Source: Paeniglutamicibacter gangotriensis Lz1y (lineage in GTDB: Bacteria; Actinomycetota; Actinomycetes; Actinomycetales; Micrococcaceae). From it: 64,000 bases of DNA. Positions 1 through 64,000 of the stretch are shown one piece after another. The DNA lies in contig NZ_AOCK01000010.1 of assembly GCF_000348945.1 (NCBI RefSeq), positions 124,001 to 188,000 on the forward strand, given 5' to 3'. The notes below the pieces were generated by a model that was not told the origin of the DNA, did no database searches, and worked only from the letters and a program-made list of their open reading frames with translations. Each line of letters starts with the position of its first letter. The stretch's first letter is position 1. The translations under genes were made by a program, and so were the position numbers.

Positions 1-87
1 GTGAGCAATGTATTGGGTAAATTGGGTGTCAGTTCGCGCACCCAGGCCGCCCTGACTGCAGTCAACGCGGGACTCGTTTCCCCCTAA
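1..87 (+). CDS. LuxR-family response regulator, C-terminal fragment (partial)
   Basis: Reading from base 1 gives 28 codons ending in TAA at 85-87. The peptide contains LGVSSRTQAALTAV, which matches the end of the LuxR/NarL-type helix-turn-helix (the usual form is 'LxVSxRTqAAxxA'). The start and the receiver domain lie outside the window, so the partner kinase and the regulated genes cannot be seen. The family binds DNA as a dimer after phosphorylation of an N-terminal receiver domain. The assignment rests on the helix-turn-helix tail only. Confidence 0.7.
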   Translation: MSNVLGKLGVSSRTQAALTAVNAGLVSP

Positions 88-204
88 CACCCCGTCGCGA
101 CACAGGGAATCGGTCGTCGATTCGGTCAGGTGCCATGATGCCGCGGGACCTTGAAGCATATGCCGGAGACTTCGCCTTTGAGCGCGTGTGCAAGTGTGCC
201 GGGC

Positions 205-1449
205 TTATGCGCTGCGTCCCAGCGTCCGGGATACCGAATGCACCAGAGCCTCCAGTGGGCCGCGCCGGCCCAAGAACTTGAGCACCAAGCCGAACAACAG
301 GCAGCCGACCGCGTAAATGATGAACAACAGATTCCGCGGCAGCGGCGCCGAGACCTCACTGAACAAATCCAACGTCACTAAGTGCAGCGCATAGAGAGTC
401 AGGGTCGCGGCCCCGGCACCGGTCAGCGGCCACAGCAGCATGTCGCCGACCTGCCCCAGCAAGGCGGAGAGAGCCAGGCACAGCAGCTGGGCCGCCCCCA
501 GTACCGCCAGGGCGCAGCCGGTCACATGCAGTACATCCAAGGGAGCGCCGGTGTGCGGAGCGGAAAGTCCCAAGAACCAGGGAGTCTCCATGGCTCCGCT
601 CAGGCGTTGGCCGGTGATCTGGGAAACGGCCAGCTCCCGCCCACTGAGCCCGGTGGCCTTGGCCACGGCAGCCAGCGCGCCGGGTTGGGCCAGCAGCCAA
701 GTCGAGAGCGACTTGGCTCCGAGGGCCAGCACCGCACCTGTCGCACCGATGGCCAGGGCCACGGGCGGACGGGAAAGCCCCAAACGACCCACGCACAGCC
801 CGGCCAGAATAAAGCCGAACCACACCAGAAGCGGGTAGTAACCGGTGACCAACAGGTCGGCTAGGAACACCGCGGGGGAGGCCAGATCCTCGGGCAGCGG
901 GGAGGCCCCGAGCCGCGATGGCTCCAGCAGCCCGGTCAGTAGGGGACGGAGCAGATAAAGCGCCAGGGGCGAGAGCAGCAGCCAGCCGGCCGCCCAGAAC
1001 CCCAGGGCGCGGGCGCGCATGTTCAAGAATGGGATTGCGCACAGGAATAAGAGCCCGTAATGCACCAGGATGACGGCAACATTGGTGTCGAGCATCCCCA
1101 GCCCCAAACCGATGACAAAGATCAAGATTGCCCGCACCGCTACGGCCCGGCGTATCCCGGCCAACCGGCCGGCTCCGGTCCGTGCCACACCACCGGATAG
1201 CAACGCCAGTCCCAGCCCCGCCAACACCACGAAGAGCGCGGAGGCACGCCCGGCGAAGAACGATGCAGCCCAGGAGGGAACCTGCGCCCCGGAGGAGGAA
1301 ATCACCGCCAGCGGCACGATATGCACCGCCACCATTCCCAGCAGGGCCAGGCCGCGCGCCGCGTCAACACCGGCAATGCGGCCCTTCGAACGGGCCCCAT
1401 GGCCGGCCGCCGCCCGCGGGGTGGCAGCGGCGGAAGAGAAATGCGTCAT
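205..1449 (-). CDS. DUF418/heparan-alpha-glucosaminide acetyltransferase-like membrane protein
   Basis: A 414-residue polytopic membrane protein. The N-terminus, GRIAGVDAARGLALLGM, is the start signature of the DUF418/DUF1624 families, which are related to heparan-alpha-glucosaminide N-acetyltransferase and YeiB. The C-terminal segment GAATLTLYALHLVTLDLF matches the conserved last helices of DUF418 proteins. About ten hydrophobic segments follow a basic cytoplasmic N-terminus. Such proteins are thought to modify surface or small molecules by acyl transfer, but no substrate can be deduced. ATG 1449 is preceded on its strand by TAGGCT and 6 bases, so it is probably leaderless. The gene is divergent from dapA and not in an operon. 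Confidence 0.75.
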   Translation of the reverse strand: MTHFSSAAATPRAAAGHGARSKGRIAGVDAARGLALLGMVAVHIVPLAVISSSGAQVPSWAASFFAGRASALFVVLAGLGLALLSGGVARTGAGRLAGIRRAVAVRAILIFVIGLGLGMLDTNVAVILVHYGLLFLCAIPFLNMRARALGFWAAGWLLLSPLALYLLRPLLTGLLEPSRLGASPLPEDLASPAVFLADLLVTGYYPLLVWFGFILAGLCVGRLGLSRPPVALAIGATGAVLALGAKSLSTWLLAQPGALAAVAKATGLSGRELAVSQITGQRLSGAMETPWFLGLSAPHTGAPLDVLHVTGCALAVLGAAQLLCLALSALLGQVGDMLLWPLTGAGAATLTLYALHLVTLDLFSEVSAPLPRNLLFIIYAVGCLLFGLVLKFLGRRGPLEALVHSVSRTLGRSA

Positions 1450-1455
1450 GATTAC

Positions 1456-1506
1456 AGCCTAAACGCAGGTGCCGAATCAATTCTTGGTCCCTGCAACAGG
1501 TAACCT
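1456..1506. promoter_or_regulatory. Divergent promoter region of the DUF418-like gene and dapA
   Basis: On the minus strand TAGGCT (complement of 1456-1461) lies 6 bases before ATG 1449. On the plus strand TAACCT (1501-1506) lies 7 bases before ATG 1514. Both fit a -10 box that places the transcript start on the start codon. No convincing -35 is seen for either. Confidence 0.5.
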
Positions 1507-1513
1507 TGGAGTC

Positions 1514-2431
1514 ATGGCTGAAACTGCGTTGCACACCTCGAGTAAGACCCCTACCTTCGGAACGGTACTCACCGCTATGGTGACGCCCTTCAAGGACAAC
1601 GGGGAAGTCGACTACGATGCGGCAGCGAAGTTAGCGATCAAACTTGTCGACGAGGGCTGCGACGGTCTGGTGGTCACTGGCACCACCGGGGAAACCTCGA
1701 CACTTCGCGATGAAGAAAACGTCAAGATGTTCGCCACCGTGGTCAAGGCCGTGGGGCACCGAGCCAAGATTCTTGCCGGGTCCACCACCAACGACACGGC
1801 GCACTCGATCTCGCTTTCACTGGCGGCCAAGGAAGCCGGGGTTCACGGGATCCTGGTGACCGTTCCGTATTACAACAAGCCTTCCCAGGCCGGGGTCATC
1901 GCCCACGTCGAGGCGATCATCGCCGCGATCCAGCTGCCGGTGATGCTCTATGACATCCCCGGCCGTTCAGGCATTGCCCTGAGCCCGGAAAGTATCATCG
2001 CCCTGGCCAAGAACCCGTTGGTTGTGGCACTGAAGGACGCCAAGGCGGACTACCAGTCCACCACCACGGTCCTGGCGAACACCGACCTTGATGTCTACTC
2101 GGGCGACGACTTGTTGACCTTGCCGCTGATGGCAGCCGGCGCCGTGGGCGTCGTCTCGGTGACGGCCCACGTGGCCGCCGCCAAGTACCGCATCCTGGTT
2201 GATGCCATGCATGCCGGGGATCTGGCCACCGCCCGCAAGGCCCACTTCGAGCTGGAGCCGATCCAGCGCGCGGTGATGAGCCACGCCCAGGGTGCAGTCG
2301 TAGCAAAACACATTCTTAACTGGCAGGGATTCCTGCCCAACGCCGTGGTCCGGCTGCCGCTTGTGGCACCGTCGGAGACGGAACTCGAAACCATTCGCAC
2401 CAATTTGCGCGAGGGCGGATGGGAGATCTAG
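1514..2431 (+). CDS. dapA: 4-hydroxy-tetrahydrodipicolinate synthase
   Basis: DapA condenses pyruvate with aspartate semialdehyde, the first step dedicated to lysine and diaminopimelate synthesis, in the cytoplasm. The 305 residues form the class I aldolase TIM barrel: GTTGE pyruvate-binding loop at 56-60, catalytic Tyr146 in YDIPGRSG, and Schiff-base Lys174 in ALKDAK. The length is normal for the family. ATG 1514 was chosen over the in-frame ATG at 1469 because homologues begin near here and a TAACCT -10-like box ends 7 bases upstream; GGAG at 1508-1511 is very close for a ribosome site. rnj follows after 15 bases, so the two are probably co-transcribed, as is usual in actinobacteria. dapF is also in this window. 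Confidence 0.95.
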   Translation: MAETALHTSSKTPTFGTVLTAMVTPFKDNGEVDYDAAAKLAIKLVDEGCDGLVVTGTTGETSTLRDEENVKMFATVVKAVGHRAKILAGSTTNDTAHSISLSLAAKEAGVHGILVTVPYYNKPSQAGVIAHVEAIIAAIQLPVMLYDIPGRSGIALSPESIIALAKNPLVVALKDAKADYQSTTTVLANTDLDVYSGDDLLTLPLMAAGAVGVVSVTAHVAAAKYRILVDAMHAGDLATARKAHFELEPIQRAVMSHAQGAVVAKHILNWQGFLPNAVVRLPLVAPSETELETIRTNLREGGWEI

Positions 2432-2446
2432 AAAGGTAATTCATTC

Positions 2447-4153
2447 ATGACCGATTCCTCCACTGTGAACACCGATACGGTGTTGCACAACCTTCCGCCC
2501 AAGCTCGCCAAGGGCACCCTGCGCATCGTGCCGCTCGGTGGCCTGGGTGAGATCGGGCGGAACATGGCTGTCTTCGAAATCGACGGCAAACTGCTGATCG
2601 TCGACTGTGGACTGCTCTTCCCCGAGGAACACCAGCCGGGCGTGGACGTCATCCTGCCCGACTTCACCTACATCAAGGATCGTCTCGATGACATCGTCGG
2701 TGTTGTGCTCACGCACGGTCACGAGGACCACATCGGCGCGGTTCCCTACTTGTTGCGCCTGCGCTCCGACATCCCCTTGATCGGCTCGCGCCTGACTCTG
2801 GCATTGATCGCGGCCAAGCTCGAAGAGCACCGCATCAAGCCGGTACTGCGCGAGGTCGTCGAGGGAGATGTGGAGACCTTCGGCCCGTTCGAGACCGAAT
2901 ACGTCGCCGTTAACCACTCGATCCCCGACGCCCTGGCGGTCTTCATCCGCACCGAGGGCGGCAACGTGCTGCACACCGGCGACTTCAAGATGGACCAGTT
3001 GCCGCTCGATGGCCGGATCACCGACCTGCGCCACTTCTCCCGCCTCGCGGACGAGGGCGTGGACTTGTTCATGACCGACTCCACCAACGCGGATGTCCCC
3101 GGCTTCACCACCGCCGAAAAGGAAATCGGCCCGGTGCTCGAGTCCCTCTTCGGTCGGGCGCGCAAGCGCATCATCGTCGCCTCTTTCTCCTCGCACATGC
3201 ACCGCGTGCAGCAGGTTATCGACGCCGCACAGGTACACGGGCGCAAGGTCGCCTTCATTGGCCGTTCGATGGTGCGCAACATGACCATCGCCGAGAAGCT
3301 TGGCTACCTGCACATCCCCGCCGGGATCCTGGTGGACATGAAGAACGTGGACAAGCTGCCGGATAACAAGGTCGTGCTGATGTCCACCGGTTCGCAGGGC
3401 GAGCCGATGGCAGCGCTTTCGCGCATGGCCACCGGTGACCACCGGATCCAGGTTGGCCCGGGCGACACCGTCATCCTGGCTTCCTCGCTGATCCCGGGCA
3501 ACGAGAACTCGGTGTTCCGCGTGATCAACGGTCTGATGCGCCTTGGCGCCGACGTGATCCACAAGGGCATGGCCAAGATTCACGTCTCGGGCCACGCCTC
3601 GGCCGGCGAACTGCTGTACTGCTACAACATCGTCCAGCCGCTGAACGTGATGCCGGTGCACGGCGAGACCCGTCACCTGATCGCCAACGCCCGACTGGCA
3701 GCCCAGTCCGGCGTCCCGGCAGAGAACATTCTGCTCACCGAGGACGGCTCGGTCATCGACCTCAAGGACGGCGTGGCCAAGATCGTCGGCCAGGTCGAGT
3801 GCGGGTTCGTGTACGTCGATGGCGCCAAGGTCGGCACCATCACCGAAGAAGACCTCAAGGACCGCGTCACGCTGGCCGAAGAGGGCTTCATCTCGATCAT
3901 CTCGGTGATCAACCGCCAGACGGGCAAGATCATCTCCGGACCCGACATCCACGCCCGCGCCGTGGCCGAGGACGACAAGGTGTTTGACGAGATCAAGCCG
4001 AAGATCGCCGAGGCCATCGAGGAAGCCGTGCGCAACAACCCGACGCACACCACGCACCAGCTGCAGCAGGTCGTGCGCCGGGTCATGGGTTCGTGGGTTT
4101 CGCGCAAGCTGCGCCGCAAGCCCATGATCGTCCCGGTAGTGCTCGAAGCCTAA
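2447..4153 (+). CDS. rnj: Ribonuclease J
   Basis: A 568-residue metallo-beta-lactamase/beta-CASP ribonuclease with combined endo- and 5'-3' exonuclease activity in mRNA decay and rRNA maturation. The zinc-binding signature HGHEDH is at residues 90-95, with further metal ligands in HTGDFKMD. The C-terminal region contains GHAS and the PVHGETRHL beta-CASP motif. AGAAAGG at 2431-2437 is a plausible ribosome site for ATG 2447. It follows dapA closely and ends in a strong intrinsic terminator. Its last 135 bases have a diverged partial copy at 5359-5492, which is discussed separately. Confidence 0.96.
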   Translation: MTDSSTVNTDTVLHNLPPKLAKGTLRIVPLGGLGEIGRNMAVFEIDGKLLIVDCGLLFPEEHQPGVDVILPDFTYIKDRLDDIVGVVLTHGHEDHIGAVPYLLRLRSDIPLIGSRLTLALIAAKLEEHRIKPVLREVVEGDVETFGPFETEYVAVNHSIPDALAVFIRTEGGNVLHTGDFKMDQLPLDGRITDLRHFSRLADEGVDLFMTDSTNADVPGFTTAEKEIGPVLESLFGRARKRIIVASFSSHMHRVQQVIDAAQVHGRKVAFIGRSMVRNMTIAEKLGYLHIPAGILVDMKNVDKLPDNKVVLMSTGSQGEPMAALSRMATGDHRIQVGPGDTVILASSLIPGNENSVFRVINGLMRLGADVIHKGMAKIHVSGHASAGELLYCYNIVQPLNVMPVHGETRHLIANARLAAQSGVPAENILLTEDGSVIDLKDGVAKIVGQVECGFVYVDGAKVGTITEEDLKDRVTLAEEGFISIISVINRQTGKIISGPDIHARAVAEDDKVFDEIKPKIAEAIEEAVRNNPTHTTHQLQQVVRRVMGSWVSRKLRRKPMIVPVVLEA

Positions 4154-4170
4154 GCCCTCGATCACCACGA

Positions 4171-4215
4171 AGTACCCCGTCAAGCCGCTAAAAAGCGGTT
4201 TGACGGGGTACTTTT
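4171..4215 (+). terminator. Intrinsic terminator after rnj
   Basis: Two 19-base arms (4171-4189 and 4194-4212), complementary except for one G-U-type mismatch, enclose a 4-base AAAA loop and run into TTTT. This closes the dapA-rnj unit. Confidence 0.93.
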
Positions 4216-4315
4216 GGTTTCACGGCAGGGCAGAGCTCGTAGTGGATTGATAGTTGTTGGCTCCCCAATAGTCGCTCTCGTCTTGGCGGCCTACACCTCT
4301 GGGTACGTGGAGATA

Positions 4316-4852
4316 TTATGCGCGTAGTACCCCGACGGCGACGATCACCGCGGCGAAGATGGGGAACACCCATGGCACGGCAATCGCAGCCGGTGCGTAT
4401 CGACTCCAGGCTCCCGCTGAAACGCCGGTGAATCGTTCACGGACCGTCGCCTCGACGATCTGTTTGGCGATGCCGAGGGTCAGTAATGCTGAGGCGGATA
4501 GCATGATGGCTCCGGCGCCGAGCGTGCAGATAATCACCGTGGAGCTACCTTCTCCGGAGATCCAACGGCTGACCGCGAGGCCAAACGCCAAGAAGGACAA
4601 GGTAGCCACGAAGGCAGCAACCAAGACCTGCCCTCGGGCAGGGCCGTCATCGGTGGGTGACAGGCCAAGACTGGCGGCATAGTCTCGGGGATTGCCGAAG
4701 GCGTCTGACGCGCTTTCTCCGCTGTCGTTCAGATGCTCGTCAACGGTGGAAATTGCCTCGTTGATGTCCTCACCTGAGACCTGCCGTAGACGTAATTCAT
4801 GGCTGAATTCCTCGGTCCATCTGCGATGGTGAGCGTGGCCTACGTGAGTCAT
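4316..4852 (-). CDS. HAAS-domain membrane protein paired with PadR regulator
   Basis: A 178-residue protein. Residues 1-70 form a soluble alpha-helical HAAS-type (DUF1700-like) domain, including FSHELRLRQVSGEDINEAI, and FGNPRDYAASL follows. Three hydrophobic segments then reach a C-terminus ending near VGVLRA. HAAS proteins are commonly encoded beside PadR regulators and are thought to sense envelope state or modulate the regulator. The ATG at 4852 overlaps the upstream padR stop as ATGA, so the pair is translationally coupled. The pair lies between rnj and a copy of the rnj tail, which suggests an inserted segment. Confidence 0.72.
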   Translation of the reverse strand: MTHVGHAHHRRWTEEFSHELRLRQVSGEDINEAISTVDEHLNDSGESASDAFGNPRDYAASLGLSPTDDGPARGQVLVAAFVATLSFLAFGLAVSRWISGEGSSTVIICTLGAGAIMLSASALLTLGIAKQIVEATVRERFTGVSAGAWSRYAPAAIAVPWVFPIFAAVIVAVGVLRA

Positions 4853-5229
4853 GGTTGTAGGGTCCCTTCGGGTGCTAGATAGTCGGTGACGGTGGCGGCA
4901 AAGCGGGCCCAGTCTCGGCTCTGTTCCTTGAGGAAGCTGCGCCCGGCCGCAGTGAGAGAAAAGTACTTGCGTCCAGGGCCGCCATCGCCGGGGCCCCATT
5001 CCGTGGCAATCAAGCCGGCTTTTTCGAACCTATTCAACAGTGGGTAAAGCGTGCCGCCCTTAACCTGTCCAAGTCCGGCATCGGCAAGCTCCCCGATCAT
5101 TGCGTACCCGTACGAGGGGCCCGCGGACAATGCTTTGAGAGCGGCCAAACCCAGGGCGGCTCGAAGCCAGTCGCTGGGCCACTGCGATTCCGGGAGACCG
5201 GCATCGCTGGCATCTGAAGGATCACTCAT
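4849..5229 (-). CDS. PadR-family transcriptional regulator
   Basis: A 126-residue winged-helix repressor. The PadR core runs from LKALSAGPSYGYAMIGEL through GGTLYPLLNRFEKAGLI to the wing (GRKYFSLTAAG), and the short C-terminal dimerisation helix places it in the small-PadR subgroup. It has no recognisable ligand-specific part. ATG 5229 directly follows a palindromic site (5232-5256) and lacks a good ribosome site, so a leaderless or autoregulated start is likely. It is the first gene of a two-gene unit with the HAAS protein, whose start it overlaps. Confidence 0.85.
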   Translation of the reverse strand: MSDPSDASDAGLPESQWPSDWLRAALGLAALKALSAGPSYGYAMIGELADAGLGQVKGGTLYPLLNRFEKAGLIATEWGPGDGGPGRKYFSLTAAGRSFLKEQSRDWARFAATVTDYLAPEGTLQP

Positions 5230-5231
5230 GC

Positions 5232-5256
5232 CTATATAGTCCAACACACTAGATAG
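5232..5256. promoter_or_regulatory. Candidate PadR operator
   Basis: CTATATAGT (5232-5240) and ACTAGATAG (5248-5256) form an inverted repeat with one mismatch and a 7-base spacer, immediately upstream of the padR start. On the minus strand TTGACC lies further upstream. The position and symmetry fit an autorepression site; binding is inferred. Confidence 0.55.
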
Positions 5257-5358
5257 GCAGGTCAAGTAGTGAGCTTTCCTAGTCCCGCGGTTCCTGGGCG
5301 TACCTCGCCCGCGACGGTGAACGAATCTCGCGCGGACCGCACGATCGTTCGAGCCGCA

Positions 5359-5492
5359 GAGGAAGGTATGCGCAGCAACCCGACTCACACCACGCACCAG
5401 CTGCAGCAAGTCGTGCGCCGGGTCATGGGTCGTGGGTTTCGCACAAGCTGCGCCGTAAGCCCACGATCATTCCGGTCGTGCTCGAAGCCTAA
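5359..5492 (+). pseudogene. Partial duplicate of the rnj 3' end, frameshifted
   Basis: Bases 5359-5492 align with the last 135 bases of rnj (4019-4153), including the terminal CTCGAAGCCTAA, with about a dozen substitutions and one single-base deletion in the ATGGGTTCG region. The deletion breaks the frame. Weaker similarity may extend about 20 bases further upstream. The first codons still read NPTHTTHQLQQVVRRVMG, as in RNase J. No upstream RNase J sequence is present, so this is a remnant and not a gene. It is followed, like the real gene, by a terminator. Confidence 0.88.
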
Positions 5493-5503
5493 CCGGAGCC
5501 CGA

Positions 5504-5549
5504 AAGTTCCCCGCGAATCCACCACACAGTGGTTCTGAGGGGAACTTTT
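5504..5549 (+). terminator. Intrinsic terminator after the rnj-tail copy
   Basis: AAGTTCCCC (5504-5512) pairs with GGGGAACTT (5539-5547). The inner part CCAC/GTGG also pairs around a short loop, and TTTT follows. The architecture (about 19-base arms) parallels the rnj terminator although the sequence differs. Confidence 0.75.
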
Positions 5550-5573
5550 GGTGTGATCGGTGGCTCGATTGCG

Positions 5574-6095
5574 ATGCCCGATTCCGTTTTCTGCCAACTC
5601 CATCGACAGCGCAATGTCCGTGAGCTTCGAAAACAAGTTCTGGAACTCAAAACCACGTTGAAGTCCGCGAGCGACAAGACCGGTCGTTCGAAGTCGCGCA
5701 CTGAAATACAGGCGGTGGAGAGCAAGCTGGAGAAGCTCCTTGCCGTGCCGCCTCTTGGTCCCGAGGGCATGTGTACTGAATGTGCAACACAGGCATCTGA
5801 ACATGGCTGGGTTACCCCGCCATACGAAGGACCATGTCCGGATTGGCCCAGAACGGGAGCGCGGCTCAAGAGAGTTCGCCAAATACTGCTCGAGTTCCCG
5901 GAGCGTTCCACACCGACGGAAGTTGAGCCGCCAAAGCCGCACCCTCTCGCCGTGATCCCATCGGGCCTGGCTATTGCCGAGGTCATTGAGCAACTTAAGG
6001 TGCTGGAGGCAAAGTACCCAGCCGCCGTAGTCAAACGCGGCCGCGCCAATCGATGGGAACAATGGCCTGCTGATCACAAGGCGCAGGACGTGTAA
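5574..6095 (+). CDS. Hypothetical protein with N-terminal coiled coil
   Basis: A 173-residue protein that I do not recognise. Residues 10-55 are rich in Lys/Glu/Leu heptads (RELRKQVLELKTTLK and later AVESKLEKLLA), suggesting a coiled coil. A single CTEC pair and then GPCPDWPRTGARLKRVRQIL follow. There is no signal peptide or membrane segment. ATG 5574 was chosen because the longer frame would start inside the terminator hairpin. Coding use is less biased than in neighbouring core genes, consistent with acquired DNA. An opposing frame is also open, so the assignment is only moderately supported. Confidence 0.45.
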   Translation: MPDSVFCQLHRQRNVRELRKQVLELKTTLKSASDKTGRSKSRTEIQAVESKLEKLLAVPPLGPEGMCTECATQASEHGWVTPPYEGPCPDWPRTGARLKRVRQILLEFPERSTPTEVEPPKPHPLAVIPSGLAIAEVIEQLKVLEAKYPAAVVKRGRANRWEQWPADHKAQDV

Positions 6096-6106
6096 CGCAG
6101 CATCAA

Positions 6107-6161
6107 TGTTCAGGTAATCAATGGGTTCCGATGCGTCTGGAAACAGGCTATTATCTGAACA
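6107..6161 (+). promoter_or_regulatory. Operator-promoter of the AbiEi-like/nucleotidyltransferase pair
   Basis: Arms TGTTCAGGTAAT (6107-6118) and ATTATCTGAACA (6150-6161) are complementary with one mismatch. The right arm overlaps a -10 box TATTAT (6149-6154) and ends on the A of ATG 6161. TTCCGA at 6126-6131 gives a -35 with a 17-base spacer. This predicts a leaderless transcript repressed by its own product. Confidence 0.65.
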
Positions 6162-7252
6162 TGGTCGAGATGAATGTATTACCGATGCCTCCTCGTACCG
6201 AGGCAGACGTGGTTGGATCCGGGTTTTCCATGCTCCGCGACCGACTTCCCTTAGATTGGATCCTCACCGAATTGGCGGTTGAGGGAGGACCCCCCCGGGC
6301 AGATGCGGTCTTTATGTTGCGTTCTCCTGACGGGGGAGAGCTACAGATCCTCGTAGCGGCAAAGCGGTTGCTCGACGGAAGGGACATCGGCCGAATGAGG
6401 GAACGGTTCGATAAGATCATCGACAGCCGCCCCGGGAGCATTGGGATGGTCGCTGCCAGATACCTGACCAAGTCCACACGTGAACGTCTTTCGGAGGCCG
6501 GACTTTCATTCGTTGACGCCACGGGGAACCTCCTGATGCGCGCACAGTCGCCTGCCGTTTTCATCTCTGACAGAGGAGCCGACAAGGACCCTTGGCGCGG
6601 AGCGGGACGCCCTCGGGGAACATTGAAAGGTGAACCCGCTGCCAAAGTTGTACGCGCCTTGCTGGATATGCAGGGCCCCTGGAAAATCCGTGACCTCGTG
6701 ACTGCCTCGGCGTCCTCCACTGGCTCCGTCTACCGAGTCGTGGAGTTTTTGGAATCCGAGGCGTTGATCAATAGGGGAGCTGACAAGCTGATCACTGTCC
6801 CCGATTGGCCTGCCTTGCTGCGTCGGTGGAGTGAGGACTACCAGTTCCTGCGTACCAATTCCGTCAGCCGGTGGATAGCCCCACGTGGAATTGAAGCATT
6901 CCTGGAACGAGTTCGGAAAGACGAAATACACGACTATGCGATAACGGGATCGATTGCTGCTGCCATCTGGGCACCTTACGCCCCTGTCCGTTCGGCCATG
7001 ATCTACAGCCAGAACCCCGAGCGAGCTGCCGAGGCTTGGGGATTGCGTGCCACTGATACTGGGGCAAACGTCATCTTGGCCCGACCCGCATACGAGGTGC
7101 TGGCCGAGCGCGTCATCAACAGGCCCGACGGACTACGCATCGCGGCACCGGCTCAGGTGGCTGCTGACCTCATGACCGGCCCCGGACGGGCACCAGCGGA
7201 AGCGGAAGAACTAGTGGATTGGATGACAGACAATGAACAACTCTGGCGATGA
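6161..7252 (+). CDS. AbiEi-like type IV antitoxin/transcriptional regulator
   Basis: A 363-residue protein of an actinobacterial family usually annotated as AbiEi-like antitoxin. Residues 1-130 resemble a nuclease-like fold (ILVAAKRLLDGRD and later GLSFVDATGNLLMRA). The middle (about 165-215) is a winged helix (KIRDLVTASASSTGSVYRVVE) and the C-terminal half carries DYAITGSIAAAIWAPYAP and LMTGPGRAPAEAEELVDWM. AbiEi proteins repress their operon and counteract a nucleotidyltransferase toxin, which fits the overlapping downstream gene. ATG 6161 (not 6131) is preferred because a TATTAT box and an operator arm end directly at it. In the nuclease-like part, the residue normally Glu in 'ExK' appears to be Ala. 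That activity, if it ever existed, may therefore be lost; this is inference. Confidence 0.75.
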   Translation: MVEMNVLPMPPRTEADVVGSGFSMLRDRLPLDWILTELAVEGGPPRADAVFMLRSPDGGELQILVAAKRLLDGRDIGRMRERFDKIIDSRPGSIGMVAARYLTKSTRERLSEAGLSFVDATGNLLMRAQSPAVFISDRGADKDPWRGAGRPRGTLKGEPAAKVVRALLDMQGPWKIRDLVTASASSTGSVYRVVEFLESEALINRGADKLITVPDWPALLRRWSEDYQFLRTNSVSRWIAPRGIEAFLERVRKDEIHDYAITGSIAAAIWAPYAPVRSAMIYSQNPERAAEAWGLRATDTGANVILARPAYEVLAERVINRPDGLRIAAPAQVAADLMTGPGRAPAEAEELVDWMTDNEQLWR

Positions 7253-8063
7253 AGCCACGGACCTGCTCGTCCGGGCCCGTTCAGTTCTCCTTGACGCCCT
7301 TGATGCGTTGCATGAGCACCATGACGCGATCATCGTGATCGGCGCGCAAGCGGTGTATCTCCGAACAGGCGGGCTAGACGTTGCGCTGGCGGAGGCGACG
7401 AAGGACAGCGACGTAGCCATAGACCCTCGTTTGCTTACCGACAACCCACGCCTTGAGACGGCGATGCGGGCTGCTGGTTTTGTGCCGTCGGTAAATGGCC
7501 AACCGGGAGCATGGATCAGCCCGGAAGGAATACCCGTTGATCTTATGGTGCCCGAAAGCTTGGCGGGGCCCGGTAGTCGTGGCGCACGCATACCGCCTCA
7601 CGATCAGCGTGCAACCCGACGCGCCAGAGGGTTGGAGGCGACACTAGTTGATTGCGACGAGATGGAGGTGACCGCACTTGATCCGAATGACCACCGAGTC
7701 GCCAAGGTTAAGGTGGCTGGTGCTGCCGCGCTGCTCGTCGCAAAACTCCACAAGATCGGAGAACGGGTAGATACTCCCAATCGGCTCAATGACAAGGATG
7801 CCCACGACACTTACAGAATCCTGCGAGCTGTTGAGACGGATGCCCTTGGCGTGGCGATCGCGCGGCTTTTGGCCGATTCGCTCAGCAAGGACGCAACGAG
7901 GGAAGCCCTGGTTTACCTTGCAGAACTCTTCGGTGCTGGCCCTGAATCGATCGGGGCCGTGATGGCGGGTAGGGCGGAAGAGGCTGTGGGTGACCCAGCT
8001 CAAGTTTCTGTAGCCGTCTCGATCCTAGCCAGTGACTTGCTCGAAGATCTCGGCGAAAGATAA
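7233..8063 (+). CDS. AbiEii-like nucleotidyltransferase toxin
   Basis: A 276-residue nucleotidyltransferase-fold protein. The motif IVIGAQAVYLRTG (GxxAV with R) is followed by ATKDSDVAID, giving the DxD metal-binding pair of the minimal nucleotidyltransferase/AbiEii superfamily. LLVAKLHKIGERV resembles the conserved Lys-containing helix of that family. AbiEii toxins use nucleotides to inactivate tRNA or other targets; the target here is unknown. The start overlaps the upstream regulator by 20 bases, as in type IV toxin-antitoxin operons. The pair lies in the island between rnj and ftsK and may serve phage defence or island maintenance. Confidence 0.72.
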   Translation: MNNSGDEATDLLVRARSVLLDALDALHEHHDAIIVIGAQAVYLRTGGLDVALAEATKDSDVAIDPRLLTDNPRLETAMRAAGFVPSVNGQPGAWISPEGIPVDLMVPESLAGPGSRGARIPPHDQRATRRARGLEATLVDCDEMEVTALDPNDHRVAKVKVAGAAALLVAKLHKIGERVDTPNRLNDKDAHDTYRILRAVETDALGVAIARLLADSLSKDATREALVYLAELFGAGPESIGAVMAGRAEEAVGDPAQVSVAVSILASDLLEDLGER

Positions 8064-8267
8064 CCGCATCTGGGGTCGTGCACGCCACTTGACGAACCTG
8101 AGCGCTCAGGGTCTCGCTGATCTCACCCGTTGACAAGGCAGCCGGAGAACAGCAGAGCATGCGAAACCCCTGGAGTAGGTCCGGCTGTGACGATTATCCA
8201 GCCCGGCGACTTCCGCCAAACCGTGTACATTCGGGCCTCGGACCCGCATGGGCGATACCCTAGAGTT

Positions 8268-11138
8268 ATGGCCACCCGCACTCCCTCCAAGAAACCCAAG
8301 GCCTCGGGCCGCACCACGGGCGGCTCCGGGGGCACCTCCAAGACCACACGCAACACCAAGGCAGCAGCCGTGGTGGAACACGATTTCCCCTTGCCGGTAC
8401 GCATGGTGCGCGCCGCATGGATGGGCATCGCGCGTGTCACCGGCGGAGCCTTCCGCAAGATCGGCCGCGACGTGCACCCGGACTACGACGTGCGCCGCGA
8501 CGGCACAGGGCTCTTCTTGGTCATTATCGCCATCATCATTGCCTCGGTGGAATGGTGGGGGCTGCGCGGGGTCGGTTGGTACGGCGGGTTCGTCCATTCC
8601 GTGGCCGGAGGAACCTTCGGATTCATGGCCGCCTTGATGCCCCCGATCCTACTCATTGGCGCCATCCGACTCTTCCGCTGGCCCGAGGAGCATCGCGCGA
8701 ACAACCGCGTGGGCATCGGTCTAGCACTGGCCACGCTGGCAGGATCCGGAATCTCCCACGTGGCCGGCGGCCTGCCTCCGGTCTCCGCGCCCTTCGAAAT
8801 CCTCTGGAGTTCCGGCGGGATGCTCGGGGCCCTGGCCACCGTGCCGCTGGCCGGGCTCATCACCGGCCCCGGAGCCATGGGCGTGATGATCGCCCTGGCA
8901 CTGCTGAGCCTGATGATCCTCACCGCAACACCATTCCGACTGATCCCCACACGCCTGCGTGAAGGCTACGAGAAGCTCATGGGCCAGGCCCCTGAGTCCC
9001 GCACCGGAACCGGTGTGGACCTGGGCTCAGAGGAGCACGACCAGTCCTACCTCTACGAGGAAAGCCAGTCCGCGAAGAAGCCGCGTAAGAAGATGCGCCT
9101 CTTCGGCAAGGACCGCGAGGACGAGGCCACCTCCGCCGAGGACCTGTTGGGCAACACCGGCGAGGGCGCCTACGACACCGCAGTGATCACCGACGCGGAT
9201 ATCGCCGCGGATCCGGTGGACTTCTACGCGGATGCTGCTCCTGCCGATACTGAACCCGCCATCCGCCCGGGGGTGCGCCGTCCCACCAAGGAGGAGCGCG
9301 AACACGCAGCCATCATGGAGTCCGTGGGTCTGGGCGCCGAGCCCGAGGCCGACACCCAGGCCATGAGCGCCATCGATTTGACCAGCTACGACTCCGAGCC
9401 CACGGTGGCGAACCCGCAGACCCCCTCCAGGCCCCAGGCTGTCCCGCTGCCGCCGATCCCGGCACGCACCGAACAGCTCCAGCTCTCCGGGGACGTGGCC
9501 TACACGCTGCCGGCCTCGGACTTCCTGCCCGCCGGCCCGCCGTCCAAGGAACGCTCCGAGGCCAACGACGCGGTCGTCGCGGCACTGACCGACACCCTGA
9601 ACCAGTTCAAGGTCGACGCGCGGGTCACCGGCTTCTCCCGCGGCCCCACGGTCACCCGTTACGAGATCGAACTGTCCCCGGGCACCAAGGTCGAGCGCGT
9701 CACCGCGCTCTCCAAGAACATCTCCTACGCCGTGGCCTCCTCGGATGTGCGCATCCTCTCCCCGATCCCGGGCAAGAGTGCGATCGGCATCGAGATCCCC
9801 AACGCTGACAAGGAAATCGTGGTGCTGGGAGATGTGCTGCGCAGCCACAACGCCCGCAAGACCGATCACCCGATGGTCATGGGCGTGGGCAAGGACGTCG
9901 AGGGCGGCTTCGTGGTGGCCAACCTGGCCAAGATGCCTCACCTGTTGGTGGCAGGTGCCACCGGCGCGGGTAAGTCCTCGTTTGTGAACTCGATGATCAC
10001 CTCGATCCTGATGCGTGCCACCCCGGACGAGGTCCGCATGGTCATGGTCGATCCCAAGCGCGTGGAGCTCACCGCCTACGAGGGCGTCCCGCACCTGATC
10101 ACCCCGATCATCACCAACCCCAAGAAGGCCGCCGAGGCCCTGCAATGGGTGGTCAAGGAGATGGACACCCGCTACGACGACCTGGCGAACTACGGGTACA
10201 AGCACATCGACGATTTCAACAAGGCCGTGCGCAACGGCAAGGCGGTGCCGCCCGAGGGCTCAAAACGCATCATGAAGCCCTACCCGTACCTGCTGGTCAT
10301 CGTCGATGAGCTCGCGGATTTGATGATGGTCGCCCCGCGCGATGTCGAAGACTCGATTGTGCGCATCACCCAGCTGGCCCGTGCCGCAGGCATCCACCTG
10401 GTGCTGGCCACCCAGCGCCCCTCGGTGGACGTGGTCACCGGGCTGATCAAGGCCAACGTGCCCTCCCGCATGGCCTTTGCCACCTCCTCGGTCACCGACT
10501 CCCGCGTGGTCCTGGACCAGCCGGGCGCCGAGAAGCTGCTGGGCCAGGGTGACGCGCTCTTCCTGCCCATGGGCACCTCCAAGCCCATGCGTGTGCAGGG
10601 TGCCTGGGTCACCGAATCCGAGATCCAATCGGTGGTTGAGCACGTCAAGGGGCAGCTGAAGGCCGAATACCGCCACGACGTCACCCCCGAGGTGCAAAAG
10701 AAGCAGATCGACGACGACATCGGCGATGACCTGGAGCTGCTGCTGCAGGCCACCGAACTGGTGGTGACCACGCAATTCGGTTCCACCTCGATGCTGCAGC
10801 GCAAGCTGCGGGTGGGCTTCGCCAAGGCCGGCCGACTCATGGACCTGCTCGAATCCCGTGGTGTCGTCGGCCCCTCCGAGGGCTCCAAGGCCCGCGATGT
10901 GCTGGTCAAGCCCGACGATCTGCCCGAGGTGCTCGCCGCGATGCGTGGGGATGAAACCCCGGCAGATGACGTGGTCCCCACCGCACAGGAAGCGGCGCTG
11001 GCCGAGAACGCCAATGCCAATCACTACGGCACCGACCTGGTGGCCGAGGATCTGGACGGCTTCGAACAGGCAGTTGACTACCACGATGGTGCTGAGGAAC
11101 CGGGCTCGGAAGACGCCTGGAACCTTACCGGGAGGTAG
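8268..11138 (+). CDS. ftsK: DNA translocase FtsK
   Basis: A 956-residue FtsK/SpoIIIE translocase that pumps chromosomal DNA through the closing septum. A basic Ser/Thr/Lys-rich N-terminus is followed by four membrane segments (about residues 80-225), an acidic linker, and the motor domain with Walker A GATGAGKSS near 565 and Walker B LLVIVDELADL near 675. The C-terminal winged-helix gamma domain contains STSMLQRKLRVGFAKAGRLM. ATG 8268 is 6 bases after TACCCT (8256-8261), so a leaderless start is likely; an earlier in-frame start at 8130 would add unrelated residues. pgsA follows closely. Confidence 0.95.
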   Translation: MATRTPSKKPKASGRTTGGSGGTSKTTRNTKAAAVVEHDFPLPVRMVRAAWMGIARVTGGAFRKIGRDVHPDYDVRRDGTGLFLVIIAIIIASVEWWGLRGVGWYGGFVHSVAGGTFGFMAALMPPILLIGAIRLFRWPEEHRANNRVGIGLALATLAGSGISHVAGGLPPVSAPFEILWSSGGMLGALATVPLAGLITGPGAMGVMIALALLSLMILTATPFRLIPTRLREGYEKLMGQAPESRTGTGVDLGSEEHDQSYLYEESQSAKKPRKKMRLFGKDREDEATSAEDLLGNTGEGAYDTAVITDADIAADPVDFYADAAPADTEPAIRPGVRRPTKEEREHAAIMESVGLGAEPEADTQAMSAIDLTSYDSEPTVANPQTPSRPQAVPLPPIPARTEQLQLSGDVAYTLPASDFLPAGPPSKERSEANDAVVAALTDTLNQFKVDARVTGFSRGPTVTRYEIELSPGTKVERVTALSKNISYAVASSDVRILSPIPGKSAIGIEIPNADKEIVVLGDVLRSHNARKTDHPMVMGVGKDVEGGFVVANLAKMPHLLVAGATGAGKSSFVNSMITSILMRATPDEVRMVMVDPKRVELTAYEGVPHLITPIITNPKKAAEALQWVVKEMDTRYDDLANYGYKHIDDFNKAVRNGKAVPPEGSKRIMKPYPYLLVIVDELADLMMVAPRDVEDSIVRITQLARAAGIHLVLATQRPSVDVVTGLIKANVPSRMAFATSSVTDSRVVLDQPGAEKLLGQGDALFLPMGTSKPMRVQGAWVTESEIQSVVEHVKGQLKAEYRHDVTPEVQKKQIDDDIGDDLELLLQATELVVTTQFGSTSMLQRKLRVGFAKAGRLMDLLESRGVVGPSEGSKARDVLVKPDDLPEVLAAMRGDETPADDVVPTAQEAALAENANANHYGTDLVAEDLDGFEQAVDYHDGAEEPGSEDAWNLTGR

Positions 11139-11147
11139 CCTAGTAGC

Positions 11148-11777
11148 GTGACTGAAACCCCAGCGAACCCGCAACCGGCCCATGTGCCGACCCTGAACAT
11201 CGCCAATGTACTGACCGTGCTGCGCATCGTGATGGTCCCCTTCTTTATCTGGGCCTTGATGGCCGACGATAAGGACTACGGGTTCATGCGCTGGGTGGCC
11301 GTGGCGATCTTCGCCGTGGCCATGTACACCGACAAGCTCGATGGGGATTTGGCCCGCAGTCGCGGGCTGATCACCAACTTCGGGAAGATCGCCGACCCGA
11401 TCGCCGACAAGCTGCTCACCGGCTCCGCGCTGGTGATGTTCTCGATCCTGGCCGAACTGCCCTGGTGGATCACCATCGTGATCCTGGTGCGCGAATGGGG
11501 AATCACCGCCGTCCGCTTCGTGGTCATCCGCTACGGCGTGATGGCAGCATCGCGTGGCGGCAAGCTCAAGACGGTCCTGCAGACCGCCGCGATCCTGCTC
11601 TACCTGCTGCCCTGGACCCACACGATCGACTGGCTGCACGTGGTGGCATTCATGGTGATGCTGCTCGCCCTGGCGATCACCGTCGTCACCGGCCTGGACT
11701 ACCTCGTCAAGGCCTGGACGCTGCGCGCCGCGGCCACCGGCCCGAATCCGGGCAGCGCGGCGGAGAAGGACCAGTGA
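11148..11777 (+). CDS. pgsA: CDP-diacylglycerol-glycerol-3-phosphate 3-phosphatidyltransferase
   Basis: A 209-residue integral membrane enzyme that transfers a phosphatidyl group from CDP-diacylglycerol to glycerol-3-phosphate, leading to phosphatidylglycerol and cardiolipin. The CDP-alcohol phosphotransferase signature D-x2-DG-x2-AR-x8-G-x3-D-x3-D is visible from TDKLDGDLARSRG to FGKIADPIAD. About five hydrophobic helices are present. The GTG at 11148 lies 6 bases after TAGCCT (11136-11141, overlapping the ftsK stop); GGAGG at 11131-11135 is too distant to be ideal. The next gene, cinA, overlaps its stop as GTGA. Confidence 0.93.
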   Translation: MTETPANPQPAHVPTLNIANVLTVLRIVMVPFFIWALMADDKDYGFMRWVAVAIFAVAMYTDKLDGDLARSRGLITNFGKIADPIADKLLTGSALVMFSILAELPWWITIVILVREWGITAVRFVVIRYGVMAASRGGKLKTVLQTAAILLYLLPWTHTIDWLHVVAFMVMLLALAITVVTGLDYLVKAWTLRAAATGPNPGSAAEKDQ

Positions 11778-12286
11778 CCCGGTTCCCGGATGCGGCGCAG
11801 CTCGCCGCGCGGGCCCACGAGGTGGTGCTCGGCGCCAAGACCGCCGGTCTGAGCCTAGCCACCGCGGAATCGCTGACCGCGGGGATGATCGCCGCGACCA
11901 TCGCCGAGGTGCCGGGGGCCTCGGCCGTGCTGACCGGCGGGATCATCAGCTATTCCAACGCCGTGAAGGTTTCGCTGCTCGGAGTCGAGGAAGCGCTGCT
12001 GGGGGAGCGTGGCTCGGTGGACGGGGAAGTAGCCAGGCAGATGGCCCAGGGGGCGCGCACCGCATGCGATGCCGACCTGGCTGTATCTGCCACCGGCGTC
12101 GCGGGGCCCGAAGCCCACGATGGCCAGCCGGTGGGCACCGTGTTTCTGGGCTGGGCCGATGGCTCGGGCAGTGGATTCATCGAGCATCATTTTTCCGGGG
12201 ACCGGGCGCAGGTTCGTGCACGCAGCACGCTGGCCGCCCTGGACCTGCTTTTTTCCCACCTTGTACCCAGCAGGCACACAGCTTAA
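11774..12286 (+). CDS. cinA: Nicotinamide-nucleotide amidase (CinA C-terminal domain)
   Basis: A 170-residue stand-alone CinA C-terminal/PncC domain that deamidates nicotinamide mononucleotide in pyridine nucleotide recycling. The signature ATAESLTAGMIAATI, GGIISYSNAVK and SATGVAGPEAHDGQPVGTVF cover the active-site region. The N-terminal molybdopterin-binding-like domain of full CinA is absent, as is usual in actinobacteria. GTG 11774 overlaps the pgsA stop, indicating translational coupling; the pgsA-cinA-clgR order is conserved in the phylum. Confidence 0.9.
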   Translation: MTRFPDAAQLAARAHEVVLGAKTAGLSLATAESLTAGMIAATIAEVPGASAVLTGGIISYSNAVKVSLLGVEEALLGERGSVDGEVARQMAQGARTACDADLAVSATGVAGPEAHDGQPVGTVFLGWADGSGSGFIEHHFSGDRAQVRARSTLAALDLLFSHLVPSRHTA

Positions 12287-12588
12287 TGGGGCAAGGTGGC
12301 ATTGAATCGAATTGTGACACCATTGCGGAACGATTCACGGTTGTTGTGGAAAAACACCCTCTGCTATAGCTAAGGTGGGTGGCGTGGGAACAAAAGGCGA
12401 CAACCGGTAGTTATAACCCATGACGGGCATAATAAAGTGACCCGCACCAAAACGCCCCACAAGGCATTAGGACCGGAGAAAACAAGGCAATGCACATGGT
12501 CAAGCAACCAATATCGGTAAACGGTGTGGTCCGTTGGCGTGATGTGGGCCTGCAAAGCGAGGTCCGCCGAGACAAAGAGGAGCGCAAA
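12287..12588 (+). promoter_or_regulatory. Upstream region of the clgR-like gene
   Basis: About 300 bases without a convincing gene. Several A/T-rich -10-like boxes occur (CTATAGCT near 12364, TATAAC near 12413, CATAATAAAG near 12428), suggesting multiple promoters, as reported for stress-regulated clgR genes. The frame can be read upstream to 12490, but the best ribosome site is at 12576-12582. Confidence 0.4.
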
Positions 12589-12921
12589 ATGGTAGTCCTT
12601 CGACACGAAATCGGTGACGTTCTGCGCGATGTTCGCCAACGCCAGGGACGCACCTTGCGTGAAGTGTCCCATAGCGCCCGCGTCTCCCTCGGATACCTTT
12701 CCGAGGTTGAGCGTGGACAGAAGGAAGCTTCTTCCGAACTCCTTTCCTCGATCTGCGGAGCCCTAGAGTTCCCGCTGTCGCTGATGCTCCGCGAGGTCAG
12801 CGACCGCATCGCCCTCGCCGAAGGCATCACGATCCCAGATACTGTCCCCACGGACCTGACCAGCGAATTCGCTGGCGACTACCCATCAGAACTCGGCAAG
12901 CGACTGGCCCCGAGCCACTAA
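12589..12921 (+). CDS. clgR: ClgR-like XRE-family transcriptional regulator
   Basis: A 110-residue protein with an XRE/Cro-type helix-turn-helix at residues 5-65 ([19 protein letters not shown] and [20 protein letters not shown]). In actinobacteria ClgR activates clp protease genes, and its gene commonly sits between cinA and the DUF3046/recA genes, as here. The C-terminus ends in LAPSH; such tails can be degrons for Clp proteolysis, which is inference here. ATG 12589 has a strong ribosome site (AGAGGAG, 12576-12582, 6 bases upstream). The gene ends before an intrinsic terminator. Confidence 0.85.
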
Positions 12922-12966
12922 ACCAACGACAACTCTGGCCAGTGGTGTACTTGGCATTAGAGATTC

Positions 12967-13026
12967 GGCCCCCGGGCCGGCAGACCCCGCCCCTCGCGGC
13001 GGACAAGCCGGACCGGGGGCCTTTTT
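12967..13026 (+). terminator. Intrinsic terminator after clgR
   Basis: GGCCCCCGG (12967-12975) pairs with CCGGGGGCC (13013-13021), an inner GCCGG/CCGG region also pairs, and TTTTT follows at 13022-13026. Confidence 0.9.
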
Positions 13027-13063
13027 GCGTGTTTTGCGGCCAAGCCATGACACAATGGCGAGG

Positions 13064-13288
13064 GTGCGAATGAGTGATTTTTGGCGACTGATGGATGACG
13101 AGTTTGGTGCGGGCTACTCCCGCACCCTGGCATCCTCTTTGGTGCTCGCGGAGGTGGGCGGCATTACCGCCACCGAGGCACTGGAGCACGGGGAATCCCC
13201 GCGGCGGGTGTGGCAGGCAGTGTGCAAGATGCAAGATGTACCGCCCGAACGCTGGTTGGGCCGCGATGTCGCCCCCAAGGAATCCTAG
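13064..13288 (+). CDS. DUF3046 protein
   Basis: A 74-residue protein of the small DUF3046 family found next to recA in many actinobacteria; its function is unknown. Key features are MSDFWRLMDDEFGAGYS at the start, a central VLAEVGGITATEALE and the end PRRVWQAVCKMQDVPPERW. Family members usually begin 'MR(L)SDFW', which favours GTG 13064 (V-R-M-S) over ATG 13070. CACAAT ends 7 bases before the GTG, a possible leaderless promoter. It is soluble, and conserved synteny with recA/recX is the only functional hint. Confidence 0.8.
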   Translation: MRMSDFWRLMDDEFGAGYSRTLASSLVLAEVGGITATEALEHGESPRRVWQAVCKMQDVPPERWLGRDVAPKES

Positions 13289-13320
13289 AGAAAAATTCGA
13301 TCTGACACACCACCAGCGTT

Positions 13321-13334
13321 CGAATATCTGTTCG
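13321..13334. promoter_or_regulatory. LexA box (SOS box) of recA
   Basis: CGAAT-ATCT-GTTCG matches the actinobacterial/Bacillus-type box CGAAC-N4-GTTCG with one change. It lies upstream of recA next to a -10-like TAGTGT (13343-13348). Confidence 0.8.
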
Positions 13335-13504
13335 GAAGAGTGTAGTGTTCACAGTGATGATTAGTTCGGCGTCTGTCGTGGGTTATTCACAGTGCGAACG
13401 CCCGAAGTCCAAAGTGTGGGCCACCGGCCGTACGCTCAGGAACAGACAAAGAACACCGGCCGCAACCCGATTCATTCGGACGGCCCTGACAACCGAGGTG
13501 AACA

Positions 13505-14551
13505 ATGGCCGCAGGTAAAGATCGCGAGAAAGCGCTCGAAGCAGCGCTCGCACAGATCGACAAGCAGTACGGAAAGGGCTCGGTCATGCGACTGGGCGAC
13601 AAGACCGTTGCGCCCATTGCCGCCATTCCCACCGGCTCGGTGGCCCTGGACATTGCGCTGGGCATAGGCGGGCTGCCACGTGGCCGCGTCGTGGAGATCT
13701 ACGGACCAGAATCCTCCGGTAAGACCACCGTGGCACTGCACGCAGTAGCCAGCGCCCAGCGACTGGGCGGCATTGCAGCCTTCATCGACGCCGAGCACGC
13801 ACTGGATCCCGAATACGCCAAGAAACTCGGCGTGGACACCGATGCGCTCTTGGTCTCCCAGCCGGACACCGGCGAGCAAGCCCTGGAAATCATGGACATG
13901 CTCGTGGGCTCCGGTTCCGTGGACATCGTCGTGATCGACTCCGTGGCAGCCTTGGTGCCACGCGCCGAGATCGAGGGCGAAATGGGCGACAGCCACGTCG
14001 GCCTCCAGGCTCGCTTGATGAGCCAGGCCCTGCGAAAGATCACCGGCCGACTGTCCCAGACACAGACCACAGCGATCTTCATCAACCAGCTGCGTGAAAA
14101 GATCGGTGTGATGTTCGGCAGCCCCGAAACCACCACCGGCGGCAAGGCACTGAAGTTCTACGCCTCGATTCGGATCGATGTCCGTCGCATCGAAACGTTG
14201 AAGGAAGGTACCGTCCCGGTCGGCAACCGTACGCGCGCCAAGATCGTGAAGAACAAGATGGCCCCGCCGTTCAAGCAGGCCGAGTTCGACATCATCTACG
14301 GACTGGGCATCTCCCGCGAAGGCAGCCTCATCGACATTGGTGTGGACCAGGGCTTCGTGAAGAAGTCCGGTGCCTGGTTCACCTATGACGGAGACCAGCT
14401 GGGCCAGGGCAAGGAGAACGCCCGCAAGTTCCTGCGTGACAACCCTGACCTCGCCGACGAACTCGAACGTCAGATCCTTGAGAAGCTTGGCATCGGCCAG
14501 CTTCCGGAGGAAGCTGACGGGGACAAGTTGCGCGTGGTCAAGGAGTCCTAA
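13505..14551 (+). CDS. recA: Recombinase RecA
   Basis: A 348-residue RecA that forms filaments on single-stranded DNA, drives strand exchange and triggers LexA self-cleavage. Walker A is GPESSGKTT at 67-75, the Walker B region reads [13 protein letters not shown], and the DNA-binding loop 1 region contains [19 protein letters not shown]. The length is normal and no intein is present. The start has the ribosome site GAGGTG upstream of ATG 13505. An SOS box lies about 170 bases upstream. recX follows after 4 bases, so the two are co-expressed. Confidence 0.97.
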
Positions 14552-14555
14552 CTCC

Positions 14556-15473
14556 GTGGGCACCACCAAAAAACCGGGCGGTTCGTCCGGCTCCCGACCG
14601 GGAGCCGAACGGCCGCTTTGGTCGTTCCCGGCAGATGGCAACTCCGACTGGGGAAAGCCGACGGACATTCCGGCCTGGGCAGACAGCCCGGAGGCCGGAG
14701 CCGCGCCGGCTGTAGAGCAATCACCAGCCCCAGCCGAAACCTCATCGCCTGGCTTCGGCGAGAAACGTGACGCCTATGCCGGGCGGAGCGCCCGCGACAG
14801 TTCCACGAAAAGCGCCAGCTCCTGGGGCAGTGGCAACCGCTCAGGGTTCAAGAAGAAGAGCACCGGCTCGTGGGGGAGCAGCGCCGGCACTAAGCGCACG
14901 AGTTCCAAGCGCAGCACCGAGCGGACGGGGCGCACGCGCACCAAGGCGGTCTCGGACTCCACGGAGCCCGTCGAGCTCAGCGATGAGCAATATGCCACCA
15001 AGGGACGTGCCGTGATCTTGCGCCAGCTCACGGCCTCGGCCAAAAGCCGCGCCCAATTGAAAACCAAGCTGCTGGAAAAGGAGATTCCCGAGAACATCGC
15101 CGAGGAACTCCTTGACCGTTTCGAAGACATCCAGCTCGTGGATGACGAGGCTTTCGCCGAAGGCTGGGTCCGTTCCCGGGCACGCAGCAGAGGCCTGGCC
15201 CGGTCCGCCATTCGACGCGAACTGCGCGATAAGGGGATCGAAGGCGAGCTGGCCGAAACCGCGCTGGAACAGATCGACGAGGACACCGAGGAAGCCACGG
15301 CCAAGGATCTGGTCGAACGCAAACTCAGGGCACCATCCATGGCGGCGGACAAGGAAAAAACTGTCCGCCGGCTCGTGGGCATGCTGGCCCGTAAGGGATA
15401 TTCCTCGTCCATGGCCTACCGACTGGTCAACGAGTCTTGGGAAGAACGCTTCGGGGAGGACGCGGAGTATTAG
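14556..15473 (+). CDS. recX: Regulatory protein RecX with long N-terminal extension
   Basis: RecX inhibits and modulates RecA filaments. The C-terminal 155 residues form the three-helix-repeat RecX domain (GRAVILRQLTASAKSRAQL, DEAFAEGWVRSRARSRG, ending in GYSSSMAYRLVNESW). The first 150 residues are low-complexity, rich in Ser, Gly, Lys and Arg (SSKRSTERTGRTRTK), and are not part of standard RecX, which is about 150-200 residues long. GTG 14556 follows the recA stop by 4 bases and the upstream sequence lies inside recA, so it is the best start. The extension could help DNA binding; this is inference. Confidence 0.88.
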   Translation: MGTTKKPGGSSGSRPGAERPLWSFPADGNSDWGKPTDIPAWADSPEAGAAPAVEQSPAPAETSSPGFGEKRDAYAGRSARDSSTKSASSWGSGNRSGFKKKSTGSWGSSAGTKRTSSKRSTERTGRTRTKAVSDSTEPVELSDEQYATKGRAVILRQLTASAKSRAQLKTKLLEKEIPENIAEELLDRFEDIQLVDDEAFAEGWVRSRARSRGLARSAIRRELRDKGIEGELAETALEQIDEDTEEATAKDLVERKLRAPSMAADKEKTVRRLVGMLARKGYSSSMAYRLVNESWEERFGEDAEY

Positions 15474-15528
15474 CGTCCGCACGCGTTATGCAGGCCCGGG
15501 ACCTGAGGGCATTGGGTAGGCTTGGTGG

Positions 15529-17055
15529 GTGACTGCGAGCATTGTATTTACCGACGATCAAGATTCATCAGTGGCTACCCGCACCTACGAGGTGCGAACC
15601 TACGGCTGCCAGATGAATGTCCACGACTCCGAGCGTCTGTCCGGGCTCCTCGAAGCCAGCGGCCTCGTTGAGCAAGAGCCCGGCGACGAGCCTGCCGACG
15701 TGGTGGTTTTCAACACTTGCGCGGTCCGGGAAAACGCTGACAACAAGCTCTACGGAAACCTGGGCATGCTGGCCCACATCAAGGAAACCCGTCCCGGGAT
15801 GCAAATCGCCGTCGGTGGCTGCCTGGCCCAGAAGGACCGCGAAACGATCTTGCGAAAGGCACCCTGGGTCGATGTGGTCTTCGGTACCCACAATGTTGGT
15901 TCGCTTCCGGCCCTGCTGGAACGCGCACGGCACAACAACGAGGCACAGCTCGAGATCCTCGAGTCTCTCGAAGTCTTCCCTTCCACGCTGCCGACCAAAC
16001 GCGACTCCGTGCATTCGGGCTGGGTATCGATCTCCGTAGGGTGCAACAACACCTGCACCTTCTGCATCGTGCCCTCGCTGCGAGGCAAGGAACGCGACAG
16101 GCGTCCGGCCGACATCCTGACAGAGATCGAAGCACTGGTTGCCGACGGTGTCATCGAGGTGACCCTGCTGGGGCAGAACGTGAACTCCTACGGCATTGAA
16201 TTCGGCGACAGGCTGGCCTTTGGCAAGCTGCTGCGCGCCTGCGGACAGATCGAGGGACTCGAACGGGTCCGCTTCACCAGCCCGCACCCCGCGGCCTTCA
16301 CCGACGACGTCATCGAGGCCATGGCCGAAACCAGCAACATCATGCCGCAACTGCACATGCCGCTGCAGTCGGGTTCGGACAAGGTGCTCAAGGACATGCG
16401 CCGCTCCTACCGTTCCAAGAAGTTCCTGGGCATCCTGGATAAGGTTCGCGAACTGATCCCGCACGCCGCCATCACCACCGACATCATCGTGGGCTTCCCC
16501 GGAGAAACCGAAGAAGACTTCCAAGCCACGCTGGACGTGGTGGAAGCCTCGCGTTTCTCCAGCGCTTACACATTCCAGTATTCCAAGCGCCCCGGTACCC
16601 CCGCCGCCGAGCTGCCCGACCAGTTGCCCAAGGCCGTGGTGCAGGAGCGCTTCGAGCGGCTCACCGCACTGCAGGACCGGATCTGCGCCGAAGAAAACGC
16701 CCTGCAGGTCGGACGCACGGTCGAAGTGCTGGTCACCGAGCACTCCGGGCGCAAAGCAGCCGAAACCCATCGACTCAGCGGACGCGCCACCGACCAACGA
16801 CTGGTGCACTTTTCCGTGCCCGCCGGAGGCGGCACCCCGCGCCCCGGTGACCTGGTCACGGTGCCCATCACCGGTGCAGCGGCCTTCCACCTGGTCTCAG
16901 ACCCGTCCTCGCTCGAAGAGTACTCAGTACGCCGTTCGCGGGCGGGGGACGCCTGGGACAGGTCCCAGGCCGACTCCTGCGGTACCGGGACCGGCGGGGA
17001 CTCCGGAACCCGTGGGGTTTCACTGGGCATGCCCACGCTCCCGATCCGCAAGTAG
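15529..17055 (+). CDS. miaB: tRNA-2-methylthio-N6-dimethylallyladenosine synthase
   Basis: A 508-residue radical-SAM methylthiotransferase that adds the 2-methylthio group to i6A37 of tRNAs reading UNN codons. The N-terminal UPF0004 domain starts [14 protein letters not shown] with Cys ligands of the auxiliary cluster. The radical-SAM CxxxCxxC lies in [13 protein letters not shown] near residue 175, and a TRAM RNA-binding domain is near the end. Its substrate-preparing partner miaA is next. The GTG start 15529 lies 6 bases after TAGGCT (15517-15522) with no ribosome site, so it is probably leaderless. Confidence 0.95.
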
Positions 17056-17065
17056 CCGGCCCACC

Positions 17066-17965
17066 ATGGAAAAACCTGTTATTGCCGTCCTGGGACCCAC
17101 GGGAACCGGGAAATCGGATTTGTCGATCGCGCTGGCCCGAGAACTGGGCGGCGAAATCGTCAACGCCGATGCCCTGCAGTTCTACCGCGGCATGGACATC
17201 GGCACGGCCAAGCTCCCCGAAGCCGAACGCGGTGGGATCCCGCACCACCTGCTGGACATCATGGAGGTGCGCCAGGAAGCCAGCGTGGCTCGCTTCCAGG
17301 CCGAGGCGCGGGCCTGCTTCGCAGAAATCCGGAACCGCGGAAACGTCCCGATCTTGGTTGGCGGCTCGGGACTGTACGTGCGTGCAGCACTTGACGAGAT
17401 CGACTTCCCACCGACCGACCCTGCGGTGCGCCAACGGTTGGAGGCCGAGGCAGCTGCCGGCGGCATCGGCCCGCTGGCCACCAGACTGGCGGCTATCGAC
17501 CCTGAATCCGCGGCACGGAACCTCGATGACCGACGTCTGATCCGGGCCCTGGAAGTCTACGAGATCAGCGGCAAACCCTTTAGTTCCTTTATGCCGCAAC
17601 GGCGCTACCACGCCCCGGCGATCCAGATCGGGCTGAACATCGACCGTGCACTGTTGCACACCCGCCTGCAGGCTCGGGTCACCGCGATGGTCGAGCAGGG
17701 GCTGCTCGAGGAAGTGCGGCGGCTGGACGCCCAGGGGTTGCGCGAGGGCAAAACCGCCGGGCGGGCCATCGGCTACGCCCAATTCCTGGCGGTCCTTGAC
17801 GGCACCATGTCGCAGCCCGAAGCCGTGGAAAAGACCGTGATCGCCACCCGCCAATTCGCCCGCCGCCAAGTCACCTGGTTCGGTGCCGACGAGCGGGTCT
17901 CCTGGTTCGATCCGACCACCGATACGCTGCTACGCAGCGTTCTAGCCCGGATCAAAGACACCTGA
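17066..17965 (+). CDS. miaA: tRNA dimethylallyltransferase
   Basis: A 299-residue enzyme that transfers the dimethylallyl group of DMAPP to A37 of tRNAs, producing the substrate of MiaB. The P-loop [11 protein letters not shown] is at residues 10-20, followed by [15 protein letters not shown] (substrate and tRNA contacts), [13 protein letters not shown] and the C-terminal [10 protein letters not shown] motif. ATG 17066 is directly before the P-loop strand, as in homologues; an upstream in-frame start at 16847 would lie inside miaB. It starts 10 bases after miaB, so the two form an operon. Confidence 0.95.
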
Positions 17966-18034
17966 GCCTGCCTGCGAAGAAGTACGCGACATGGAAATAG
18001 GCGACGGGGATTTGCTGCACGTATTCTTGGAATC

Positions 18035-18991
18035 ATGAGCGCGACCGATCCTGCACCCAGTCCCGGCCCCACCCTGGAATCTGTGGTGGGCTCGCTTCCC
18101 TATGCCAAGGGGCACGGGACAGGGAACGACTTCATCCTGATCGCAGACCCCACGGACCAGCACCACCTGGACCAAGCGCAGGTTGCACAGATATGTGACA
18201 GGCACACAGGCCTCGGCGGCGACGGGCTGATCCGCGCCGTCCCGTCCGAAGCCGTGGCCGAGGGCCGGACCATCTTGGAGTCCGCGCCGGAGGCGTACTG
18301 GTTCATGGACTACCGCAACGCCGACGGTTCGATCTCGGAAATGTGTGGCAATGGGGTGCGCGTGTTCGTGCATTTCCTGCTCAGCGAAAACCTCGTGGAC
18401 CTTGAAGTGGGCGCAGTGTTGCCGATCGGCACGCGTGGCGGACTGAAGCTGGTCACCCGGCTACGGGACGGCTACGCGGTGGACATGGGCCCTTGGGAGT
18501 TCATTCACGACAAGGCAGCGACGGAAAACGGGCTGGACTCCAGGGTCCTCACCTCCGGGCTGCCCACGGTCCGCGGGGCACTGAGTATTTCCATGGGCAA
18601 CCCGCACACCGTGGTGGCCCTGGCCAATGCCGCCGAGCTGCGCGCCTTGGACCTGGCCTCGATCCCGGAGGTGGAGCCGCGCCCGGAACACGGGACAAAC
18701 GTTGAGTACGTGCTGGCCGGCAATCCGTCGGTGCCCGGCGGGCGCGGGTCGCTGCGCATGCGAGTCCATGAACGCGGGGTGGGGGAGACCCTCTCCTGCG
18801 GCACAGGGGCCTGCGCCGCGGCCATCGCCACCCGGCACTGGTCCCAGGCCCACGACGTCGCCCAATGGGCGATACAGGTCCCGGGTGGAGACCTGGGTGT
18901 CGGGTTCGAGGAAGGCGCCGACGGACGGGAGCACGTGGTGCTCAGCGGCCCGGCCGTGCTGGTGGCCCGCGGCGACATCACCGCGGGCTAG
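18035..18991 (+). CDS. dapF: Diaminopimelate epimerase
   Basis: A 318-residue PLP-independent racemase converting LL- to meso-diaminopimelate for lysine and peptidoglycan. The catalytic cysteines are Cys104 in SEMCGNGVRVF and the one in LSCGTGACAAA near residue 256. KGHGTGNDFI is the conserved N-terminal motif. An extra 20 residues precede this motif compared with shorter homologues. TATTCT (18022-18027) ends 7 bases before ATG 18035, implying a leaderless transcript, so it probably has its own promoter although it lies downstream of miaA. Confidence 0.94.
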   Translation: MSATDPAPSPGPTLESVVGSLPYAKGHGTGNDFILIADPTDQHHLDQAQVAQICDRHTGLGGDGLIRAVPSEAVAEGRTILESAPEAYWFMDYRNADGSISEMCGNGVRVFVHFLLSENLVDLEVGAVLPIGTRGGLKLVTRLRDGYAVDMGPWEFIHDKAATENGLDSRVLTSGLPTVRGALSISMGNPHTVVALANAAELRALDLASIPEVEPRPEHGTNVEYVLAGNPSVPGGRGSLRMRVHERGVGETLSCGTGACAAAIATRHWSQAHDVAQWAIQVPGGDLGVGFEEGADGREHVVLSGPAVLVARGDITAG

Positions 18992-19026
18992 GACCCCGGC
19001 CCCAAGGTAACCTTCCGGTGGCTCCG

Positions 19027-19644
19027 TTAGGCAGCGAGCGGGCGGGAGACCTTCAGAATGCGGAAGGCCTTGTCGGTCGAGACCCGTTCGACGTTCCAGT
19101 CCTGCGGCAGCGCCGCATCGAGCCACTTCTGTAGCGAATCGGCGCCCAGATTCTTTTGCACTACCAGCCAGGCATCGCCACCCGGTGCCAGCCGGGGCAG
19201 CCAGAGCAGCAGCAACTCGTGCAGCGCCTCCTTGCCGATACGGATCGGCGGGTTGGACCAGATGGTGTCGTAGGTGATGTCCGGATCCGCCGCCTCCGGC
19301 AGCGCCACAACCACGTTGCCCAGCCCGAGGGTCGCGGCGTTATCGCGGGTCAAGGCGAGGCTTCTTTCATTGACGTCGACGGCGTGCACCGTCGCCTCGG
19401 GGGAGGCCATGGCCATGGACAGGGCGATCGGGCCCCAGCCACACCCAAGGTCCAGCAGGTTTCCCGTCGGGGACGGGTCGGGGACGCCACGCAAAAGCAC
19501 GGCCGTTCCCTTGTCGATCCGGTCGGGGCTGAAGATGCCGCCGGACGACTGTAGCTTGCGCGGGGCACCGCCCAATTCGACGCTGATGGTGCGCCGTTTC
19601 TCCGGGGTGGAAGGCTGGGCGCTGAAGTAGTGTTCCGGGCTCAT
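19027..19644 (-). CDS. RsmC-like class I SAM-dependent methyltransferase
   Basis: A 205-residue methyltransferase related to the methylase domain of RsmC/RlmG rRNA guanine N2-methyltransferases. The SAM-binding motif I is NLLDLGCGWGPIALSMA, the acidic motif II is VHAVDVNERSLAL, and the catalytic motif IV is SNPPIRIG (N-P-P-I type). The C-terminus holds LLWLPRLAPGGDAWLVVQKNLG. It is shorter than E. coli RsmC and lacks the N-terminal pseudo-methyltransferase domain. On its strand TAACTT ends 6 bases before ATG 19644. It opposes dapF and is transcribed alone. Confidence 0.85.
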   Translation of the reverse strand: MSPEHYFSAQPSTPEKRRTISVELGGAPRKLQSSGGIFSPDRIDKGTAVLLRGVPDPSPTGNLLDLGCGWGPIALSMAMASPEATVHAVDVNERSLALTRDNAATLGLGNVVVALPEAADPDITYDTIWSNPPIRIGKEALHELLLLWLPRLAPGGDAWLVVQKNLGADSLQKWLDAALPQDWNVERVSTDKAFRILKVSRPLAA

Positions 19645-20162
19645 ATCTGCAAGTTAACCGCCAGCGACCAACAATCCCAAACCCGAAGCACGTCTAAGGG
19701 CTGGATAACGGTGTGAGATGCATCAAGGCGCCGCTCGCCACAAAGTGATAAAGTTTTCTCTATGACTTACCCGTACTTGTAAGACGCAGCCGCTCAACGC
19801 GCCCCCGTGTCCTTCCCCGCTCCGAGCCAACACGCCGGCGACCGGAAGTTGACTCATGGCCGGGCCGATACGCAAGCCATGCGCAAAAGTCATCACCGGA
19901 CCCCACATACCTCGTGATGCCCCCGCGGCATACGAAGCATGGGTCAACTCATTTCGGCGATGCCAGTACCGTCGGCACCGGCCCAATCCCCGCGGCGTCA
20001 CCACGCCCCCAGATCTTCAGGACGCCGTGTAATCACGGCCCGGCAAGGAGCCAATCCATGCAAACACCACACGAACACCCGGAACAACACAACCCATCCA
20101 CGCCCAAGGGCGCATCTGACGGTGCGGGGCACTATTCTGGAATACAGCAAGCAAAGGGGAAC
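19645..20162. other. Long region between methyltransferase and hflX
   Basis: About 520 bases without a confident gene. It carries the divergent methyltransferase promoter, a six-codon frame (ATGACTTACCCGTACTTGTAA at about 19760), a 58-codon candidate frame (entered separately) and the hflX leader with ribosome site AAAGGGGA. Confidence 0.4.
19856..20032 (+). CDS. Candidate small Arg/Pro-rich protein
   Basis: An open frame of 58 codons from ATG 19856 to TAA 20032. GGAAG about 8 bases upstream could act as a ribosome site. The peptide contains AYEAWVNSFRRCQYRRHRPN and is basic in the second half. Third-position GC is lower than in neighbouring genes, which weakens the coding case. I recognise no family. 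It lies in the 5' region of hflX, so a leader peptide or chance frame are both possible. Confidence 0.25.
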   Translation: MAGPIRKPCAKVITGPHIPRDAPAAYEAWVNSFRRCQYRRHRPNPRGVTTPPDLQDAV

Positions 20163-21734
20163 ATGACCAATCCACAGCCTTCCGGCCCGCAGGACAATGA
20201 CCTGGACGAGGCGCAGCTCCAAGCCGCCATCGAACGCATTCTTGCCAGCGACGCCGCAGCAGCCAACCAAGCCAGCCACTTCGGTGCCCCGGAGGACGAG
20301 AAAATCCTCACCGGACGCGCCCAGGCGCTGGACAAGTCCACCCGCGAACACTCCTCCTTCGACGGGGATCAGGAGGAACTGGCCGCACGCCGTGCGCTGC
20401 GCCGGTCCGCAAGCCTGTCCACCGAACTCGATGATGTCACCGAGGTAGAGAACCGCCAGCTGCGCCTCGAGCGCGTGGTCCTGGCCGGCATCTGGAACGA
20501 GGGCACCGCGGAAGACGCCGAGAATTCGCTGCGCGAGTTGGCGGCGCTTGCCGAAACCGCCGGTTCCGAGGTGTTGGATGGCATGGTCCAGCGCCGTGCA
20601 AAGCCCGACGCAAACACCTACCTCGGTTCGGGCAAGGCCCAGGAGCTGCGCGAGGTCGTGGCTGCCACGGGCGCGGACACCGTCATCATCGACACCGAAC
20701 TCGCACCCTCCCAGCGTCGCGCCCTCGAAGATGTCGTCCAAGTCAAGGTCATTGACCGCACCGCATTGATCCTGGACATCTTTGCCCAGCACGCCAAGAG
20801 TCACGAGGGCCGCGCCCAGGTGGAGCTGGCACAGCTCGAATACCTGCTGCCGCGATTGCGCGGCTGGGGCGAATCCATGTCCCGTCAGGCAGGTGGCCGG
20901 GTCGGCACCGCAGGCGGCGGCATCGGCTCGCGTGGTCCCGGTGAAACCAAGATCGAACTGGACCGCCGGCGCATTCGCGACCGCATGGCCAAGCTGCGCA
21001 AGGAAATCAAGGGAATGCTCCCGGCCCGCGAGGCCAAGCGGGCCAACCGCAAACGCAACTCGGTGCCATCGGTGGCCATCGCCGGATACACGAACGCCGG
21101 GAAATCCTCGTTGCTCAACAGGCTCACAAACGCCGGAGCACTGGTGGAGAACGCGTTGTTCGCGACCCTTGATCCCACGGTTCGCCAGACCGAGACCGAG
21201 GACGGACTGACCTACACGCTGGCGGACACCGTTGGGTTTGTGAAGTCGTTGCCCACCCAGCTGGTCGAGGCCTTCCGCTCCACGCTGGAAGAAGTTGCCG
21301 ACGCGGATCTGATCCTGCACGTCGTGGATGCCGCGCACCCCGACCCGGAAGGGCAGATCCAGGCGGTCCGCGAGGTCCTCAACGACGTGGACGCCCGTCG
21401 AATCCCGGAGCTCATCGTGTTGAACAAGGCAGATGTCGCCGACCCGTTTGTGGTCGAACGGCTGCGCCAACACGAGCCAAACCACGTGATCGTCTCGGCG
21501 CGCACCGGTGAGGGAATCGGCGAACTGCTCGAGAAGATCAGTGCTGCAATTCCACGGCCCGATGTCCAACTAGAATTGATGATTCCCTATGATCGAGGCG
21601 ACGTGGTCAACAGGCTGCACGGCGCGGAGGCCGAAATTCTGGCCGTCGAACATACCGAAACTGGAACACGCATGATGGTCAAGGTGCGCAAAAGCATGGC
21701 GGCAGAAGTGGAGCAATTTAGTATTCATGGCTGA
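20163..21734 (+). CDS. hflX: GTPase HflX
   Basis: A 523-residue ribosome-associated GTPase that splits stalled or heat-damaged 70S ribosomes. The N-terminal HflX domain includes PDANTYLGSGKAQELREVV and GETKIELDRRRIRDR. The G1 motif is GYTNAGKSSLLNRL, followed by DTVGFV (G3) and NKAD (G4). About 90 residues precede the conserved domain, longer than E. coli HflX but usual in actinobacteria. ATG 20163 has ribosome site AAAGGGGA; longer upstream frames have none. The stop overlaps the downstream helicase start by 8 bases. Confidence 0.94.
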   Translation: MTNPQPSGPQDNDLDEAQLQAAIERILASDAAAANQASHFGAPEDEKILTGRAQALDKSTREHSSFDGDQEELAARRALRRSASLSTELDDVTEVENRQLRLERVVLAGIWNEGTAEDAENSLRELAALAETAGSEVLDGMVQRRAKPDANTYLGSGKAQELREVVAATGADTVIIDTELAPSQRRALEDVVQVKVIDRTALILDIFAQHAKSHEGRAQVELAQLEYLLPRLRGWGESMSRQAGGRVGTAGGGIGSRGPGETKIELDRRRIRDRMAKLRKEIKGMLPAREAKRANRKRNSVPSVAIAGYTNAGKSSLLNRLTNAGALVENALFATLDPTVRQTETEDGLTYTLADTVGFVKSLPTQLVEAFRSTLEEVADADLILHVVDAAHPDPEGQIQAVREVLNDVDARRIPELIVLNKADVADPFVVERLRQHEPNHVIVSARTGEGIGELLEKISAAIPRPDVQLELMIPYDRGDVVNRLHGAEAEILAVEHTETGTRMMVKVRKSMAAEVEQFSIHG

Positions 21735-23730
21735 GGAATCAGAGGTCATCGCCCTTTTGGACGCTGCAGTGTCCACTATGGGCGGGCAAAATCGGCCGGG
21801 CCAACACGAAATGACGCGTCAGGTCGTGCGGGCCATGGACACTGGCGAACACCTGTTGGTGCAGGCCGGGACCGGAACCGGTAAATCGATGGCCTATCTG
21901 GTCCCCGCTTTGGCCCACGCGATCGACGCGGAGAAGCCGGTGGTGATTTCCACCGCAACTCTGGCGCTCCAAGCGCAGATCGTCGGTCGCGATGTGCCGC
22001 GGCTTCTCTCCTCGCTCAAGGGCAAGCTCCCGCGCGAGATGGATGTGGCGCTGGTCAAGGGCCGCTCCAACTACGTGTGCCAGTACAAGCTCGGCGGCGG
22101 GTACCCGGACGACGACGAGGGCGCACTGTTCTCCTTGGAATCGGGCACCCCACTGGTCGGTGGCGGCGAAGGGCCGAGCTCCGCGCTGGGCCAGGAAGTG
22201 GTGCGGTTGCGGCAATGGGCCGAACGCACCGACACCGGAGACCGCGACGACATCACCCCCGGAGTCAGCGACAAGGCCTGGCGACAGGTGTCGGTCAGCG
22301 CCATGGATTGCCTCGGCGCCCAGAAATGTCCCATGGCCTCCGAATGCTTTAGCGAACTGGCCCGCTCCCGCGCGGCCAACGCCGATGTGGTCATCACCAA
22401 CCACGCGATGCTCGCCGTTTCGGCGTTCGAAGGTCTGGCCGTGCTGCCGGACTTCGACACCGTTATCATCGACGAGGCCCACGAGCTCCAGGACCGGGTC
22501 ACCAGCTCCGTGACGCGCCCCATGTCCGTGGCCATGGTCCAGACCGCAGCTTCCGCGGCACGCAAGCACTGCTCGGTCAGCGTCGATTCCCTGAACCAGG
22601 GAGCCAAGGCCCTGCAACGCGCCCTCGAAGGGGTTCCCACGGGACTCATGGCCAAGGGCCTGAACGAAGACCAGGAAGCGGCGATCAACCAAATCGCCGA
22701 GGCAGCACGGGTGGTGCTCTCCGATTCAAAGCCGGAGGCCAACGCCCCGGCCGACGGCGGACGGCAAATGGCCCGCTCACAGGTCATGTACCTGGTGGAG
22801 CAATGCACCAAGATGCTTGAAATGACCGACGAGCGCGAAGTCATCTGGGCCTCGCGGCCGGGGCACTTCAGCCCGGGTGAGGGCTACGTCCAGCCCGATG
22901 AATCCAGCCAACCGACCCTGATGGTGGCACCGCTCTCGGTAGCGGGCAAGCTCCGCGAGGGACTCTTCGACGGTCGCACCGTGATCCTCACCAGCGCGAC
23001 GCTGGCCATCGGAGCCGCCTTCGAACCCGTCGCAGGGTCCCTGGGTCTGATCGGCGATGGCGCACCGACCTGGAACGGTGTCGATGTGGGCAGCCCCTTC
23101 GACTACCCCAAGCAAGGCATCCTGTACGTCGCCAAGCACCTGCCCAAGCCCGGGCGGCAGATGTCACAGGAAACGCTCTCCGAGATCGAGGACTTGATCA
23201 AGGCCTCCGGAGGTGGGGCGCTGGCGCTGTTCACCTCGCGCCGTGCCGCGGAAGACGCGGCGGAAATCTTGCGTGCCCGTCTGGACATTCCGATCCTGTG
23301 TCAGGGCGAGTCCAGTATGAAGGCCCTCGTCGACCAGTTCTCCGCAGAACCGGACACCTGTCTCTTTGGCACCATGACACTCTGGCAGGGCGTGGATGTG
23401 CCGGGCAACGCCTGCCGGTTGGTGATCATCGACAAAATTCCCTTCCCGCGTCCCGATGACCCGCTGTCCTCGGCCCGCAGCCGCGATGTCGCCAAGCACG
23501 GCGGAAACGGTTTCATGGCCGTGGCCGCGAGCCATGCCGCGGTGCGCTTGGCACAGGGCTCAGGCCGACTGATCCGCTCCATCAACGACAAGGGCGTGGT
23601 GGCCGTACTGGATTCACGTCTGGCCACCGAACGCTATGGCACGTTCCTGCGTGCGTCCCTGCCGCCGTTGTGGGCCACTCCTGACAAGGCCACCGTCATC
23701 TCCGCCCTGCAACGCCTCAGCGAAGGCTAA
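21727..23730 (+). CDS. dinG: DinG/Rad3-type ATP-dependent DNA helicase
   Basis: A 667-residue superfamily 2 XPD/DinG-like helicase. Walker A is VQAGTGTGKSMAYLVPAL, the DEAH box reads VIIDEAHEL, and motif VI is AQGSGRLIRS. Cys residues between them (YVCQYKL and CLGAQKCPMASECF) fit the four ligands of the iron-sulfur cluster. Such helicases unwind D-loops, R-loops and G-quadruplexes during repair. The start overlaps hflX by 8 bases, so translation is coupled. lexA lies convergently downstream; no SOS box is visible before this gene. Confidence 0.9.
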   Translation: MAEESEVIALLDAAVSTMGGQNRPGQHEMTRQVVRAMDTGEHLLVQAGTGTGKSMAYLVPALAHAIDAEKPVVISTATLALQAQIVGRDVPRLLSSLKGKLPREMDVALVKGRSNYVCQYKLGGGYPDDDEGALFSLESGTPLVGGGEGPSSALGQEVVRLRQWAERTDTGDRDDITPGVSDKAWRQVSVSAMDCLGAQKCPMASECFSELARSRAANADVVITNHAMLAVSAFEGLAVLPDFDTVIIDEAHELQDRVTSSVTRPMSVAMVQTAASAARKHCSVSVDSLNQGAKALQRALEGVPTGLMAKGLNEDQEAAINQIAEAARVVLSDSKPEANAPADGGRQMARSQVMYLVEQCTKMLEMTDEREVIWASRPGHFSPGEGYVQPDESSQPTLMVAPLSVAGKLREGLFDGRTVILTSATLAIGAAFEPVAGSLGLIGDGAPTWNGVDVGSPFDYPKQGILYVAKHLPKPGRQMSQETLSEIEDLIKASGGGALALFTSRRAAEDAAEILRARLDIPILCQGESSMKALVDQFSAEPDTCLFGTMTLWQGVDVPGNACRLVIIDKIPFPRPDDPLSSARSRDVAKHGGNGFMAVAASHAAVRLAQGSGRLIRSINDKGVVAVLDSRLATERYGTFLRASLPPLWATPDKATVISALQRLSEG

Positions 23731-23753
23731 GGGGCACCAGTAAGGGGCACAAA

Positions 23754-23793
23754 AAAGGTTCGGGGCCGGTCGAAAGACCGGCCCCGAACCTTT
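23754..23793. terminator. Bidirectional terminator between dinG and lexA
   Basis: An 18-base perfect inverted repeat (23754-23771 and 23776-23793) has a GAAA tetraloop. AAA runs precede it and TTT ends it, so it can terminate the helicase (+) and lexA (-) transcripts. Confidence 0.92.
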
Positions 23794-23818
23794 GGCGGGA
23801 TGAAACGCGATATTGCTC

Positions 23819-24538
23819 CTAGATGGAGCGCATGACCGAGACGACCTTGCCCATGACGGTGGCGGTGTCGCCGAGGATCGGCTCGTAGCGTGAGTTCTGC
23901 GGCAGCAACCAGGTATGGCCGTCACGCTGGCGGAACGTCTTGACCGTGGCTTCGTCTTCGAGCAGTGCTGCGACGATGTCCCCGTTGTTGGCGGTCTGCT
24001 GGCGGCGAACCACCACCCAGTCCCCGTCGCAAATGGCCGCGTCGATCATCGAATCTCCGGTGACCTTGAGCATGAACAGTTCGCCGTGGCCCACCAACTG
24101 GCGTGGAAGGGCGAAAACGTCCTCAACCGCCTGGTCTGCCAGGATCGGACCGCCTGCGGCGATGCGCCCCACCAGTGGCACCATGGCGGTGTCGGCCGAG
24201 GTGGTCAGCTCCGAGACGTTCATGCCGTTAGCGGCCTTCAGGCTGTCCTGGCCCTCTACTACTTCAAGTTTTGCATCACCCTTGAGCTGGAGCGGCAAGA
24301 GGATCTCCATGGCCCGCGGCCTGCGCGGATCACGGCGGATATAGCCGAGCTTTTCCAGCTGGCTGAGCTGATGGGTCACGCTCGAGAGGCTTGCCAACCC
24401 CACAGCGTCACCGATTTCCCGCATCGAAGGCGGGTATCCATTGGCGCTCACCGAGCGCTGGATGGTTTCAAGAACCTTTTTCTGACGGATAGTCAGGCTC
24501 TTCGCGTCGCGTCGAGGGGTTCGTTGTTCGGTCGTCAT
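23819..24538 (-). CDS. lexA: LexA repressor
   Basis: A 239-residue SOS repressor. The winged-helix domain spans residues 13-80 ([36 protein letters not shown]). The self-cleavage site is Ala128-Gly129 in GRIAAGGPI, the catalytic Ser163 is in GDSMIDA and Lys200 is in DEATVK. It represses recA and other SOS genes until RecA filaments induce cleavage. ATG 24538 was preferred over the upstream ATG 24586 because homologues begin close to it. The divergent region with the LysM gene holds LexA boxes, so it autoregulates. Confidence 0.96.
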
Positions 24539-24725
24539 TGTCAATGCCTCATCCCGATCGTCGCCGGTTGCCCGCGCGTGCCGCAAATTGTCGGTGCTGG
24601 CTGATGTAGTAAATACATCGGCTCACGGCACCAAGCTTAGTCGACAAGGACACTACTTTCAAAGATTTGTTCGAACAGATCTGGACACGTGTCGTCCAAA
24701 GGTGCTAGAAATAAGATACAAACAC

Positions 24726-24751
24726 CGAACACCTGTTCGAAAGATATGTTC
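24726..24751. promoter_or_regulatory. LexA boxes between lexA and the LysM gene
   Basis: CGAAC-ACCT-GTTCG (24726-24739) is a perfect SOS box. An overlapping CGAAA-GATAT-GTTCG follows with a one-base longer spacer (24738-24752). Other GTTCGAAC half-sites lie nearby (about 24669 and 24766). The region can control both divergent genes. Confidence 0.85.
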
Positions 24752-24825
24752 GAATAACCGTCGCGTGTTCGAACCGGGCCATCAGGCCACGTCAAACACG
24801 CGAAAACATGAGGAAAGGCAAAGAC

Positions 24826-25218
24826 ATGGCAAACACTGCTTTCTCGGCCCCGCTCCACCTGGTCACTTCCCCCAACTTCGAGTCGGAACCGCTCATGCGG
24901 CAGACTCAGGCGCCCCTTCGCTTGACGCGTCGTGGCAAATTCGTACTTATAGCACTTCCGATCTTCCTGGTCGCCGCTGCTTCAATGATGATTATTGGCC
25001 TCTTCCAGTCCCCGGCCAATGCCTCGGACACCAGTCCGCTGGGCGTCGAAGCAACGACCGTCACCGTCATCGAGGGAGACACCTTGTGGGGGATCGCCCG
25101 CGAATTTGCGCCCCAGCTCGAGCCACGCGATGCCGTTCGCCAGATCGGTGAGATGAACAGCCTCAGCAGCTCGATGCTGCACCCGGGCACCGAGATCTTC
25201 GTCCCCACAGCAAACTAG
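24826..25218 (+). CDS. LysM-domain protein, probable SOS-induced division inhibitor (YneA/ChiZ-like)
   Basis: A 130-residue protein. A cytoplasmic N-terminus of about 45 residues with RLTRRGKF is followed by one membrane helix (VLIALPIFLVAAASMMIIGL) and an extracytoplasmic LysM domain (VIEGDTLWGIAREFAP to LHPGTEIFVP). The same layout and the divergent position next to lexA are known for YneA of Bacillus and ChiZ/DivS-type proteins of Mycobacterium/Corynebacterium, which block division during the SOS response. It may therefore halt septation while DNA is repaired. ATG 24826 has ribosome site AGGAAAGG (24811-24818). Homology is judged from architecture and context. Confidence 0.78.
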   Translation: MANTAFSAPLHLVTSPNFESEPLMRQTQAPLRLTRRGKFVLIALPIFLVAAASMMIIGLFQSPANASDTSPLGVEATTVTVIEGDTLWGIAREFAPQLEPRDAVRQIGEMNSLSSSMLHPGTEIFVPTAN

Positions 25219-25333
25219 CGCCGGTAGCTCCGGGCGCAAACAATTTCTAGCGCTGCCGGGATTCGAACCGATTATTACCCTTCGCACCACCACAGATTCT
25301 TAGGCTGCGGCCCTGCCGCCGTAGACTTACACT

Positions 25334-26449
25334 GTGAATGAACGGCTAAATCGCCTGGCAAATCTGCCCCTGCGCGATAATCTCCAAGGTCTTGAACCCT
25401 ATGGTGCACCCCAGATTGACGTACCTATCCAGCTAAACGTCAACGAAAACACCCACCCGCTTCCCGCCGAAGTGCATCGTGCGATCGTCGAAGAAGTCAC
25501 CGCCGCAGCCGTGGGACTCAACCGCTACCCCGACCGTGAATTCACCGAACTACGCGAACGCCTGGCCACCTACCTGGGCCATGGGTTGACGCCGGAAAAC
25601 ATCTGGGCCGGAAACGGATCCAACGAGGTCCTCCAACAGATCCTCCAGGCCTTCGGCGGGCCCGGACGCTCCGTCATGGGCTTCCCTCCCACCTACTCCA
25701 TGTACCCGCTGCTGGCCTCCGGCACGGATACCGCCTACATTGCCGGGCAACGCTCACCGGGCTACGGCCTCACCGCCGCGGATGCCGCCGAGCAAGTCCG
25801 CAAGGCAGCCCCGAACATCGTGTTCCTATGCTCGCCAAACAACCCCACCGGCACGGCACTGGGCCTCGACGTTGTCGAAGCCGTCTACGAGGCCGGGGCA
25901 GCCAGCAACACCATCGTGATCGTGGACGAGGCCTACGCCGAATTCGCGCACACCGGAACGCCCTCGGCGCTGTCCCTGCTTCCGGGCCGTGAACGGCTCA
26001 TTGTCTCGCGGACCATGTCCAAGGCTTTCGCCTTGGCCGGTGCCCGCGTGGGCTACCTGGCCGCGGCACCCGAAGTCACCGACGCCATCCGCTTGGTCCG
26101 CCTGCCGTACCACCTCTCGGCGGTCACCCAGGCGACAGCCAACGCCGCGCTGAAACACGTTGATGCGCTGCTGGCCAACGTCGAGGACATCAAGGTCCAA
26201 CGTGACCGCATCGTCAACGAGCTCACCCGCATGGGATTGAGCCCGGCCTCGAGCGACTCGAACTTCGTGTTCTTCGGCGGCATCAACGACACCGGTGCCA
26301 TCTGGGAGGGCCTGCTCGAGGCCGGGGTGATCATCCGTGATGTCGGAATTCCCGGACACCTCCGGGTTACCGCCGGCACCGAAGCGGAGACCACCACGTT
26401 CTTGGTACGCCTCGAGGAACTGCTCAATCAGGCTCCTCCCACGCTATAG
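25334..26449 (+). CDS. hisC: Histidinol-phosphate aminotransferase
   Basis: A 371-residue class I/II PLP aminotransferase converting imidazole-acetol phosphate and glutamate to histidinol phosphate. Visible features are NVNENTHPLP near the N-terminus, NGSNEVLQQI, CSPNNPTG substrate loop, DEAYAEF, and SRTMSKAFALAGARVGYL with PLP Lys near 230. GTG 25334 lies 6 bases after TAGACT (25322-25327), a leaderless-type start. It opens the run hisC-hisB-hisH-(small membrane gene)-priA. Some HisC proteins accept aromatic amino acids, which cannot be excluded here. Confidence 0.94.
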   Translation: MNERLNRLANLPLRDNLQGLEPYGAPQIDVPIQLNVNENTHPLPAEVHRAIVEEVTAAAVGLNRYPDREFTELRERLATYLGHGLTPENIWAGNGSNEVLQQILQAFGGPGRSVMGFPPTYSMYPLLASGTDTAYIAGQRSPGYGLTAADAAEQVRKAAPNIVFLCSPNNPTGTALGLDVVEAVYEAGAASNTIVIVDEAYAEFAHTGTPSALSLLPGRERLIVSRTMSKAFALAGARVGYLAAAPEVTDAIRLVRLPYHLSAVTQATANAALKHVDALLANVEDIKVQRDRIVNELTRMGLSPASSDSNFVFFGGINDTGAIWEGLLEAGVIIRDVGIPGHLRVTAGTEAETTTFLVRLEELLNQAPPTL

Positions 26450-26567
26450 CGCTAAACTTGGGGCGGCGGCGATGGTGCCGGCGGGCTGGTTACGACCACA
26501 TGCCCGCGTGCGCCTCCAAGCCAGCGCCCCACATCTTCGTCTCAACGCCTGATCCAAAGGAATGTGC

Positions 26568-27188
26568 ATGTCTGCCGAAAAACTCACGGGTCGTCGCGCT
26601 CGCCTCGAACGCATCACCAGCGAGTCCTCCGTCTTTGTCGAGCTCGATCTGGACGGCACTGGCCGCTCGGAAATTAGCACCGGCGTACCGTTCTACGACC
26701 ACATGCTCACAGCGCTGTCCAAGCACTCGCTGATCGACCTCACCGTGCGCGCCACCGGGGATGTCCACATCGATGTGCACCACACCGTGGAAGACACCGC
26801 CATCACCATCGGCGAGGTACTGCGCACCGCACTGGGCAACAAGGCCGGGATCCGCCGTTTCGGCACCGCCTACGCCCCGCTGGACGAGGCCCTGGCCCGC
26901 GCCGTCGTCGACATCTCCGGACGCCCCTACCTGGTCCACGGAGGCGAGCCCGCAGGACAGGAATACCACCTGATCGGTGGACACTTCACCGGGTCGATGA
27001 CCCGCCACGTCTTCGAATCCCTGACCTTCCACGCGCAGATCTGCGCGCACATCGAGGTCATCTCCGGACGCGACCCGCACCACATCGTGGAGGCCCAGTT
27101 CAAGGCCCTGGCCCGTGCACTGCGTGAAGCAGTGGAAACTGACCCGCGCATCGGCGACGCCATCCCGTCCACCAAGGGTGCGCTGTAG
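26568..27188 (+). CDS. hisB: Imidazoleglycerol-phosphate dehydratase
   Basis: A 206-residue enzyme for step six of histidine synthesis. Duplicated metal-binding motifs are [36 protein letters not shown] and FFESLTFHA-type FESLTFHAQ. It is monofunctional, without the phosphatase domain of the enterobacterial protein. ATG 26568 (MSAEKL) has AAAGGA six bases upstream; the ATG at 26562 is too close to that site. The gap of about 120 bases after hisC could contain a secondary promoter. hisH starts directly at the stop. Confidence 0.95.
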
Positions 27189-27824
27189 ATGGCGCAGAAG
27201 ACCGTCACGGTCCTGGACTACGGATCGGGCAATGTCCGCTCCGCAGTCAGGGCACTTGAGGCAGCCGGGGCACAGGTCAAGCTTTCGGCCAAACCCGAGG
27301 ACATCGCCAACTGCGACGGACTCTTTGTTCCAGGTGTTGGCGCGTTTGCCGCGGTGATGCAGGCGCTCAAAGACGTCGGAGCGATCCGCTGGATTGGACG
27401 CCGCATTGCCGGCGGCCGACCCGTGCTCGGGGTCTGCGTCGGACACCAGGTCTTTTTCGACGAGGGCGTGGAACACGGGATCCATACTCCGGGGCTGGGC
27501 GAATGGCCTGGCACCGTGGAACTGCTTCAGGCACCAGTGGTTCCGCACATGGGCTGGAACACCCTCACCCCGCCGGCCGGCAGCAAGCTCTTCGCCGGCA
27601 TCGAGGATGAACGCTTCTACTTCGTGCACTCCTACGCCGTGCAGAAATGGGACTTCGAAGTGGCCCAACCCAAAATGACCCCGCCACAGGTCACCTGGTC
27701 CGAACACGGGACCCCATTCATCGCCGCGGTGGAAAACGGGCCACTGTGCGCCCTGCAGTTCCACCCGGAAAAGTCCGGCGAGGCCGGAGCACGATTGCTG
27801 CGCAACTGGTTGGAGACCCTGTAA
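27189..27824 (+). CDS. hisH: Imidazole glycerol phosphate synthase glutaminase subunit
   Basis: A 211-residue class I glutamine amidotransferase that supplies ammonia to HisF. The nucleophile is in [11 protein letters not shown], the oxyanion region is in [11 protein letters not shown], and the His-Glu pair is in [16 protein letters not shown]. The normal nucleophile context 'GICLGMQ' appears here as GVCVGHQ, still with Cys. HisF is not in this window and should be nearby or elsewhere. It starts immediately after the hisB stop. Confidence 0.94.
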
Positions 27825-27827
27825 ACC

Positions 27828-27983
27828 ATGCTCATTTGGTCAATTGTCCTCATGGGAGTCGCCGGGATCTTAGCCGGCGGAGCGCTCTCGCTGCGCCAAC
27901 AACGCGCCCACATCTCCTGGATCATCGTCGCCTGGGTACTGGCCGCGGTGTCCCTTTACTGCGCCTACCTGATCACGCTTTAA
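27828..27983 (+). CDS. Small two-helix membrane protein in the his operon
   Basis: A 51-residue protein, shorter than most gene finders report, from ATG 27828 to TAA 27983. It has two hydrophobic helices (LIWSIVLMGVAGILAGGALS and IIVAWVLAAVSLYCAYLI) separated by a short basic loop LRQQRAH. It starts 3 bases after the hisH stop and is followed by priA after 70 bases, so it belongs to the operon. I recall similar small membrane genes at this place in Arthrobacter-type genomes, but no function is known. Confidence 0.7.
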   Translation: MLIWSIVLMGVAGILAGGALSLRQQRAHISWIIVAWVLAAVSLYCAYLITL

Positions 27984-28053
27984 CCAACCCCCGCCGGCGA
28001 ATGCCGCCGGTTGCACCCGGCAAACGCCGGGCACAAGAACCTAAGGATCGATC

Positions 28054-28797
28054 ATGACCGAGAACCACAACAACATCCTTGAGCTGCTGCCCGCCGTCGA
28101 CGTGGTGAACGGCCAGGCCGTGCGCCTGGTCCAGGGCGAGGCCGGGTCCGAGACCAGCTACGGCGATCCGCTCGAGAACGCCCTGGCCTGGCAGGAAGCC
28201 GGTGCCGAATGGGTGCACCTGGTGGACCTGGACGCTGCCTTCGACCGTGGGGCAAACACCGAGCTGCTGGGCCGCATCGCCAAGGAATTGACCATCAAGG
28301 TTGAGCTCTCCGGCGGCATCCGCGACGACGAATCCCTCGAACGAGCCCTCGAATTCGGTGCCACACGCGTCAACCTGGGCACCGCAGCCCTCGAAAACCC
28401 GGAATGGACCGCCCGGGCCATCGCACGCCACGGAGACAAGATCGCCGTGGGACTGGACGTGCGCGGTACCGTGCTTTCGGGCCGTGGCTGGACCAAGGAA
28501 GGCGGCGACATCTGGGAGGTCCTGGCCCGTCTGGAAGACGCCGGCTGCGCCCGCTACGTCGTCACCGACGTGACCAAGGATGGGACGCTGCGCGGACCCA
28601 ACGTGGAGCTGCTGGCCGAGATGTGCAAGCGCACCGCCAAGCCCGTCATCGCATCCGGCGGCATCTCGAGCCTCGAGGACCTGCGCGTGCTGCGCGAACT
28701 GGTCCCGGCCGGCGTCGAAGGCGCCATCGTGGGCAAGGCCCTGTACGCGGGCAAGTTCACCATGGCCGAGGCCTTGGATGTGGCAGGCCGCCGCTAA
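28054..28797 (+). CDS. priA: Bifunctional HisA/TrpF isomerase PriA
   Basis: A 247-residue TIM-barrel enzyme that in actinobacteria isomerises both ProFAR (histidine) and phosphoribosylanthranilate (tryptophan). The general base Asp16 is in [14 protein letters not shown], the second catalytic Asp is in [10 protein letters not shown], and the dual-substrate residues Arg24 and the Arg/Trp of [10 protein letters not shown] are present. These features separate PriA from strict HisA. It closes the his run; the GGATCG region before ATG 28054 is a modest ribosome site. Confidence 0.93.
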
Positions 28798-28919
28798 GTC
28801 ACCGGGCCGTCCGATGACCGGCCCTGAGCTTTGAATCCCCGGGAGGGGTTCGGACCACAATGGTTCCGGGCACCTCCCGTTGGTTGTCTGTGCTGCAGGG
28901 ACTCGGGCAGGCTGGGACC

Positions 28920-29735
28920 ATGACCCTGAAACCACCGTTGGCAGGCATCCCCGCAGCGCCGGTCCCGATCCCCGCCGCCGTGGCCAGGGAAGCCGGAGGC
29001 GAAGAGCTGGAAGCCGTCTGGATCAACGAGGTCGGAGGAACGAGCTTCAGGATCGGGGCCGACACCACGGCCGAACGCTATATCAAGTACGCGCCGGTGG
29101 GCACCGAAGACACCGACTTCGCTGCCGAGGCGCAACGTTTGGGTTGGGCCGGTGCCCATGCCATCGTTCCGCGGGTGCTTGAGGTGGGCGGCGACGCGGC
29201 GGGAAACTGGCTGCTGACCGCGGCCCTTCGGGGCGAATCGGCGGTGGCCCCGGGCTGGATCCCCAGGCCTGCCATGGCTGCACGCGCACTGGGTTCCGGG
29301 CTGCGCGCCCTGCACGAGGCCTTGCCGGTGCATGACTGCCCGTTCGAATCATCGCTGTCCGAGCGGGTCAAAGACCTTGAACGGCGCATCGAGCGGCCCT
29401 GGAACCCGGCGGACTGGCCCCCTGGATACTCCCTTCACCGAATCGAGACGGCCTTGGAACTGCTGCGTAATCCGCCGGTTCCCGCCGTCAGGGTGGTCTG
29501 CCATGGAGATGTTTGTGCCCCCAACACGCTGCTGGATGAGCAAGGAAACTTTGCCGGACACGTGGACCTGGGTTCCCTGGGTGTAGCAGACCGCTGGGCC
29601 GACCTGGCCGTGGCGGCGTGGAGCACCGAATGGAACTACGGTCGTGGCTACGAGGAGTTGGTGTACGCCGGTTACGGCATCGCACCTGACACCGCATCAA
29701 TCGCCTACTACCGCCTGCTCTGGGACTTGGGTTAA
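28920..29735 (+). CDS. Aminoglycoside phosphotransferase-fold kinase
   Basis: A 271-residue protein of the APH/choline-kinase superfamily. The catalytic loop is VVCHGDVCAPNTLLD and the metal-binding motif HVDLGSLGVADRWADLAVA is typical of the APH(3') branch. The nucleotide-binding lobe includes ERYIKYAP with the conserved Lys. It could phosphorylate an aminoglycoside or an endogenous metabolite; resistance should not be assumed. ATG 28920 is chosen over ATG 28860 because CAGGCT (28908-28913) lies 6 bases upstream, with TTGTCT as a -35 at an 18-base spacer. Confidence 0.78.
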   Translation: MTLKPPLAGIPAAPVPIPAAVAREAGGEELEAVWINEVGGTSFRIGADTTAERYIKYAPVGTEDTDFAAEAQRLGWAGAHAIVPRVLEVGGDAAGNWLLTAALRGESAVAPGWIPRPAMAARALGSGLRALHEALPVHDCPFESSLSERVKDLERRIERPWNPADWPPGYSLHRIETALELLRNPPVPAVRVVCHGDVCAPNTLLDEQGNFAGHVDLGSLGVADRWADLAVAAWSTEWNYGRGYEELVYAGYGIAPDTASIAYYRLLWDLG

Positions 29736-29883
29736 CCATCCCGCTGCCGGGGCACAACGCGATTTTGGCCACACCGCACCAGACCTTGGTCTCGAGGAAT
29801 CCGTGGGCGCACCGGCGGAAGGCCCGTCCACCGCCGCAGGGAAAGGCCCCGCGAGCACCGCGGGGGCGGGATAGCATGGGCGT

Positions 29884-30792
29884 ATGAGCGCGAATTCCCC
29901 TTCTTCCCCCACCGACCAGGGTGCCGAACGACACCTGCCGGGCCACATTGCTGCTGCCCTGCAGCGCGCAGGCGGTGCCACCGACTCGGCTGGCCAGAGT
30001 TGGGACGGGCGGGACCTCTCCGGCGAGGGGAACCCGCTGCACAACTTCGATAACGACAACGGACTGATTGACCCCGCGCTCGAGCGCGCGCTGGAAGACT
30101 TGAAGGCCGGGAACGGCTCCGAGCCACTGGTCCACACGGCCCTGGCCCATGCACGGGTCTACATCGCGGTGGTGGCACAACTGGCGGAGGGCGGGCTGGG
30201 GGAGCACGGCTTCACCGAGGACAAGGAAGCAGACATGGCCCTGGTCACGCTCACCGCACCGGACGGGCGTACCGCGTTGCCGGTCTTCAGCAGCGTCGAG
30301 AACCTGCAGCGCTGGCATGGCGAGGCCCGCCCCGTGGCCGTGTACGCACCGCGCGCCGCACTCTCGGCGGTCAGCGAGGAAGCCCAGATGCTGGTGTTGG
30401 ATCCCGGCACCGACTTCACCTTCGTCTTGCGCCGCCCCGGCATGTGGGCCCTGGCCCAGCAGCACGACTGGGTGCCCAGCTACCTCAATGACGAGCTCGC
30501 AGCCGTGGTGGAGGCGCAGCTGTCCAGCGAAAGCGTGTTGGCGGCGATCCACATGGCACCTGGCCATGGGGTGGGAACCCGCACCTCCGCCGGCGCCGCG
30601 GTGCCGGGCGGGGGGCCGGGGCCCGAACTACGCCTGGAATTCTTGTTCCATCCGGGCGTCGAGGAAGCCGCCGCCCGCGAGTGCGTCTCCCGGGTCCATT
30701 CCAGGCTCGCGGCCAACCAAGAATTTGCCGAAAACGTCGATTCTCTCGAGATTGCCCTGAAGGCGGCACCTGTTCCCGGCACCGAGGCGTGA
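29884..30792 (+). CDS. SseB N-terminal domain protein
   Basis: A 302-residue soluble protein. A disordered Ser/Pro/Gly-rich start precedes a central SseB-type domain (residues about 80-200: ARVYIAVVAQL, MALVTLTAPDGRTALPVF, ENLQRWHGEARPVAVY). The C-terminal part, around ELRLEFLFHPGVEEAA, resembles the second domain of such proteins. In actinobacteria they are conserved near priA/infC, but their role is unsettled. TAGCAT (29872-29877) ends 6 bases before ATG 29884, so it is probably leaderless. The MFS gene start overlaps its stop. Confidence 0.78.
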   Translation: MSANSPSSPTDQGAERHLPGHIAAALQRAGGATDSAGQSWDGRDLSGEGNPLHNFDNDNGLIDPALERALEDLKAGNGSEPLVHTALAHARVYIAVVAQLAEGGLGEHGFTEDKEADMALVTLTAPDGRTALPVFSSVENLQRWHGEARPVAVYAPRAALSAVSEEAQMLVLDPGTDFTFVLRRPGMWALAQQHDWVPSYLNDELAAVVEAQLSSESVLAAIHMAPGHGVGTRTSAGAAVPGGGPGPELRLEFLFHPGVEEAAARECVSRVHSRLAANQEFAENVDSLEIALKAAPVPGTEA

Positions 30793-32132
30793 AGTTCGGC
30801 CGCTACGGGCAACTGCTGAGGCAGCCCGGGGTCGGCGCACTGCTGCTCATCGGTATGGTCGCCAGGCTTCCGCACGCAGCGGTCGGCATGCTCCTGTTGC
30901 TGCACCTGGTCAACGAGCTAGATCAGGACTGGGGTTCGGCGGGCCTGGTGGTCGCGCTGATGACCATCGGCATTGCCCTAGGGGCACCGTGGCGTGGGCA
31001 CATTGTCGATATGTACGGGTTGCGCCGGGCGCTGGTCCCCTCGGTCATCGCCGAGGTGGTGGTGTGGAGCATTGTCCCGCAGGTCTCCTTCACCTGGGTG
31101 CTGCCGCTAGTATTCCTCGGCGGATTGTTCTCCCTGCCGGTCTTCTCCGTGGTGCGCACCGCCCTGGGCGTGATGACCACCGGGGACACACGTCGCGCGG
31201 CCTTCGCCCTGGACGCGATGGCCACCGAAGTGGTTTTCATCGTGGGTCCGGCCGGCGCGGGGATCGTCGCCGTCTCGCTTGACACCACCATCGGGATGAT
31301 CGGCATCGGGATCGCCGCGTCCGTGGCCGGGCTCGCACTGATGGTGTTGAACCCGCCCACGCGTACCGGCCAGCCTGGGGCCGTGGCGCTCAAAGCCAAC
31401 CCGCACGAGGAACGCCTGGGGGCAGAGGCTTCGCTGATCGCCGCCGGACCGGGCGGTCTGGCCGACGTAGAGGGTGAACTGATCGTGGCCGGCGCCAAGT
31501 CGACCAAGGCGCGGATTGCCGCCCGCGGGCGCGGTTTCCGCCACAAGTTCGGCTGGGTCAGTGCCTCGGTGATCGCGGTGCTCATCGCCGCAGCCGGTGC
31601 AGGATTGCTGATCTCGGGCACCGAAGTCGGAATCCTGTCACTGCTCGATGCGCACCACAGCGAAGGTCAGCTGGGTATCGTGGTCCTGTTCTGGTGCGGG
31701 GCCTCGCTGCTGGGCGGGCTTCTCTACGGAAGCCTGGATCGGCGTATCTCGCCGATCGTGCTGCTGCTGGCCATGGCCGTGCTGACGGTGCCCATGGCCT
31801 TTGCCACCGATACCTGGTCCTTGGCCTTGCTGTCGATCGCGCCGGGGATGGTGTGCGCCCCGGTACTCTCCGCCGCCTCGGAATGGCTCACCGATCTGGT
31901 TGCGGAGAAGCGTCGCGGCGAAGCCATGGGTTGGTACGGTTCCGCGCTGACCGGGGGCACCGCCCTAGGATCGCCCATCTCCGGGGCCACGGTGGACCTC
32001 TTGGGTGCCAACACCGGATTCGTCATGGTCGGCGCCATCGGGACACTGATTTGCGCCGTGGCTTTGACCGCCCAGCAGGTGCGTCGCAAGCGTGCGCGAG
32101 GTCGTGTGCGAGTGCTGGTCAACGAAAGCTAA
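30789..32132 (+). CDS. MFS transporter
   Basis: A 447-residue major facilitator with about 12 membrane helices and a long central cytoplasmic loop (about residues 195-250). The segment DMYGLRRALVPSVIAE after helix 2-3 resembles the conserved MFS loop motif. GTG 30789 overlaps the upstream stop as GTGA, coupling it to the SseB-like gene. The substrate cannot be deduced; LATDTWSLALL-like segments and the overall pattern fit drug or metabolite exporters of actinobacteria. A large hairpin follows the gene. Confidence 0.85.
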   Translation: MKFGRYGQLLRQPGVGALLLIGMVARLPHAAVGMLLLLHLVNELDQDWGSAGLVVALMTIGIALGAPWRGHIVDMYGLRRALVPSVIAEVVVWSIVPQVSFTWVLPLVFLGGLFSLPVFSVVRTALGVMTTGDTRRAAFALDAMATEVVFIVGPAGAGIVAVSLDTTIGMIGIGIAASVAGLALMVLNPPTRTGQPGAVALKANPHEERLGAEASLIAAGPGGLADVEGELIVAGAKSTKARIAARGRGFRHKFGWVSASVIAVLIAAAGAGLLISGTEVGILSLLDAHHSEGQLGIVVLFWCGASLLGGLLYGSLDRRISPIVLLLAMAVLTVPMAFATDTWSLALLSIAPGMVCAPVLSAASEWLTDLVAEKRRGEAMGWYGSALTGGTALGSPISGATVDLLGANTGFVMVGAIGTLICAVALTAQQVRRKRARGRVRVLVNES

Positions 32133-32186
32133 TCCGGCACTGTTTCGTGCGCGTGGGACTGGGCCCGGTCGGGCGCGCAACGGGCA

Positions 32187-32273
32187 TTAAAAACCCTGCG
32201 GCCGAGTCGGAGTAGAAGCACCGAAAACTTCGATGATGCTTCCTGTGTCCAATGTCTCGGCCGCAGGGTGTTA
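32187..32273. terminator. Long nested hairpin, probable bidirectional terminator
   Basis: ACCCTGCGGCCGAG (32193-32206) is exactly complementary to CTCGGCCGCAGGGT (32256-32269), flanked by TTAAA/TTAA. The 49-base loop holds its own GAAGCA/TGCTTC inverted repeat. It lies between the convergent MFS and DUF1844 genes. Confidence 0.7.
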
Positions 32274-32306
32274 ACGCGTTGGAGTGTTACTTCATGGTGC
32301 GGGTGA

Positions 32307-32672
32307 TTAGTTGACCGGGCCGGTGAGCTTTTCGCCCGGGCCCTGGCCCGGCGCGTCCGGGAACGCCGAGGCTTCGCGGAAGGCAAGCTGCAGCGAACGC
32401 AGTCCGTCGCGCAACGGACCGGCGTGCTGGGACCCGATTTCCGGGGCTGCGGAGGTGACCAGGCCGGCCAGCGCGGTGATCAACTTGCGGGCCTCATCGA
32501 GGTCCGTGAGCTCTTCTGCGTCGTGGCCCTCGGCCAAACCGCATTTGACCGCGGCGGCGCTCATCAGGTGAACTGCGGCGGTAGTGATGATTTCGATGGC
32601 TGCCACCTCGGCGATGTCGCGAATCTCTTCGGCGGCGGGGGTGGAGTCCGGATTGGTTTCAGGAGTACTCAT
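32307..32672 (-). CDS. DUF1844 protein
   Basis: A 121-residue protein. The DUF1844 core covers IITTAAVHLMSAAAVKCGL, DLDEARKLITALAGLVT and LRDGLRSLQLAFREAS. The ends are Pro/Glu-rich. In actinobacteria this gene stands next to, and divergent from, infC, as here. Its function is unknown. ATG 32672 was chosen because the family begins close to it; the frame extends upstream but with non-conserved sequence overlapping the infC leader. Confidence 0.85.
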   Translation of the reverse strand: MSTPETNPDSTPAAEEIRDIAEVAAIEIITTAAVHLMSAAAVKCGLAEGHDAEELTDLDEARKLITALAGLVTSAAPEIGSQHAGPLRDGLRSLQLAFREASAFPDAPGQGPGEKLTGPVN

Positions 32673-32820
32673 ACTGCTAAGCTTTCCATAGACCGACTGA
32701 ATCCGTGCATTTGGAACAGACGCCCAACGGGTGGATGTGATCAAGTAAGCATGGGTCAGTATGCAAGTGGAGGCCACTCCCACCCGCAGCAGCCGAATCA
32801 GGCGGCCGGGTACGTTCGGT

Positions 32821-32914
32821 ACCGATTGATCCCGCGGGATCAATCGGTTGGATGATTTTTCATCGATCGAATTCGAGGCCTTCGCCTGCACCTGCAGCCG
32901 AAGGCCTTTCCTTT
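32821..32914 (+). promoter_or_regulatory. infC leader with perfect palindrome and terminator-like hairpin
   Basis: A perfect 28-base palindrome (32821-32848, centre CCCGCGGG) is followed by GATGA/TCATC and by AGGCCTTCG (32876-32884) pairing with CGAAGGCCT (32899-32907) and running into TTCCTTTT. The last hairpin looks like an intrinsic terminator placed 43 bases before the infC start. It suggests attenuation, for example by L20 or IF-3; that role is inferred. Confidence 0.6.
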
Positions 32915-32956
32915 TGCTGTGGTGGCCTGAAACTACGAACTACTCAGGAGCAACAC

Positions 32957-33961
32957 ATTAGCGATCCACGCATTAATGATCGAATCCGCGTCCCAGAGGT
33001 GCGGCTTGTCGGGCCTGCCGGTGAACAGGTTGGCATTGTCCGTATTGAGGATGCACTTCGTCTTGCCGTCGAGTCCGACCTTGATCTCGTGGAGGTGGCA
33101 CCCACTGCCAAGCCTCCCGTGTGCAAGCTGATGGACTTCGGAAAGTACAAGTACGAGGCCGCCGTCAAGGCACGCGAAACTCGCAAGAACCAAACGAACA
33201 CCGTGCTGAAGGAAGTTCGCTTCCGTCTGAAGATCGATACGCACGACTACGAAACCAAGGTCGGGCACGCACTGCGCTTCCTCGGTGCTGGTGACAAGGT
33301 CAAGGCCATGATCCAGTTCCGCGGCCGTGAACAGCAGCGCCCGGAAATGGGTATTCGGCTGTTGAACAAGTTTGCCGAGGCCGTTGCCGAAGTTGGCGTG
33401 GTCGAGTCAAGCCCGCGCATCGATGGCCGCAACATGGTCATGGTTGTTGGGCCGTTGAAGAACAAGGCAGAGGCCAAGGCAGAAGCCCGTCGCAACGAAC
33501 AGCGCGATGCGGACAAGGCCAAGGCAGCGAACCCCGATGCAAAGATCGACACCTCGGAGCCCCAGGGCGACATTGGTGGATCAGTTGCAGATGTGATCGA
33601 ATCCGACATCATGGAAAAGCTTGCCAAGGTCCGCGCCGAGGCAGCAGCCGAAGAAGCCGCAGCAGCTGCGGCTCCCAAGGTAGCTCCCGTCAGGTCGGCT
33701 CCAGTGGTTTCCAAGGCTCCGGCCAAGGCAGCCCCGGTCCGCGATGCGGCCAGTCGTCCGGCAGCTTCAAGGCCTCCGGTTCGTCCGGCGGCTTCCAAGC
33801 CTGCGGCAGCCCCGGCTGCGAAGCCGGCCGTTGCAGCCAAGCCCGTTGCAGCACCGAAGCCGATGGCTGTTCCTAAGCCAACGGCCATGCCTCCAAAGCC
33901 TGCGGGCAAGCCGGGTCCCAAGCCCGCAACCCGCGCCGCCAAGCCCGGGACGACCAAGTAA
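32957..33961 (+). CDS. infC: Translation initiation factor IF-3
   Basis: A 334-residue IF-3 that binds the 30S subunit and checks start-codon pairing. The IF3-N domain starts [18 protein letters not shown] and the IF3-C domain includes [17 protein letters not shown]. The start is ATT 32957, with ribosome site AGGAG at 32946-32950 six bases upstream. An AUU start on infC is known from E. coli, where it permits autoregulation. After about residue 180 the protein continues with a long Ala/Lys/Pro-rich tail (such as [16 protein letters not shown]), absent from typical 180-residue IF-3. It starts the infC-rpmI-rplT operon. Confidence 0.93.
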
Positions 33962-34085
33962 GGTCTTCCCGAGCAGGGCGTGCTCGCAAGAGCAACACTA
34001 GAACCACGGATTCATCGCAAACGCGGGAGTTCAAAAGATCCCCGGCCCGACAGGACCCCGGGAGCAAGTAAGGAGAACGGCGGAT

Positions 34086-34280
34086 ATGCCGAAGTTCAAG
34101 ACCCACAGTGGCGCCAAGAAGCGCTTCAAGCTCACCGGTAGCGGCAAGATCATGCGCCAGCAGGCTAACCGCCGTCACTACCTGGAGCACAAGTCCTCCC
34201 GCATCACCCGTCGTTTGGCTTCTGACCAGTTGGTCGCCAAGGCGGACGTCAAGACCATCAAGCGGATGCTCGGTATCTAA
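34086..34280 (+). CDS. rpmI: 50S ribosomal protein L35
   Basis: A 64-residue basic ribosomal protein. The start [20 protein letters not shown] and the later [15 protein letters not shown] are characteristic of L35. A ribosome site AAGGAG (about 34070) precedes ATG 34086. It stands between infC and rplT, as in most bacteria. Confidence 0.97.
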
Positions 34281-34385
34281 CACCCTTCCGTCCGGGACGT
34301 CCGAATTGGGACTTCCTACCACTTAAAGATTTTCGTCACTCCGCCACCTTGCGGGAGGGCGGGACAGAAACAAAGGAGTACACAC

Positions 34386-35051
34386 GTGGCACGTGTGAAG
34401 CGGGCAGTAAACGCCCATAAGAAGCGTCGCGTCATTTTGGCTCGCGCCAAGGGCTACCGCGGTCAGCGTTCGCGCCTGTACCGTAAGGCCAAGGAGCAGC
34501 TGCTCCACTCGTTCGTCTACAGCTTCGGCCACCGCCGCAAGCGCAAGGGTGACTTCCGTCGCCTGTGGATCCAGCGCATCAACGCTGCCTCCCGCGCCAA
34601 CGGCCTGACCTACAACCGTCTGATCCAGGGCCTGAAGGCCGCTGAGGTCGAGGTTGACCGCCGCATGCTGGCCGAACTGGCCATCTCGGACGCCAACGCT
34701 TTCACCGCACTGGTGAACATCGCCAAGGGCGCATTGCCGACCGATGTCAACGCACCGAAGGCTGCTGCCGCTGCCGTTGTTGCCCCTGTTGCCAAGAAGG
34801 CTGCAGCTCCGGCCGCAGCATCCACGGAGAAAGCTGACATCGAAGGCGCCGTCAAGGCCGTCGAAGGCGAAGCCGCACCGGAAGGCTACGTCATCAAGGG
34901 CAACGCCGGCTCGGGCAAGTACCACGTCCCGGGCTCGACCTGGTACGAGCAGACCGCTGCGGAGTACTGGTTCAACAGCATTGAGTCAGCAAAGGCTGCA
35001 GGCTTCGAGCCTGCAGGCGGCGAATCTCGCCAGCAGATCAAAGACGCCTAG
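34386..35051 (+). CDS. rplT: 50S ribosomal protein L20 with C-terminal 'sunset'-type extension
   Basis: Residues 1-118 are standard L20 ([37 protein letters not shown]), which binds 23S rRNA early in assembly. An Ala-rich linker (about 119-150) and a roughly 55-residue module follow. The module carries [20 protein letters not shown] and [20 protein letters not shown]. It resembles the C-terminal 'sunset' domain of actinobacterial proteins, making the product 221 residues instead of about 120. No frameshift is needed. The module may be exposed on the ribosome surface; its role is unknown. Confidence 0.93.
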
Positions 35052-35075
35052 TCTTTGAGCTCCTAAAGCTCCTGT

Positions 35076-35113
35076 CCAAAGGGACGGAATCGTTCGCGAT
35101 TCCGTCCCTTTGG
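35076..35113 (+). terminator. Terminator after rplT with UUCG tetraloop
   Basis: A 17-base perfect inverted repeat (35076-35092 and 35097-35113) closes on TTCG. The trailing T-run is weak, so termination efficiency is uncertain. Confidence 0.8.
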
Positions 35114-35137
35114 CGTCTGACCGGTAAAGTCATCTCC

Positions 35138-36046
35138 ATGAATGGCGCCGGATACACCGAAGAAACAATGACCAACGTCCGTGCCGAGCGGGTGCGAGAA
35201 GTAGCCAGACTTGGCACACGTACCGGACGCAGCAAGGCCGGAGAATTCCTGGCCGAGGGCCCGCAAGCGGTTCGCGAGGCCATGCGCCTGCATCTGACTC
35301 ACCTCGAGGAGTCCAAAGCCCCGGTCGTCGGTGCGTTGTACGCCACCGAGGACTGCCTGGACCGGTACCCGGAATTCGAAGAAATGGCCGATAAAGCCCC
35401 GGGTCTGCTCACCCGTCTGGTCAGCCCAGAGGTGCTGGCAGCCATGGCCGATACCGTCACGCCCCAGGGCATCGTGGCCGTCTGCCCGCTCCCCGAAACC
35501 AGCCTCGAAGATCTCGCTGCCACCCGGCCGAAACTCGTAGCCGTCCTGTGCCGCATCCAGGACCCAGGAAATGCCGGAACGATCCTCCGCGCCGCGGACG
35601 CCGCCGGCGCCGATGCGCTCGTACTCACCAGCGGCAGCGTCGATATCTACAACCCCAAGGCCGTGCGCTCCACCGTGGGGTCGATTTTCCACCTGCCAAT
35701 CATCACCAACGCCGACCTGGGCGAAACCCTGGCCCTGTTTAAATCCCAGGGCGCAACGATCCTGGCCGCCGACGGATACGGGGCCGCGGACCTAGATAAA
35801 CTCCAGGACGTCAGCGCCGCACGGCGGGCCGGGAGCACCACGGCGCCCGAGGCCGGCCAACCGATGCTGGAGGAGCCCACTATCTGGCTGTTCGGCAACG
35901 AGGGAGAGGGTCTGGACGAGACCGAACTGGCGGGTGCCGACCACCGGGTCGCTGTTCCGCTCTATGGGATCGCCGAATCGTTGAACGTCGCAACCGCTGC
36001 CACAGTCTGCCTTTACGCTTCGGCACGCGCCCAACGTCGTAGCTAG
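35138..36046 (+). CDS. TrmH/SpoU-family RNA methyltransferase
   Basis: A 302-residue SPOUT methyltransferase, probably acting on 23S rRNA ribose 2'-OH. The SPOUT motifs are RIQDPGNAGTILRAADAAGA, WLFGNEGEGLD and VPLYGIAESLNVATAATV, which form the knotted SAM site. The N-terminal part (GRSKAGEFLAEGPQAVREA) is the substrate-binding domain found in RlmB-like enzymes. TAAAGT (35125-35130) ends 7 bases before ATG 35138, supporting this start. It lies between rplT and pheST as in many actinobacteria, interrupted here by other genes. Confidence 0.9.
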   Translation: MNGAGYTEETMTNVRAERVREVARLGTRTGRSKAGEFLAEGPQAVREAMRLHLTHLEESKAPVVGALYATEDCLDRYPEFEEMADKAPGLLTRLVSPEVLAAMADTVTPQGIVAVCPLPETSLEDLAATRPKLVAVLCRIQDPGNAGTILRAADAAGADALVLTSGSVDIYNPKAVRSTVGSIFHLPIITNADLGETLALFKSQGATILAADGYGAADLDKLQDVSAARRAGSTTAPEAGQPMLEEPTIWLFGNEGEGLDETELAGADHRVAVPLYGIAESLNVATAATVCLYASARAQRRS

Positions 36047-36215
36047 ACACTCCCGCTGTGGCCTGCACCGGGACAAAATACCCGTGCCCTAGGATTAGGG
36101 AACGTAGTTGTGCGCCGCGGGGATGAACCCCGGTGGCACCCTGCGGATGACAGCGTCGCACGAGCCTTTGCACGGGCGGACCAGATATTTGACCGAGAAG
36201 AAAGCGGGGCCCGCA

Positions 36216-37163
36216 ATGGCGGCATCCGGCGGAACAAAAGCGGTGGTTGCCGCACTGGCGGCCAACCTGACCATTGCGGTATTCAAGTTTGTGGCCTGGG
36301 CGATGACGGCCTCGTCCTCCATGCTTGCCGAAGCCATCCACTCGGTGGCCGACTCGGGAAACCAGGTGCTGCTGTTGGTGGGTGGCAAAAAAGCCCGCCG
36401 CGAAGCAGACGCGGAGCATCCCTTCGGATATGGGCGTGAACGCTACGTGTATTCGTTCATCGTTTCCATTGTCCTTTTCAGCGTCGGTGGGCTCTTCGCC
36501 CTGTACGAGGCCTGGCAGAAGTTCCAGCACCCGCACGGCATTGAAGGCAAATGGTGGTGGGTTCCGCTGGCGGTGCTGATCGGTGCGATCATCGCCGAGT
36601 CCTTCTCCTTCCGCACGGCCATCATCGAATCGAACTTGGTGCGCGGGACGCAGTCGTGGCCAAAGTTCGTCAAGACCGCCAAGGCCCCGGAACTGCCGGT
36701 GATCCTGCTTGAGGACCTCGGGGCACTTATCGGGCTCGTCCTGGCCCTGTGCGGTGTCAGCCTCACCCTGCTCACCGGAAACGGCATCTGGGACGCCGCC
36801 GGAACCGCCTGCATTGGTCTGCTGCTGGTGGCCATCGCCATCGTGCTGGCAGTGGAAACCAAATCGTTGTTGCTGGGGGAGTCAGCAACTGCCGAACACG
36901 TCAAACTGATTTCCGCGGCCATCACCGTCAAGGGCGCGAAACTGATCCACCTCAAGACCTTGCACCTGGGGCCAGAAGAAATCCTGGTCGCCGCCAAGGT
37001 CTCGGTGCCCCAGGACGCCACAGGCGCCCAGATCGCCGACGCCATCGGTGACGCGGAAGCACGCATTCGTGCCGCTGTTCCGCTCAAGTGCGTGATCTAC
37101 ATTGAGCCCGACATCTTCGGTGCTGTCGACAAAGCCGCGGCCCACACCACTGAGCGGGCGTAA
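36216..37163 (+). CDS. Cation diffusion facilitator (CDF) family transporter
   Basis: A 315-residue proton-coupled divalent-metal exporter. The six-helix membrane domain carries the metal-site motif HSVADSGNQ (HxxxD) and a partner site in ESFSF/LLEDLGALIGLV (the D of EDLG). EHPFGYGRERYVYSF is typical of the family. The C-terminal cytoplasmic domain contains VKLIHLKTLHLGPEEILVAAK-like strands. Zinc, manganese or iron are possible substrates. ATG 36216 matches the start of homologues; earlier in-frame starts (36108-36150) lack support. Confidence 0.85.
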   Translation: MAASGGTKAVVAALAANLTIAVFKFVAWAMTASSSMLAEAIHSVADSGNQVLLLVGGKKARREADAEHPFGYGRERYVYSFIVSIVLFSVGGLFALYEAWQKFQHPHGIEGKWWWVPLAVLIGAIIAESFSFRTAIIESNLVRGTQSWPKFVKTAKAPELPVILLEDLGALIGLVLALCGVSLTLLTGNGIWDAAGTACIGLLLVAIAIVLAVETKSLLLGESATAEHVKLISAAITVKGAKLIHLKTLHLGPEEILVAAKVSVPQDATGAQIADAIGDAEARIRAAVPLKCVIYIEPDIFGAVDKAAAHTTERA

Positions 37164-37168
37164 GCCCC

Positions 37169-37603
37169 ATGGCCTACAAGCAGATCGTCGCCGCAGCAAT
37201 CCTTGATTCGCTCAGTCACCCGCGTAAACTCCTGGCCGCCAGACGCACCTCGCCGCCTGCTTTGGCCGGGCTCTGGGAATTTCCCGGAGGCAAGCTCGAA
37301 TCAGGAGAAAGCTGTGAGGCGGGGGTGGCCCGCGAACTCGTCGAAGAACTTGGCGTCGAGGTGATGCTGGGGACCGAGGTTTTTGGGCCGGAGCCCGAAG
37401 GCTGGGTGCTGAACGAGCACGCCGCGATGCGCGTGTGGTTCGCCGAAATCACCGACGGCACCCCAGACACCTTGGAAGATCACGACCAGTTGGCCTGGGT
37501 GGAACTTGACGCCGAGTCGCTCAAGGCCCTGGACTGGATCCCGGCCGACCTGCCAATCGTGCACGCGGTACTCGCTGACACTTTGGCAGGAGCCACTCGT
37601 TGA
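37169..37603 (+). CDS. NUDIX hydrolase, MutT-type
   Basis: A 144-residue NTP pyrophosphohydrolase likely to remove oxidised nucleotides such as 8-oxo-dGTP. The NUDIX box runs from G41 (GKLESGESCEAG) to ARELVEELGVEV with the REUxEE core intact. AARRTSPPALAGLWEFPGG before it matches MutT. It starts 5 bases after the CDF gene and overlaps the downstream pcp start, so the three are likely co-transcribed. Confidence 0.88.
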   Translation: MAYKQIVAAAILDSLSHPRKLLAARRTSPPALAGLWEFPGGKLESGESCEAGVARELVEELGVEVMLGTEVFGPEPEGWVLNEHAAMRVWFAEITDGTPDTLEDHDQLAWVELDAESLKALDWIPADLPIVHAVLADTLAGATR

Positions 37604-38232
37604 TCCTGCTCACGGGCTTCGAACCCTTTGGAGGGGCGGATTTTAATCCGTCCCAGGCCATCGCGGAACGGGCAGCTGACATTCTTCGCCGACAGGGCCA
37701 CCAGGTGATTACCGCCGAACTACCCTGTGTTTTTGCTACGGCACCTGCAACGTTGGCAGTCTTGCTCGAGCGGTGGCGCCCCCGTGTGGCCATCGGTCTG
37801 GGACTGGCAGGTGGCAGGAAGGGCCTCGGCCTGGAGAAAGTCGCCATCAACCATATCGATGCGCGCATCGCGGATAACGCAGGGCAGCAACCGATCGATG
37901 TGCCGGTGCGCGAGGACGGTGCCAACGCCTATTTCTCCACGCTGCCGCTGAAGGCGTCCCTGCAGGCTCTCGGCGAACCCGTGGATGGAAGCACCCCAGT
38001 GGATGCCGCGATTTCCTATACGGCCGGAAGCTTTGTCTGCAACCAGGTCTTCTATGAACTCATGCACCACCTCGGTGATGTCCCCGAGACTCGAGCCGGA
38101 TTCATCCACGTGCCCTCGATGGAGGCCACGGATCCGCAGATGGAAGATCTGTCCGGGGCGGTCGCCACCGTGGCACGGTTGGCCTTGGATAACGTGGCCG
38201 AACCTCTTTACAGTGCCGGGACCGAATTCTAG
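37600..38232 (+). CDS. pcp: Pyroglutamyl peptidase I (peptidase C15)
   Basis: A 210-residue cytosolic cysteine peptidase that removes N-terminal pyroglutamate. The start MILLTGFEPFGG is the family signature. The catalytic triad is Glu79 in GLGLEKVAIN, Cys147 in GSFVCNQVFY and His170 in GFIHVP. The TTG start overlaps the NUDIX stop as TTGA and has ribosome site GGCAGGAG. A SIMPL-protein gene lies convergently downstream with a 4-base overlap. Confidence 0.93.
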   Translation: MILLTGFEPFGGADFNPSQAIAERAADILRRQGHQVITAELPCVFATAPATLAVLLERWRPRVAIGLGLAGGRKGLGLEKVAINHIDARIADNAGQQPIDVPVREDGANAYFSTLPLKASLQALGEPVDGSTPVDAAISYTAGSFVCNQVFYELMHHLGDVPETRAGFIHVPSMEATDPQMEDLSGAVATVARLALDNVAEPLYSAGTEF

Positions 38233-38885
38233 GAACCTGGCTGCTGGGCGGTCTCGAGGGGCACCAACCGCCATGTCACCTCGAGGCGCACCGTGTGGGT
38301 CTGCTTCCCGGCCACCACCGGCATGGACGAAGAAGCCATGGTCGTAGCTTTGACCCGTGTCAACGGGAAGGCCGGGGCCTCGGCCAACTCACGTATTCGT
38401 TGGACTGTGCCAAGTCGGGTCCCGGATAGCTGCGCCAGCTGCTCGGCCGTAGAGCGGGCATCGGCAAAGGCCGCGTCGCGGGCGTCCACCAGCACCGGTG
38501 CAGGATCCGATACCTCGGCGCGCAAGGAATGGATGCGTAGCGTGTCCCCGCCGGCCGCAACGGCCGCTTCGAGAACTGCGGGAACCGAATCCACCGCAAG
38601 CCCCACGGCCTCCACGGTGGTTTCCGCGTCATAGCCGGCAAACCCCGACTCTTCGTTGCGCCAAGTGCTGCGGGCGGCAAGAGTGATTCCGGTGGTGGAC
38701 AGCTCGGCGGTCGGCGCCGTACTTCCCACCGCGGCAATAACATCCCTGGCCGCGTCCGAGGCACGCGCAAATGCAGAGGCGCCCTGCAGATGGTGCCCTT
38801 GGAGGGTAAACGAAATGTTCATGACATCCGGGACGGCCCAGCTGCTTCCGGTCCCGGGCACGGTGATTCTTGGTGTCTTGCTCAT
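38229..38885 (-). CDS. SIMPL (DUF541) domain protein
   Basis: A 218-residue protein of the SIMPL/DUF541 family. It lacks the usual signal peptide: the start is MSKTPRITVPGTGSSWAVPD. The core contains TTGITLAARSTWRNEESGF, GYDAETTVEAV and DAAFADARSTAEQLAQLSGT. Family members form ring-like oligomers and are linked to stress or membrane functions. The start overlaps the stop of the upstream membrane gene as ATGA. The gene end overlaps pcp by 4 bases on the opposite strand. Confidence 0.85.
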   Translation of the reverse strand: MSKTPRITVPGTGSSWAVPDVMNISFTLQGHHLQGASAFARASDAARDVIAAVGSTAPTAELSTTGITLAARSTWRNEESGFAGYDAETTVEAVGLAVDSVPAVLEAAVAAGGDTLRIHSLRAEVSDPAPVLVDARDAAFADARSTAEQLAQLSGTRLGTVQRIRELAEAPAFPLTRVKATTMASSSMPVVAGKQTHTVRLEVTWRLVPLETAQQPGS

Positions 38886-39385
38886 GCGTGGATGCCTCCT
38901 GCGGGTGGGACGGGTTTCGGAGTGCTACCGGAGCGCAAGCTGCGTCGGATGCCCGCGGCGAGTACCGGGCCCAGCCTGCGGAAAGGGCGTTCAAGGTAGC
39001 CGCCGGCCTGCAGGCCGGCGGCACGTTCAAAGATGTTTCGAGAGGCCGGATCCGAGGTGCGCAACCAGGAATACCCGGCGGCGGCGAAATACAATGGTAG
39101 GAACGGTAACCCGAGGCACAACGCATATTGCGTGCAGTGCTTTTCCTCGTGGGCCAGTAACACGGGGTCGGGCTCCTGGACGCTGAGATACTCGCGGAAG
39201 AAGACCACGTTTCCCACGGTGAAGGCGCCGGCATGGGGCAGCTTCGGGGTGTAGTTCCGTGCCCAGAAGATTCCACGTTCCCCTCGAGACAGCGGCGAAC
39301 CTGCGACGTTTGCCAAGGCCAGACCGGCGAGGGTGGATAGATTCAGCCAGTTGGCGAGCTCGCGGGTACGCTGCCAGGTCTCCAT
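38882..39385 (-). CDS. Hypothetical membrane protein with HEEKH motif
   Basis: A 167-residue protein I cannot assign to a named family. Hydrophobic stretches (LSTLAGLALANVAGS and LGLPFLPLYFAAAGYSWL) suggest membrane association. LLAHEEKHCTQYALCLG contains an HExxH sequence, the core of zinc metallopeptidases, although no third ligand is evident. ATG 39385 was chosen since the longer frame starts in an upstream non-coding region. It overlaps the downstream SIMPL gene as ATGA, so the two are coupled. Confidence 0.6.
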   Translation of the reverse strand: METWQRTRELANWLNLSTLAGLALANVAGSPLSRGERGIFWARNYTPKLPHAGAFTVGNVVFFREYLSVQEPDPVLLAHEEKHCTQYALCLGLPFLPLYFAAAGYSWLRTSDPASRNIFERAAGLQAGGYLERPFRRLGPVLAAGIRRSLRSGSTPKPVPPAGGIHA

Positions 39386-39533
39386 GCTTCCCCAGTGTAT
39401 CCACCCGAAGCAACGCTGCGGCAGGGGGGCCGTCAGAGTGCTGAATTCTTGGGGTAGCCACGTCAACCATTAGGGTTGGAAGCTGAACCGGGGCCTCGTT
39501 GCCGAGAGTTGCCCCGCATGCTGAGGAGATTTG

Positions 39534-40190
39534 ATGAAGAAGACCCTATCCGTCATTGGTGTCATGGTGGCATTGGTGTTGAGCCTGACCGGCTGCATGA
39601 AGATGGATGTGGATCTGGTGGTTGAAAGCCCGGAAAAAGCCTCCATGGACATGGTCATGGCCTTTGATACCAAGGCCGTCGGCGATGCCAGCGTCGCAGA
39701 CCTCCTGAAGCAGATGGGCACCAGCGAGGAAAAGCTCTTTGAGAACTTCCCCGAGGACGCACAGAAGAGCCCCTATGAAAAAGACGGATACAAGGGCTAC
39801 ACCTTCAGTGTCCAGGACAGGTCGCTGACCGACATGGGCGACATCTCCGGGGAACTTGGCTCGAAGGTCAATATCGACTTCACCGATGGGCAGTACCACT
39901 TCGCTGGCCAAGGCCTTTCCGGTGGCGACACCTCGACCATGAACGAATCCACGATGACGGTGAGCTTCCCCGGTGAAGTGGTCTCCGCCAGCAAGGGCGC
40001 GACCATCGAGGGCAATACCGTCAGCTTCGACATGCTCAAGACCCAAGGCGCGATGACGGCGGTAGCCAACCCGAAGGACAACACCACGTTGTACCTGTCC
40101 TTTGGCATGGGCGGTCTGGCACTGCTCGGAGCCATCATCGGGGTGTCCCTGATGCGCCGCCCCGAGACGGACTCGCAGCTACACGCTTAG
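39534..40190 (+). CDS. LppM-like membrane lipoprotein
   Basis: A 218-residue exported protein. The signal ends in a lipobox LSLTGC with Cys near residue 21, then MKMDVDLVV. The beta-rich domain resembles LppM of mycobacteria (Rv2171), and a C-terminal helix (LSFGMGGLALLGAIIGVSLM) anchors the other end. LppM has been tied to surface properties in pathogens; in this environmental lineage the role is unknown. ATG 39534 with AGGAG (39524-39528) is preferred over TTG 39531. Confidence 0.78.
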   Translation: MKKTLSVIGVMVALVLSLTGCMKMDVDLVVESPEKASMDMVMAFDTKAVGDASVADLLKQMGTSEEKLFENFPEDAQKSPYEKDGYKGYTFSVQDRSLTDMGDISGELGSKVNIDFTDGQYHFAGQGLSGGDTSTMNESTMTVSFPGEVVSASKGATIEGNTVSFDMLKTQGAMTAVANPKDNTTLYLSFGMGGLALLGAIIGVSLMRRPETDSQLHA

Positions 40191-40240
40191 AGATTCTTCA
40201 CGAGGCCGTCGGTTACTTCGGCGGCCGACAGAAAACCAAC

Positions 40241-40284
40241 AAGGGGACCTTGCGCCGAGAAATTTCTCGGCGCAAGGTCCCCTT
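40241..40284. terminator. Perfect 44-base palindrome, bidirectional terminator
   Basis: Two exactly complementary 22-base halves (40241-40262 and 40263-40284), centred on GAAATTTC, lie between the convergent lppM-like and pbp genes. The AA/TT ends allow termination on both strands. Confidence 0.9.
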
Positions 40285-40303
40285 TGGTGCTTGCGGGGGA
40301 GGA

Positions 40304-42214
40304 TCAGCCCTGTGTGGCGTCGGTGAGGAACTTGCCCACGATCGGGCCTGCGGTCTGCGCGCCTCCGCTGCCGTCGGCGACAAACACCGCCACGGCAAGA
40401 TCTCCCTGGGCCGCGATCGACCAGGCGTGGGCGTTGCGCTCGCCATCATATTCAGCGGTGCCGCTCTTGCCGATGACCTTGGGACCGGGGATGTCGCGAA
40501 GTTCCTTGAGCGTGCCGTGGTCCACAACCCCGGCCATCATCGATGCCAGGTCCTTGGCCTCGTCGGCGGTCAGTGGATTCTTAGGTTTCGGGGCAGCATC
40601 GGGCTTGGGATCATCGATCAGGTGCGGGGTGACGGTGCCGCCGTTCTGGATGGAAGCCGCGACGGTGGCCATGCCCAGCGCGGAGGACTGCACGATGCCC
40701 TGACCGATGCCGTTGGCTGCCAGTTCGGTGCCGGAGGAATCATCCGGGACCGAGCCAAGGAACGATCCGGCTCCGGTCGAGGGGCTCAGATTCAGCCCCA
40801 GGGCTGCCGCCGCGTCGGCCAGTGCCGGGGACTTGGCATCGGCGGCACCCTTTAGGAAGACGGTGTTGCAGGACTGCGCGAGTGCTTCGGAGAGCTGGAT
40901 CTCGCCCAAGGCCGAGGCAGGGTAGCCGTCGTAGTTCTTGAATTCCTTGCCGTCCACCGTCATGGTGGCAGGGCAAGCGACGGAAGTCTTGGGGGTATCC
41001 CCGTTGCGGAGCATCGCCAACGCGGTGATCACCTTGAAGGTGGAACCCGGGGCGTACTTACCCAGCATGGCGGTGTTCTGCGCGTTGTCCTCGGGGCCGG
41101 ACGCCGCGGCGAGGATCGCCCCGTCCGAAGGCCGAACCGCCACCAAGGCGGCATCAGAGTCCGACTCAGCTACTAGCGACTCGGCAAGCTGTTGCATGTC
41201 GCGATCCAGCGTGGTGACCAGGTTCTTTCCATCCACCGCGTCCTGGCTTGCCAACGTGGAGAGAACATTTTTGTCCTGGTCATAGATGTTGATGCTGTAA
41301 CCCTTGGTCCCGGCCAGCCGGTCTTGGTACGACTTTTGCAAACCCGAGAGCCCGACCTGGTCCCCGGCGTTGACGGTGCCCTTGGAATTGGCCACGATCT
41401 CCGCGGTGGCCTCTCCCACTGAGCCCAGAATGGCCCGGGCAAAGGTGCGTGTGGGAGCCAATGGCAAGGTGGCCGGTTGGGCCAGCACCCCGGGGATCGC
41501 GTCAAGTTCCTCATCGGTCACGGTGCGATCGATGTCATCGCGCAGCGTGATGGCAACGACGAAGGCCCGCTCGCCTCCGGCTACCACCCGCGCGGCGTAG
41601 GGCTCAGGGTCAATCTCAAGCAGTTTGGCCAGGGCCTTGGCCGATGACTCCCACTCGGATTCCTCCACTGCTTCCTTATTGATTCCGATGCGCAGCACCG
41701 GCCGATCGGTCACCAGGGCAGCCTTGCTGTCCCCGATGATGTCCCCGCGTGCCGAGCCGCTGGTGCGCTTGGCCACGTATTGGCCGGCTTCCAGCTCCGG
41801 TACTGCGATGGAGGGGGAGTAGCGTACGGCCCAGGTATCGGCCTGCTCATCCAGCTCGAGGATAGCGGTGGTGGTGTAGGTCCAGTCGGTGTCGGTGGAA
41901 TCAATGTCCCAGACCGTGGAATAGGTGGCAGTCGCGGTCTGGGGATCGGCCGAGTCCTCGTCCTCGCTGACCGAGTCCAGGGTGACGCTGCGCTTGATGG
42001 ATTCCATGGGGGCCAGCGCCGTGGCTAATTCGGCGGTAGCACTGGCGGCATCGGTCCCTGCCAGCGGGACCGCGGACAGGTCTACGTCCTGCAGGGAGGT
42101 GGCCAGCAGGGTGGCGGTGGCCTCGGGGGATGGCGGTGCCGAACAGGCGCTGAGGGAGCCTGCCATCAGCAGCGCGGCGGCGGGCAGGGCGAAGGTACGA
42201 AGGGCTCGTGACAT
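40304..42214 (-). CDS. Class B penicillin-binding protein (MecA N-domain type)
   Basis: A 636-residue lipoprotein-type transpeptidase that cross-links peptidoglycan. A signal with lipobox SLSAC is followed by an NTF2-like MecA N-domain (about 30-150), a dimerisation domain, and the transpeptidase domain. The active-site motifs are STFK (near 390), SCN (near 449) and KSGT (near 585). The N-domain occurs in PBP2a/PBP3-like proteins and in actinobacterial PbpA relatives, so moderate beta-lactam tolerance is possible but not demonstrated. ATG 42214 gives a lipoprotein signal; the longer frame would not. It is transcribed alone. Confidence 0.88.
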   Translation of the reverse strand: MSRALRTFALPAAALLMAGSLSACSAPPSPEATATLLATSLQDVDLSAVPLAGTDAASATAELATALAPMESIKRSVTLDSVSEDEDSADPQTATATYSTVWDIDSTDTDWTYTTTAILELDEQADTWAVRYSPSIAVPELEAGQYVAKRTSGSARGDIIGDSKAALVTDRPVLRIGINKEAVEESEWESSAKALAKLLEIDPEPYAARVVAGGERAFVVAITLRDDIDRTVTDEELDAIPGVLAQPATLPLAPTRTFARAILGSVGEATAEIVANSKGTVNAGDQVGLSGLQKSYQDRLAGTKGYSINIYDQDKNVLSTLASQDAVDGKNLVTTLDRDMQQLAESLVAESDSDAALVAVRPSDGAILAAASGPEDNAQNTAMLGKYAPGSTFKVITALAMLRNGDTPKTSVACPATMTVDGKEFKNYDGYPASALGEIQLSEALAQSCNTVFLKGAADAKSPALADAAAALGLNLSPSTGAGSFLGSVPDDSSGTELAANGIGQGIVQSSALGMATVAASIQNGGTVTPHLIDDPKPDAAPKPKNPLTADEAKDLASMMAGVVDHGTLKELRDIPGPKVIGKSGTAEYDGERNAHAWSIAAQGDLAVAVFVADGSGGAQTAGPIVGKFLTDATQG

Positions 42215-42367
42215 GAGATAACTATCGCCTAACCCGCTCCCGGCTGTCCACAAAGAGTAAGGGTCGTGACGCGGGTGCACCGCGATTCAGGGCTGGGCGA
42301 GATCAGCACCTAGAATAGTGAGCAGAACCAGATACACAATCAACAGTGAAAAGGGCCGTAGAACCCC

Positions 42368-43456
42368 ATGTCTGAACCCACGAGTCCGGAAACGGCCGTC
42401 CTTGACGGCCTAGTGCCGGTCGTCCCGCACCCCACCGACGAGGTCGGCGTCAACGTCGCGGTACAAGCAGCGTTGGCGGCTTTTGCCGCCGCAGGCAACC
42501 TCGATGAGCTGAAGAGCGCACGTTTGGCCCACTCCGGGGAGAAGTCCCCGTTGTCGCTGGCCAACCGCGAGATCGGCCGCCTAGATAAGAGTGAGAAGGC
42601 TGTTGCCGGCAAGCTCATGGGCGCCTCCCGTGGACGGGTCAACAAGGCCCTGGCCGACCGCACCGCGGTGCTGGAGGCCGAGGACGCCGCACGGATCCTG
42701 GTTGAGGAAACCGTCGACGTGACGGCTGCCCCGCGCCGCCGCCGTGCCGGTGCCAGGCACCCGCTGTCCACCCTGCAGGACCGCGTCTCGGACATCTTCG
42801 TGGGCATGGGCTGGGAAATCGCCGAGGGCCCCGAGGTCGAATCCGAGTGGTTCAACTTCGACGCACTGAACTTCGCTCCGGATCACCCGGCGCGCGAAAT
42901 GCAAGACACCTTCTTCATCGACCCGGTCGACTCGCATCTGCTGTTGCGCACCCACACCTCCCCGGTGCAGGTCCGCTCCATGCTCGAGCGCGAGGTGCCG
43001 ATGTACGTGCTGTGCCCGGGACGGGTCTACCGCACCGACGAGCTCGACGCTACCCACACCCCGGTCTTCCACCAGTTCGAGGGTCTGGCCATCGACAAGA
43101 ACCTGACCATGGCCGATTTGCGTGGCACCTTGGAGCACTTCGCCCGGCAGATGTTTGGCGACGATGCCTCCATCCGCCTGCGCCCCAACTTCTTCCCGTT
43201 CACCGAACCATCAGCAGAACTGGATATCTGGCACCCAGGTGCCAAGGGCGGTCCGCGCTGGATCGAGTGGGGCGGATGCGGCATGGTCAACCCCAACGTG
43301 TTGCGCGCCGCGGGCATCGACCCGGAGGAGTACTCCGGGTTCGCCTTCGGCATGGGCGTGGAGCGCACGCTCATGTTCCGCAACGAGGTCCCCGACATGC
43401 ACGACATGATCGAGGGCGATATCCGCTTCAGCGAGCACTTCGGGATGGAGATCTAA
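42368..43456 (+). CDS. pheS: Phenylalanine-tRNA ligase alpha subunit
   Basis: A 362-residue catalytic subunit that activates Phe and charges tRNA-Phe together with PheT. The N-terminal coiled-coil arm covers about residues 30-110. Class II motif 1 is near [19 protein letters not shown], motif 2 includes [21 protein letters not shown], and motif 3 is [14 protein letters not shown] -10-like TAGAAT at 42311-42316 gives a leader of about 45 bases. pheT starts 3 bases after the stop. Confidence 0.97.
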
Positions 43457-43459
43457 GTT

Positions 43460-46000
43460 ATGCGTATTCCCCTTTCATGGCTGCGCGAATACGCGCAGGT
43501 TCCGGCCGATGCCTCGGCCGAAGACGTGATGAACGAGTTGGTCAAGGTTGGCCTCGAGGAAGAGGACGTGCACCGTCCCACCGACTCGATAACAGGTCCC
43601 ATCGTGGTCGGCCAGGTGCTGTCCATCGTCAAGGAGGAGCAGACCAACGGCAAGACCATCAACTGGTGCCAGGTCCGTGTGGTGCCCGAAGGGCAGCCAC
43701 AGACCTTGACGAACGAGGGAATCGATCCCTCGGGTGTGCAGGGCATCATCTGCGGCGCCCACAACTTCGTCGCGGGTGACAAGGTGGTTGTCACCCTGCC
43801 CGGCGCCGTGCTACCAGGAGACTTCAGGATCACCCCGCGCAAGACCTACGGGCATATTTCGGCAGGCATGATCGCATCCTCCCGCGAGCTGGGCATCGGG
43901 GATGACCACGACGGCATCATCGTGCTCTCGCGCTTGGGCCTTGACCCGGAGGTTGGCACCGACGCGATGGAGCTGCTCGGTCTCTACGACCAGGCCGCCG
44001 AAATCAACGTCACCCCGGACCGCTCCTACGCGTTCTCCATCCGCGGTGTGGCTCGCGAATACGCGCACGCCACGGGCACCACGTTCACCGACCCGGCCTC
44101 GCTGGTCACGGTGGATGCGGCAACCGCCGAAGGCCACCCGGTGAAGCTTCAAGATGCAGCTGGCATCTACGGGGTTCCGGGCTGCGACAGGTTCGTCACC
44201 CGCAAGGTCACCGGAATAAACCCGGCACTGCCCACCCCTCCGTGGATGGCTAGCCGGCTGAACCTGGCAGGCATGCGCTCGATCTCCCTGGTCGTGGACA
44301 TCTCCAACTACGTGATGCTGGAACTGGGACAGCCGCTGCACTTCTACGATGCGGACAAGCTCACCGGAGCCATCACCGTGCGTCGGGCCAACCCGTGCGA
44401 GACGCTCAAGACCCTGGATACCAAGGAACGCAAGCTGCACGTCGAGGATCTGCTGATCACCGACGAGTCCGGTGCCATCGGCGTGGCCGGTGTCATGGGC
44501 GGATCCGCCACCGAGGTGTCGGACACGACCACTTCGGTACTGATCGAGGCGGCGCACTTCGAGCCGATCTCCATCGCTCGTTCGCGTCGCCGCCACAAGC
44601 TGCCTTCCGAGGCATCCAAGCGCTTCGAGCGCGGCGTGGACTGGGAAGTTGCCGACGAGGCGGCCCAGCGTGCCGTGGATCTGTTGGTCCAGCTGGCCGA
44701 CGGCACCGCCACCACGGAGATCACCGACGCGGGCACCCGTCCCGCACCGACGCTCATCGACCTGCCCGCAGGCTTCGCTTCGGCACTGATCGGCATCGAG
44801 TACACCGACGAGCAGATCACCTGGGCGCTGGGCGAGATCGGTGCGCAGCTCGAGGAAATTGAGGGTGGGCTGCGCGTCACCGCGCCGTCCTGGCGCCCGG
44901 ATTTGGCCACCAAGCAGGATCTAGTCGAGGAAATCGCTCGACTGGTGGGCTACCACCTGATCCCCGCCACGTTGCCTACCGCGCCTCCGGGCCGTGGCTA
45001 CTCCCGTGTGCAGTCCCAGCGTCGCCGCGTCGTGGCCGCCCTGGCAGACGCAGGGCTCACCGAGGTGCTCTCCTACCCGTTTGTCACCAAGGCGCAGAAC
45101 AACACCTTCGGTGCCCCCGAGGCCGGCGACGTTGCCGCGGTGAAGCTGAACAACCCGCTCTCCAGCGAGTACGGGTTCATGCGCACCTCGATCCTGCCCG
45201 GCCTGCTGGGCATCGCACGGCGCAACCACGGCCGCGGATTCCGCGACCTGGCCCTCTACGAGGCAGGCCAGGTGTTCCTGCCCGGCGAGGTGCTGGGCAC
45301 CTCGTCGATCCCGCCGTTGGGCATTCGTCCCTCCGAGGAGGAGCTGGAAGCGCTGTACAACGGGTTGCCGCACCAGCCGACGCACATTGCAGCGGTGCTC
45401 ACCGGGCATGATTCTCCGGTGGCGGCGGAACACACCCCGCGCGTCTACGACTGGGCTGACGCCTTGGACGCGGCCAAGCTGGTCGGGGACGTCCTGGGCG
45501 TGGAGGTCGTGGTCTCCCAGGGATCACACCAGGCATTCCACCCCGGCCGCACCGCGGCCCTGGCGCTGCGCGATGGCACGTTCATCGGCTACGCCGGCGA
45601 GCTTCACCCGAAGCTGCTGGCCGAGCTGGATCTGCCCGAGCGCACCGTGGCCATGGAAATCAACGCCGACGAGCTTTTTGAGGCCGCCGCCGATGTGATC
45701 GTGGCCAAGGAAATCTCCACCTACCCGATCTCCACCCAGGACGTCGCCCTGGTCGTGGACGAGGGCATCGTGGCCTCGGACGTGTTGGAGGCCCTGCGCG
45801 AAGGCGCCGGTGAACTACTTGAAGACATTGCGCTCTTTGACGTGTACTCCGGCACCGGCATCGAAGATGGCAAGAAGTCGCTGGCCTTCGGCCTGCGCTT
45901 CCGTGCCACCGACCGCACGCTGACTGCCGACGAGGCCTCCGAGGCTCGTGCAGCAGCCACGGCCCTGGCGGCCGAGCGCTTCGGTGCCGTGCAGCGCTAG
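43460..46000 (+). CDS. pheT: Phenylalanine-tRNA ligase beta subunit
   Basis: An 846-residue subunit with the full bacterial domain set: EMAP-like tRNA-binding fold (residues 40-150), B3/B4 editing region, B5 (GYHLIPATLPTAPPG before the core), the pseudo-catalytic core and a C-terminal ferredoxin-fold anticodon-binding domain (EISTYPISTQDVALVVDE). It forms the (alpha-beta)2 enzyme with PheS. The length is slightly above the E. coli protein. A weak hairpin follows. Confidence 0.97.
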   Translation: MRIPLSWLREYAQVPADASAEDVMNELVKVGLEEEDVHRPTDSITGPIVVGQVLSIVKEEQTNGKTINWCQVRVVPEGQPQTLTNEGIDPSGVQGIICGAHNFVAGDKVVVTLPGAVLPGDFRITPRKTYGHISAGMIASSRELGIGDDHDGIIVLSRLGLDPEVGTDAMELLGLYDQAAEINVTPDRSYAFSIRGVAREYAHATGTTFTDPASLVTVDAATAEGHPVKLQDAAGIYGVPGCDRFVTRKVTGINPALPTPPWMASRLNLAGMRSISLVVDISNYVMLELGQPLHFYDADKLTGAITVRRANPCETLKTLDTKERKLHVEDLLITDESGAIGVAGVMGGSATEVSDTTTSVLIEAAHFEPISIARSRRRHKLPSEASKRFERGVDWEVADEAAQRAVDLLVQLADGTATTEITDAGTRPAPTLIDLPAGFASALIGIEYTDEQITWALGEIGAQLEEIEGGLRVTAPSWRPDLATKQDLVEEIARLVGYHLIPATLPTAPPGRGYSRVQSQRRRVVAALADAGLTEVLSYPFVTKAQNNTFGAPEAGDVAAVKLNNPLSSEYGFMRTSILPGLLGIARRNHGRGFRDLALYEAGQVFLPGEVLGTSSIPPLGIRPSEEELEALYNGLPHQPTHIAAVLTGHDSPVAAEHTPRVYDWADALDAAKLVGDVLGVEVVVSQGSHQAFHPGRTAALALRDGTFIGYAGELHPKLLAELDLPERTVAMEINADELFEAAADVIVAKEISTYPISTQDVALVVDEGIVASDVLEALREGAGELLEDIALFDVYSGTGIEDGKKSLAFGLRFRATDRTLTADEASEARAAATALAAERFGAVQR

Positions 46001-46024
46001 TCTCAGCAACATCTGATCCGGTAG

Positions 46025-46071
46025 GGGGTCGGCATTCGTTCATCACGTATGTGGTGGCGATGCCGACCCCT
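46025..46071 (+). terminator. Hairpin after pheT
   Basis: GGGGTCGGCAT (46025-46035) pairs with ATGCCGACCCC (46060-46070). No T-tract follows, so it may be a rho-type stabiliser and not a strong terminator. Confidence 0.55.
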
Positions 46072-46260
46072 GCTGCGTTAAGTTCAATGAGCCGGAATGC
46101 TTTGATATGTTCCGAGTGATTTCCCTGGAGAAGCTACGCACTGTCGACAAGGAATGAATCGGATGTACCGGAGGGACGCCCGATGCTGTCGCCCACCATG
46201 CTAAGGCTTGATTCCTGGGGCTCTGGAGCCGAGCCTTACCGGCATGCCTAGAGTTGGAAG

Positions 46261-46559
46261 TTGAAGAGCGAGACCTTCGACCAGTGGCGAACCGGTTTGA
46301 AGGATCGCCGAGCTGCTGCTCGTGTCACGGCAAGGATCGATCGCTTGGCCGCGGGAAATCCCGGTGACGTGAAAGCGGTGGGGCAGATGTCTCAGAACTG
46401 CGGATTGATGTTGGACCGGGATGCCGGGTGTACTACCTCCAAGATGGTGAACACTTGATCTTGCTGCTCTGTGGGGGCAATAAATCAAGCCAACAGAGGG
46501 ACATTAGCCAAGCGCTGAGAATCGCCGACGAATGGAAAAGAAATGGGAACAGCAACTGA
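46261..46559 (+). pseudogene. RelE/HigB-type toxin, frameshifted
   Basis: The first part reads TFDQWRTGLKDRRAAARVTA, IDRLAAGNPGDVKAVGQ, and after the loss of one base near 46390 the frame continues ELRIDVGPGCRVYYLQDGEH, LILLLCGGNKSSQQRDISQA, LRIADEWKRNGNSN, ending at TGA 46557-46559. Together this is a complete addiction-module killer protein of the RelE/Gp49-like family, which cleaves mRNA at the ribosome. In its current form it would be truncated at about 66 residues. The TTG start follows TAGAGT (46249-46254) by 6 bases. TAAGGCT/AGCCTTA (46202-46238) upstream may be an operator. Confidence 0.82.
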
Positions 46560-46842
46560 AGGTTTTAGCCGTTACGACGCTGCCGATTACCTCACTGATC
46601 TGGGGGACGCTGCGGCATACCTCGAGGCGGTATTGGAGGAGAGCGACGATCCCGCTATGGTCACCCAGGCACTAGGCGCTATCGCGCGTTCAGGCAACCT
46701 CAGTGAATTGGCACGCCGTGTCGGGATGAGCCGTGAAGGTCTGTACAAGGCGCTTTCAGTCGACGGCAACCCGAGCTTCGCCACCATCGTTAAGGTGGTC
46801 AATGCCCTTGGTCTCAAGCTCCATTTCGAATCCGCGGGCTGA
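46543..46842 (+). CDS. Addiction-module antitoxin, HigA-like
   Basis: A 99-residue protein of the putative addiction-module antidote family. The N-terminal part (RYDAADYLTDLGDAAAYLEA) binds the toxin in relatives, and SGNLSELARRVGMSREGLYK is the XRE-like helix-turn-helix that represses the operon. It is intact while its toxin is frameshifted. ATG 46543 lies inside the toxin 3' end (17-base overlap), the usual toxin-first arrangement. It may still protect against related incoming toxins. Confidence 0.82.
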   Translation: MGTATEGFSRYDAADYLTDLGDAAAYLEAVLEESDDPAMVTQALGAIARSGNLSELARRVGMSREGLYKALSVDGNPSFATIVKVVNALGLKLHFESAG

Positions 46843-47054
46843 CGGTTCTGTCCTCAGCGAAGCGACATTGCACGGAGGCACTACGATCGCGTGAATCCTC
46901 ATGGCTGCGCCGAATTCCGGGCACATGCAGGAGACTCGCAGTCCGCACTGATGGCAACGCAGGGGATCGGTGTCGGGAATGCAAAACAGCCGCCGGATTC
47001 CTGCACGGTTTCAGGTCGAAGAGCATCCAGGGCCGAGTATGCGGGCCCAGGCGG

Positions 47055-48203
47055 TCACCCAACATACTCATCGCGCAGATCTTTGATGGCCTCCCGGACA
47101 ACGGATTGTGCGACCAGGGTTCCGTCTGCGTATTCCAGGACTCCGGCTTCCAGACAAGCCATGATGGAGGCGGATATTTCCCCGAAATGCTTCGCCAACC
47201 GGACGTCGATGTCCTCTCCGAGACTCAGCAAGCTGGTTTCCCCGTGGGCCTTGGTCGTGGATGCTTCGGTGGCAACGTCAGTGAGCACGGCCATGAGTTT
47301 GTCCGCTCGGCGAAGTCCGGCCAGGCCAGAGATCGGTTTGGCATCTGCCAGGACGAGGATTCTGAGGTAAGCGGTTAGTAGGCTGCGGATTGCTTCGTGG
47401 TTCCCCGGATGCTCTTCGTCACGCAGGGTCATCCCCGCATGCGTGGGGTACGGACCGTCATCGTTCTCCCATGCTTCTTCTACATATTCGTCCTCGTCCC
47501 CAATGCCTTCGTCCTCATCGGTTTCGAAGAGATCGGCTTCGCCCATGGCGGTGAAAAGATCCATGAAGCACGTAAGCGGAAGTGGGTAGAGACCCGGCGC
47601 CAGCAGGATGGGGCCTGCATGGCCCGTGACCGGAAGCGCGAGCGATTCGGTGGAGTTCGGGATGAATTTTCCGTCAAGCATCTCGTCCAAGAGGTGGGCG
47701 GCCCACTGCACGAGCGCTATGCCGTGGCCGTGCCTGGCGGGGATGTAGATCGGGCATTCGCGGGGAGTACGGCGGTGGGCAGGGCCGGGAACACGCATCA
47801 GCACCAGCATGTGCAGCACATCGAACTCGTTGCTCCCGCGATGCCAGCGGCCGTTGTCCTGCAGGAAGTGCAGGTAGCCATCCAAACGATTCAGGCCCTT
47901 GCAGGCCACATCGCTGGGCATGCGGCGGATGGTTTTCAGCATCAAGGCGAAGGATTTCGGGACGAATGCATCGGGGGCGTCAAATGGCCCGATTTTGGCG
48001 TAGGACTCCAGCGAGTCGAGCAGCCCGGCCTAGTCCTCGTGGGCCTGGCATGGCGTCACGGTGCGGGTCCTCCAGGCGATGTAGGCAGGTTCCAAGCGGT
48101 GAACCCGCTCGAGCCCCGAGGCACGCGAGGGGTGGGTGCTTTGCCTCCGTGACTTCGGGGACTTGCGGTGCTTGCGGCGCAATTGCTTGCTCGTGGTGGT
48201 CAT
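47055..48203 (-). pseudogene. Uncharacterised 382-codon gene interrupted by in-frame TAG
   Basis: From ATG 48203 (ribosome site AAGGA five bases upstream) the frame runs through a basic N-terminus (LRRKHRKSPKSRRQ) to codon 57 (QAHED). It hits TAG at 48030-48032 and continues in the same frame without further stops as AGLLDSLESYAKIGPFDAPD to 47055. The downstream part is a helical, partly acidic protein (EDEGIGDEDEYVEEAW) with no family that I recognise. The continuous frame across the stop indicates one recent nonsense change in a real gene. Translation could restart near 47945, yielding about 296 residues. Confidence 0.6.
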
Positions 48204-48837
48204 GGCCATCCTTGGGTCGGTCGATGCGGGAATCCCAGTGTGGGCCGGACTGTGGGCCAGCGGGCCAGCCGTCCGCAGGGCTGTGGAAAAGTCATCGAAC
48301 ACGCCCGGTTGACCGCCCGGCAACAGGCCGGCCGCACCGACGGCAATCCGGGGTTACAGCCGGCGTTCTCCGGGTTTCTGGCCGGGGCCGGTGGCAGTCG
48401 CCCTTCCCGGCGGCCAGCAGGCCAGCAGCCAAGCGTGGGAATAGCGCCAATGCAGTGATCGCATTTCCGGTCACCGGGGCCAAGACCGAAAACCAACGCG
48501 TCCTCCCTCCGTGGGCCACTTCCGGCCTCGTGGGATATGCCCGATTCCCACGGCGAGGCCGTCGAAGACCGGGAATCCTTCGAACCACGGGCCCGAAAGC
48601 GCTACGACGGCACGTGCGATGGCCAACCGAGAACCTGTTCAGTGCTGCTGTTTCGCTGTGAAACGACTCCGTGCGCGCCGAATCGGGGCCAAACCCCACC
48701 ACCTCTTCGTATCAAAGCAGGAACGTATGCACCTTGCCCGGCCCGGGGGAAGCGGCATCCGGTGAGGGTGCAGTAACGGGGCATCTGCACCACCCCGCAA
48801 ACAAGCCACAGCATTCCATGTTCAGAAGGAGCAACCG
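48204..48837. other. Non-coding or unassigned region
   Basis: About 630 bases. Several overlapping frames are open because of high GC, but none has a convincing start, amino-acid composition or family. The last 20 bases carry the ribosome site AAGGAG (48826-48831) of the next gene. I see no RNA gene here. Confidence 0.4.
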
Positions 48838-49209
48838 ATGAGCCCCACCTCGAACCCCGATGGCGGCCCCACCCTGGAACCGGTGCCAGACTCCGGATCC
48901 GTGCCCGATGCGGAGGAAGCGGGCACGGATCCGCTGGAGCCGGTTCCCTCGGACGGCCGCGATGCCCAGCCCGTCGTGGGCTCGTCCGATGACGGTGCCG
49001 CCATGGCGATGGACGATCCGCTGCGCGAGGCCGTCTACGTCGAGGAGGAGGACCTGCCGTTCGTGGATGAGGAAGCCGAGGAGCTCGAAGATGAGGGGGG
49101 CCTGCTCGATCCCGAAGCCGATCGGCTGGTCAGCAGGTCCATCGAGGAAGCTGACGAGGAGCTGGGGCGAAGCGCGAGCGAAACGGATGCCGACGAGGCT
49201 CTGCCCTAA
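48838..49209 (+). CDS. Small highly acidic protein
   Basis: A 123-residue protein with a very high share of Asp/Glu (YVEEEDLPFVDEEAEELEDE) and a Pro/Ser-rich start. There is no signal, membrane helix or Cys. It has a strong ribosome site AAGGAG six bases before ATG 48838, which supports real expression. I do not recognise a family; the C-terminal LDPEADRLVSRSIEEADEEL resembles short acidic actinobacterial proteins of unknown role. It may bind a basic partner; this is inference. Confidence 0.6.
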   Translation: MSPTSNPDGGPTLEPVPDSGSVPDAEEAGTDPLEPVPSDGRDAQPVVGSSDDGAAMAMDDPLREAVYVEEEDLPFVDEEAEELEDEGGLLDPEADRLVSRSIEEADEELGRSASETDADEALP

Positions 49210-50050
49210 TACGAAATGCTTGTCGACCTCCAGGGCGCCCAGCGGCGCTGGAACGCCCGTGGAAGTTTCCGAAAGATGACTTGGCAGGTGCGTGTTGATC
49301 CTAGTCATGTCATCTTTGGTGGCGTATTGGCCAGATGTTTTCTTTCGGAAGTTGTCAGCAGGTTGGTACGAGGGTTTTCCGCTTGTAGGATTCGGCGGGT
49401 TTCGCGGCGGCCCTCGAATGCTCGCTCGGCTTCCGTTGGGCGCGCGCGCGTCCCTTGGCGCGTTCCCACAGCTCCAGGTGCCCCTTGGGAGTCCCGGCCG
49501 GGAACCATCGAAATGCCAAGGGGGGAGCGGCCCGCTTTGCCATTGTCAGAGGGGTTATCGGGGGAAGATGCCACGGTGCATTTGAGGTGATCCGAAGCTG
49601 GGTTTGAGCAGATGGCATTGGTGGAGTTTGACGCTGGACAGAATTCCTGTGTTGTGCGCGAAAAGGAGACTCATCTATGTCCGGCAGCTGGCTCCGGCGG
49701 GGGTTGCACAGACACCGGGGCTGAACCGTCACCGAACGAGGTCCCGACGCGGCAGCGCCTACTCGGGATGGTTTCCGCAGCCGTCGCTCCGCCACGTCCT
49801 ACCGAGAACAAAGGCGGTGTTCTTTCCTTGGCGGGCTGGGATAGGCAATGATGGAGTTGCGGGGCAGAACAGCCCGACTGCAATCGCCTGGCACCACAAG
49901 ACCGAGTTGCCCGGACCTACGCGAAATCCTCCGCCGTCGGGAACCACCGGCCCGGCCGGGGACACCTCCAGGATCAGCCGACGGACCAGCGACATCGGTG
50001 CTGGTGCCGGGCTTCGGATACCACCGAACAACACGCCGAAAGGCCAGCGC
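49210..50050. other. Long unassigned region before the AlkD-like gene
   Basis: About 840 bases without a confident gene. AAAGATGAC (49272-49280) and GTCATCTTT (49309-49317) form an inverted repeat, and TTCCGAAAG (49268-49276) is mirrored by CTTTCGGAA near 49340. Opposing frames of 60-150 codons are open but look like GC-driven chance frames. It may be decayed mobile or accessory DNA. Confidence 0.35.
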
Positions 50051-51177
50051 ATGCCATTTGCCGACCAATTGATCAACGAGTCGACTGTCCTAGACCTCAT
50101 AGGGTCCCTGGTCGCCGTGGTCCCGGACGCGGGCCTGCCCACGCTGCACCTTGCCGCGCCCGTGATCGAAACACTGGGTTTGCGCGAGCGTGCCGATCTG
50201 CTGTGCGACGCCCTGCTCAGCGACCTGCCGGGGGACTATGCCGCCTTGGCCGGCACGATCCGCGCGGCGAGCGAAGACGAAGCTTTCCGCGGCTGGCTGA
50301 TCTGGCCGGTAACCTCTGCCATCGCTGTCAAAGCAGTCGCAGAGGGCACGACCGCGGCCTTTGATGATGCAGTGGCACTTCTTGCAGAGCTCACCGGCCG
50401 GCTCACCGCCGAATTCGCCATCCGCACCCTGCTGCGCCACGACCTTGACCGTGCACTCGAGCTCATCCGGGACTGGACAACCTCGGAAGACCTTGACGTG
50501 CGACGACTCGCCTCCGAGGGGACCCGTCCCTATCTGCCATGGTCAACAAGGGTCCCGGAGATCACCGCACGGACGGGGGTGACGATCCCCGTGCTCAACG
50601 CGCTCTATCGCGACCCTGAAGAGTATGTGCGCCGCTCCGTGGCCAACCACCTCAACGACCTCAGCCGCGATGCCCCTGCAATGGTCGTGGACACCGCGAG
50701 GCGCTGGCTGGCCGAGCCGGATGAAAACACCGCCCGCCTGGTGCGCCACGCGCTGCGGACACTGGTCAAGAAGGGCGATGTGCAGGCCCTGGAACTGCTG
50801 GGTTTCGGGCCGGTGTCGGTTGTATCGCAGGCCCGGTGCTCGGTAGCACCACCGTCGAGTTTGGCCGCAGCATCGAGTTCAGCGCGGTGTTGCATAACCG
50901 CGGTGACGAGCCCGCCCGCGTGGCCATCGACTACACGGTCTATCACCGCAAGGCCAATGGCGGGCAGACGGGAAAGACCTTCAAACTGGCCACCCGCACC
51001 CTTGAACGGGACGAAAAACTCGAGGTCGGACGCGAACACTCCTTCCGGGCGATCGCCACCAGGCGTTATCACCCGGGCATGCACGCGATCAGCGTGCAGG
51101 TCAACGGCGTGGAATCGGCGCGGGCGGAGTTTGAACTGCTGACCGAGTCCCCGGCGCCGAAACCCGAGCGGCAGTGA
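50051..51177 (+). pseudogene. AlkD/HEAT-repeat DNA alkylation repair-like gene, frameshifted
   Basis: ATG 50051 opens a HEAT-repeat protein: MPFADQLINESTVLDLIGSL, then repeats such as AEFAIRTLLRHDLDRALELI and YVRRSVANHLNDLSRD, typical of the DNA alkylation repair (AlkD/AlkC-like) family. At about 50828 one base is missing, and the frame is continued in +2 as GPVLGSTTVEFGRSIEFSAV and YTVYHRKANGGQTGKTFKLA, the beta-sandwich tail of AlkC-type proteins, to TGA 51175-51177. Restored, it would be about 375 residues. As sequenced, the C-terminal domain is lost. A terminator follows. Confidence 0.75.
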
Positions 51178-51206
51178 ACCGCAGGAACCGCGGGATGCAC
51201 AGGCCA

Positions 51207-51244
51207 AAAAGACCCGGGACGGCCGTGGCCGTCCCGGGTCTTTT
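51207..51244. terminator. Terminator between AlkD-like gene and ppk2
   Basis: An 18-base inverted repeat, AAAAGACCCGGGACGGCC (51207-51224), pairs with its complement at 51227-51244 and ends in TTTT. The A/T ends make it usable from both sides. Confidence 0.92.
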
Positions 51245-51277
51245 CAACACGTTGTATTCAGAAGCGCGGACCCGCCG

Positions 51278-52162
51278 CTAGAACTCTTCGCCGGCGGCGA
51301 TGACCGCGGCGGCAGGTCCCACGATGTGCGGATCGGGGGTACCGACTAGCTCGTGGTCCTTGCCCTCGTAGTCGAACAGGCTCAGCACGTGGCGCATCGC
51401 CCCGAGCCGGGCACGCTTCTTGTCATTGGATTTGACCACGGTCCACGGCGCCCACTCGGTGTCCGTGCTGCGGAAGGTCTCCTCTTTGGCCTCGGTATAG
51501 GCGTCCCACTTATCCAGCGACGCTAAATCGGTGGGGGAGAGCTTCCACTGGCGCACTGGGTCGATCTGCCGGATGGTGAAGCGGGTGAGTTGTTCGCTGC
51601 GGGTGACCGAGAACCAGAACTTCACCAGCGTGACCCCGTCATCAACCAGCTGCTTCTCGAAGGCCGGAGCCTGATGCATGAACCTGTCGAACTGCTCGCG
51701 GGTGCAAAAACGCATGACGCGCTCCACCCCCGAACGGTTGTACCACGAGCGATCGAAGAGGACCATTTCCCCGGCCGCCGGTAGGTGCGCGATGTAGCGC
51801 TGGAAAAACCATTGGGTTGATTCGCGTTTGTTGGGCTTTTCCAGAGCTACTACCCGCGCCCCGCGCGGGTTCAGGTGCTCGGTGAAACGCTTGATGGTCC
51901 CGCCCTTGCCCGCGGCGTCGCGGCCCTCGAAGAGCACCACCAGCCGTCGCCCGGTGGCCTTGATCCAGACCTGCAGCTTGAGCAACTCGATCTGCAGCAG
52001 CCGCTTCTCTAGGTCGTATTGGGCCCGGTCCAGACGCGTGGAGTACGGGTAGTCCTCGCGCCAGGTATCCACCACGTCCCCATTTGATCTCAACAGCACC
52101 GGGTCGTCATCGTCGTCGTCGCGGATGGAATAGCCGTGGGCGGCCAAATCGAGTAGGTGCAT
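51278..52162 (-). CDS. ppk2: Polyphosphate kinase 2
   Basis: A 294-residue PPK2-family kinase that uses polyphosphate to phosphorylate nucleotides (or the reverse). Walker A is FEGRDAAGKGG at 78-88. EKPNKRESTQWFFQRYI, LFDRSWYNRSGVERVM and EQLTRFTIRQIDPVRQWKLS carry the Walker B and lid residues. An acidic run of six Asp lies at residues 15-20. ATG 52162 is 6 bases after TACGGT on its strand (leaderless type). It is separated by strong hairpins from both neighbours, so it is a single-gene unit. Confidence 0.93.
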   Translation of the reverse strand: MHLLDLAAHGYSIRDDDDDDPVLLRSNGDVVDTWREDYPYSTRLDRAQYDLEKRLLQIELLKLQVWIKATGRRLVVLFEGRDAAGKGGTIKRFTEHLNPRGARVVALEKPNKRESTQWFFQRYIAHLPAAGEMVLFDRSWYNRSGVERVMRFCTREQFDRFMHQAPAFEKQLVDDGVTLVKFWFSVTRSEQLTRFTIRQIDPVRQWKLSPTDLASLDKWDAYTEAKEETFRSTDTEWAPWTVVKSNDKKRARLGAMRHVLSLFDYEGKDHELVGTPDPHIVGPAAAVIAAGEEF

Positions 52163-52200
52163 GGTGCAACCGTATAAAGTCGGATGAACGCAATGTGAAC

Positions 52201-52234
52201 GGCGCCGGTCCGGGACATGTCCCGGACCGGCGCC
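52201..52234 (-). terminator. Perfect palindrome ending the peptidase/NRPS operon
   Basis: A 34-base perfect inverted repeat centred on GACATGTC lies 15 bases past the M1-peptidase stop. Its G+C-rich stem suits termination, though only a weak T-tract follows. Confidence 0.8.
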
Positions 52235-52248
52235 GGCGGTCGTTCTCA

Positions 52249-53643
52249 TCACATGGCAGGCAGCGGTGGCAGCGCAGGTTCCAGAAGCCAGGGCCGCAGG
52301 AAATCCGTGGCAGGGATCGACAGGGGCAGCTGGTCATCGAGGTGGGCCGTGAACTGCGCGCAGGTGACGGTGCCGTGGCGCCGGGCCCCGGTCCAGGAGC
52401 GCAGCATCGCAAAGAAGGCACGGTCCCCGGAAGCCACGCGCAGTGCGTGCAGGGCCAGTGCTCCGCGCTTGTACACCCTGTCATCAAACATGTCCGCCGG
52501 TCCGGGCTCTCCGATGGTGATGTCCTGTTCCAGCGACTCGAGCATGGCCCAGGCTTCCCTGGCGCGCGCCTCGGTGCTCATCGTGCCGGAGGCTTGGGAC
52601 CAGATCCATTCGGCGTAGCAGGCAAACCCCTCGTGCAACCAGATGTCCTTCCACGTGCCCAAGGTCAGCGAGTTGCCGAACCACTGATGGGAGAGTTCGT
52701 GGGCGATCAAGCGCTGCTGCTCCCAGCCCGGGGCCAGGTGGTTGTTGCCCAGGATGGAGAGCCCGTGCGCCTCCAACGGGATTTCCAAGTCGTCCTCGGT
52801 GACGACCACGGTGTAGTCGTCGAAGGGATAGGGGCCGAAAGCCTCGATGAAGGTTTCCATCATCCGTGGCTGGTCCGCCAGCGCGGCCGAAGCCCGGTGC
52901 AGCTGGGAACCGTTGGCTGCCACCCATTGCGGCACCAGAGCCGGGGACCCGGCCCGGCGTCCGCCCAGCGGGGCAGCTGAGATCTCGGTCCCGGCCAGGG
53001 CGCGGAGCTCGTAGCGGCCGATCTGCAAGGTCGCCAGGTAGGTGGCCATGGGCTCGTTGACCTCGTAGGTCCACTGTTCACGGCTGGAGCGGCGTTGACG
53101 CTCCAACAGCGTCCCGTTGCATACCGGTCGGTAGCCGGCATCGGTGTTGATGCTGATGCGGTAGGTGGCCTTTTGGCTCGGGTGGTCGTTGCAGGGGAAC
53201 CAGGTCGGGGCCCCGTTGGGCTGGCCCGCGACCAGCACCCCGTCGGTGAGTTCCTCCCAACCGACCTCGCCCCAGGTTCCCTGGCGTACGGTCGGGACCC
53301 CGCCGTAGCGGATCTCCACGGTGAACCGTTCGGCTGCGAGCAGCGCCGTGGGCAGATGCAGTTCCAGCTTGCCGGCTTTCTGCGTGAACTTTGAGACCTT
53401 GGACCCGTTGAGCTGCACGCGTGAGGCGCGCAGCCCGGAAAGGTCGAGGGAAAGCCGTTCCATGGTGCCGGCGGCCACCGCGGTGATGACCGCACGCCCG
53501 TCGAGCCGGTTACTGCCCAGCTTGCAGTCCAGATCCAGGTCGTAGTGCTCCACCCGGTAAGCTGCACTGCCGGAGCGCGGGATGTAGGCATCCGGGATGA
53601 ATGCGGTGGTGGGTGCCGTGGTGTTCAGGGACGAATGACTCAT
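52249..53643 (-). CDS. M1-family zinc metallopeptidase
   Basis: A 464-residue aminopeptidase-N-like enzyme. The N-terminal beta-domain starts AYRVEHYDLDLDCKLGSNRL. The zinc site is HELSHQWFGN (near 314) with the second Glu in LHEGFACYAEW. The usual GAMEN exopeptidase motif is replaced by LEIPLEAHGLSILG, so substrate-amino-terminus recognition may differ. It is shorter than E. coli PepN (lacking the C-terminal superhelix). The start overlaps the NRPS stop as ATGA, so it is translated with the synthetase. By analogy with epsilon-poly-lysine loci it may degrade the product of that enzyme. Confidence 0.87.
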   Translation of the reverse strand: MSHSSLNTTAPTTAFIPDAYIPRSGSAAYRVEHYDLDLDCKLGSNRLDGRAVITAVAAGTMERLSLDLSGLRASRVQLNGSKVSKFTQKAGKLELHLPTALLAAERFTVEIRYGGVPTVRQGTWGEVGWEELTDGVLVAGQPNGAPTWFPCNDHPSQKATYRISINTDAGYRPVCNGTLLERQRRSSREQWTYEVNEPMATYLATLQIGRYELRALAGTEISAAPLGGRRAGSPALVPQWVAANGSQLHRASAALADQPRMMETFIEAFGPYPFDDYTVVVTEDDLEIPLEAHGLSILGNNHLAPGWEQQRLIAHELSHQWFGNSLTLGTWKDIWLHEGFACYAEWIWSQASGTMSTEARAREAWAMLESLEQDITIGEPGPADMFDDRVYKRGALALHALRVASGDRAFFAMLRSWTGARRHGTVTCAQFTAHLDDQLPLSIPATDFLRPWLLEPALPPLPAM

Positions 53644-56600
53644 GCGTGCGGCTGGCTCCAGGGTTGTACGGGGTTGCCCATCCAGTAGCTCGACGGGGGA
53701 ACTGTTTCTCCGCGCATCACCAGCGACGACGGACCCACGGTGGCGCCTTCGGACAGCGAAGCTGCCGGCAGGATGACCCCGTGCGGGCCCATGGTGGATC
53801 CTGCGCAGAGTTCTACCGTATCAATGGCCATGACCCGGTCATGGAAAAGGTGTGTCTGGACAACGGTGCCGCGGTTGACGGTCGCAGAGTCTGCGAGGGT
53901 CACCAGGTCTGCCTCGGGCAGCCAGTAGCTTTCGCACCAGACCCCGTGACCGATCTTGGCGCCAAGCGCGCGCAGCCACCACACCAGGGCCGGTGAGCCG
54001 GCCGCCGAGTGGGCGAACCAGGGGGCACAGACCATCTCGATGAAGGTGTCTACGACCTCGTTGCGCCAGATGAATGAGCTCCACAGCGTGTGTTCGCCGG
54101 GGCGGATGGGCCCGACCAGCACCCACTTGGCCACCACGGCTGAGGTGGCCGCCACGGCACCTGCGGCGAGCATCACCGCACCGCTGAGCAGCCCCGCGAC
54201 CAGGTAGCCGTATTCGGTGGCCAAGGCATCGAGCAGCACCAGCACCAGTGCGGCGATCCCCACGCTGATGACCACGGGCACGAACCTGCATACCTCCCAG
54301 AGGGCGCGGGCCAGTTTCAGGTGCAGGGGAGGTGCGTAGGTGAGCGCGGAATCCGCGTCGACGGTGGTGCGGCGCAGACGCACCGGGGGGCTGCCCAGCC
54401 AGGAGGTCCCTGCCTTGGCCTTGGCGGGGGTGGCGGAGAGCACCGCGACCAGCCCGTTGCGCGGGACCCGGCGTCCGGCCCCGGCGATGCCGGAGTTGCC
54501 CAGGAAGGCGCGCTTGCCGATCTTGGCCCGGCCCACCTTCATCCAACCGCCGCCGAGTTCGTAGGTGGCGACCATAGTGTCATCTGCCAGGAAGGCCCCG
54601 GCGCCGATGGTGGTCATCTTGGGGATCAACAGCACCGTGGAGGCCTCGACGTTGCGTCCTACCTTCGCGCCGAGCAGGCGCAGCCAGACGGGGGTGAAAA
54701 GTGAGGCATAGAGGGGGAAGAGCAGGTCGCGGGCCATGTCCAGCAGGCGTTCGGTGGCCCAGACCTGCCAGCCGATGCGGCTGTCCACGCGGTGCCAGCC
54801 CTCCCGCAGGCCGATGCCCAGCAGCCGGGTGGCGCCAAGCACCAGCAGCATGTTCAGGACAAACCACGTCAGGGCCGCGACCGGTACAACATAGCTCAGG
54901 GCCAGCAGGGATTCGTGCAGAGACTCCTGGCCGCGCAGCAGGAAGAGGGCCACCAGCACCGCGCCCAGGATGGAGAGCAGGGGGAGGGTGCCAAGGGCGG
55001 TGGAGGCGATGGCGAAGAGTGCGTCGCGCAGCCGGCGGGAACGGATCGGAGCCTGTGGCCAGTCGGGTTTGGCCTTGCCGCTGCGTTCGGCCGGTGAGCC
55101 GGAGTAGGCGGAAAAGGCCGTGGTGGTGCCGGCTAGGGCGGAGCCCGGAGCCAGGACCACACCGTCGGAGACGACCGAACCGGGCATCAGGGTGCTGCGT
55201 GCCCCGACGCTGGCCTCGGCACCGATCTCGATGGCGCCCACGATGAGCCGGTCCCCGTCGATCCAGTAGCCGGTGAGGTCGACCTCGGGTTCGATGTTGG
55301 CCCCGCGGCCCACGGTGAGCAGGCCGGTGACCGGCGGAATCGTGTGCATTTGGACATCGTGGCCGATCTCGGCACCCAGCGCGCGGGCATAGTGCTGGAT
55401 CCAGTGCGCGCTGCCCAGCGAGACGGGATCAACCAGGTCCGCGATCTGCTGGGCCATCCACAGTCGCAGGTGCACCTTGCCCGAACGCGGATAGTTCCCG
55501 GGTTTCAGGCCACGCAGGAGCAGACGAGCGGCGAGAATCGACAGGGCCATGCGGCCGGGGGACGACACGAAGACGAGCCAGAGCCCGGCAACCGCCCACC
55601 AGGAGAGCCTCGGTGCCTCGGGGAACATGCCCAGGGCACCGAGCACGTTGTTGCCCGCCGCCAGGTACACGAGCCAGCGCATGCCCACCAGGATGAAGGT
55701 GGGGATGCCCATCAGGGTTTGGAAGACCTGGGCGCGCCGGGTGGTGCGCTCCACGACGCGTCTCTCCGGTTCGACATCCGAGCTGGTGCCCAGCGCCTCG
55801 AGCAGGGAACCGATGCGGGGGTGTGAATAGATCTCGCCCACGGTGACGGTGCGGTAGCGCACGCGCAGCGCGGAAACGAGTTGCGCTGCGGAGAGCGACC
55901 CGCCGCCGGATGCGAAGAAATCGGCTTCCAGGCTCGAGACCTCGAGGCCCAACACCCGCCTCCACTGCTCGATGACCCAGGCCGCGTCCTCGCTCAGCTC
56001 CGGCAGGACACCTGCCTCGGCGCTGGATGTGGCCCCGGGCAACGGCCACGGAAGGGCGTGGCGGTCCACTTTGCCGCTGGTCTTGGTCGGCAGGGTGTCC
56101 ACGATGGCCAGCAGCGGGATCAAGGCTGCCGGGAGCATCACGGCCAGCCGTTCGCGGGCCGCAGCGGTGTCGAAGGCCGGGTCGGCCGCCAGGTAGCCAA
56201 GCAGGATCTGGTTTCCCGCCGCAGTGGTCTTCACCGCGGCGGCGGCACCGGAGAGCCCGGGCAGCGACTGGAGTGCGGCATCGATTTCCCCCAGTTCGAT
56301 GCGGCGGCCGCCGAGTTTGACCTGTTCGTCCATCCGTCCCAGGAACACCAACCCCTCGGGGTCGGCCAGCACCAGGTCCCCGGAGCGGTAGGCCCGCTCC
56401 CAGCCGAGCGATTCAAACGGGGCGTACTTCTCGGCGTCCTTGTCCGCATCGAGATAGCGGCCCAGCCCGACTCCGCCGATGATCAGTTCCCCGCTCTGGC
56501 CGTCGGCGACGGGCAGCCCGGAGGCATCCACCACGGCCAGGTCCCAGCCAGCCAGCGGCAACCCGATGCGCACCGGGTCGGTGCCGTCCATCTGTGCCGC

Positions 56601-57680
56601 ACACGCCACGACGGTGGCCTCGGTGGGTCCGTAGGTGTTCCACAGTTCGCGCCCCGGCACGGCAAGGCGGGCGGCCAGCTCCGGTGGGCAGGCCTCACCA
56701 CCGAAGATCAACAGGCGCACGTTTTCTAGGGCTTCGGCTGGCCACAGGGCGGCGAGGGTGGGAACGGTGGAGACCACGGTGACCCCGCGGGTCACCAGCC
56801 AAGGACCCAGGTCCATGCCGGAGCGCACCAGCGCCCGCGGGGCCGGCACCAGGCAAGAGGAGTGGCGCCAGGCCAGCCACATTTCCTCACAGGAGGCATC
56901 AAAGGCCACCGAAAGTCCGGCCAGCACGCGGTCCTCCGGGCCCAGCGGTTCGGCTTGCAAAAAGATTCTGGCCTCGGCGTCGACAAATGCGGCCGCCGAG
57001 CGTTGGGTGATGGCCACACCCTTGGGGGTACCGGTGGAACCGGAGGTGAAGATGATCCAGGCGTCATCGCCCAGGGCCGCGTCCCGGGCTGGTTCCGGGT
57101 TCGGGGTGCTGCGTAAGGTAGTGATCTTGCCCTTGGCGCCGATGACCGCGGCGACCTTCGCTTCGGTGAAAACCAGTCGGGCCCGTTCCTCGGGGTCGTC
57201 GGCGTCAACCGGGACGTAGGCTGCACCGATCCTCATGGTGGCCAGGATGCCGATGTACAGATCGCGGGTTCCCGAGGGGATCCGGATGCCGATCCTGTCG
57301 CCCGCACCGAGCCCAGCCGAGCGCAGGCGGGAGGCGGTTTCCTCGACGGCTAGGAGCAGTTCCGCGTAGGTCAGTGAGCGCTCGCCGTCATCCAGGGCAG
57401 GGGCTTCGGGGTGGGCGGCGGCACTTGCCTGAAGGATGTCGATCAGGGTCCGGGGTTCCGGTGCCAGGTGGCTGCCGGGGTATTGCGGCAGGAACACGTC
57501 GGTCGTGGTTCCAAGAGCGGGGATGCTGGGAATCGATTCCACTGTGGCTTTCTTCGAAGTGGTGTCCGGCGTGGTCCTTGCGGGTTCGGCCGTGAACATG
57601 GAGCCCAACCATGATCCGGAGACACGCCACCAGGGCGCCCGCCACCGCTCGGCCGGGACGTACGCGCCAACATTAACCAT
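53640..57680 (-). CDS. Pls/PosA/Gh-type single-module NRPS (poly-amino-acid synthetase-like)
   Basis: A 1346-residue protein. Residues about 75-560 form an adenylation domain: IIFTSGSTGTPKGVAIT near 208, NTYGPTEATV, YRSGDLVLADPEGLVFLGR, and the A10 Lys in TKTSGKVDRHAL. A carrier domain follows with its phosphopantetheine Ser in FFASGGGSLSAAQL (near 592). From 660 on, about six membrane helices alternate with three soluble domains, at least two containing hexapeptide-repeat-like strands (IEIGAEASVGARSTLMPGSV). There is no condensation or thioesterase domain. This is the arrangement of epsilon-poly-lysine synthetase Pls. The start (ATG 57680, beside TTAACC-N6-GGTTAA) is uncertain. The product is unknown. 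Confidence 0.88.
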   Translation of the reverse strand: MVNVGAYVPAERWRAPWWRVSGSWLGSMFTAEPARTTPDTTSKKATVESIPSIPALGTTTDVFLPQYPGSHLAPEPRTLIDILQASAAAHPEAPALDDGERSLTYAELLLAVEETASRLRSAGLGAGDRIGIRIPSGTRDLYIGILATMRIGAAYVPVDADDPEERARLVFTEAKVAAVIGAKGKITTLRSTPNPEPARDAALGDDAWIIFTSGSTGTPKGVAITQRSAAAFVDAEARIFLQAEPLGPEDRVLAGLSVAFDASCEEMWLAWRHSSCLVPAPRALVRSGMDLGPWLVTRGVTVVSTVPTLAALWPAEALENVRLLIFGGEACPPELAARLAVPGRELWNTYGPTEATVVACAAQMDGTDPVRIGLPLAGWDLAVVDASGLPVADGQSGELIIGGVGLGRYLDADKDAEKYAPFESLGWERAYRSGDLVLADPEGLVFLGRMDEQVKLGGRRIELGEIDAALQSLPGLSGAAAAVKTTAAGNQILLGYLAADPAFDTAAARERLAVMLPAALIPLLAIVDTLPTKTSGKVDRHALPWPLPGATSSAEAGVLPELSEDAAWVIEQWRRVLGLEVSSLEADFFASGGGSLSAAQLVSALRVRYRTVTVGEIYSHPRIGSLLEALGTSSDVEPERRVVERTTRRAQVFQTLMGIPTFILVGMRWLVYLAAGNNVLGALGMFPEAPRLSWWAVAGLWLVFVSSPGRMALSILAARLLLRGLKPGNYPRSGKVHLRLWMAQQIADLVDPVSLGSAHWIQHYARALGAEIGHDVQMHTIPPVTGLLTVGRGANIEPEVDLTGYWIDGDRLIVGAIEIGAEASVGARSTLMPGSVVSDGVVLAPGSALAGTTTAFSAYSGSPAERSGKAKPDWPQAPIRSRRLRDALFAIASTALGTLPLLSILGAVLVALFLLRGQESLHESLLALSYVVPVAALTWFVLNMLLVLGATRLLGIGLREGWHRVDSRIGWQVWATERLLDMARDLLFPLYASLFTPVWLRLLGAKVGRNVEASTVLLIPKMTTIGAGAFLADDTMVATYELGGGWMKVGRAKIGKRAFLGNSGIAGAGRRVPRNGLVAVLSATPAKAKAGTSWLGSPPVRLRRTTVDADSALTYAPPLHLKLARALWEVCRFVPVVISVGIAALVLVLLDALATEYGYLVAGLLSGAVMLAAGAVAATSAVVAKWVLVGPIRPGEHTLWSSFIWRNEVVDTFIEMVCAPWFAHSAAGSPALVWWLRALGAKIGHGVWCESYWLPEADLVTLADSATVNRGTVVQTHLFHDRVMAIDTVELCAGSTMGPHGVILPAASLSEGATVGPSSLVMRGETVPPSSYWMGNPVQPWSQPHA

Positions 57681-57814
57681 GAAAGGTTAACGGGAGGTGT
57701 CCAAGGGGCCTGGATCACACCATTTCCGGAAACCCTATGTCACATGCGTGCCCGGCTCCGTGTGATGCGCCACGGGCCGCCGAGCGTGGATTGGCGGCAA
57801 CAGCGGTTCGGGTG

Positions 57815-58095
57815 GCGGTAGGGGGCTTTCGCGCTGCTGGCCGGCCCGGCCCTGTCCATCGGCACCGCGCTGGTCTCGGCACTTTTGCTCGGGTTCCTGG
57901 AGCGGCCGTGACGCCTTGGTCTCCTTGATGCGGGACCAGGCAGGTGCCGAGGCGGTCGGTGAGGTGCTCATCTCGGCCCTGGCTCCACTGTCGATCGTGG
58001 GGGCGATGACGCTGAGCCTGTATACCGGGCACCTGATGTTCTTCGCCACGGCGACCCGAATGCCCGCTTTGGTGACACATACGCGATACTCATCA
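57815..58095 (+). pseudogene. Remnant of a DUF418-like membrane protein
   Basis: Fragments in different frames read AFALLAGPALSIGTALVSAL then LERP-stop (57911), then EVLISALAPLSIVGAMTLSL, YTGHLMFFATATRMPAL, and in another frame GDTYAILIIVAM. The GAMTLSLYTGHL section resembles the conserved C-terminal helices of DUF418-type acyltransferase-like proteins. No start or full domain remains. The rest of the interval 57691-58285 holds the divergent promoters and a 23-codon frame (58168-58239) with no known match. Confidence 0.4.
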
Positions 58096-58285
58096 TCGTG
58101 GCTATGGAACCAGACGCCGCAGGCCGGACGCTGTACGATGATCGCCTGATAATGCCAAGGGCCTGACGATGCCCGATGTCCTGGCCTGGGACGAATTGCC
58201 CGAAGGTATCAAGAAACGCTGGCGCGGATACACCAACTGACCCCTCGGCACGCCCCGGGGGAGTAACCACGAGGAAGCACTGAAA

Positions 58286-59056
58286 ATGCGGATGACCACC
58301 GAAGATGGTCCCCAACCGACTACGAGCCTCCACGCCGGCCCCTGGTGGGCGGCCGCACCACTGGCCGATGCCGCGGCACACCCAGGCATCGGGCTGAATC
58401 CGCTCGAACGTGCCCGGGCGGGGGGATATATGCCAGGACGCCCGCGTGAGGATTTCACGGCGGGACGGATCCTGGTGCGGGTCTTGGCCGCCGAACTGTT
58501 GAACCGGGCCCTGCCGCGGCCCGGCTCAGGCAATGCCCAGGATCTGGAAATCACCCAGAACTGTCCCAGCTGTGCCTCGAGCGCGCATGGGACCCCCCGC
58601 CTGCACTTGCCACAGCGGGAAGAATCCTTTGCCCTGTCCTATGCCCGGAGTGCCGGCTGGCTGCTGGTCGGGTTGGCACCTGGCCCCGGGCGGCTGGGTC
58701 TCGATCTGGCGGAGCCGGCCGATGCCGCCTTTGCCACCGGGGAGGGGGACCTCTTGGAGGATTATGCCTATGCGCCGGCCGAACGTGAGCTGCTCTCAGC
58801 CATGTCTCCTGCCGCACGGCAGCAGACCCGGGCGCGGTGGTGGGCGCTGAAGGAAGCAGTGGCCAAGGCCTCCGGCGAGGGCCTGGCCGGGGAGGGCGGC
58901 ATCCCGGTGGTCGCCGGAGACCAACGCCATGGCCTCTTGCGTACTCCCGGCACCCGGGTCATCGAACTGTCCCCGGGCAACCCCGACGGGTTAGGTCATG
59001 TACTACCGGGCAACCTCTGCGGCGCGATGATCTGGGTCCCGGGCAGCAGCAACTAA
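58286..59056 (+). CDS. 4'-phosphopantetheinyl transferase, Sfp type
   Basis: A 256-residue enzyme that moves phosphopantetheine from CoA to carrier-protein serines. The magnesium-binding motif is GLDLAEP (near 139) and the second signature is ARWWALKEAVAKASGEGL (near 185-200, W-x-x-KEA). The N-terminal part includes GRPREDFTAGRILVRVLAAE, matching the Sfp 'R..F...R.l.R' pattern. Divergent from the NRPS gene by about 600 bases, it is the obvious activator of its carrier domain. ATG 58286 is used; the nearby ATG 58292 is an alternative. Confidence 0.88.
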   Translation: MRMTTEDGPQPTTSLHAGPWWAAAPLADAAAHPGIGLNPLERARAGGYMPGRPREDFTAGRILVRVLAAELLNRALPRPGSGNAQDLEITQNCPSCASSAHGTPRLHLPQREESFALSYARSAGWLLVGLAPGPGRLGLDLAEPADAAFATGEGDLLEDYAYAPAERELLSAMSPAARQQTRARWWALKEAVAKASGEGLAGEGGIPVVAGDQRHGLLRTPGTRVIELSPGNPDGLGHVLPGNLCGAMIWVPGSSN

Positions 59057-59069
59057 ATGGCCAAACACG

Positions 59070-59100
59070 AAGGGCGCTCGCCGAGGTGGCAAGCGCCCTT
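59070..59100. terminator. Bidirectional terminator between PPTase and ABC permease
   Basis: AAGGGCGCT (59070-59078) pairs with AGCGCCCTT (59092-59100), with GCC/GGC also pairing inside. It serves the convergent PPTase (+) and permease (-) genes. Confidence 0.8.
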
Positions 59101-59124
59101 CTCCAGGCTGTGCTGGTGCGCCGG

Positions 59125-60012
59125 CTACCCCTTGACCGAGCCGCTCATCAGCCCGCCGACAAAGTACTTGCCCAGCAGGATGTAGACGATCAGCGTCGGC
59201 ACCGAGGCGATCAGTGCACCGGCCATCGACGCGGCGTAGTCGGTGAGCTGGCCGCCGGCCAAAAAGCTCAGCGCAATGGTCACCGGTCCGTTGCGTCCCG
59301 AGGAGAAGAACGCGGCAAACAGGTAGTCATTCCAGGCGGAGGTGAACTGCCAGATCAATACGACCACGAAGCCAGGTGCGGAGACCGGGAAGATCACCGA
59401 GGCATAGGTGCGCAGGATTCCTGCCCCGTCCATGCGTGCGGCCTCGATGAGCTCGGAGGGCACCGACTCGTAGTAGTTGCGGAAGATCAGCGTACAGATC
59501 GGCAGCCCGTAAACGATGTGCAGCAGCATCAACGAGGGAACGCCCTGGGGCACGCCCAGGGTGCTCATCAGCTGGGTCAGCGGGATCATGACCGCCTGGT
59601 AGGGGATGAACATGCCAAAGAGGATCAGCGTGAACACCACATTGGCGCCCGGGAAGCGCCATTTGGAGAGCACATAGCCGTTGATCGAGCCCAGCGTGGC
59701 GGAGATGACCGCGGCGGGGATCACCAGGGCGAAGGTACGTCCCAGCGCGGGGGCCAGCGTGGTCCAGGCCTTGGACCAGCCGGCGGTTTCCCAGGTGGTG
59801 GGCAGGAACCAGGCGCGTGAGGGATCGGCGTCGGAGCTGCCCTTGAAGCTGGTGATGAATAGGACGTAGGCGGGGATCAGCACCACCACCACAAAGAACA
59901 GCAGCAGCACGTACTTCAGGGTCCGGTTGATGCGGCGGCGCCCGGGGTTTGGTGCCCCGGCGGCGCCGGGTGCCGCCGGGGCTGCGGAACGATCAAGGGT
60001 TGAGGTAGCCAT
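59125..60012 (-). CDS. Carbohydrate ABC transporter permease (MalG type)
   Basis: A 295-residue inner-membrane subunit with six predicted helices and the ATPase-docking EAA loop, seen as LIEAARMDGAGILRTYASVI. The start has a Pro/Ala/Gly-rich segment. It belongs to the carbohydrate uptake transporter-1 family. Its ATG (60012) shares a base with the upstream permease stop, indicating coupled translation. No ATPase gene is in this cluster; actinobacterial transporters of this type often share the common MsiK ATPase encoded elsewhere. Confidence 0.9.
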   Translation of the reverse strand: MATSTLDRSAAPAAPGAAGAPNPGRRRINRTLKYVLLLFFVVVVLIPAYVLFITSFKGSSDADPSRAWFLPTTWETAGWSKAWTTLAPALGRTFALVIPAAVISATLGSINGYVLSKWRFPGANVVFTLILFGMFIPYQAVMIPLTQLMSTLGVPQGVPSLMLLHIVYGLPICTLIFRNYYESVPSELIEAARMDGAGILRTYASVIFPVSAPGFVVVLIWQFTSAWNDYLFAAFFSSGRNGPVTIALSFLAGGQLTDYAASMAGALIASVPTLIVYILLGKYFVGGLMSGSVKG

Positions 60013-60917
60013 CAGCGCTTCTCCGCTCGCGAGGTGTACATGAGGTAGGGAATGACCACGATGGCGACCAGCACCAGCAGGATCATGCCGATTGCCGCGG
60101 CATCGGCGTAGTCGCTGCCGATGTACTTAACCCACATCATGGTCGCGGGGACCTGGACATCGTAGGTGTTGGCGTCCGGGACGATGGCGCGGATCAAGTC
60201 GAAGAGCTTCAGCGACATGTGTCCGATGATGATCACCGCGGAGAGCATCACGGGGTTCAGCTGCGGGAAGATCACATGGCGGTAGAGCTTCCATTCGCTG
60301 CACCCGTCGATGCGTGCGGCCTCGCGTAGTTCCTCGGGGATGCCGCGGAAGCCGGCCAAGAACAGGGCCATGACATAGCCCGAGAGCTGCCAGATGGCCG
60401 GCACCGCGATGGCCGCGATGCCCCAGGTGGGATTCGACCACCAGTCGTTTTGCAAGAAGCCCAGGCCCACGGAGTCCAGCAGCCGGTTCAGTCCGGTGGT
60501 GCGTTCCCCGCCGGGCTGGTCGGTCTGCAGGGAGGAGAGCAGCCAGCGCCACACCACACCCGAGGCGATGAAGGAGACCGCCATCGGGAACAAGTAGACG
60601 GCCCGGAAGAAGCCCTCGCCCTTGGCAGGCTTGTCCAGGATCCAGGCCCAGAGGAAGCCGAAGATCAGGGTGCCGCCCAAAAAGACGATGGTGAGGATCA
60701 AAAGGTTCCACAGCGAGTGCTGGAAGTTCGGATCGGCCAGCAGATTGGTGTAGTTATCGAAGCCGACGTATTTGTCGCTTGGCTTGGCCGTGTGCTGGTT
60801 GGTCAGGCTGACCCGGAAGTTTTCGATGATGAGCCAGTAGACGAACACGCCGACCAGGATGATGGTGGGTGCCAGGAGCAAGAGCCCGGGCCCCCAGTGT
60901 TTGACGCGCTTAAGCAT
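60012..60917 (-). CDS. Carbohydrate ABC transporter permease (MalF type)
   Basis: A 301-residue permease with six membrane helices. The EAA loop reads ELREAARIDGCSEWKLYRHV. The N-terminus starts MLKRVKHWGPGLLLLAPT, normal for the family. It forms the channel together with the MalG-type protein and takes substrate from the upstream binding protein. An intergenic hairpin at 60957-60997 lies between it and the binding-protein gene. Confidence 0.92.
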   Translation of the reverse strand: MLKRVKHWGPGLLLLAPTIILVGVFVYWLIIENFRVSLTNQHTAKPSDKYVGFDNYTNLLADPNFQHSLWNLLILTIVFLGGTLIFGFLWAWILDKPAKGEGFFRAVYLFPMAVSFIASGVVWRWLLSSLQTDQPGGERTTGLNRLLDSVGLGFLQNDWWSNPTWGIAAIAVPAIWQLSGYVMALFLAGFRGIPEELREAARIDGCSEWKLYRHVIFPQLNPVMLSAVIIIGHMSLKLFDLIRAIVPDANTYDVQVPATMMWVKYIGSDYADAAAIGMILLVLVAIVVIPYLMYTSRAEKR

Positions 60918-60956
60918 GGGGTTTCCTCCTTGGGAGAAATCGGCGCCTCATGAAAG

Positions 60957-60997
60957 TGGGGGCGGTCACCGGCACGTTGGCCGCTACCGCCCCCACC
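60957..60997 (-). terminator. Intercistronic hairpin between binding protein and permeases
   Basis: GTGGGGGCGGT (60957-60967) pairs exactly with ACCGCCCCCAC (60987-60997). Such hairpins between binding-protein and permease genes often give partial termination or stabilise the upstream mRNA, so more binding protein is made. Confidence 0.75.
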
Positions 60998-61012
60998 TGC
61001 GTTCGGGTGTGG

Positions 61013-62305
61013 TTACTCGGCGAACTTCTCGGCGGTTGCGCCGGCGGATTCCTGCAGGGTTGCGACGTTTCCGTCGCCACCGAACTTGCTCACCGCGGTG
61101 CTCAGCTCGTTGAGCCAAGCCACCGGCACTGCTGCGCCGTGGGCCAGGGAGGAAACGATCTGGTCCTTGGAGAAGTCGTCGATGGCGCTCTTCTGGTACT
61201 CGGAGAAGTCGTCGGTCTTGGCGGTGGTGTTCGCCGGGATCGAGCCCTTGACCTTGTTGAATGCGGTCTGGCCCTCGGCCGAACCGATGGTGGTCAACCA
61301 GGCCTTGGCTCCGGCCGGGTTGGGTGCGCCCACCGGCAGGGTGAAGGAGTCGGCCAGGAAGTTGAAGACCCCTGCTGTTCCCGGCATCGGGAAGTAGGTG
61401 TAGTCGGTGCCGGCCTTGTCGCCGTCGAGCGTGAACTTGGCCTCGGCCCAGTCACCCATGAGGTTGTAGGCCGCTGCCCCGTCCTGGACCAGCTGTGTTG
61501 CCGGGGCCCAGTCGCTGAGCGAATCGCGGTCGGAGTTGGTGTAGCTCAGGACCGTCTTGTAGGACTCGATGGCCTTGGTGACATCCTCGCCCTTCCAATC
61601 CGTTGCTCCGTCCCAGAGACCGTTGTATCCATCGACGCCGAGGCTGGCGAGCAGAACATTTTCAAAGAGCTGGACCTGGGTCCAGGAGCCGGCGACGGCC
61701 AAGGGGGTTTTGCCCGACTTTTTGACCTTTTCTAGATCGGCGATCCATGCGTCCAAGTCCTCGGCGGGCTTCTCCGGGTCGATGCCCGCGTCTTTGAGTA
61801 CATCGACGTTGGCCCACACGACGTTGGAGCGGTGAATGTTGGAGGGGACCGAGTAGATCTTGCCATCAACGGTGAGTCGATCGATGAGATCGGCCGGGAA
61901 CTGGGAGGTCAAGTCGTTTTCTTCGTAGAAACCGGTGAGGTCTTCGAGCTGGTCGGCATCGATGTAGTCCTGCAGCTCGGCACCGGCATGCGCCTGGAAC
62001 GAATCCGGAGGGGTGCCGGCCTTGAGCTGTGCGGCAAGCACGCTCTTGGCCTGGGATCCTGCGCCACCGGCCACGGCCAGGTTGTCGAAGGTGAGGTCCG
62101 GATAGTCGGTCTTGAAGACATCGACCAGTGCGTCGAGGCCTGCCTTCTCGGATCCGTCGGCCCACCAGGTGAACACACCGACGCTGCCGGTGGCTTCGCT
62201 GGCCGGTGCAGCGGTGTCGGCCGAGTTGTCCCCGGATCCACCGCACCCGGTAAGTGCGAGCCCCAGGGTCGCGGCCGCTGCTAGCAGCTTGAAACTACGG
62301 CGCAT
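61013..62305 (-). CDS. Sugar-binding lipoprotein of an ABC importer (glucose/mannose-like)
   Basis: A 430-residue secreted lipoprotein. The signal ends in lipobox LALTGCGG. The mature part shows VFTWWADGSEKAGLDALVDV and SVPSNIHRSNVVW, which resemble glucose/galactose/mannose-binding proteins of Thermus and the Pseudomonas GtsA type. It delivers sugar to the two downstream permeases. ATG 62305 gives a standard signal peptide. It is probably repressed by the adjacent ROK protein through TGAACGCAAA-type sites upstream (62403-62412). Confidence 0.88.
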   Translation of the reverse strand: MRRSFKLLAAAATLGLALTGCGGSGDNSADTAAPASEATGSVGVFTWWADGSEKAGLDALVDVFKTDYPDLTFDNLAVAGGAGSQAKSVLAAQLKAGTPPDSFQAHAGAELQDYIDADQLEDLTGFYEENDLTSQFPADLIDRLTVDGKIYSVPSNIHRSNVVWANVDVLKDAGIDPEKPAEDLDAWIADLEKVKKSGKTPLAVAGSWTQVQLFENVLLASLGVDGYNGLWDGATDWKGEDVTKAIESYKTVLSYTNSDRDSLSDWAPATQLVQDGAAAYNLMGDWAEAKFTLDGDKAGTDYTYFPMPGTAGVFNFLADSFTLPVGAPNPAGAKAWLTTIGSAEGQTAFNKVKGSIPANTTAKTDDFSEYQKSAIDDFSKDQIVSSLAHGAAVPVAWLNELSTAVSKFGGDGNVATLQESAGATAEKFAE

Positions 62306-62402
62306 GTCTTACTCCTCGTGTTGTTTGAAAATGTGAGAAATTGTCGAAATGTGTTTCAGTATCACCCAATAGTTACCTGCGCCACACCTTGGCGTCAACT
62401 AC

Positions 62403-62412
62403 TGAACGCAAA
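62403..62412. promoter_or_regulatory. Candidate ROK operator before the binding-protein gene
   Basis: TGAACGCAAA, immediately followed by GTTCA, occurs between the ROK stop and the binding-protein start. The same decamer recurs upstream of the ROK gene. Confidence 0.45.
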
Positions 62413-62417
62413 GTTCA

Positions 62418-63632
62418 TCAACTTGTTGTCTTCCGCTGTGGTTGGCGGTGATTGGCGCCATCCTGACGCAGCACCAGTGCAACCGCTCCCAATGCCTCGG
62501 CGCGGTCGCCAAGCATGGACATGTGTAGGGACGTGCCTTCTCCCACGGCGGGGATCGCATGCCGGTTCAATCCGCGGCGGATCGGCTCAAGCAGGAGTTC
62601 GCCCAGCGGTGCCAGCGGGCCTCCGATGACCATGGCCTCGGGATTGATCATGTTGGCGACATTTGCCAGGGCGTGGCCCACGGCGACTCCTGCGTCGTCA
62701 ATGATGCGTAGCGTGGCCCAGTCCCCGGCCAGGGCGCGTTCGATAATGTCTTCAACCGAGACGGGCTTGCCCTCTGCGTGGCTGAGCATCTCGGTCATGA
62801 TGGCGGTGGACGCCACGGTTTCCAAACATCCACGGTTGCCGCAGCGACAGATTAGTCCCTGGTCGAAAATCGTCGAATGACCGATCTCGCCGGTGATTCC
62901 CAGATGTCCGTAGTAGAGCGAGCCATTGAGGATCAGGCCCGAGCCGATGCCGCTGCCGATCTTTAAGAAGCACAGATTGGTGCAGGTTTGGTGTTCTCCC
63001 CAGGTGATCTGGGCCAGGGCTCCCAAGTTGGAATCATTGTCAATGATCACCGGGACACCCAGCGCGCTGTGCAGTTGGGCTGAAATATCGATGCCCACCC
63101 ATTCGGGGAGGATCGCCCCGTTGATGACCATGGTGGTCCTGTGGTCGATGGGGCCGGGAACGCCGATCCCGGCCCCCAGCAAGCGATGCTGGTCGGTGCC
63201 CGTGCGGCGGCAGGCCTCGGTGAGCATCCGTGCGGCAATGGCGATGCTGTCCTCGACCCGGTGCCCGATGGGCAGTGGCTCGGAGGATTCGTCGATGAGG
63301 CGGAAGCCGGGATTTGCGAGGACCACGCGGACGTGGCTTCGGCCGAAGTCGATGCCCGCGGCAACATCGGCGACGTCCAAGAGCGAGACGCCCAGCGCGC
63401 GGCGCCCGGAGCTGGTGACCGAGGTGGTTTCGACTCGTTTTTCTGCCGCCAGTGACTTGACGATGTTCGAGATTGTTGCGGTCGATAGACCCGTGACACG
63501 TGCCAGTTCGGCCTGGGTTAACGTGCCGTGCGCTCCCAGTGTGTCCACCACGCGTTGCTCGTTGAGTTTGCGCAGGGCGGATTGCGAGCCCGGTTTAGGG
63601 CTGACGGGGTTGGCACGTGTGGCGTCGGTCAT
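62418..63632 (-). CDS. ROK-family transcriptional regulator
   Basis: A 404-residue repressor. The N-terminal winged helix (TLTQAELARVTGLSTATISN) is followed by a sugar-kinase-like ROK domain: GIDFGRSHVRVVLANPG, DNDSNLGAL, and the zinc-binding CRCGNRGCLE. The phosphate loop is present, but such proteins act as sugar sensors. The site upstream of the transporter suggests that it controls that cluster and its own gene. It is transcribed toward the transporter genes. Confidence 0.92.
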   Translation of the reverse strand: MTDATRANPVSPKPGSQSALRKLNEQRVVDTLGAHGTLTQAELARVTGLSTATISNIVKSLAAEKRVETTSVTSSGRRALGVSLLDVADVAAGIDFGRSHVRVVLANPGFRLIDESSEPLPIGHRVEDSIAIAARMLTEACRRTGTDQHRLLGAGIGVPGPIDHRTTMVINGAILPEWVGIDISAQLHSALGVPVIIDNDSNLGALAQITWGEHQTCTNLCFLKIGSGIGSGLILNGSLYYGHLGITGEIGHSTIFDQGLICRCGNRGCLETVASTAIMTEMLSHAEGKPVSVEDIIERALAGDWATLRIIDDAGVAVGHALANVANMINPEAMVIGGPLAPLGELLLEPIRRGLNRHAIPAVGEGTSLHMSMLGDRAEALGAVALVLRQDGANHRQPQRKTTS

Positions 63633-63641
63633 GCCATGAAG

Positions 63642-63712
63642 TTTGCGTCACATTTTCTTTGTCGTCAAGGGTTGAACGCAAAAAAGGCTGTAAGGAGTTT
63701 GTCTTGAACGCA
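63642..63712. promoter_or_regulatory. Candidate ROK operator region upstream of the regulator
   Basis: TTTGCGT (63642-63648) and ACGCAAA (63676-63682, part of TGAACGCAAA at 63673) form an inverted repeat; a third TGAACGCAGG starts at 63705. Together with 62403 this defines a repeated TGAACGCA motif near the cluster. Confidence 0.45.
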
Positions 63713-63810
63713 GGGCTGTCGGCCGTGGTTGTCCGTGCAGACGCCCTGCCCGGCGATGACCACCACCCTCAGGAGTCTGTTCGGGCACGAAAGCATGATG
63801 AAAATGGAGC

Positions 63811-63851
63811 GGGCCGTCACCGGAAAGCGTTGCTCTCAGGTGGCGGCCCGC
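63811..63851. terminator. Hairpin before the oxidoreductase 3' end
   Basis: CGGGCCGTCACC (63811-63822) pairs with GGTGGCGGCCCG (63840-63851) with one wobble. It lies 25 bases past the stop of the oxidoreductase and may terminate it. Confidence 0.55.
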
Positions 63852-63875
63852 AGGGGTTGCGGAGTCCAGGCGTGG

Positions 63876-64000
63876 TTAAGGTACCAGGATGACCTTGCCC
63901 GTGGTGGCGCGGGATTCGAGGGCGGTGTGGGCCGCTCCGGCTTCGGCCAGTGGGAAGCGTGCACCGATCCTGACCTCGAGCTTGCCTTGGGCTACCAGCC
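63876..64000 (-). CDS. NADPH:quinone oxidoreductase-like, C-terminal fragment (partial)
   Basis: On the minus strand the frame entering from the window edge reads LVAQGKLEVRIGARFPLAEA then GAAHTALESRATTGKVILVP and ends in TAA (63876-63878). This is the usual C-terminus of zinc-independent quinone oxidoreductases of the medium-chain dehydrogenase superfamily (A-HxALExR-xxGKxVLxP). The cofactor-binding part lies outside the window. Confidence 0.8.
   Translation of the reverse strand, partial: LVAQGKLEVRIGARFPLAEAGAAHTALESRATTGKVILVP

Follow-up and report, generated by a model that had tools for sequence, protein, structure and literature searches.

The window, by which we mean the whole stretch of 64,000 nucleotides that was analysed (positions 124,001 to 188,000 of contig NZ_AOCK01000010.1), comes from the soil bacterium Paeniglutamicibacter gangotriensis Lz1y, whose genome is available as 4.32 Mb in 20 contigs. 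It contains pls, a gene for a Pls-type synthetase that occupies the minus strand at 53640-57680 as an open reading frame of 1346 residues. On the same strand follow the gene of an M1 peptidase (52249-53643), the ATG of which overlaps the pls stop codon as ATGA, an overlap of four bases, and an open frame for a class-I PPK2 polyphosphate kinase (51278-52252). A gene for an Sfp-type 4'-phosphopantetheinyl transferase (PPTase) is located divergently from pls on the plus strand (58286-59056), and past it lie sugar ABC transporter-like genes, with a binding protein that matches GlcS below its cut-off, and then a ROK regulator. Direct repeats that resemble a PHO box precede both pls (57681-57702, minus strand, two 11-nt units) and ppk2 (52179-52200, minus strand). 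The initial annotation of this DNA had described the synthetase, the overlapping peptidase gene and the adjoining PPTase on a Micrococcaceae-type chromosome, all of which holds; ppk2, the next gene downstream of the peptidase, lies just beyond the stretch that it covered and is absent from it.

In a profile search, Pls showed an AMP-binding domain (PF00501, residues 84-406) and a PP-binding domain (PF00550, residues 568-630), and its residues 652-1338 were matched end to end (model positions 1-695 of 695) by TIGR02353, "Pls/PosA family NRPS", with 675 bits against a cut-off of 423. With an adenylation (A) domain, a carrier and the full C-terminal region above the curated cut-off, the protein belongs to the Pls/PosA family. 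A hydropathy scan revealed membrane-like segments in the C-terminal half, near 656-674, 896-914, 931-958, 1136-1160 and 1160-1189, which would be compatible with about six helices, and one more peak in the A domain at 512-530. Matches of the C-terminal part to hexapeptide-repeat acyltransferases are weak, PF00132 remaining below its cut-off, and would agree with three soluble C-terminal domains. The start codon of pls is uncertain because the ATG at 57680 abuts the conserved repeat and is not common to all nine aligned members of the genus.

The best solved-structure match of Pls is the A domain of the epsilon-poly-lysine (ePL) synthase, 7wew. At the ten positions of the adenylation pocket, the numbering of which we take to be that of GrsA, Pls reads DAESIGTVVK, and by eye the same letters are found at the aligned positions of this crystallised domain. 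The code recurs in 150 of 155 Pls frames, with a V-to-I exchange at the ninth position in the other five, and the carrier serine is present in all 155, which are the matches above 900 bits from 80 named loci and from 75 cases in the window and other genomes, some genomes being counted twice. The spacing of the pocket agrees with the PosA positions, and an alanine at position 2 marks the lysine-activating members according to PMC10522769. Because its pocket carries the same letters as 7wew, Pls is expected to use L-lysine as substrate and to form ePL as product. PosA, the delta-poly-L-ornithine synthetase of Acinetobacter baumannii, is of the same family and shares the aspartate and glutamate of the pocket, but it possesses a methionine at position 2, where the window Pls has the alanine that is tied to lysine (PMC10522769).

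The closest named relatives of the window Pls come from Arthrobacter sp. C2 (92%) and Paeniglutamicibacter terrestris (83%). Some genomes carry further types. In G011, two adjacent divergent Pls genes (L199:8131-12105 and 13536-17459) are 48% and 93% identical to the window Pls, and the distant type has the pocket DAESIGTVIK, as do the Pls proteins of L201, L220, L277 and L278. Pls-like paralogues of about 30% identity (L202:6139-10017 in G001 and L203:6656-10531 in G009) show the pocket DFECLSVVTK in a pairwise alignment; PMC10522769 associates a phenylalanine at position 2 with diaminopropionate or diaminobutyrate enzymes, and these paralogues may make another polymer. The pls homologue of G024 (L018, L258) carries one in-frame TGA; for that genome one PF01648 protein is listed, and a match of 123 bits to the PPTase profile is located 4.3 kb downstream of the homologue.

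The M1 gene lies behind pls on the same strand in all 80 named loci, in 75 of them at a distance of at most 200 nt, whereas the gap amounts to 0.6 to 2.2 kb in L063, L066, L069, L084 and L112. The window peptidase matches PF01433 and PF17900, and the zinc motif HExxH-x18-E is found in 153 of 153 M1 frames. Among 143 close pairs, an in-frame M1 start occurs at -4 from the pls stop in 66 and an ATG or GTG at -1 in 23, and no other offset between -40 and +60 is seen in more than 6. The window peptidase thus combines the M1 zinc motif with translational coupling behind pls, and is of the PldII type by position and coupling. M1 aminopeptidases carry a GAMEN motif, and at this place seven of the aligned M1 sequences read I/V-P-L/V-E-A/S-Q/H, with P289 and E291 at least 97% conserved over the 153 frames; the altered segment is possibly a signature of ePL peptidases.

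In S. albulus, pldII is translationally coupled to pls and encodes an aminopeptidase-like enzyme that is required for self-protection (PMC9223678). We infer from the likeness to that system (PMC9223678, PMC8506220), in which Pls and a coupled degrading enzyme go together, that the window peptidase cleaves ePL, and we are confident that the locus encodes an ePL synthetase with a PldII-type peptidase. In four 9-Mb genomes with the Streptomyces-type pair (L192-L195), no PPTase or PPK2 was found linked to it, which sets them apart from the window; the S. albulus sequence compared here was that of the 7wew A domain only. The C. variabile pls-peptidase operon and the Pls proteins of cheese and skin coryneforms possess the same architecture and context as the window, a coryneform Pls was shown to produce ePL in a Streptomyces host, and Pls homologues were reported in 2021 from Arthrobacter, Glutamicibacter, Micrococcus and others (PMC8117764). 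The core of the locus is therefore of a known kind and probably makes ePL. According to the initial annotation, pls is accompanied by a degrading peptidase in organisms that produce ePL, which agrees with PMC8117764 and PMC9223678. Non-alpha poly-amino-acid clusters have moreover been described in all Antarctic strains of one study, Micrococcaceae included (PMC11078813), and ePL clusters of cleanroom Microbacterium and others have been compared (PMC12067966).

The PPTase is identified by PF01648, with 32.5 bits against a cut-off of 25; this profile also matched 25 of 26 aligned members. Its catalytic residues G138, D140, W186, E190 and K194, which we take to represent the Sfp-type motifs (V/I/L)G(x)D and WxxKEAxxK, are invariant among the 26 aligned relatives. 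Two PF01648 proteins are encoded in the genome, which has two PF00550 carriers as well: Pls and a 147-residue open frame that is taken for the fatty-acid carrier. Within the genus, 11 of 15 genomes have pls, the M1 gene and a full-length PPTase together; in one of the 11, G004, the Pls is more distant (49%). In the other four, not one of these genes is complete: G005, G006 and G012 are without all of them, and all that is left in G010 is a PPTase scrap (42 bits). A location of the PPTase gene beside pls by mere chance was considered and rejected, since the two genes go together across the 15 genomes of the genus that were searched. In the window, as in most genus members, the PPTase gene is on the divergent side of pls. 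Among the 80 named loci, 31 have a PPTase of the window profile in the flanks examined, and in 28 of these it stands behind the M1 gene and points against it; the 31 loci belong, as we take from the record titles, to Micrococcaceae, Microbacteriaceae and Humibacillus. For Nocardia, Rhodococcus, Mycobacterium, Mycolicibacterium and Tsukamurella, no PPTase of this profile was detected in the pls flanks of the named loci. In G001, two PPTase genes (L200:5108-5815 and 12984-13667) flank one pls-peptidase pair, which would fit a duplication of the gene or its transfer from the convergent side to the divergent one. We consider it very probable that the PPTase is dedicated to Pls.

The protein encoded next to the peptidase matches PF03976 and TIGR03707 above cut-off, and carries an asparagine after Walker B (DRSWYN), which marks class I PPK2 enzymes that convert ADP to ATP (PMC8776046). 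This asparagine is present in 27 of 31 pls-linked and in 15 of 15 unlinked copies, and the window enzyme most likely phosphorylates ADP at the expense of polyphosphate. The ATG at 52162 is the probable start codon of ppk2, because the region of this codon is conserved in eight aligned genus members, and 90 nt that are untranslated or non-conserved then separate it from the peptidase gene. Within the genus, PPK2 is encoded in 9 of 15 genomes (E 1e-60 or better) and always adjoins the M1 gene; at the same threshold it was not found in the four pls-less genomes, nor in G001 or G004.

In 295 genomes of the family, 228 had some PPK2 (E 1e-30) and 159 a Pls (E 1e-150). Among the PPK2 matches listed for these genomes, the score drops from 483.6 to 440.8 bits after the best 44, and all of these 44 are in genomes carrying pls (Fisher's p 1e-13, with relatedness ignored). 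On the same strand as pls and less than 9 kb away are 43 of the 44, with 41 located within 4.2 kb downstream; the 44th (G514) is on another contig than pls. Matches below the gap, considered down to about 406 bits, belong mostly to another subfamily. The gap is not an exact bound of the lineage because at least two linked copies, in G355 and, with a stop inside, in G464, fall below it, and weak members of the lineage may be present in pls-less genomes. A tree of 46 PPK2 sequences (31 linked, 15 unlinked) required three label changes, a number as low as which was reached by none of 500 shuffles; nine of the unlinked copies group within the linked set, on a long and moderately supported branch (92/93). 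A single origin of the pls-linked lineage is likely, as judged from this tree. In two named Arthrobacter loci (L049, L056), ppk2 is located directly upstream of pls and the copies fall within the linked lineage, so that the position has changed and the adjacency to pls has been kept.

The PHO box consists of two 11-nt direct repeats (PMC4415409), and this architecture is found before ppk2 and, in weaker form, before pls. The repeat GTTCA-N6-GTTCA, with at most one mismatch, occurs in 26 of 32 ppk2 upstream regions (17 exact; the 32 loci include one copy of another subfamily, L237, and two genomes twice, L033/L204 and L034/L207), against 5 of 674 upstream regions of other genes in the same loci (2 exact). 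It is seen in 0 of 153 M1, 3 of 91 PPTase and 18 of 154 pls upstream regions. In the window, the exact core before ppk2 lies at 52185-52200. We trained a repeat matrix on the ppk2 sites alone, and it scored pls upstream regions higher than those of other genes (rank-test p 6e-18): with levels set by 655 control regions, 69 of 153 exceeded the 95% level and 16 of them the 99% level. At the 95% level these were 45 of 97 in Micrococcaceae and 24 of 56 in other families. Shuffled pls upstream regions (n=765) passed at 3% and 0%, and the M1 upstream regions at 3 of 153 and 0 of 153, with levels from a scan in which the final position of a region was not scored. On the opposite strand, 24 and 5 of 153 pls upstream regions passed, which also exceeds expectation. 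For the window, the repeat before pls outscores 98.6% of the control regions but stays below the 99% level, and an alignment of nine genus members shows it within a conserved island of the pls upstream sequence.

Across the genome to which the window belongs, the exact repeat shows no enrichment (6 sites against 4 for the reversed pattern), and beside its other five exact sites no phosphate gene was recognised by eye. A scan for sigma-70 promoters and terminators gave nothing above chance. A perfect 34-nt palindrome (52201-52234) was noticed by eye between the peptidase gene and ppk2, adjoining the repeat; it was discarded as a signal, being absent from seven other aligned genus members. Other OmpR-type regulators with an 11-nt spacing are MtrA and AfsQ1, and a regulator of either type may act at the repeats. 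On the pattern of the repeats, PhoP-type control of ppk2 seems rather probable, and for pls such control falls just short of an even chance.

From the observed gene content, motifs, pocket, co-occurrence, linkage and repeats, we infer a product, a peptidase substrate, an ATP supply and a mode of regulation that would fit together as follows. The PPTase would attach the phosphopantetheine arm to the Pls carrier domain. Pls would adenylate L-lysine, with conversion of ATP to AMP and PPi, and then hold the lysine on the carrier. The membrane-bound C-terminal domains would link lysines via their epsilon-amino groups, a step adopted from the literature, and the translationally coupled M1 peptidase would cut ePL and thereby protect the cell. 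A class I PPK2 does not use AMP, the nucleotide that Pls releases; an adenylate kinase would convert AMP to ADP, from which the PPK2 would most likely form ATP with polyphosphate. Phosphate stress would probably act on both pls and ppk2 through one shared PhoP-like regulator. This whole chain, an ePL module with ATP derived from polyphosphate and with phosphate stress as its switch, appears fairly probable to us. Against it counts that inactivation of Pld and PldII in Streptomyces was reported to leave ePL production and chain length unchanged (PMC8506220). As a general statement on the family, we propose that ePL synthesis in Micrococcaceae is a phosphate-starvation response, in which a PhoP-type regulator switches on pls-pldII together with a dedicated class-I PPK2 that would burn stored polyphosphate and so maintain a high ATP level during polymer formation, and we give this proposal a probability of roughly 35%.

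The ATP supply has a counterpart in S. albulus PL05, where ePL rose by 21% and the intracellular ATP level by 72% once genes for PPK2B and the AMP-phosphorylating PAP had been introduced from C. glutamicum and A. johnsonii (PMC10012588), and because of this effect a polyphosphate-to-ATP step can be regarded as useful for ePL synthesis. That strain resembles the module proposed here in that a PPK2 supplies ATP to ePL synthesis, but it was engineered, whereas the window PPK2 is naturally linked and has no class-II partner in view.

The PPK2 could also be a passive neighbour in an ordinary ePL locus, kept beside pls by inherited order and occupied with its own task in phosphate metabolism, so that only pls, the peptidase and the PPTase cooperate. 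The same outer neighbours of the locus, one of which is a protein of 848 residues in the window taken for pheT, are kept in 13 to 18 of 19 genera, and for this reason inherited order is a real alternative and can explain part of the linkage. It would also suit a passive role that ppk2 has a repeat of its own and stands 90 nt behind the peptidase gene, and that many pls loci are without a nearby PPK2, none having been found near pls in 56 scanned loci outside the family, nor in many genera of the family. Against it stand the restriction of the best 44 PPK2 matches to pls-bearing genomes, the upstream position of ppk2 in L049 and L056, and the same kind of repeat before both genes. In G010, moreover, a near-empty site (L198, 9104-9739) brings together the transporter genes, the PPTase scrap and the HEAT-repeat region that flank the locus in the window, and pls, the M1 gene and ppk2 are all missing between them; their joint loss speaks for a common role, although a single deletion of neighbours would suffice. 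We give the passive neighbour somewhat less than an even chance, and a functional tie of the PPK2 to ePL synthesis an even one.

Two other readings concern the direction of the kinase and the nature of the polymer. The PPK2 might work mainly in reverse, and the polyphosphate made in this way, being a polyanion, could bind polycationic ePL in the cell and buffer it. The class-I PPK2 of C. glutamicum indeed strongly prefers polyphosphate synthesis, but most class-I enzymes covered by PMC8776046 phosphorylate NDPs with polyphosphate, and we regard the reverse function as unlikely. A new, undescribed cationic polymer, as proposed in the initial annotation, is in our opinion highly unlikely. Pocket codes are predictions, which leaves this reading some room, but the pocket is identical to that of the ePL synthase 7wew, its alanine at position 2 marks lysine (PMC10522769), and the surrounding genes are those known from ePL producers rather than from producers of the other polymers (PMC8117764). 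The undescribed polymer was given up on account of the pocket, and the pls-peptidase pair had been published before.

Returning to the proposed phosphate-starvation response, the make-and-degrade pair itself is already known, and what appears to be new is the context around this core, namely the co-inherited PPTase, the linked PPK2 and the PHO-box-like repeats, for which the functions outlined above are putative. The sections of PMC8117764 considered here describe the pls-peptidase pair without PPTase, PPK2 or phosphate control, which are the additions seen in the window. In the titles, abstract openings and best matches of the open-licence literature, we found neither a natural pls-PPK2 or pls-PPTase linkage nor PhoP control of pls. 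The native pls of C. variabile was silent, and its authors proposed an unknown signal (PMC8117764). The linked PPK2 and the repeats bear on the question of what triggers pls outside Streptomyces; if true, the phosphate-starvation response would explain the silence of pls in ordinary media and would tie the antimicrobial ePL to nutrient stress. The linked PPTase would suit as a ready partner in the heterologous expression of Pls, and the PPK2 linkage suggests that a pairing of Pls with the kind of ATP-regenerating enzyme engineered into S. albulus already exists in nature.
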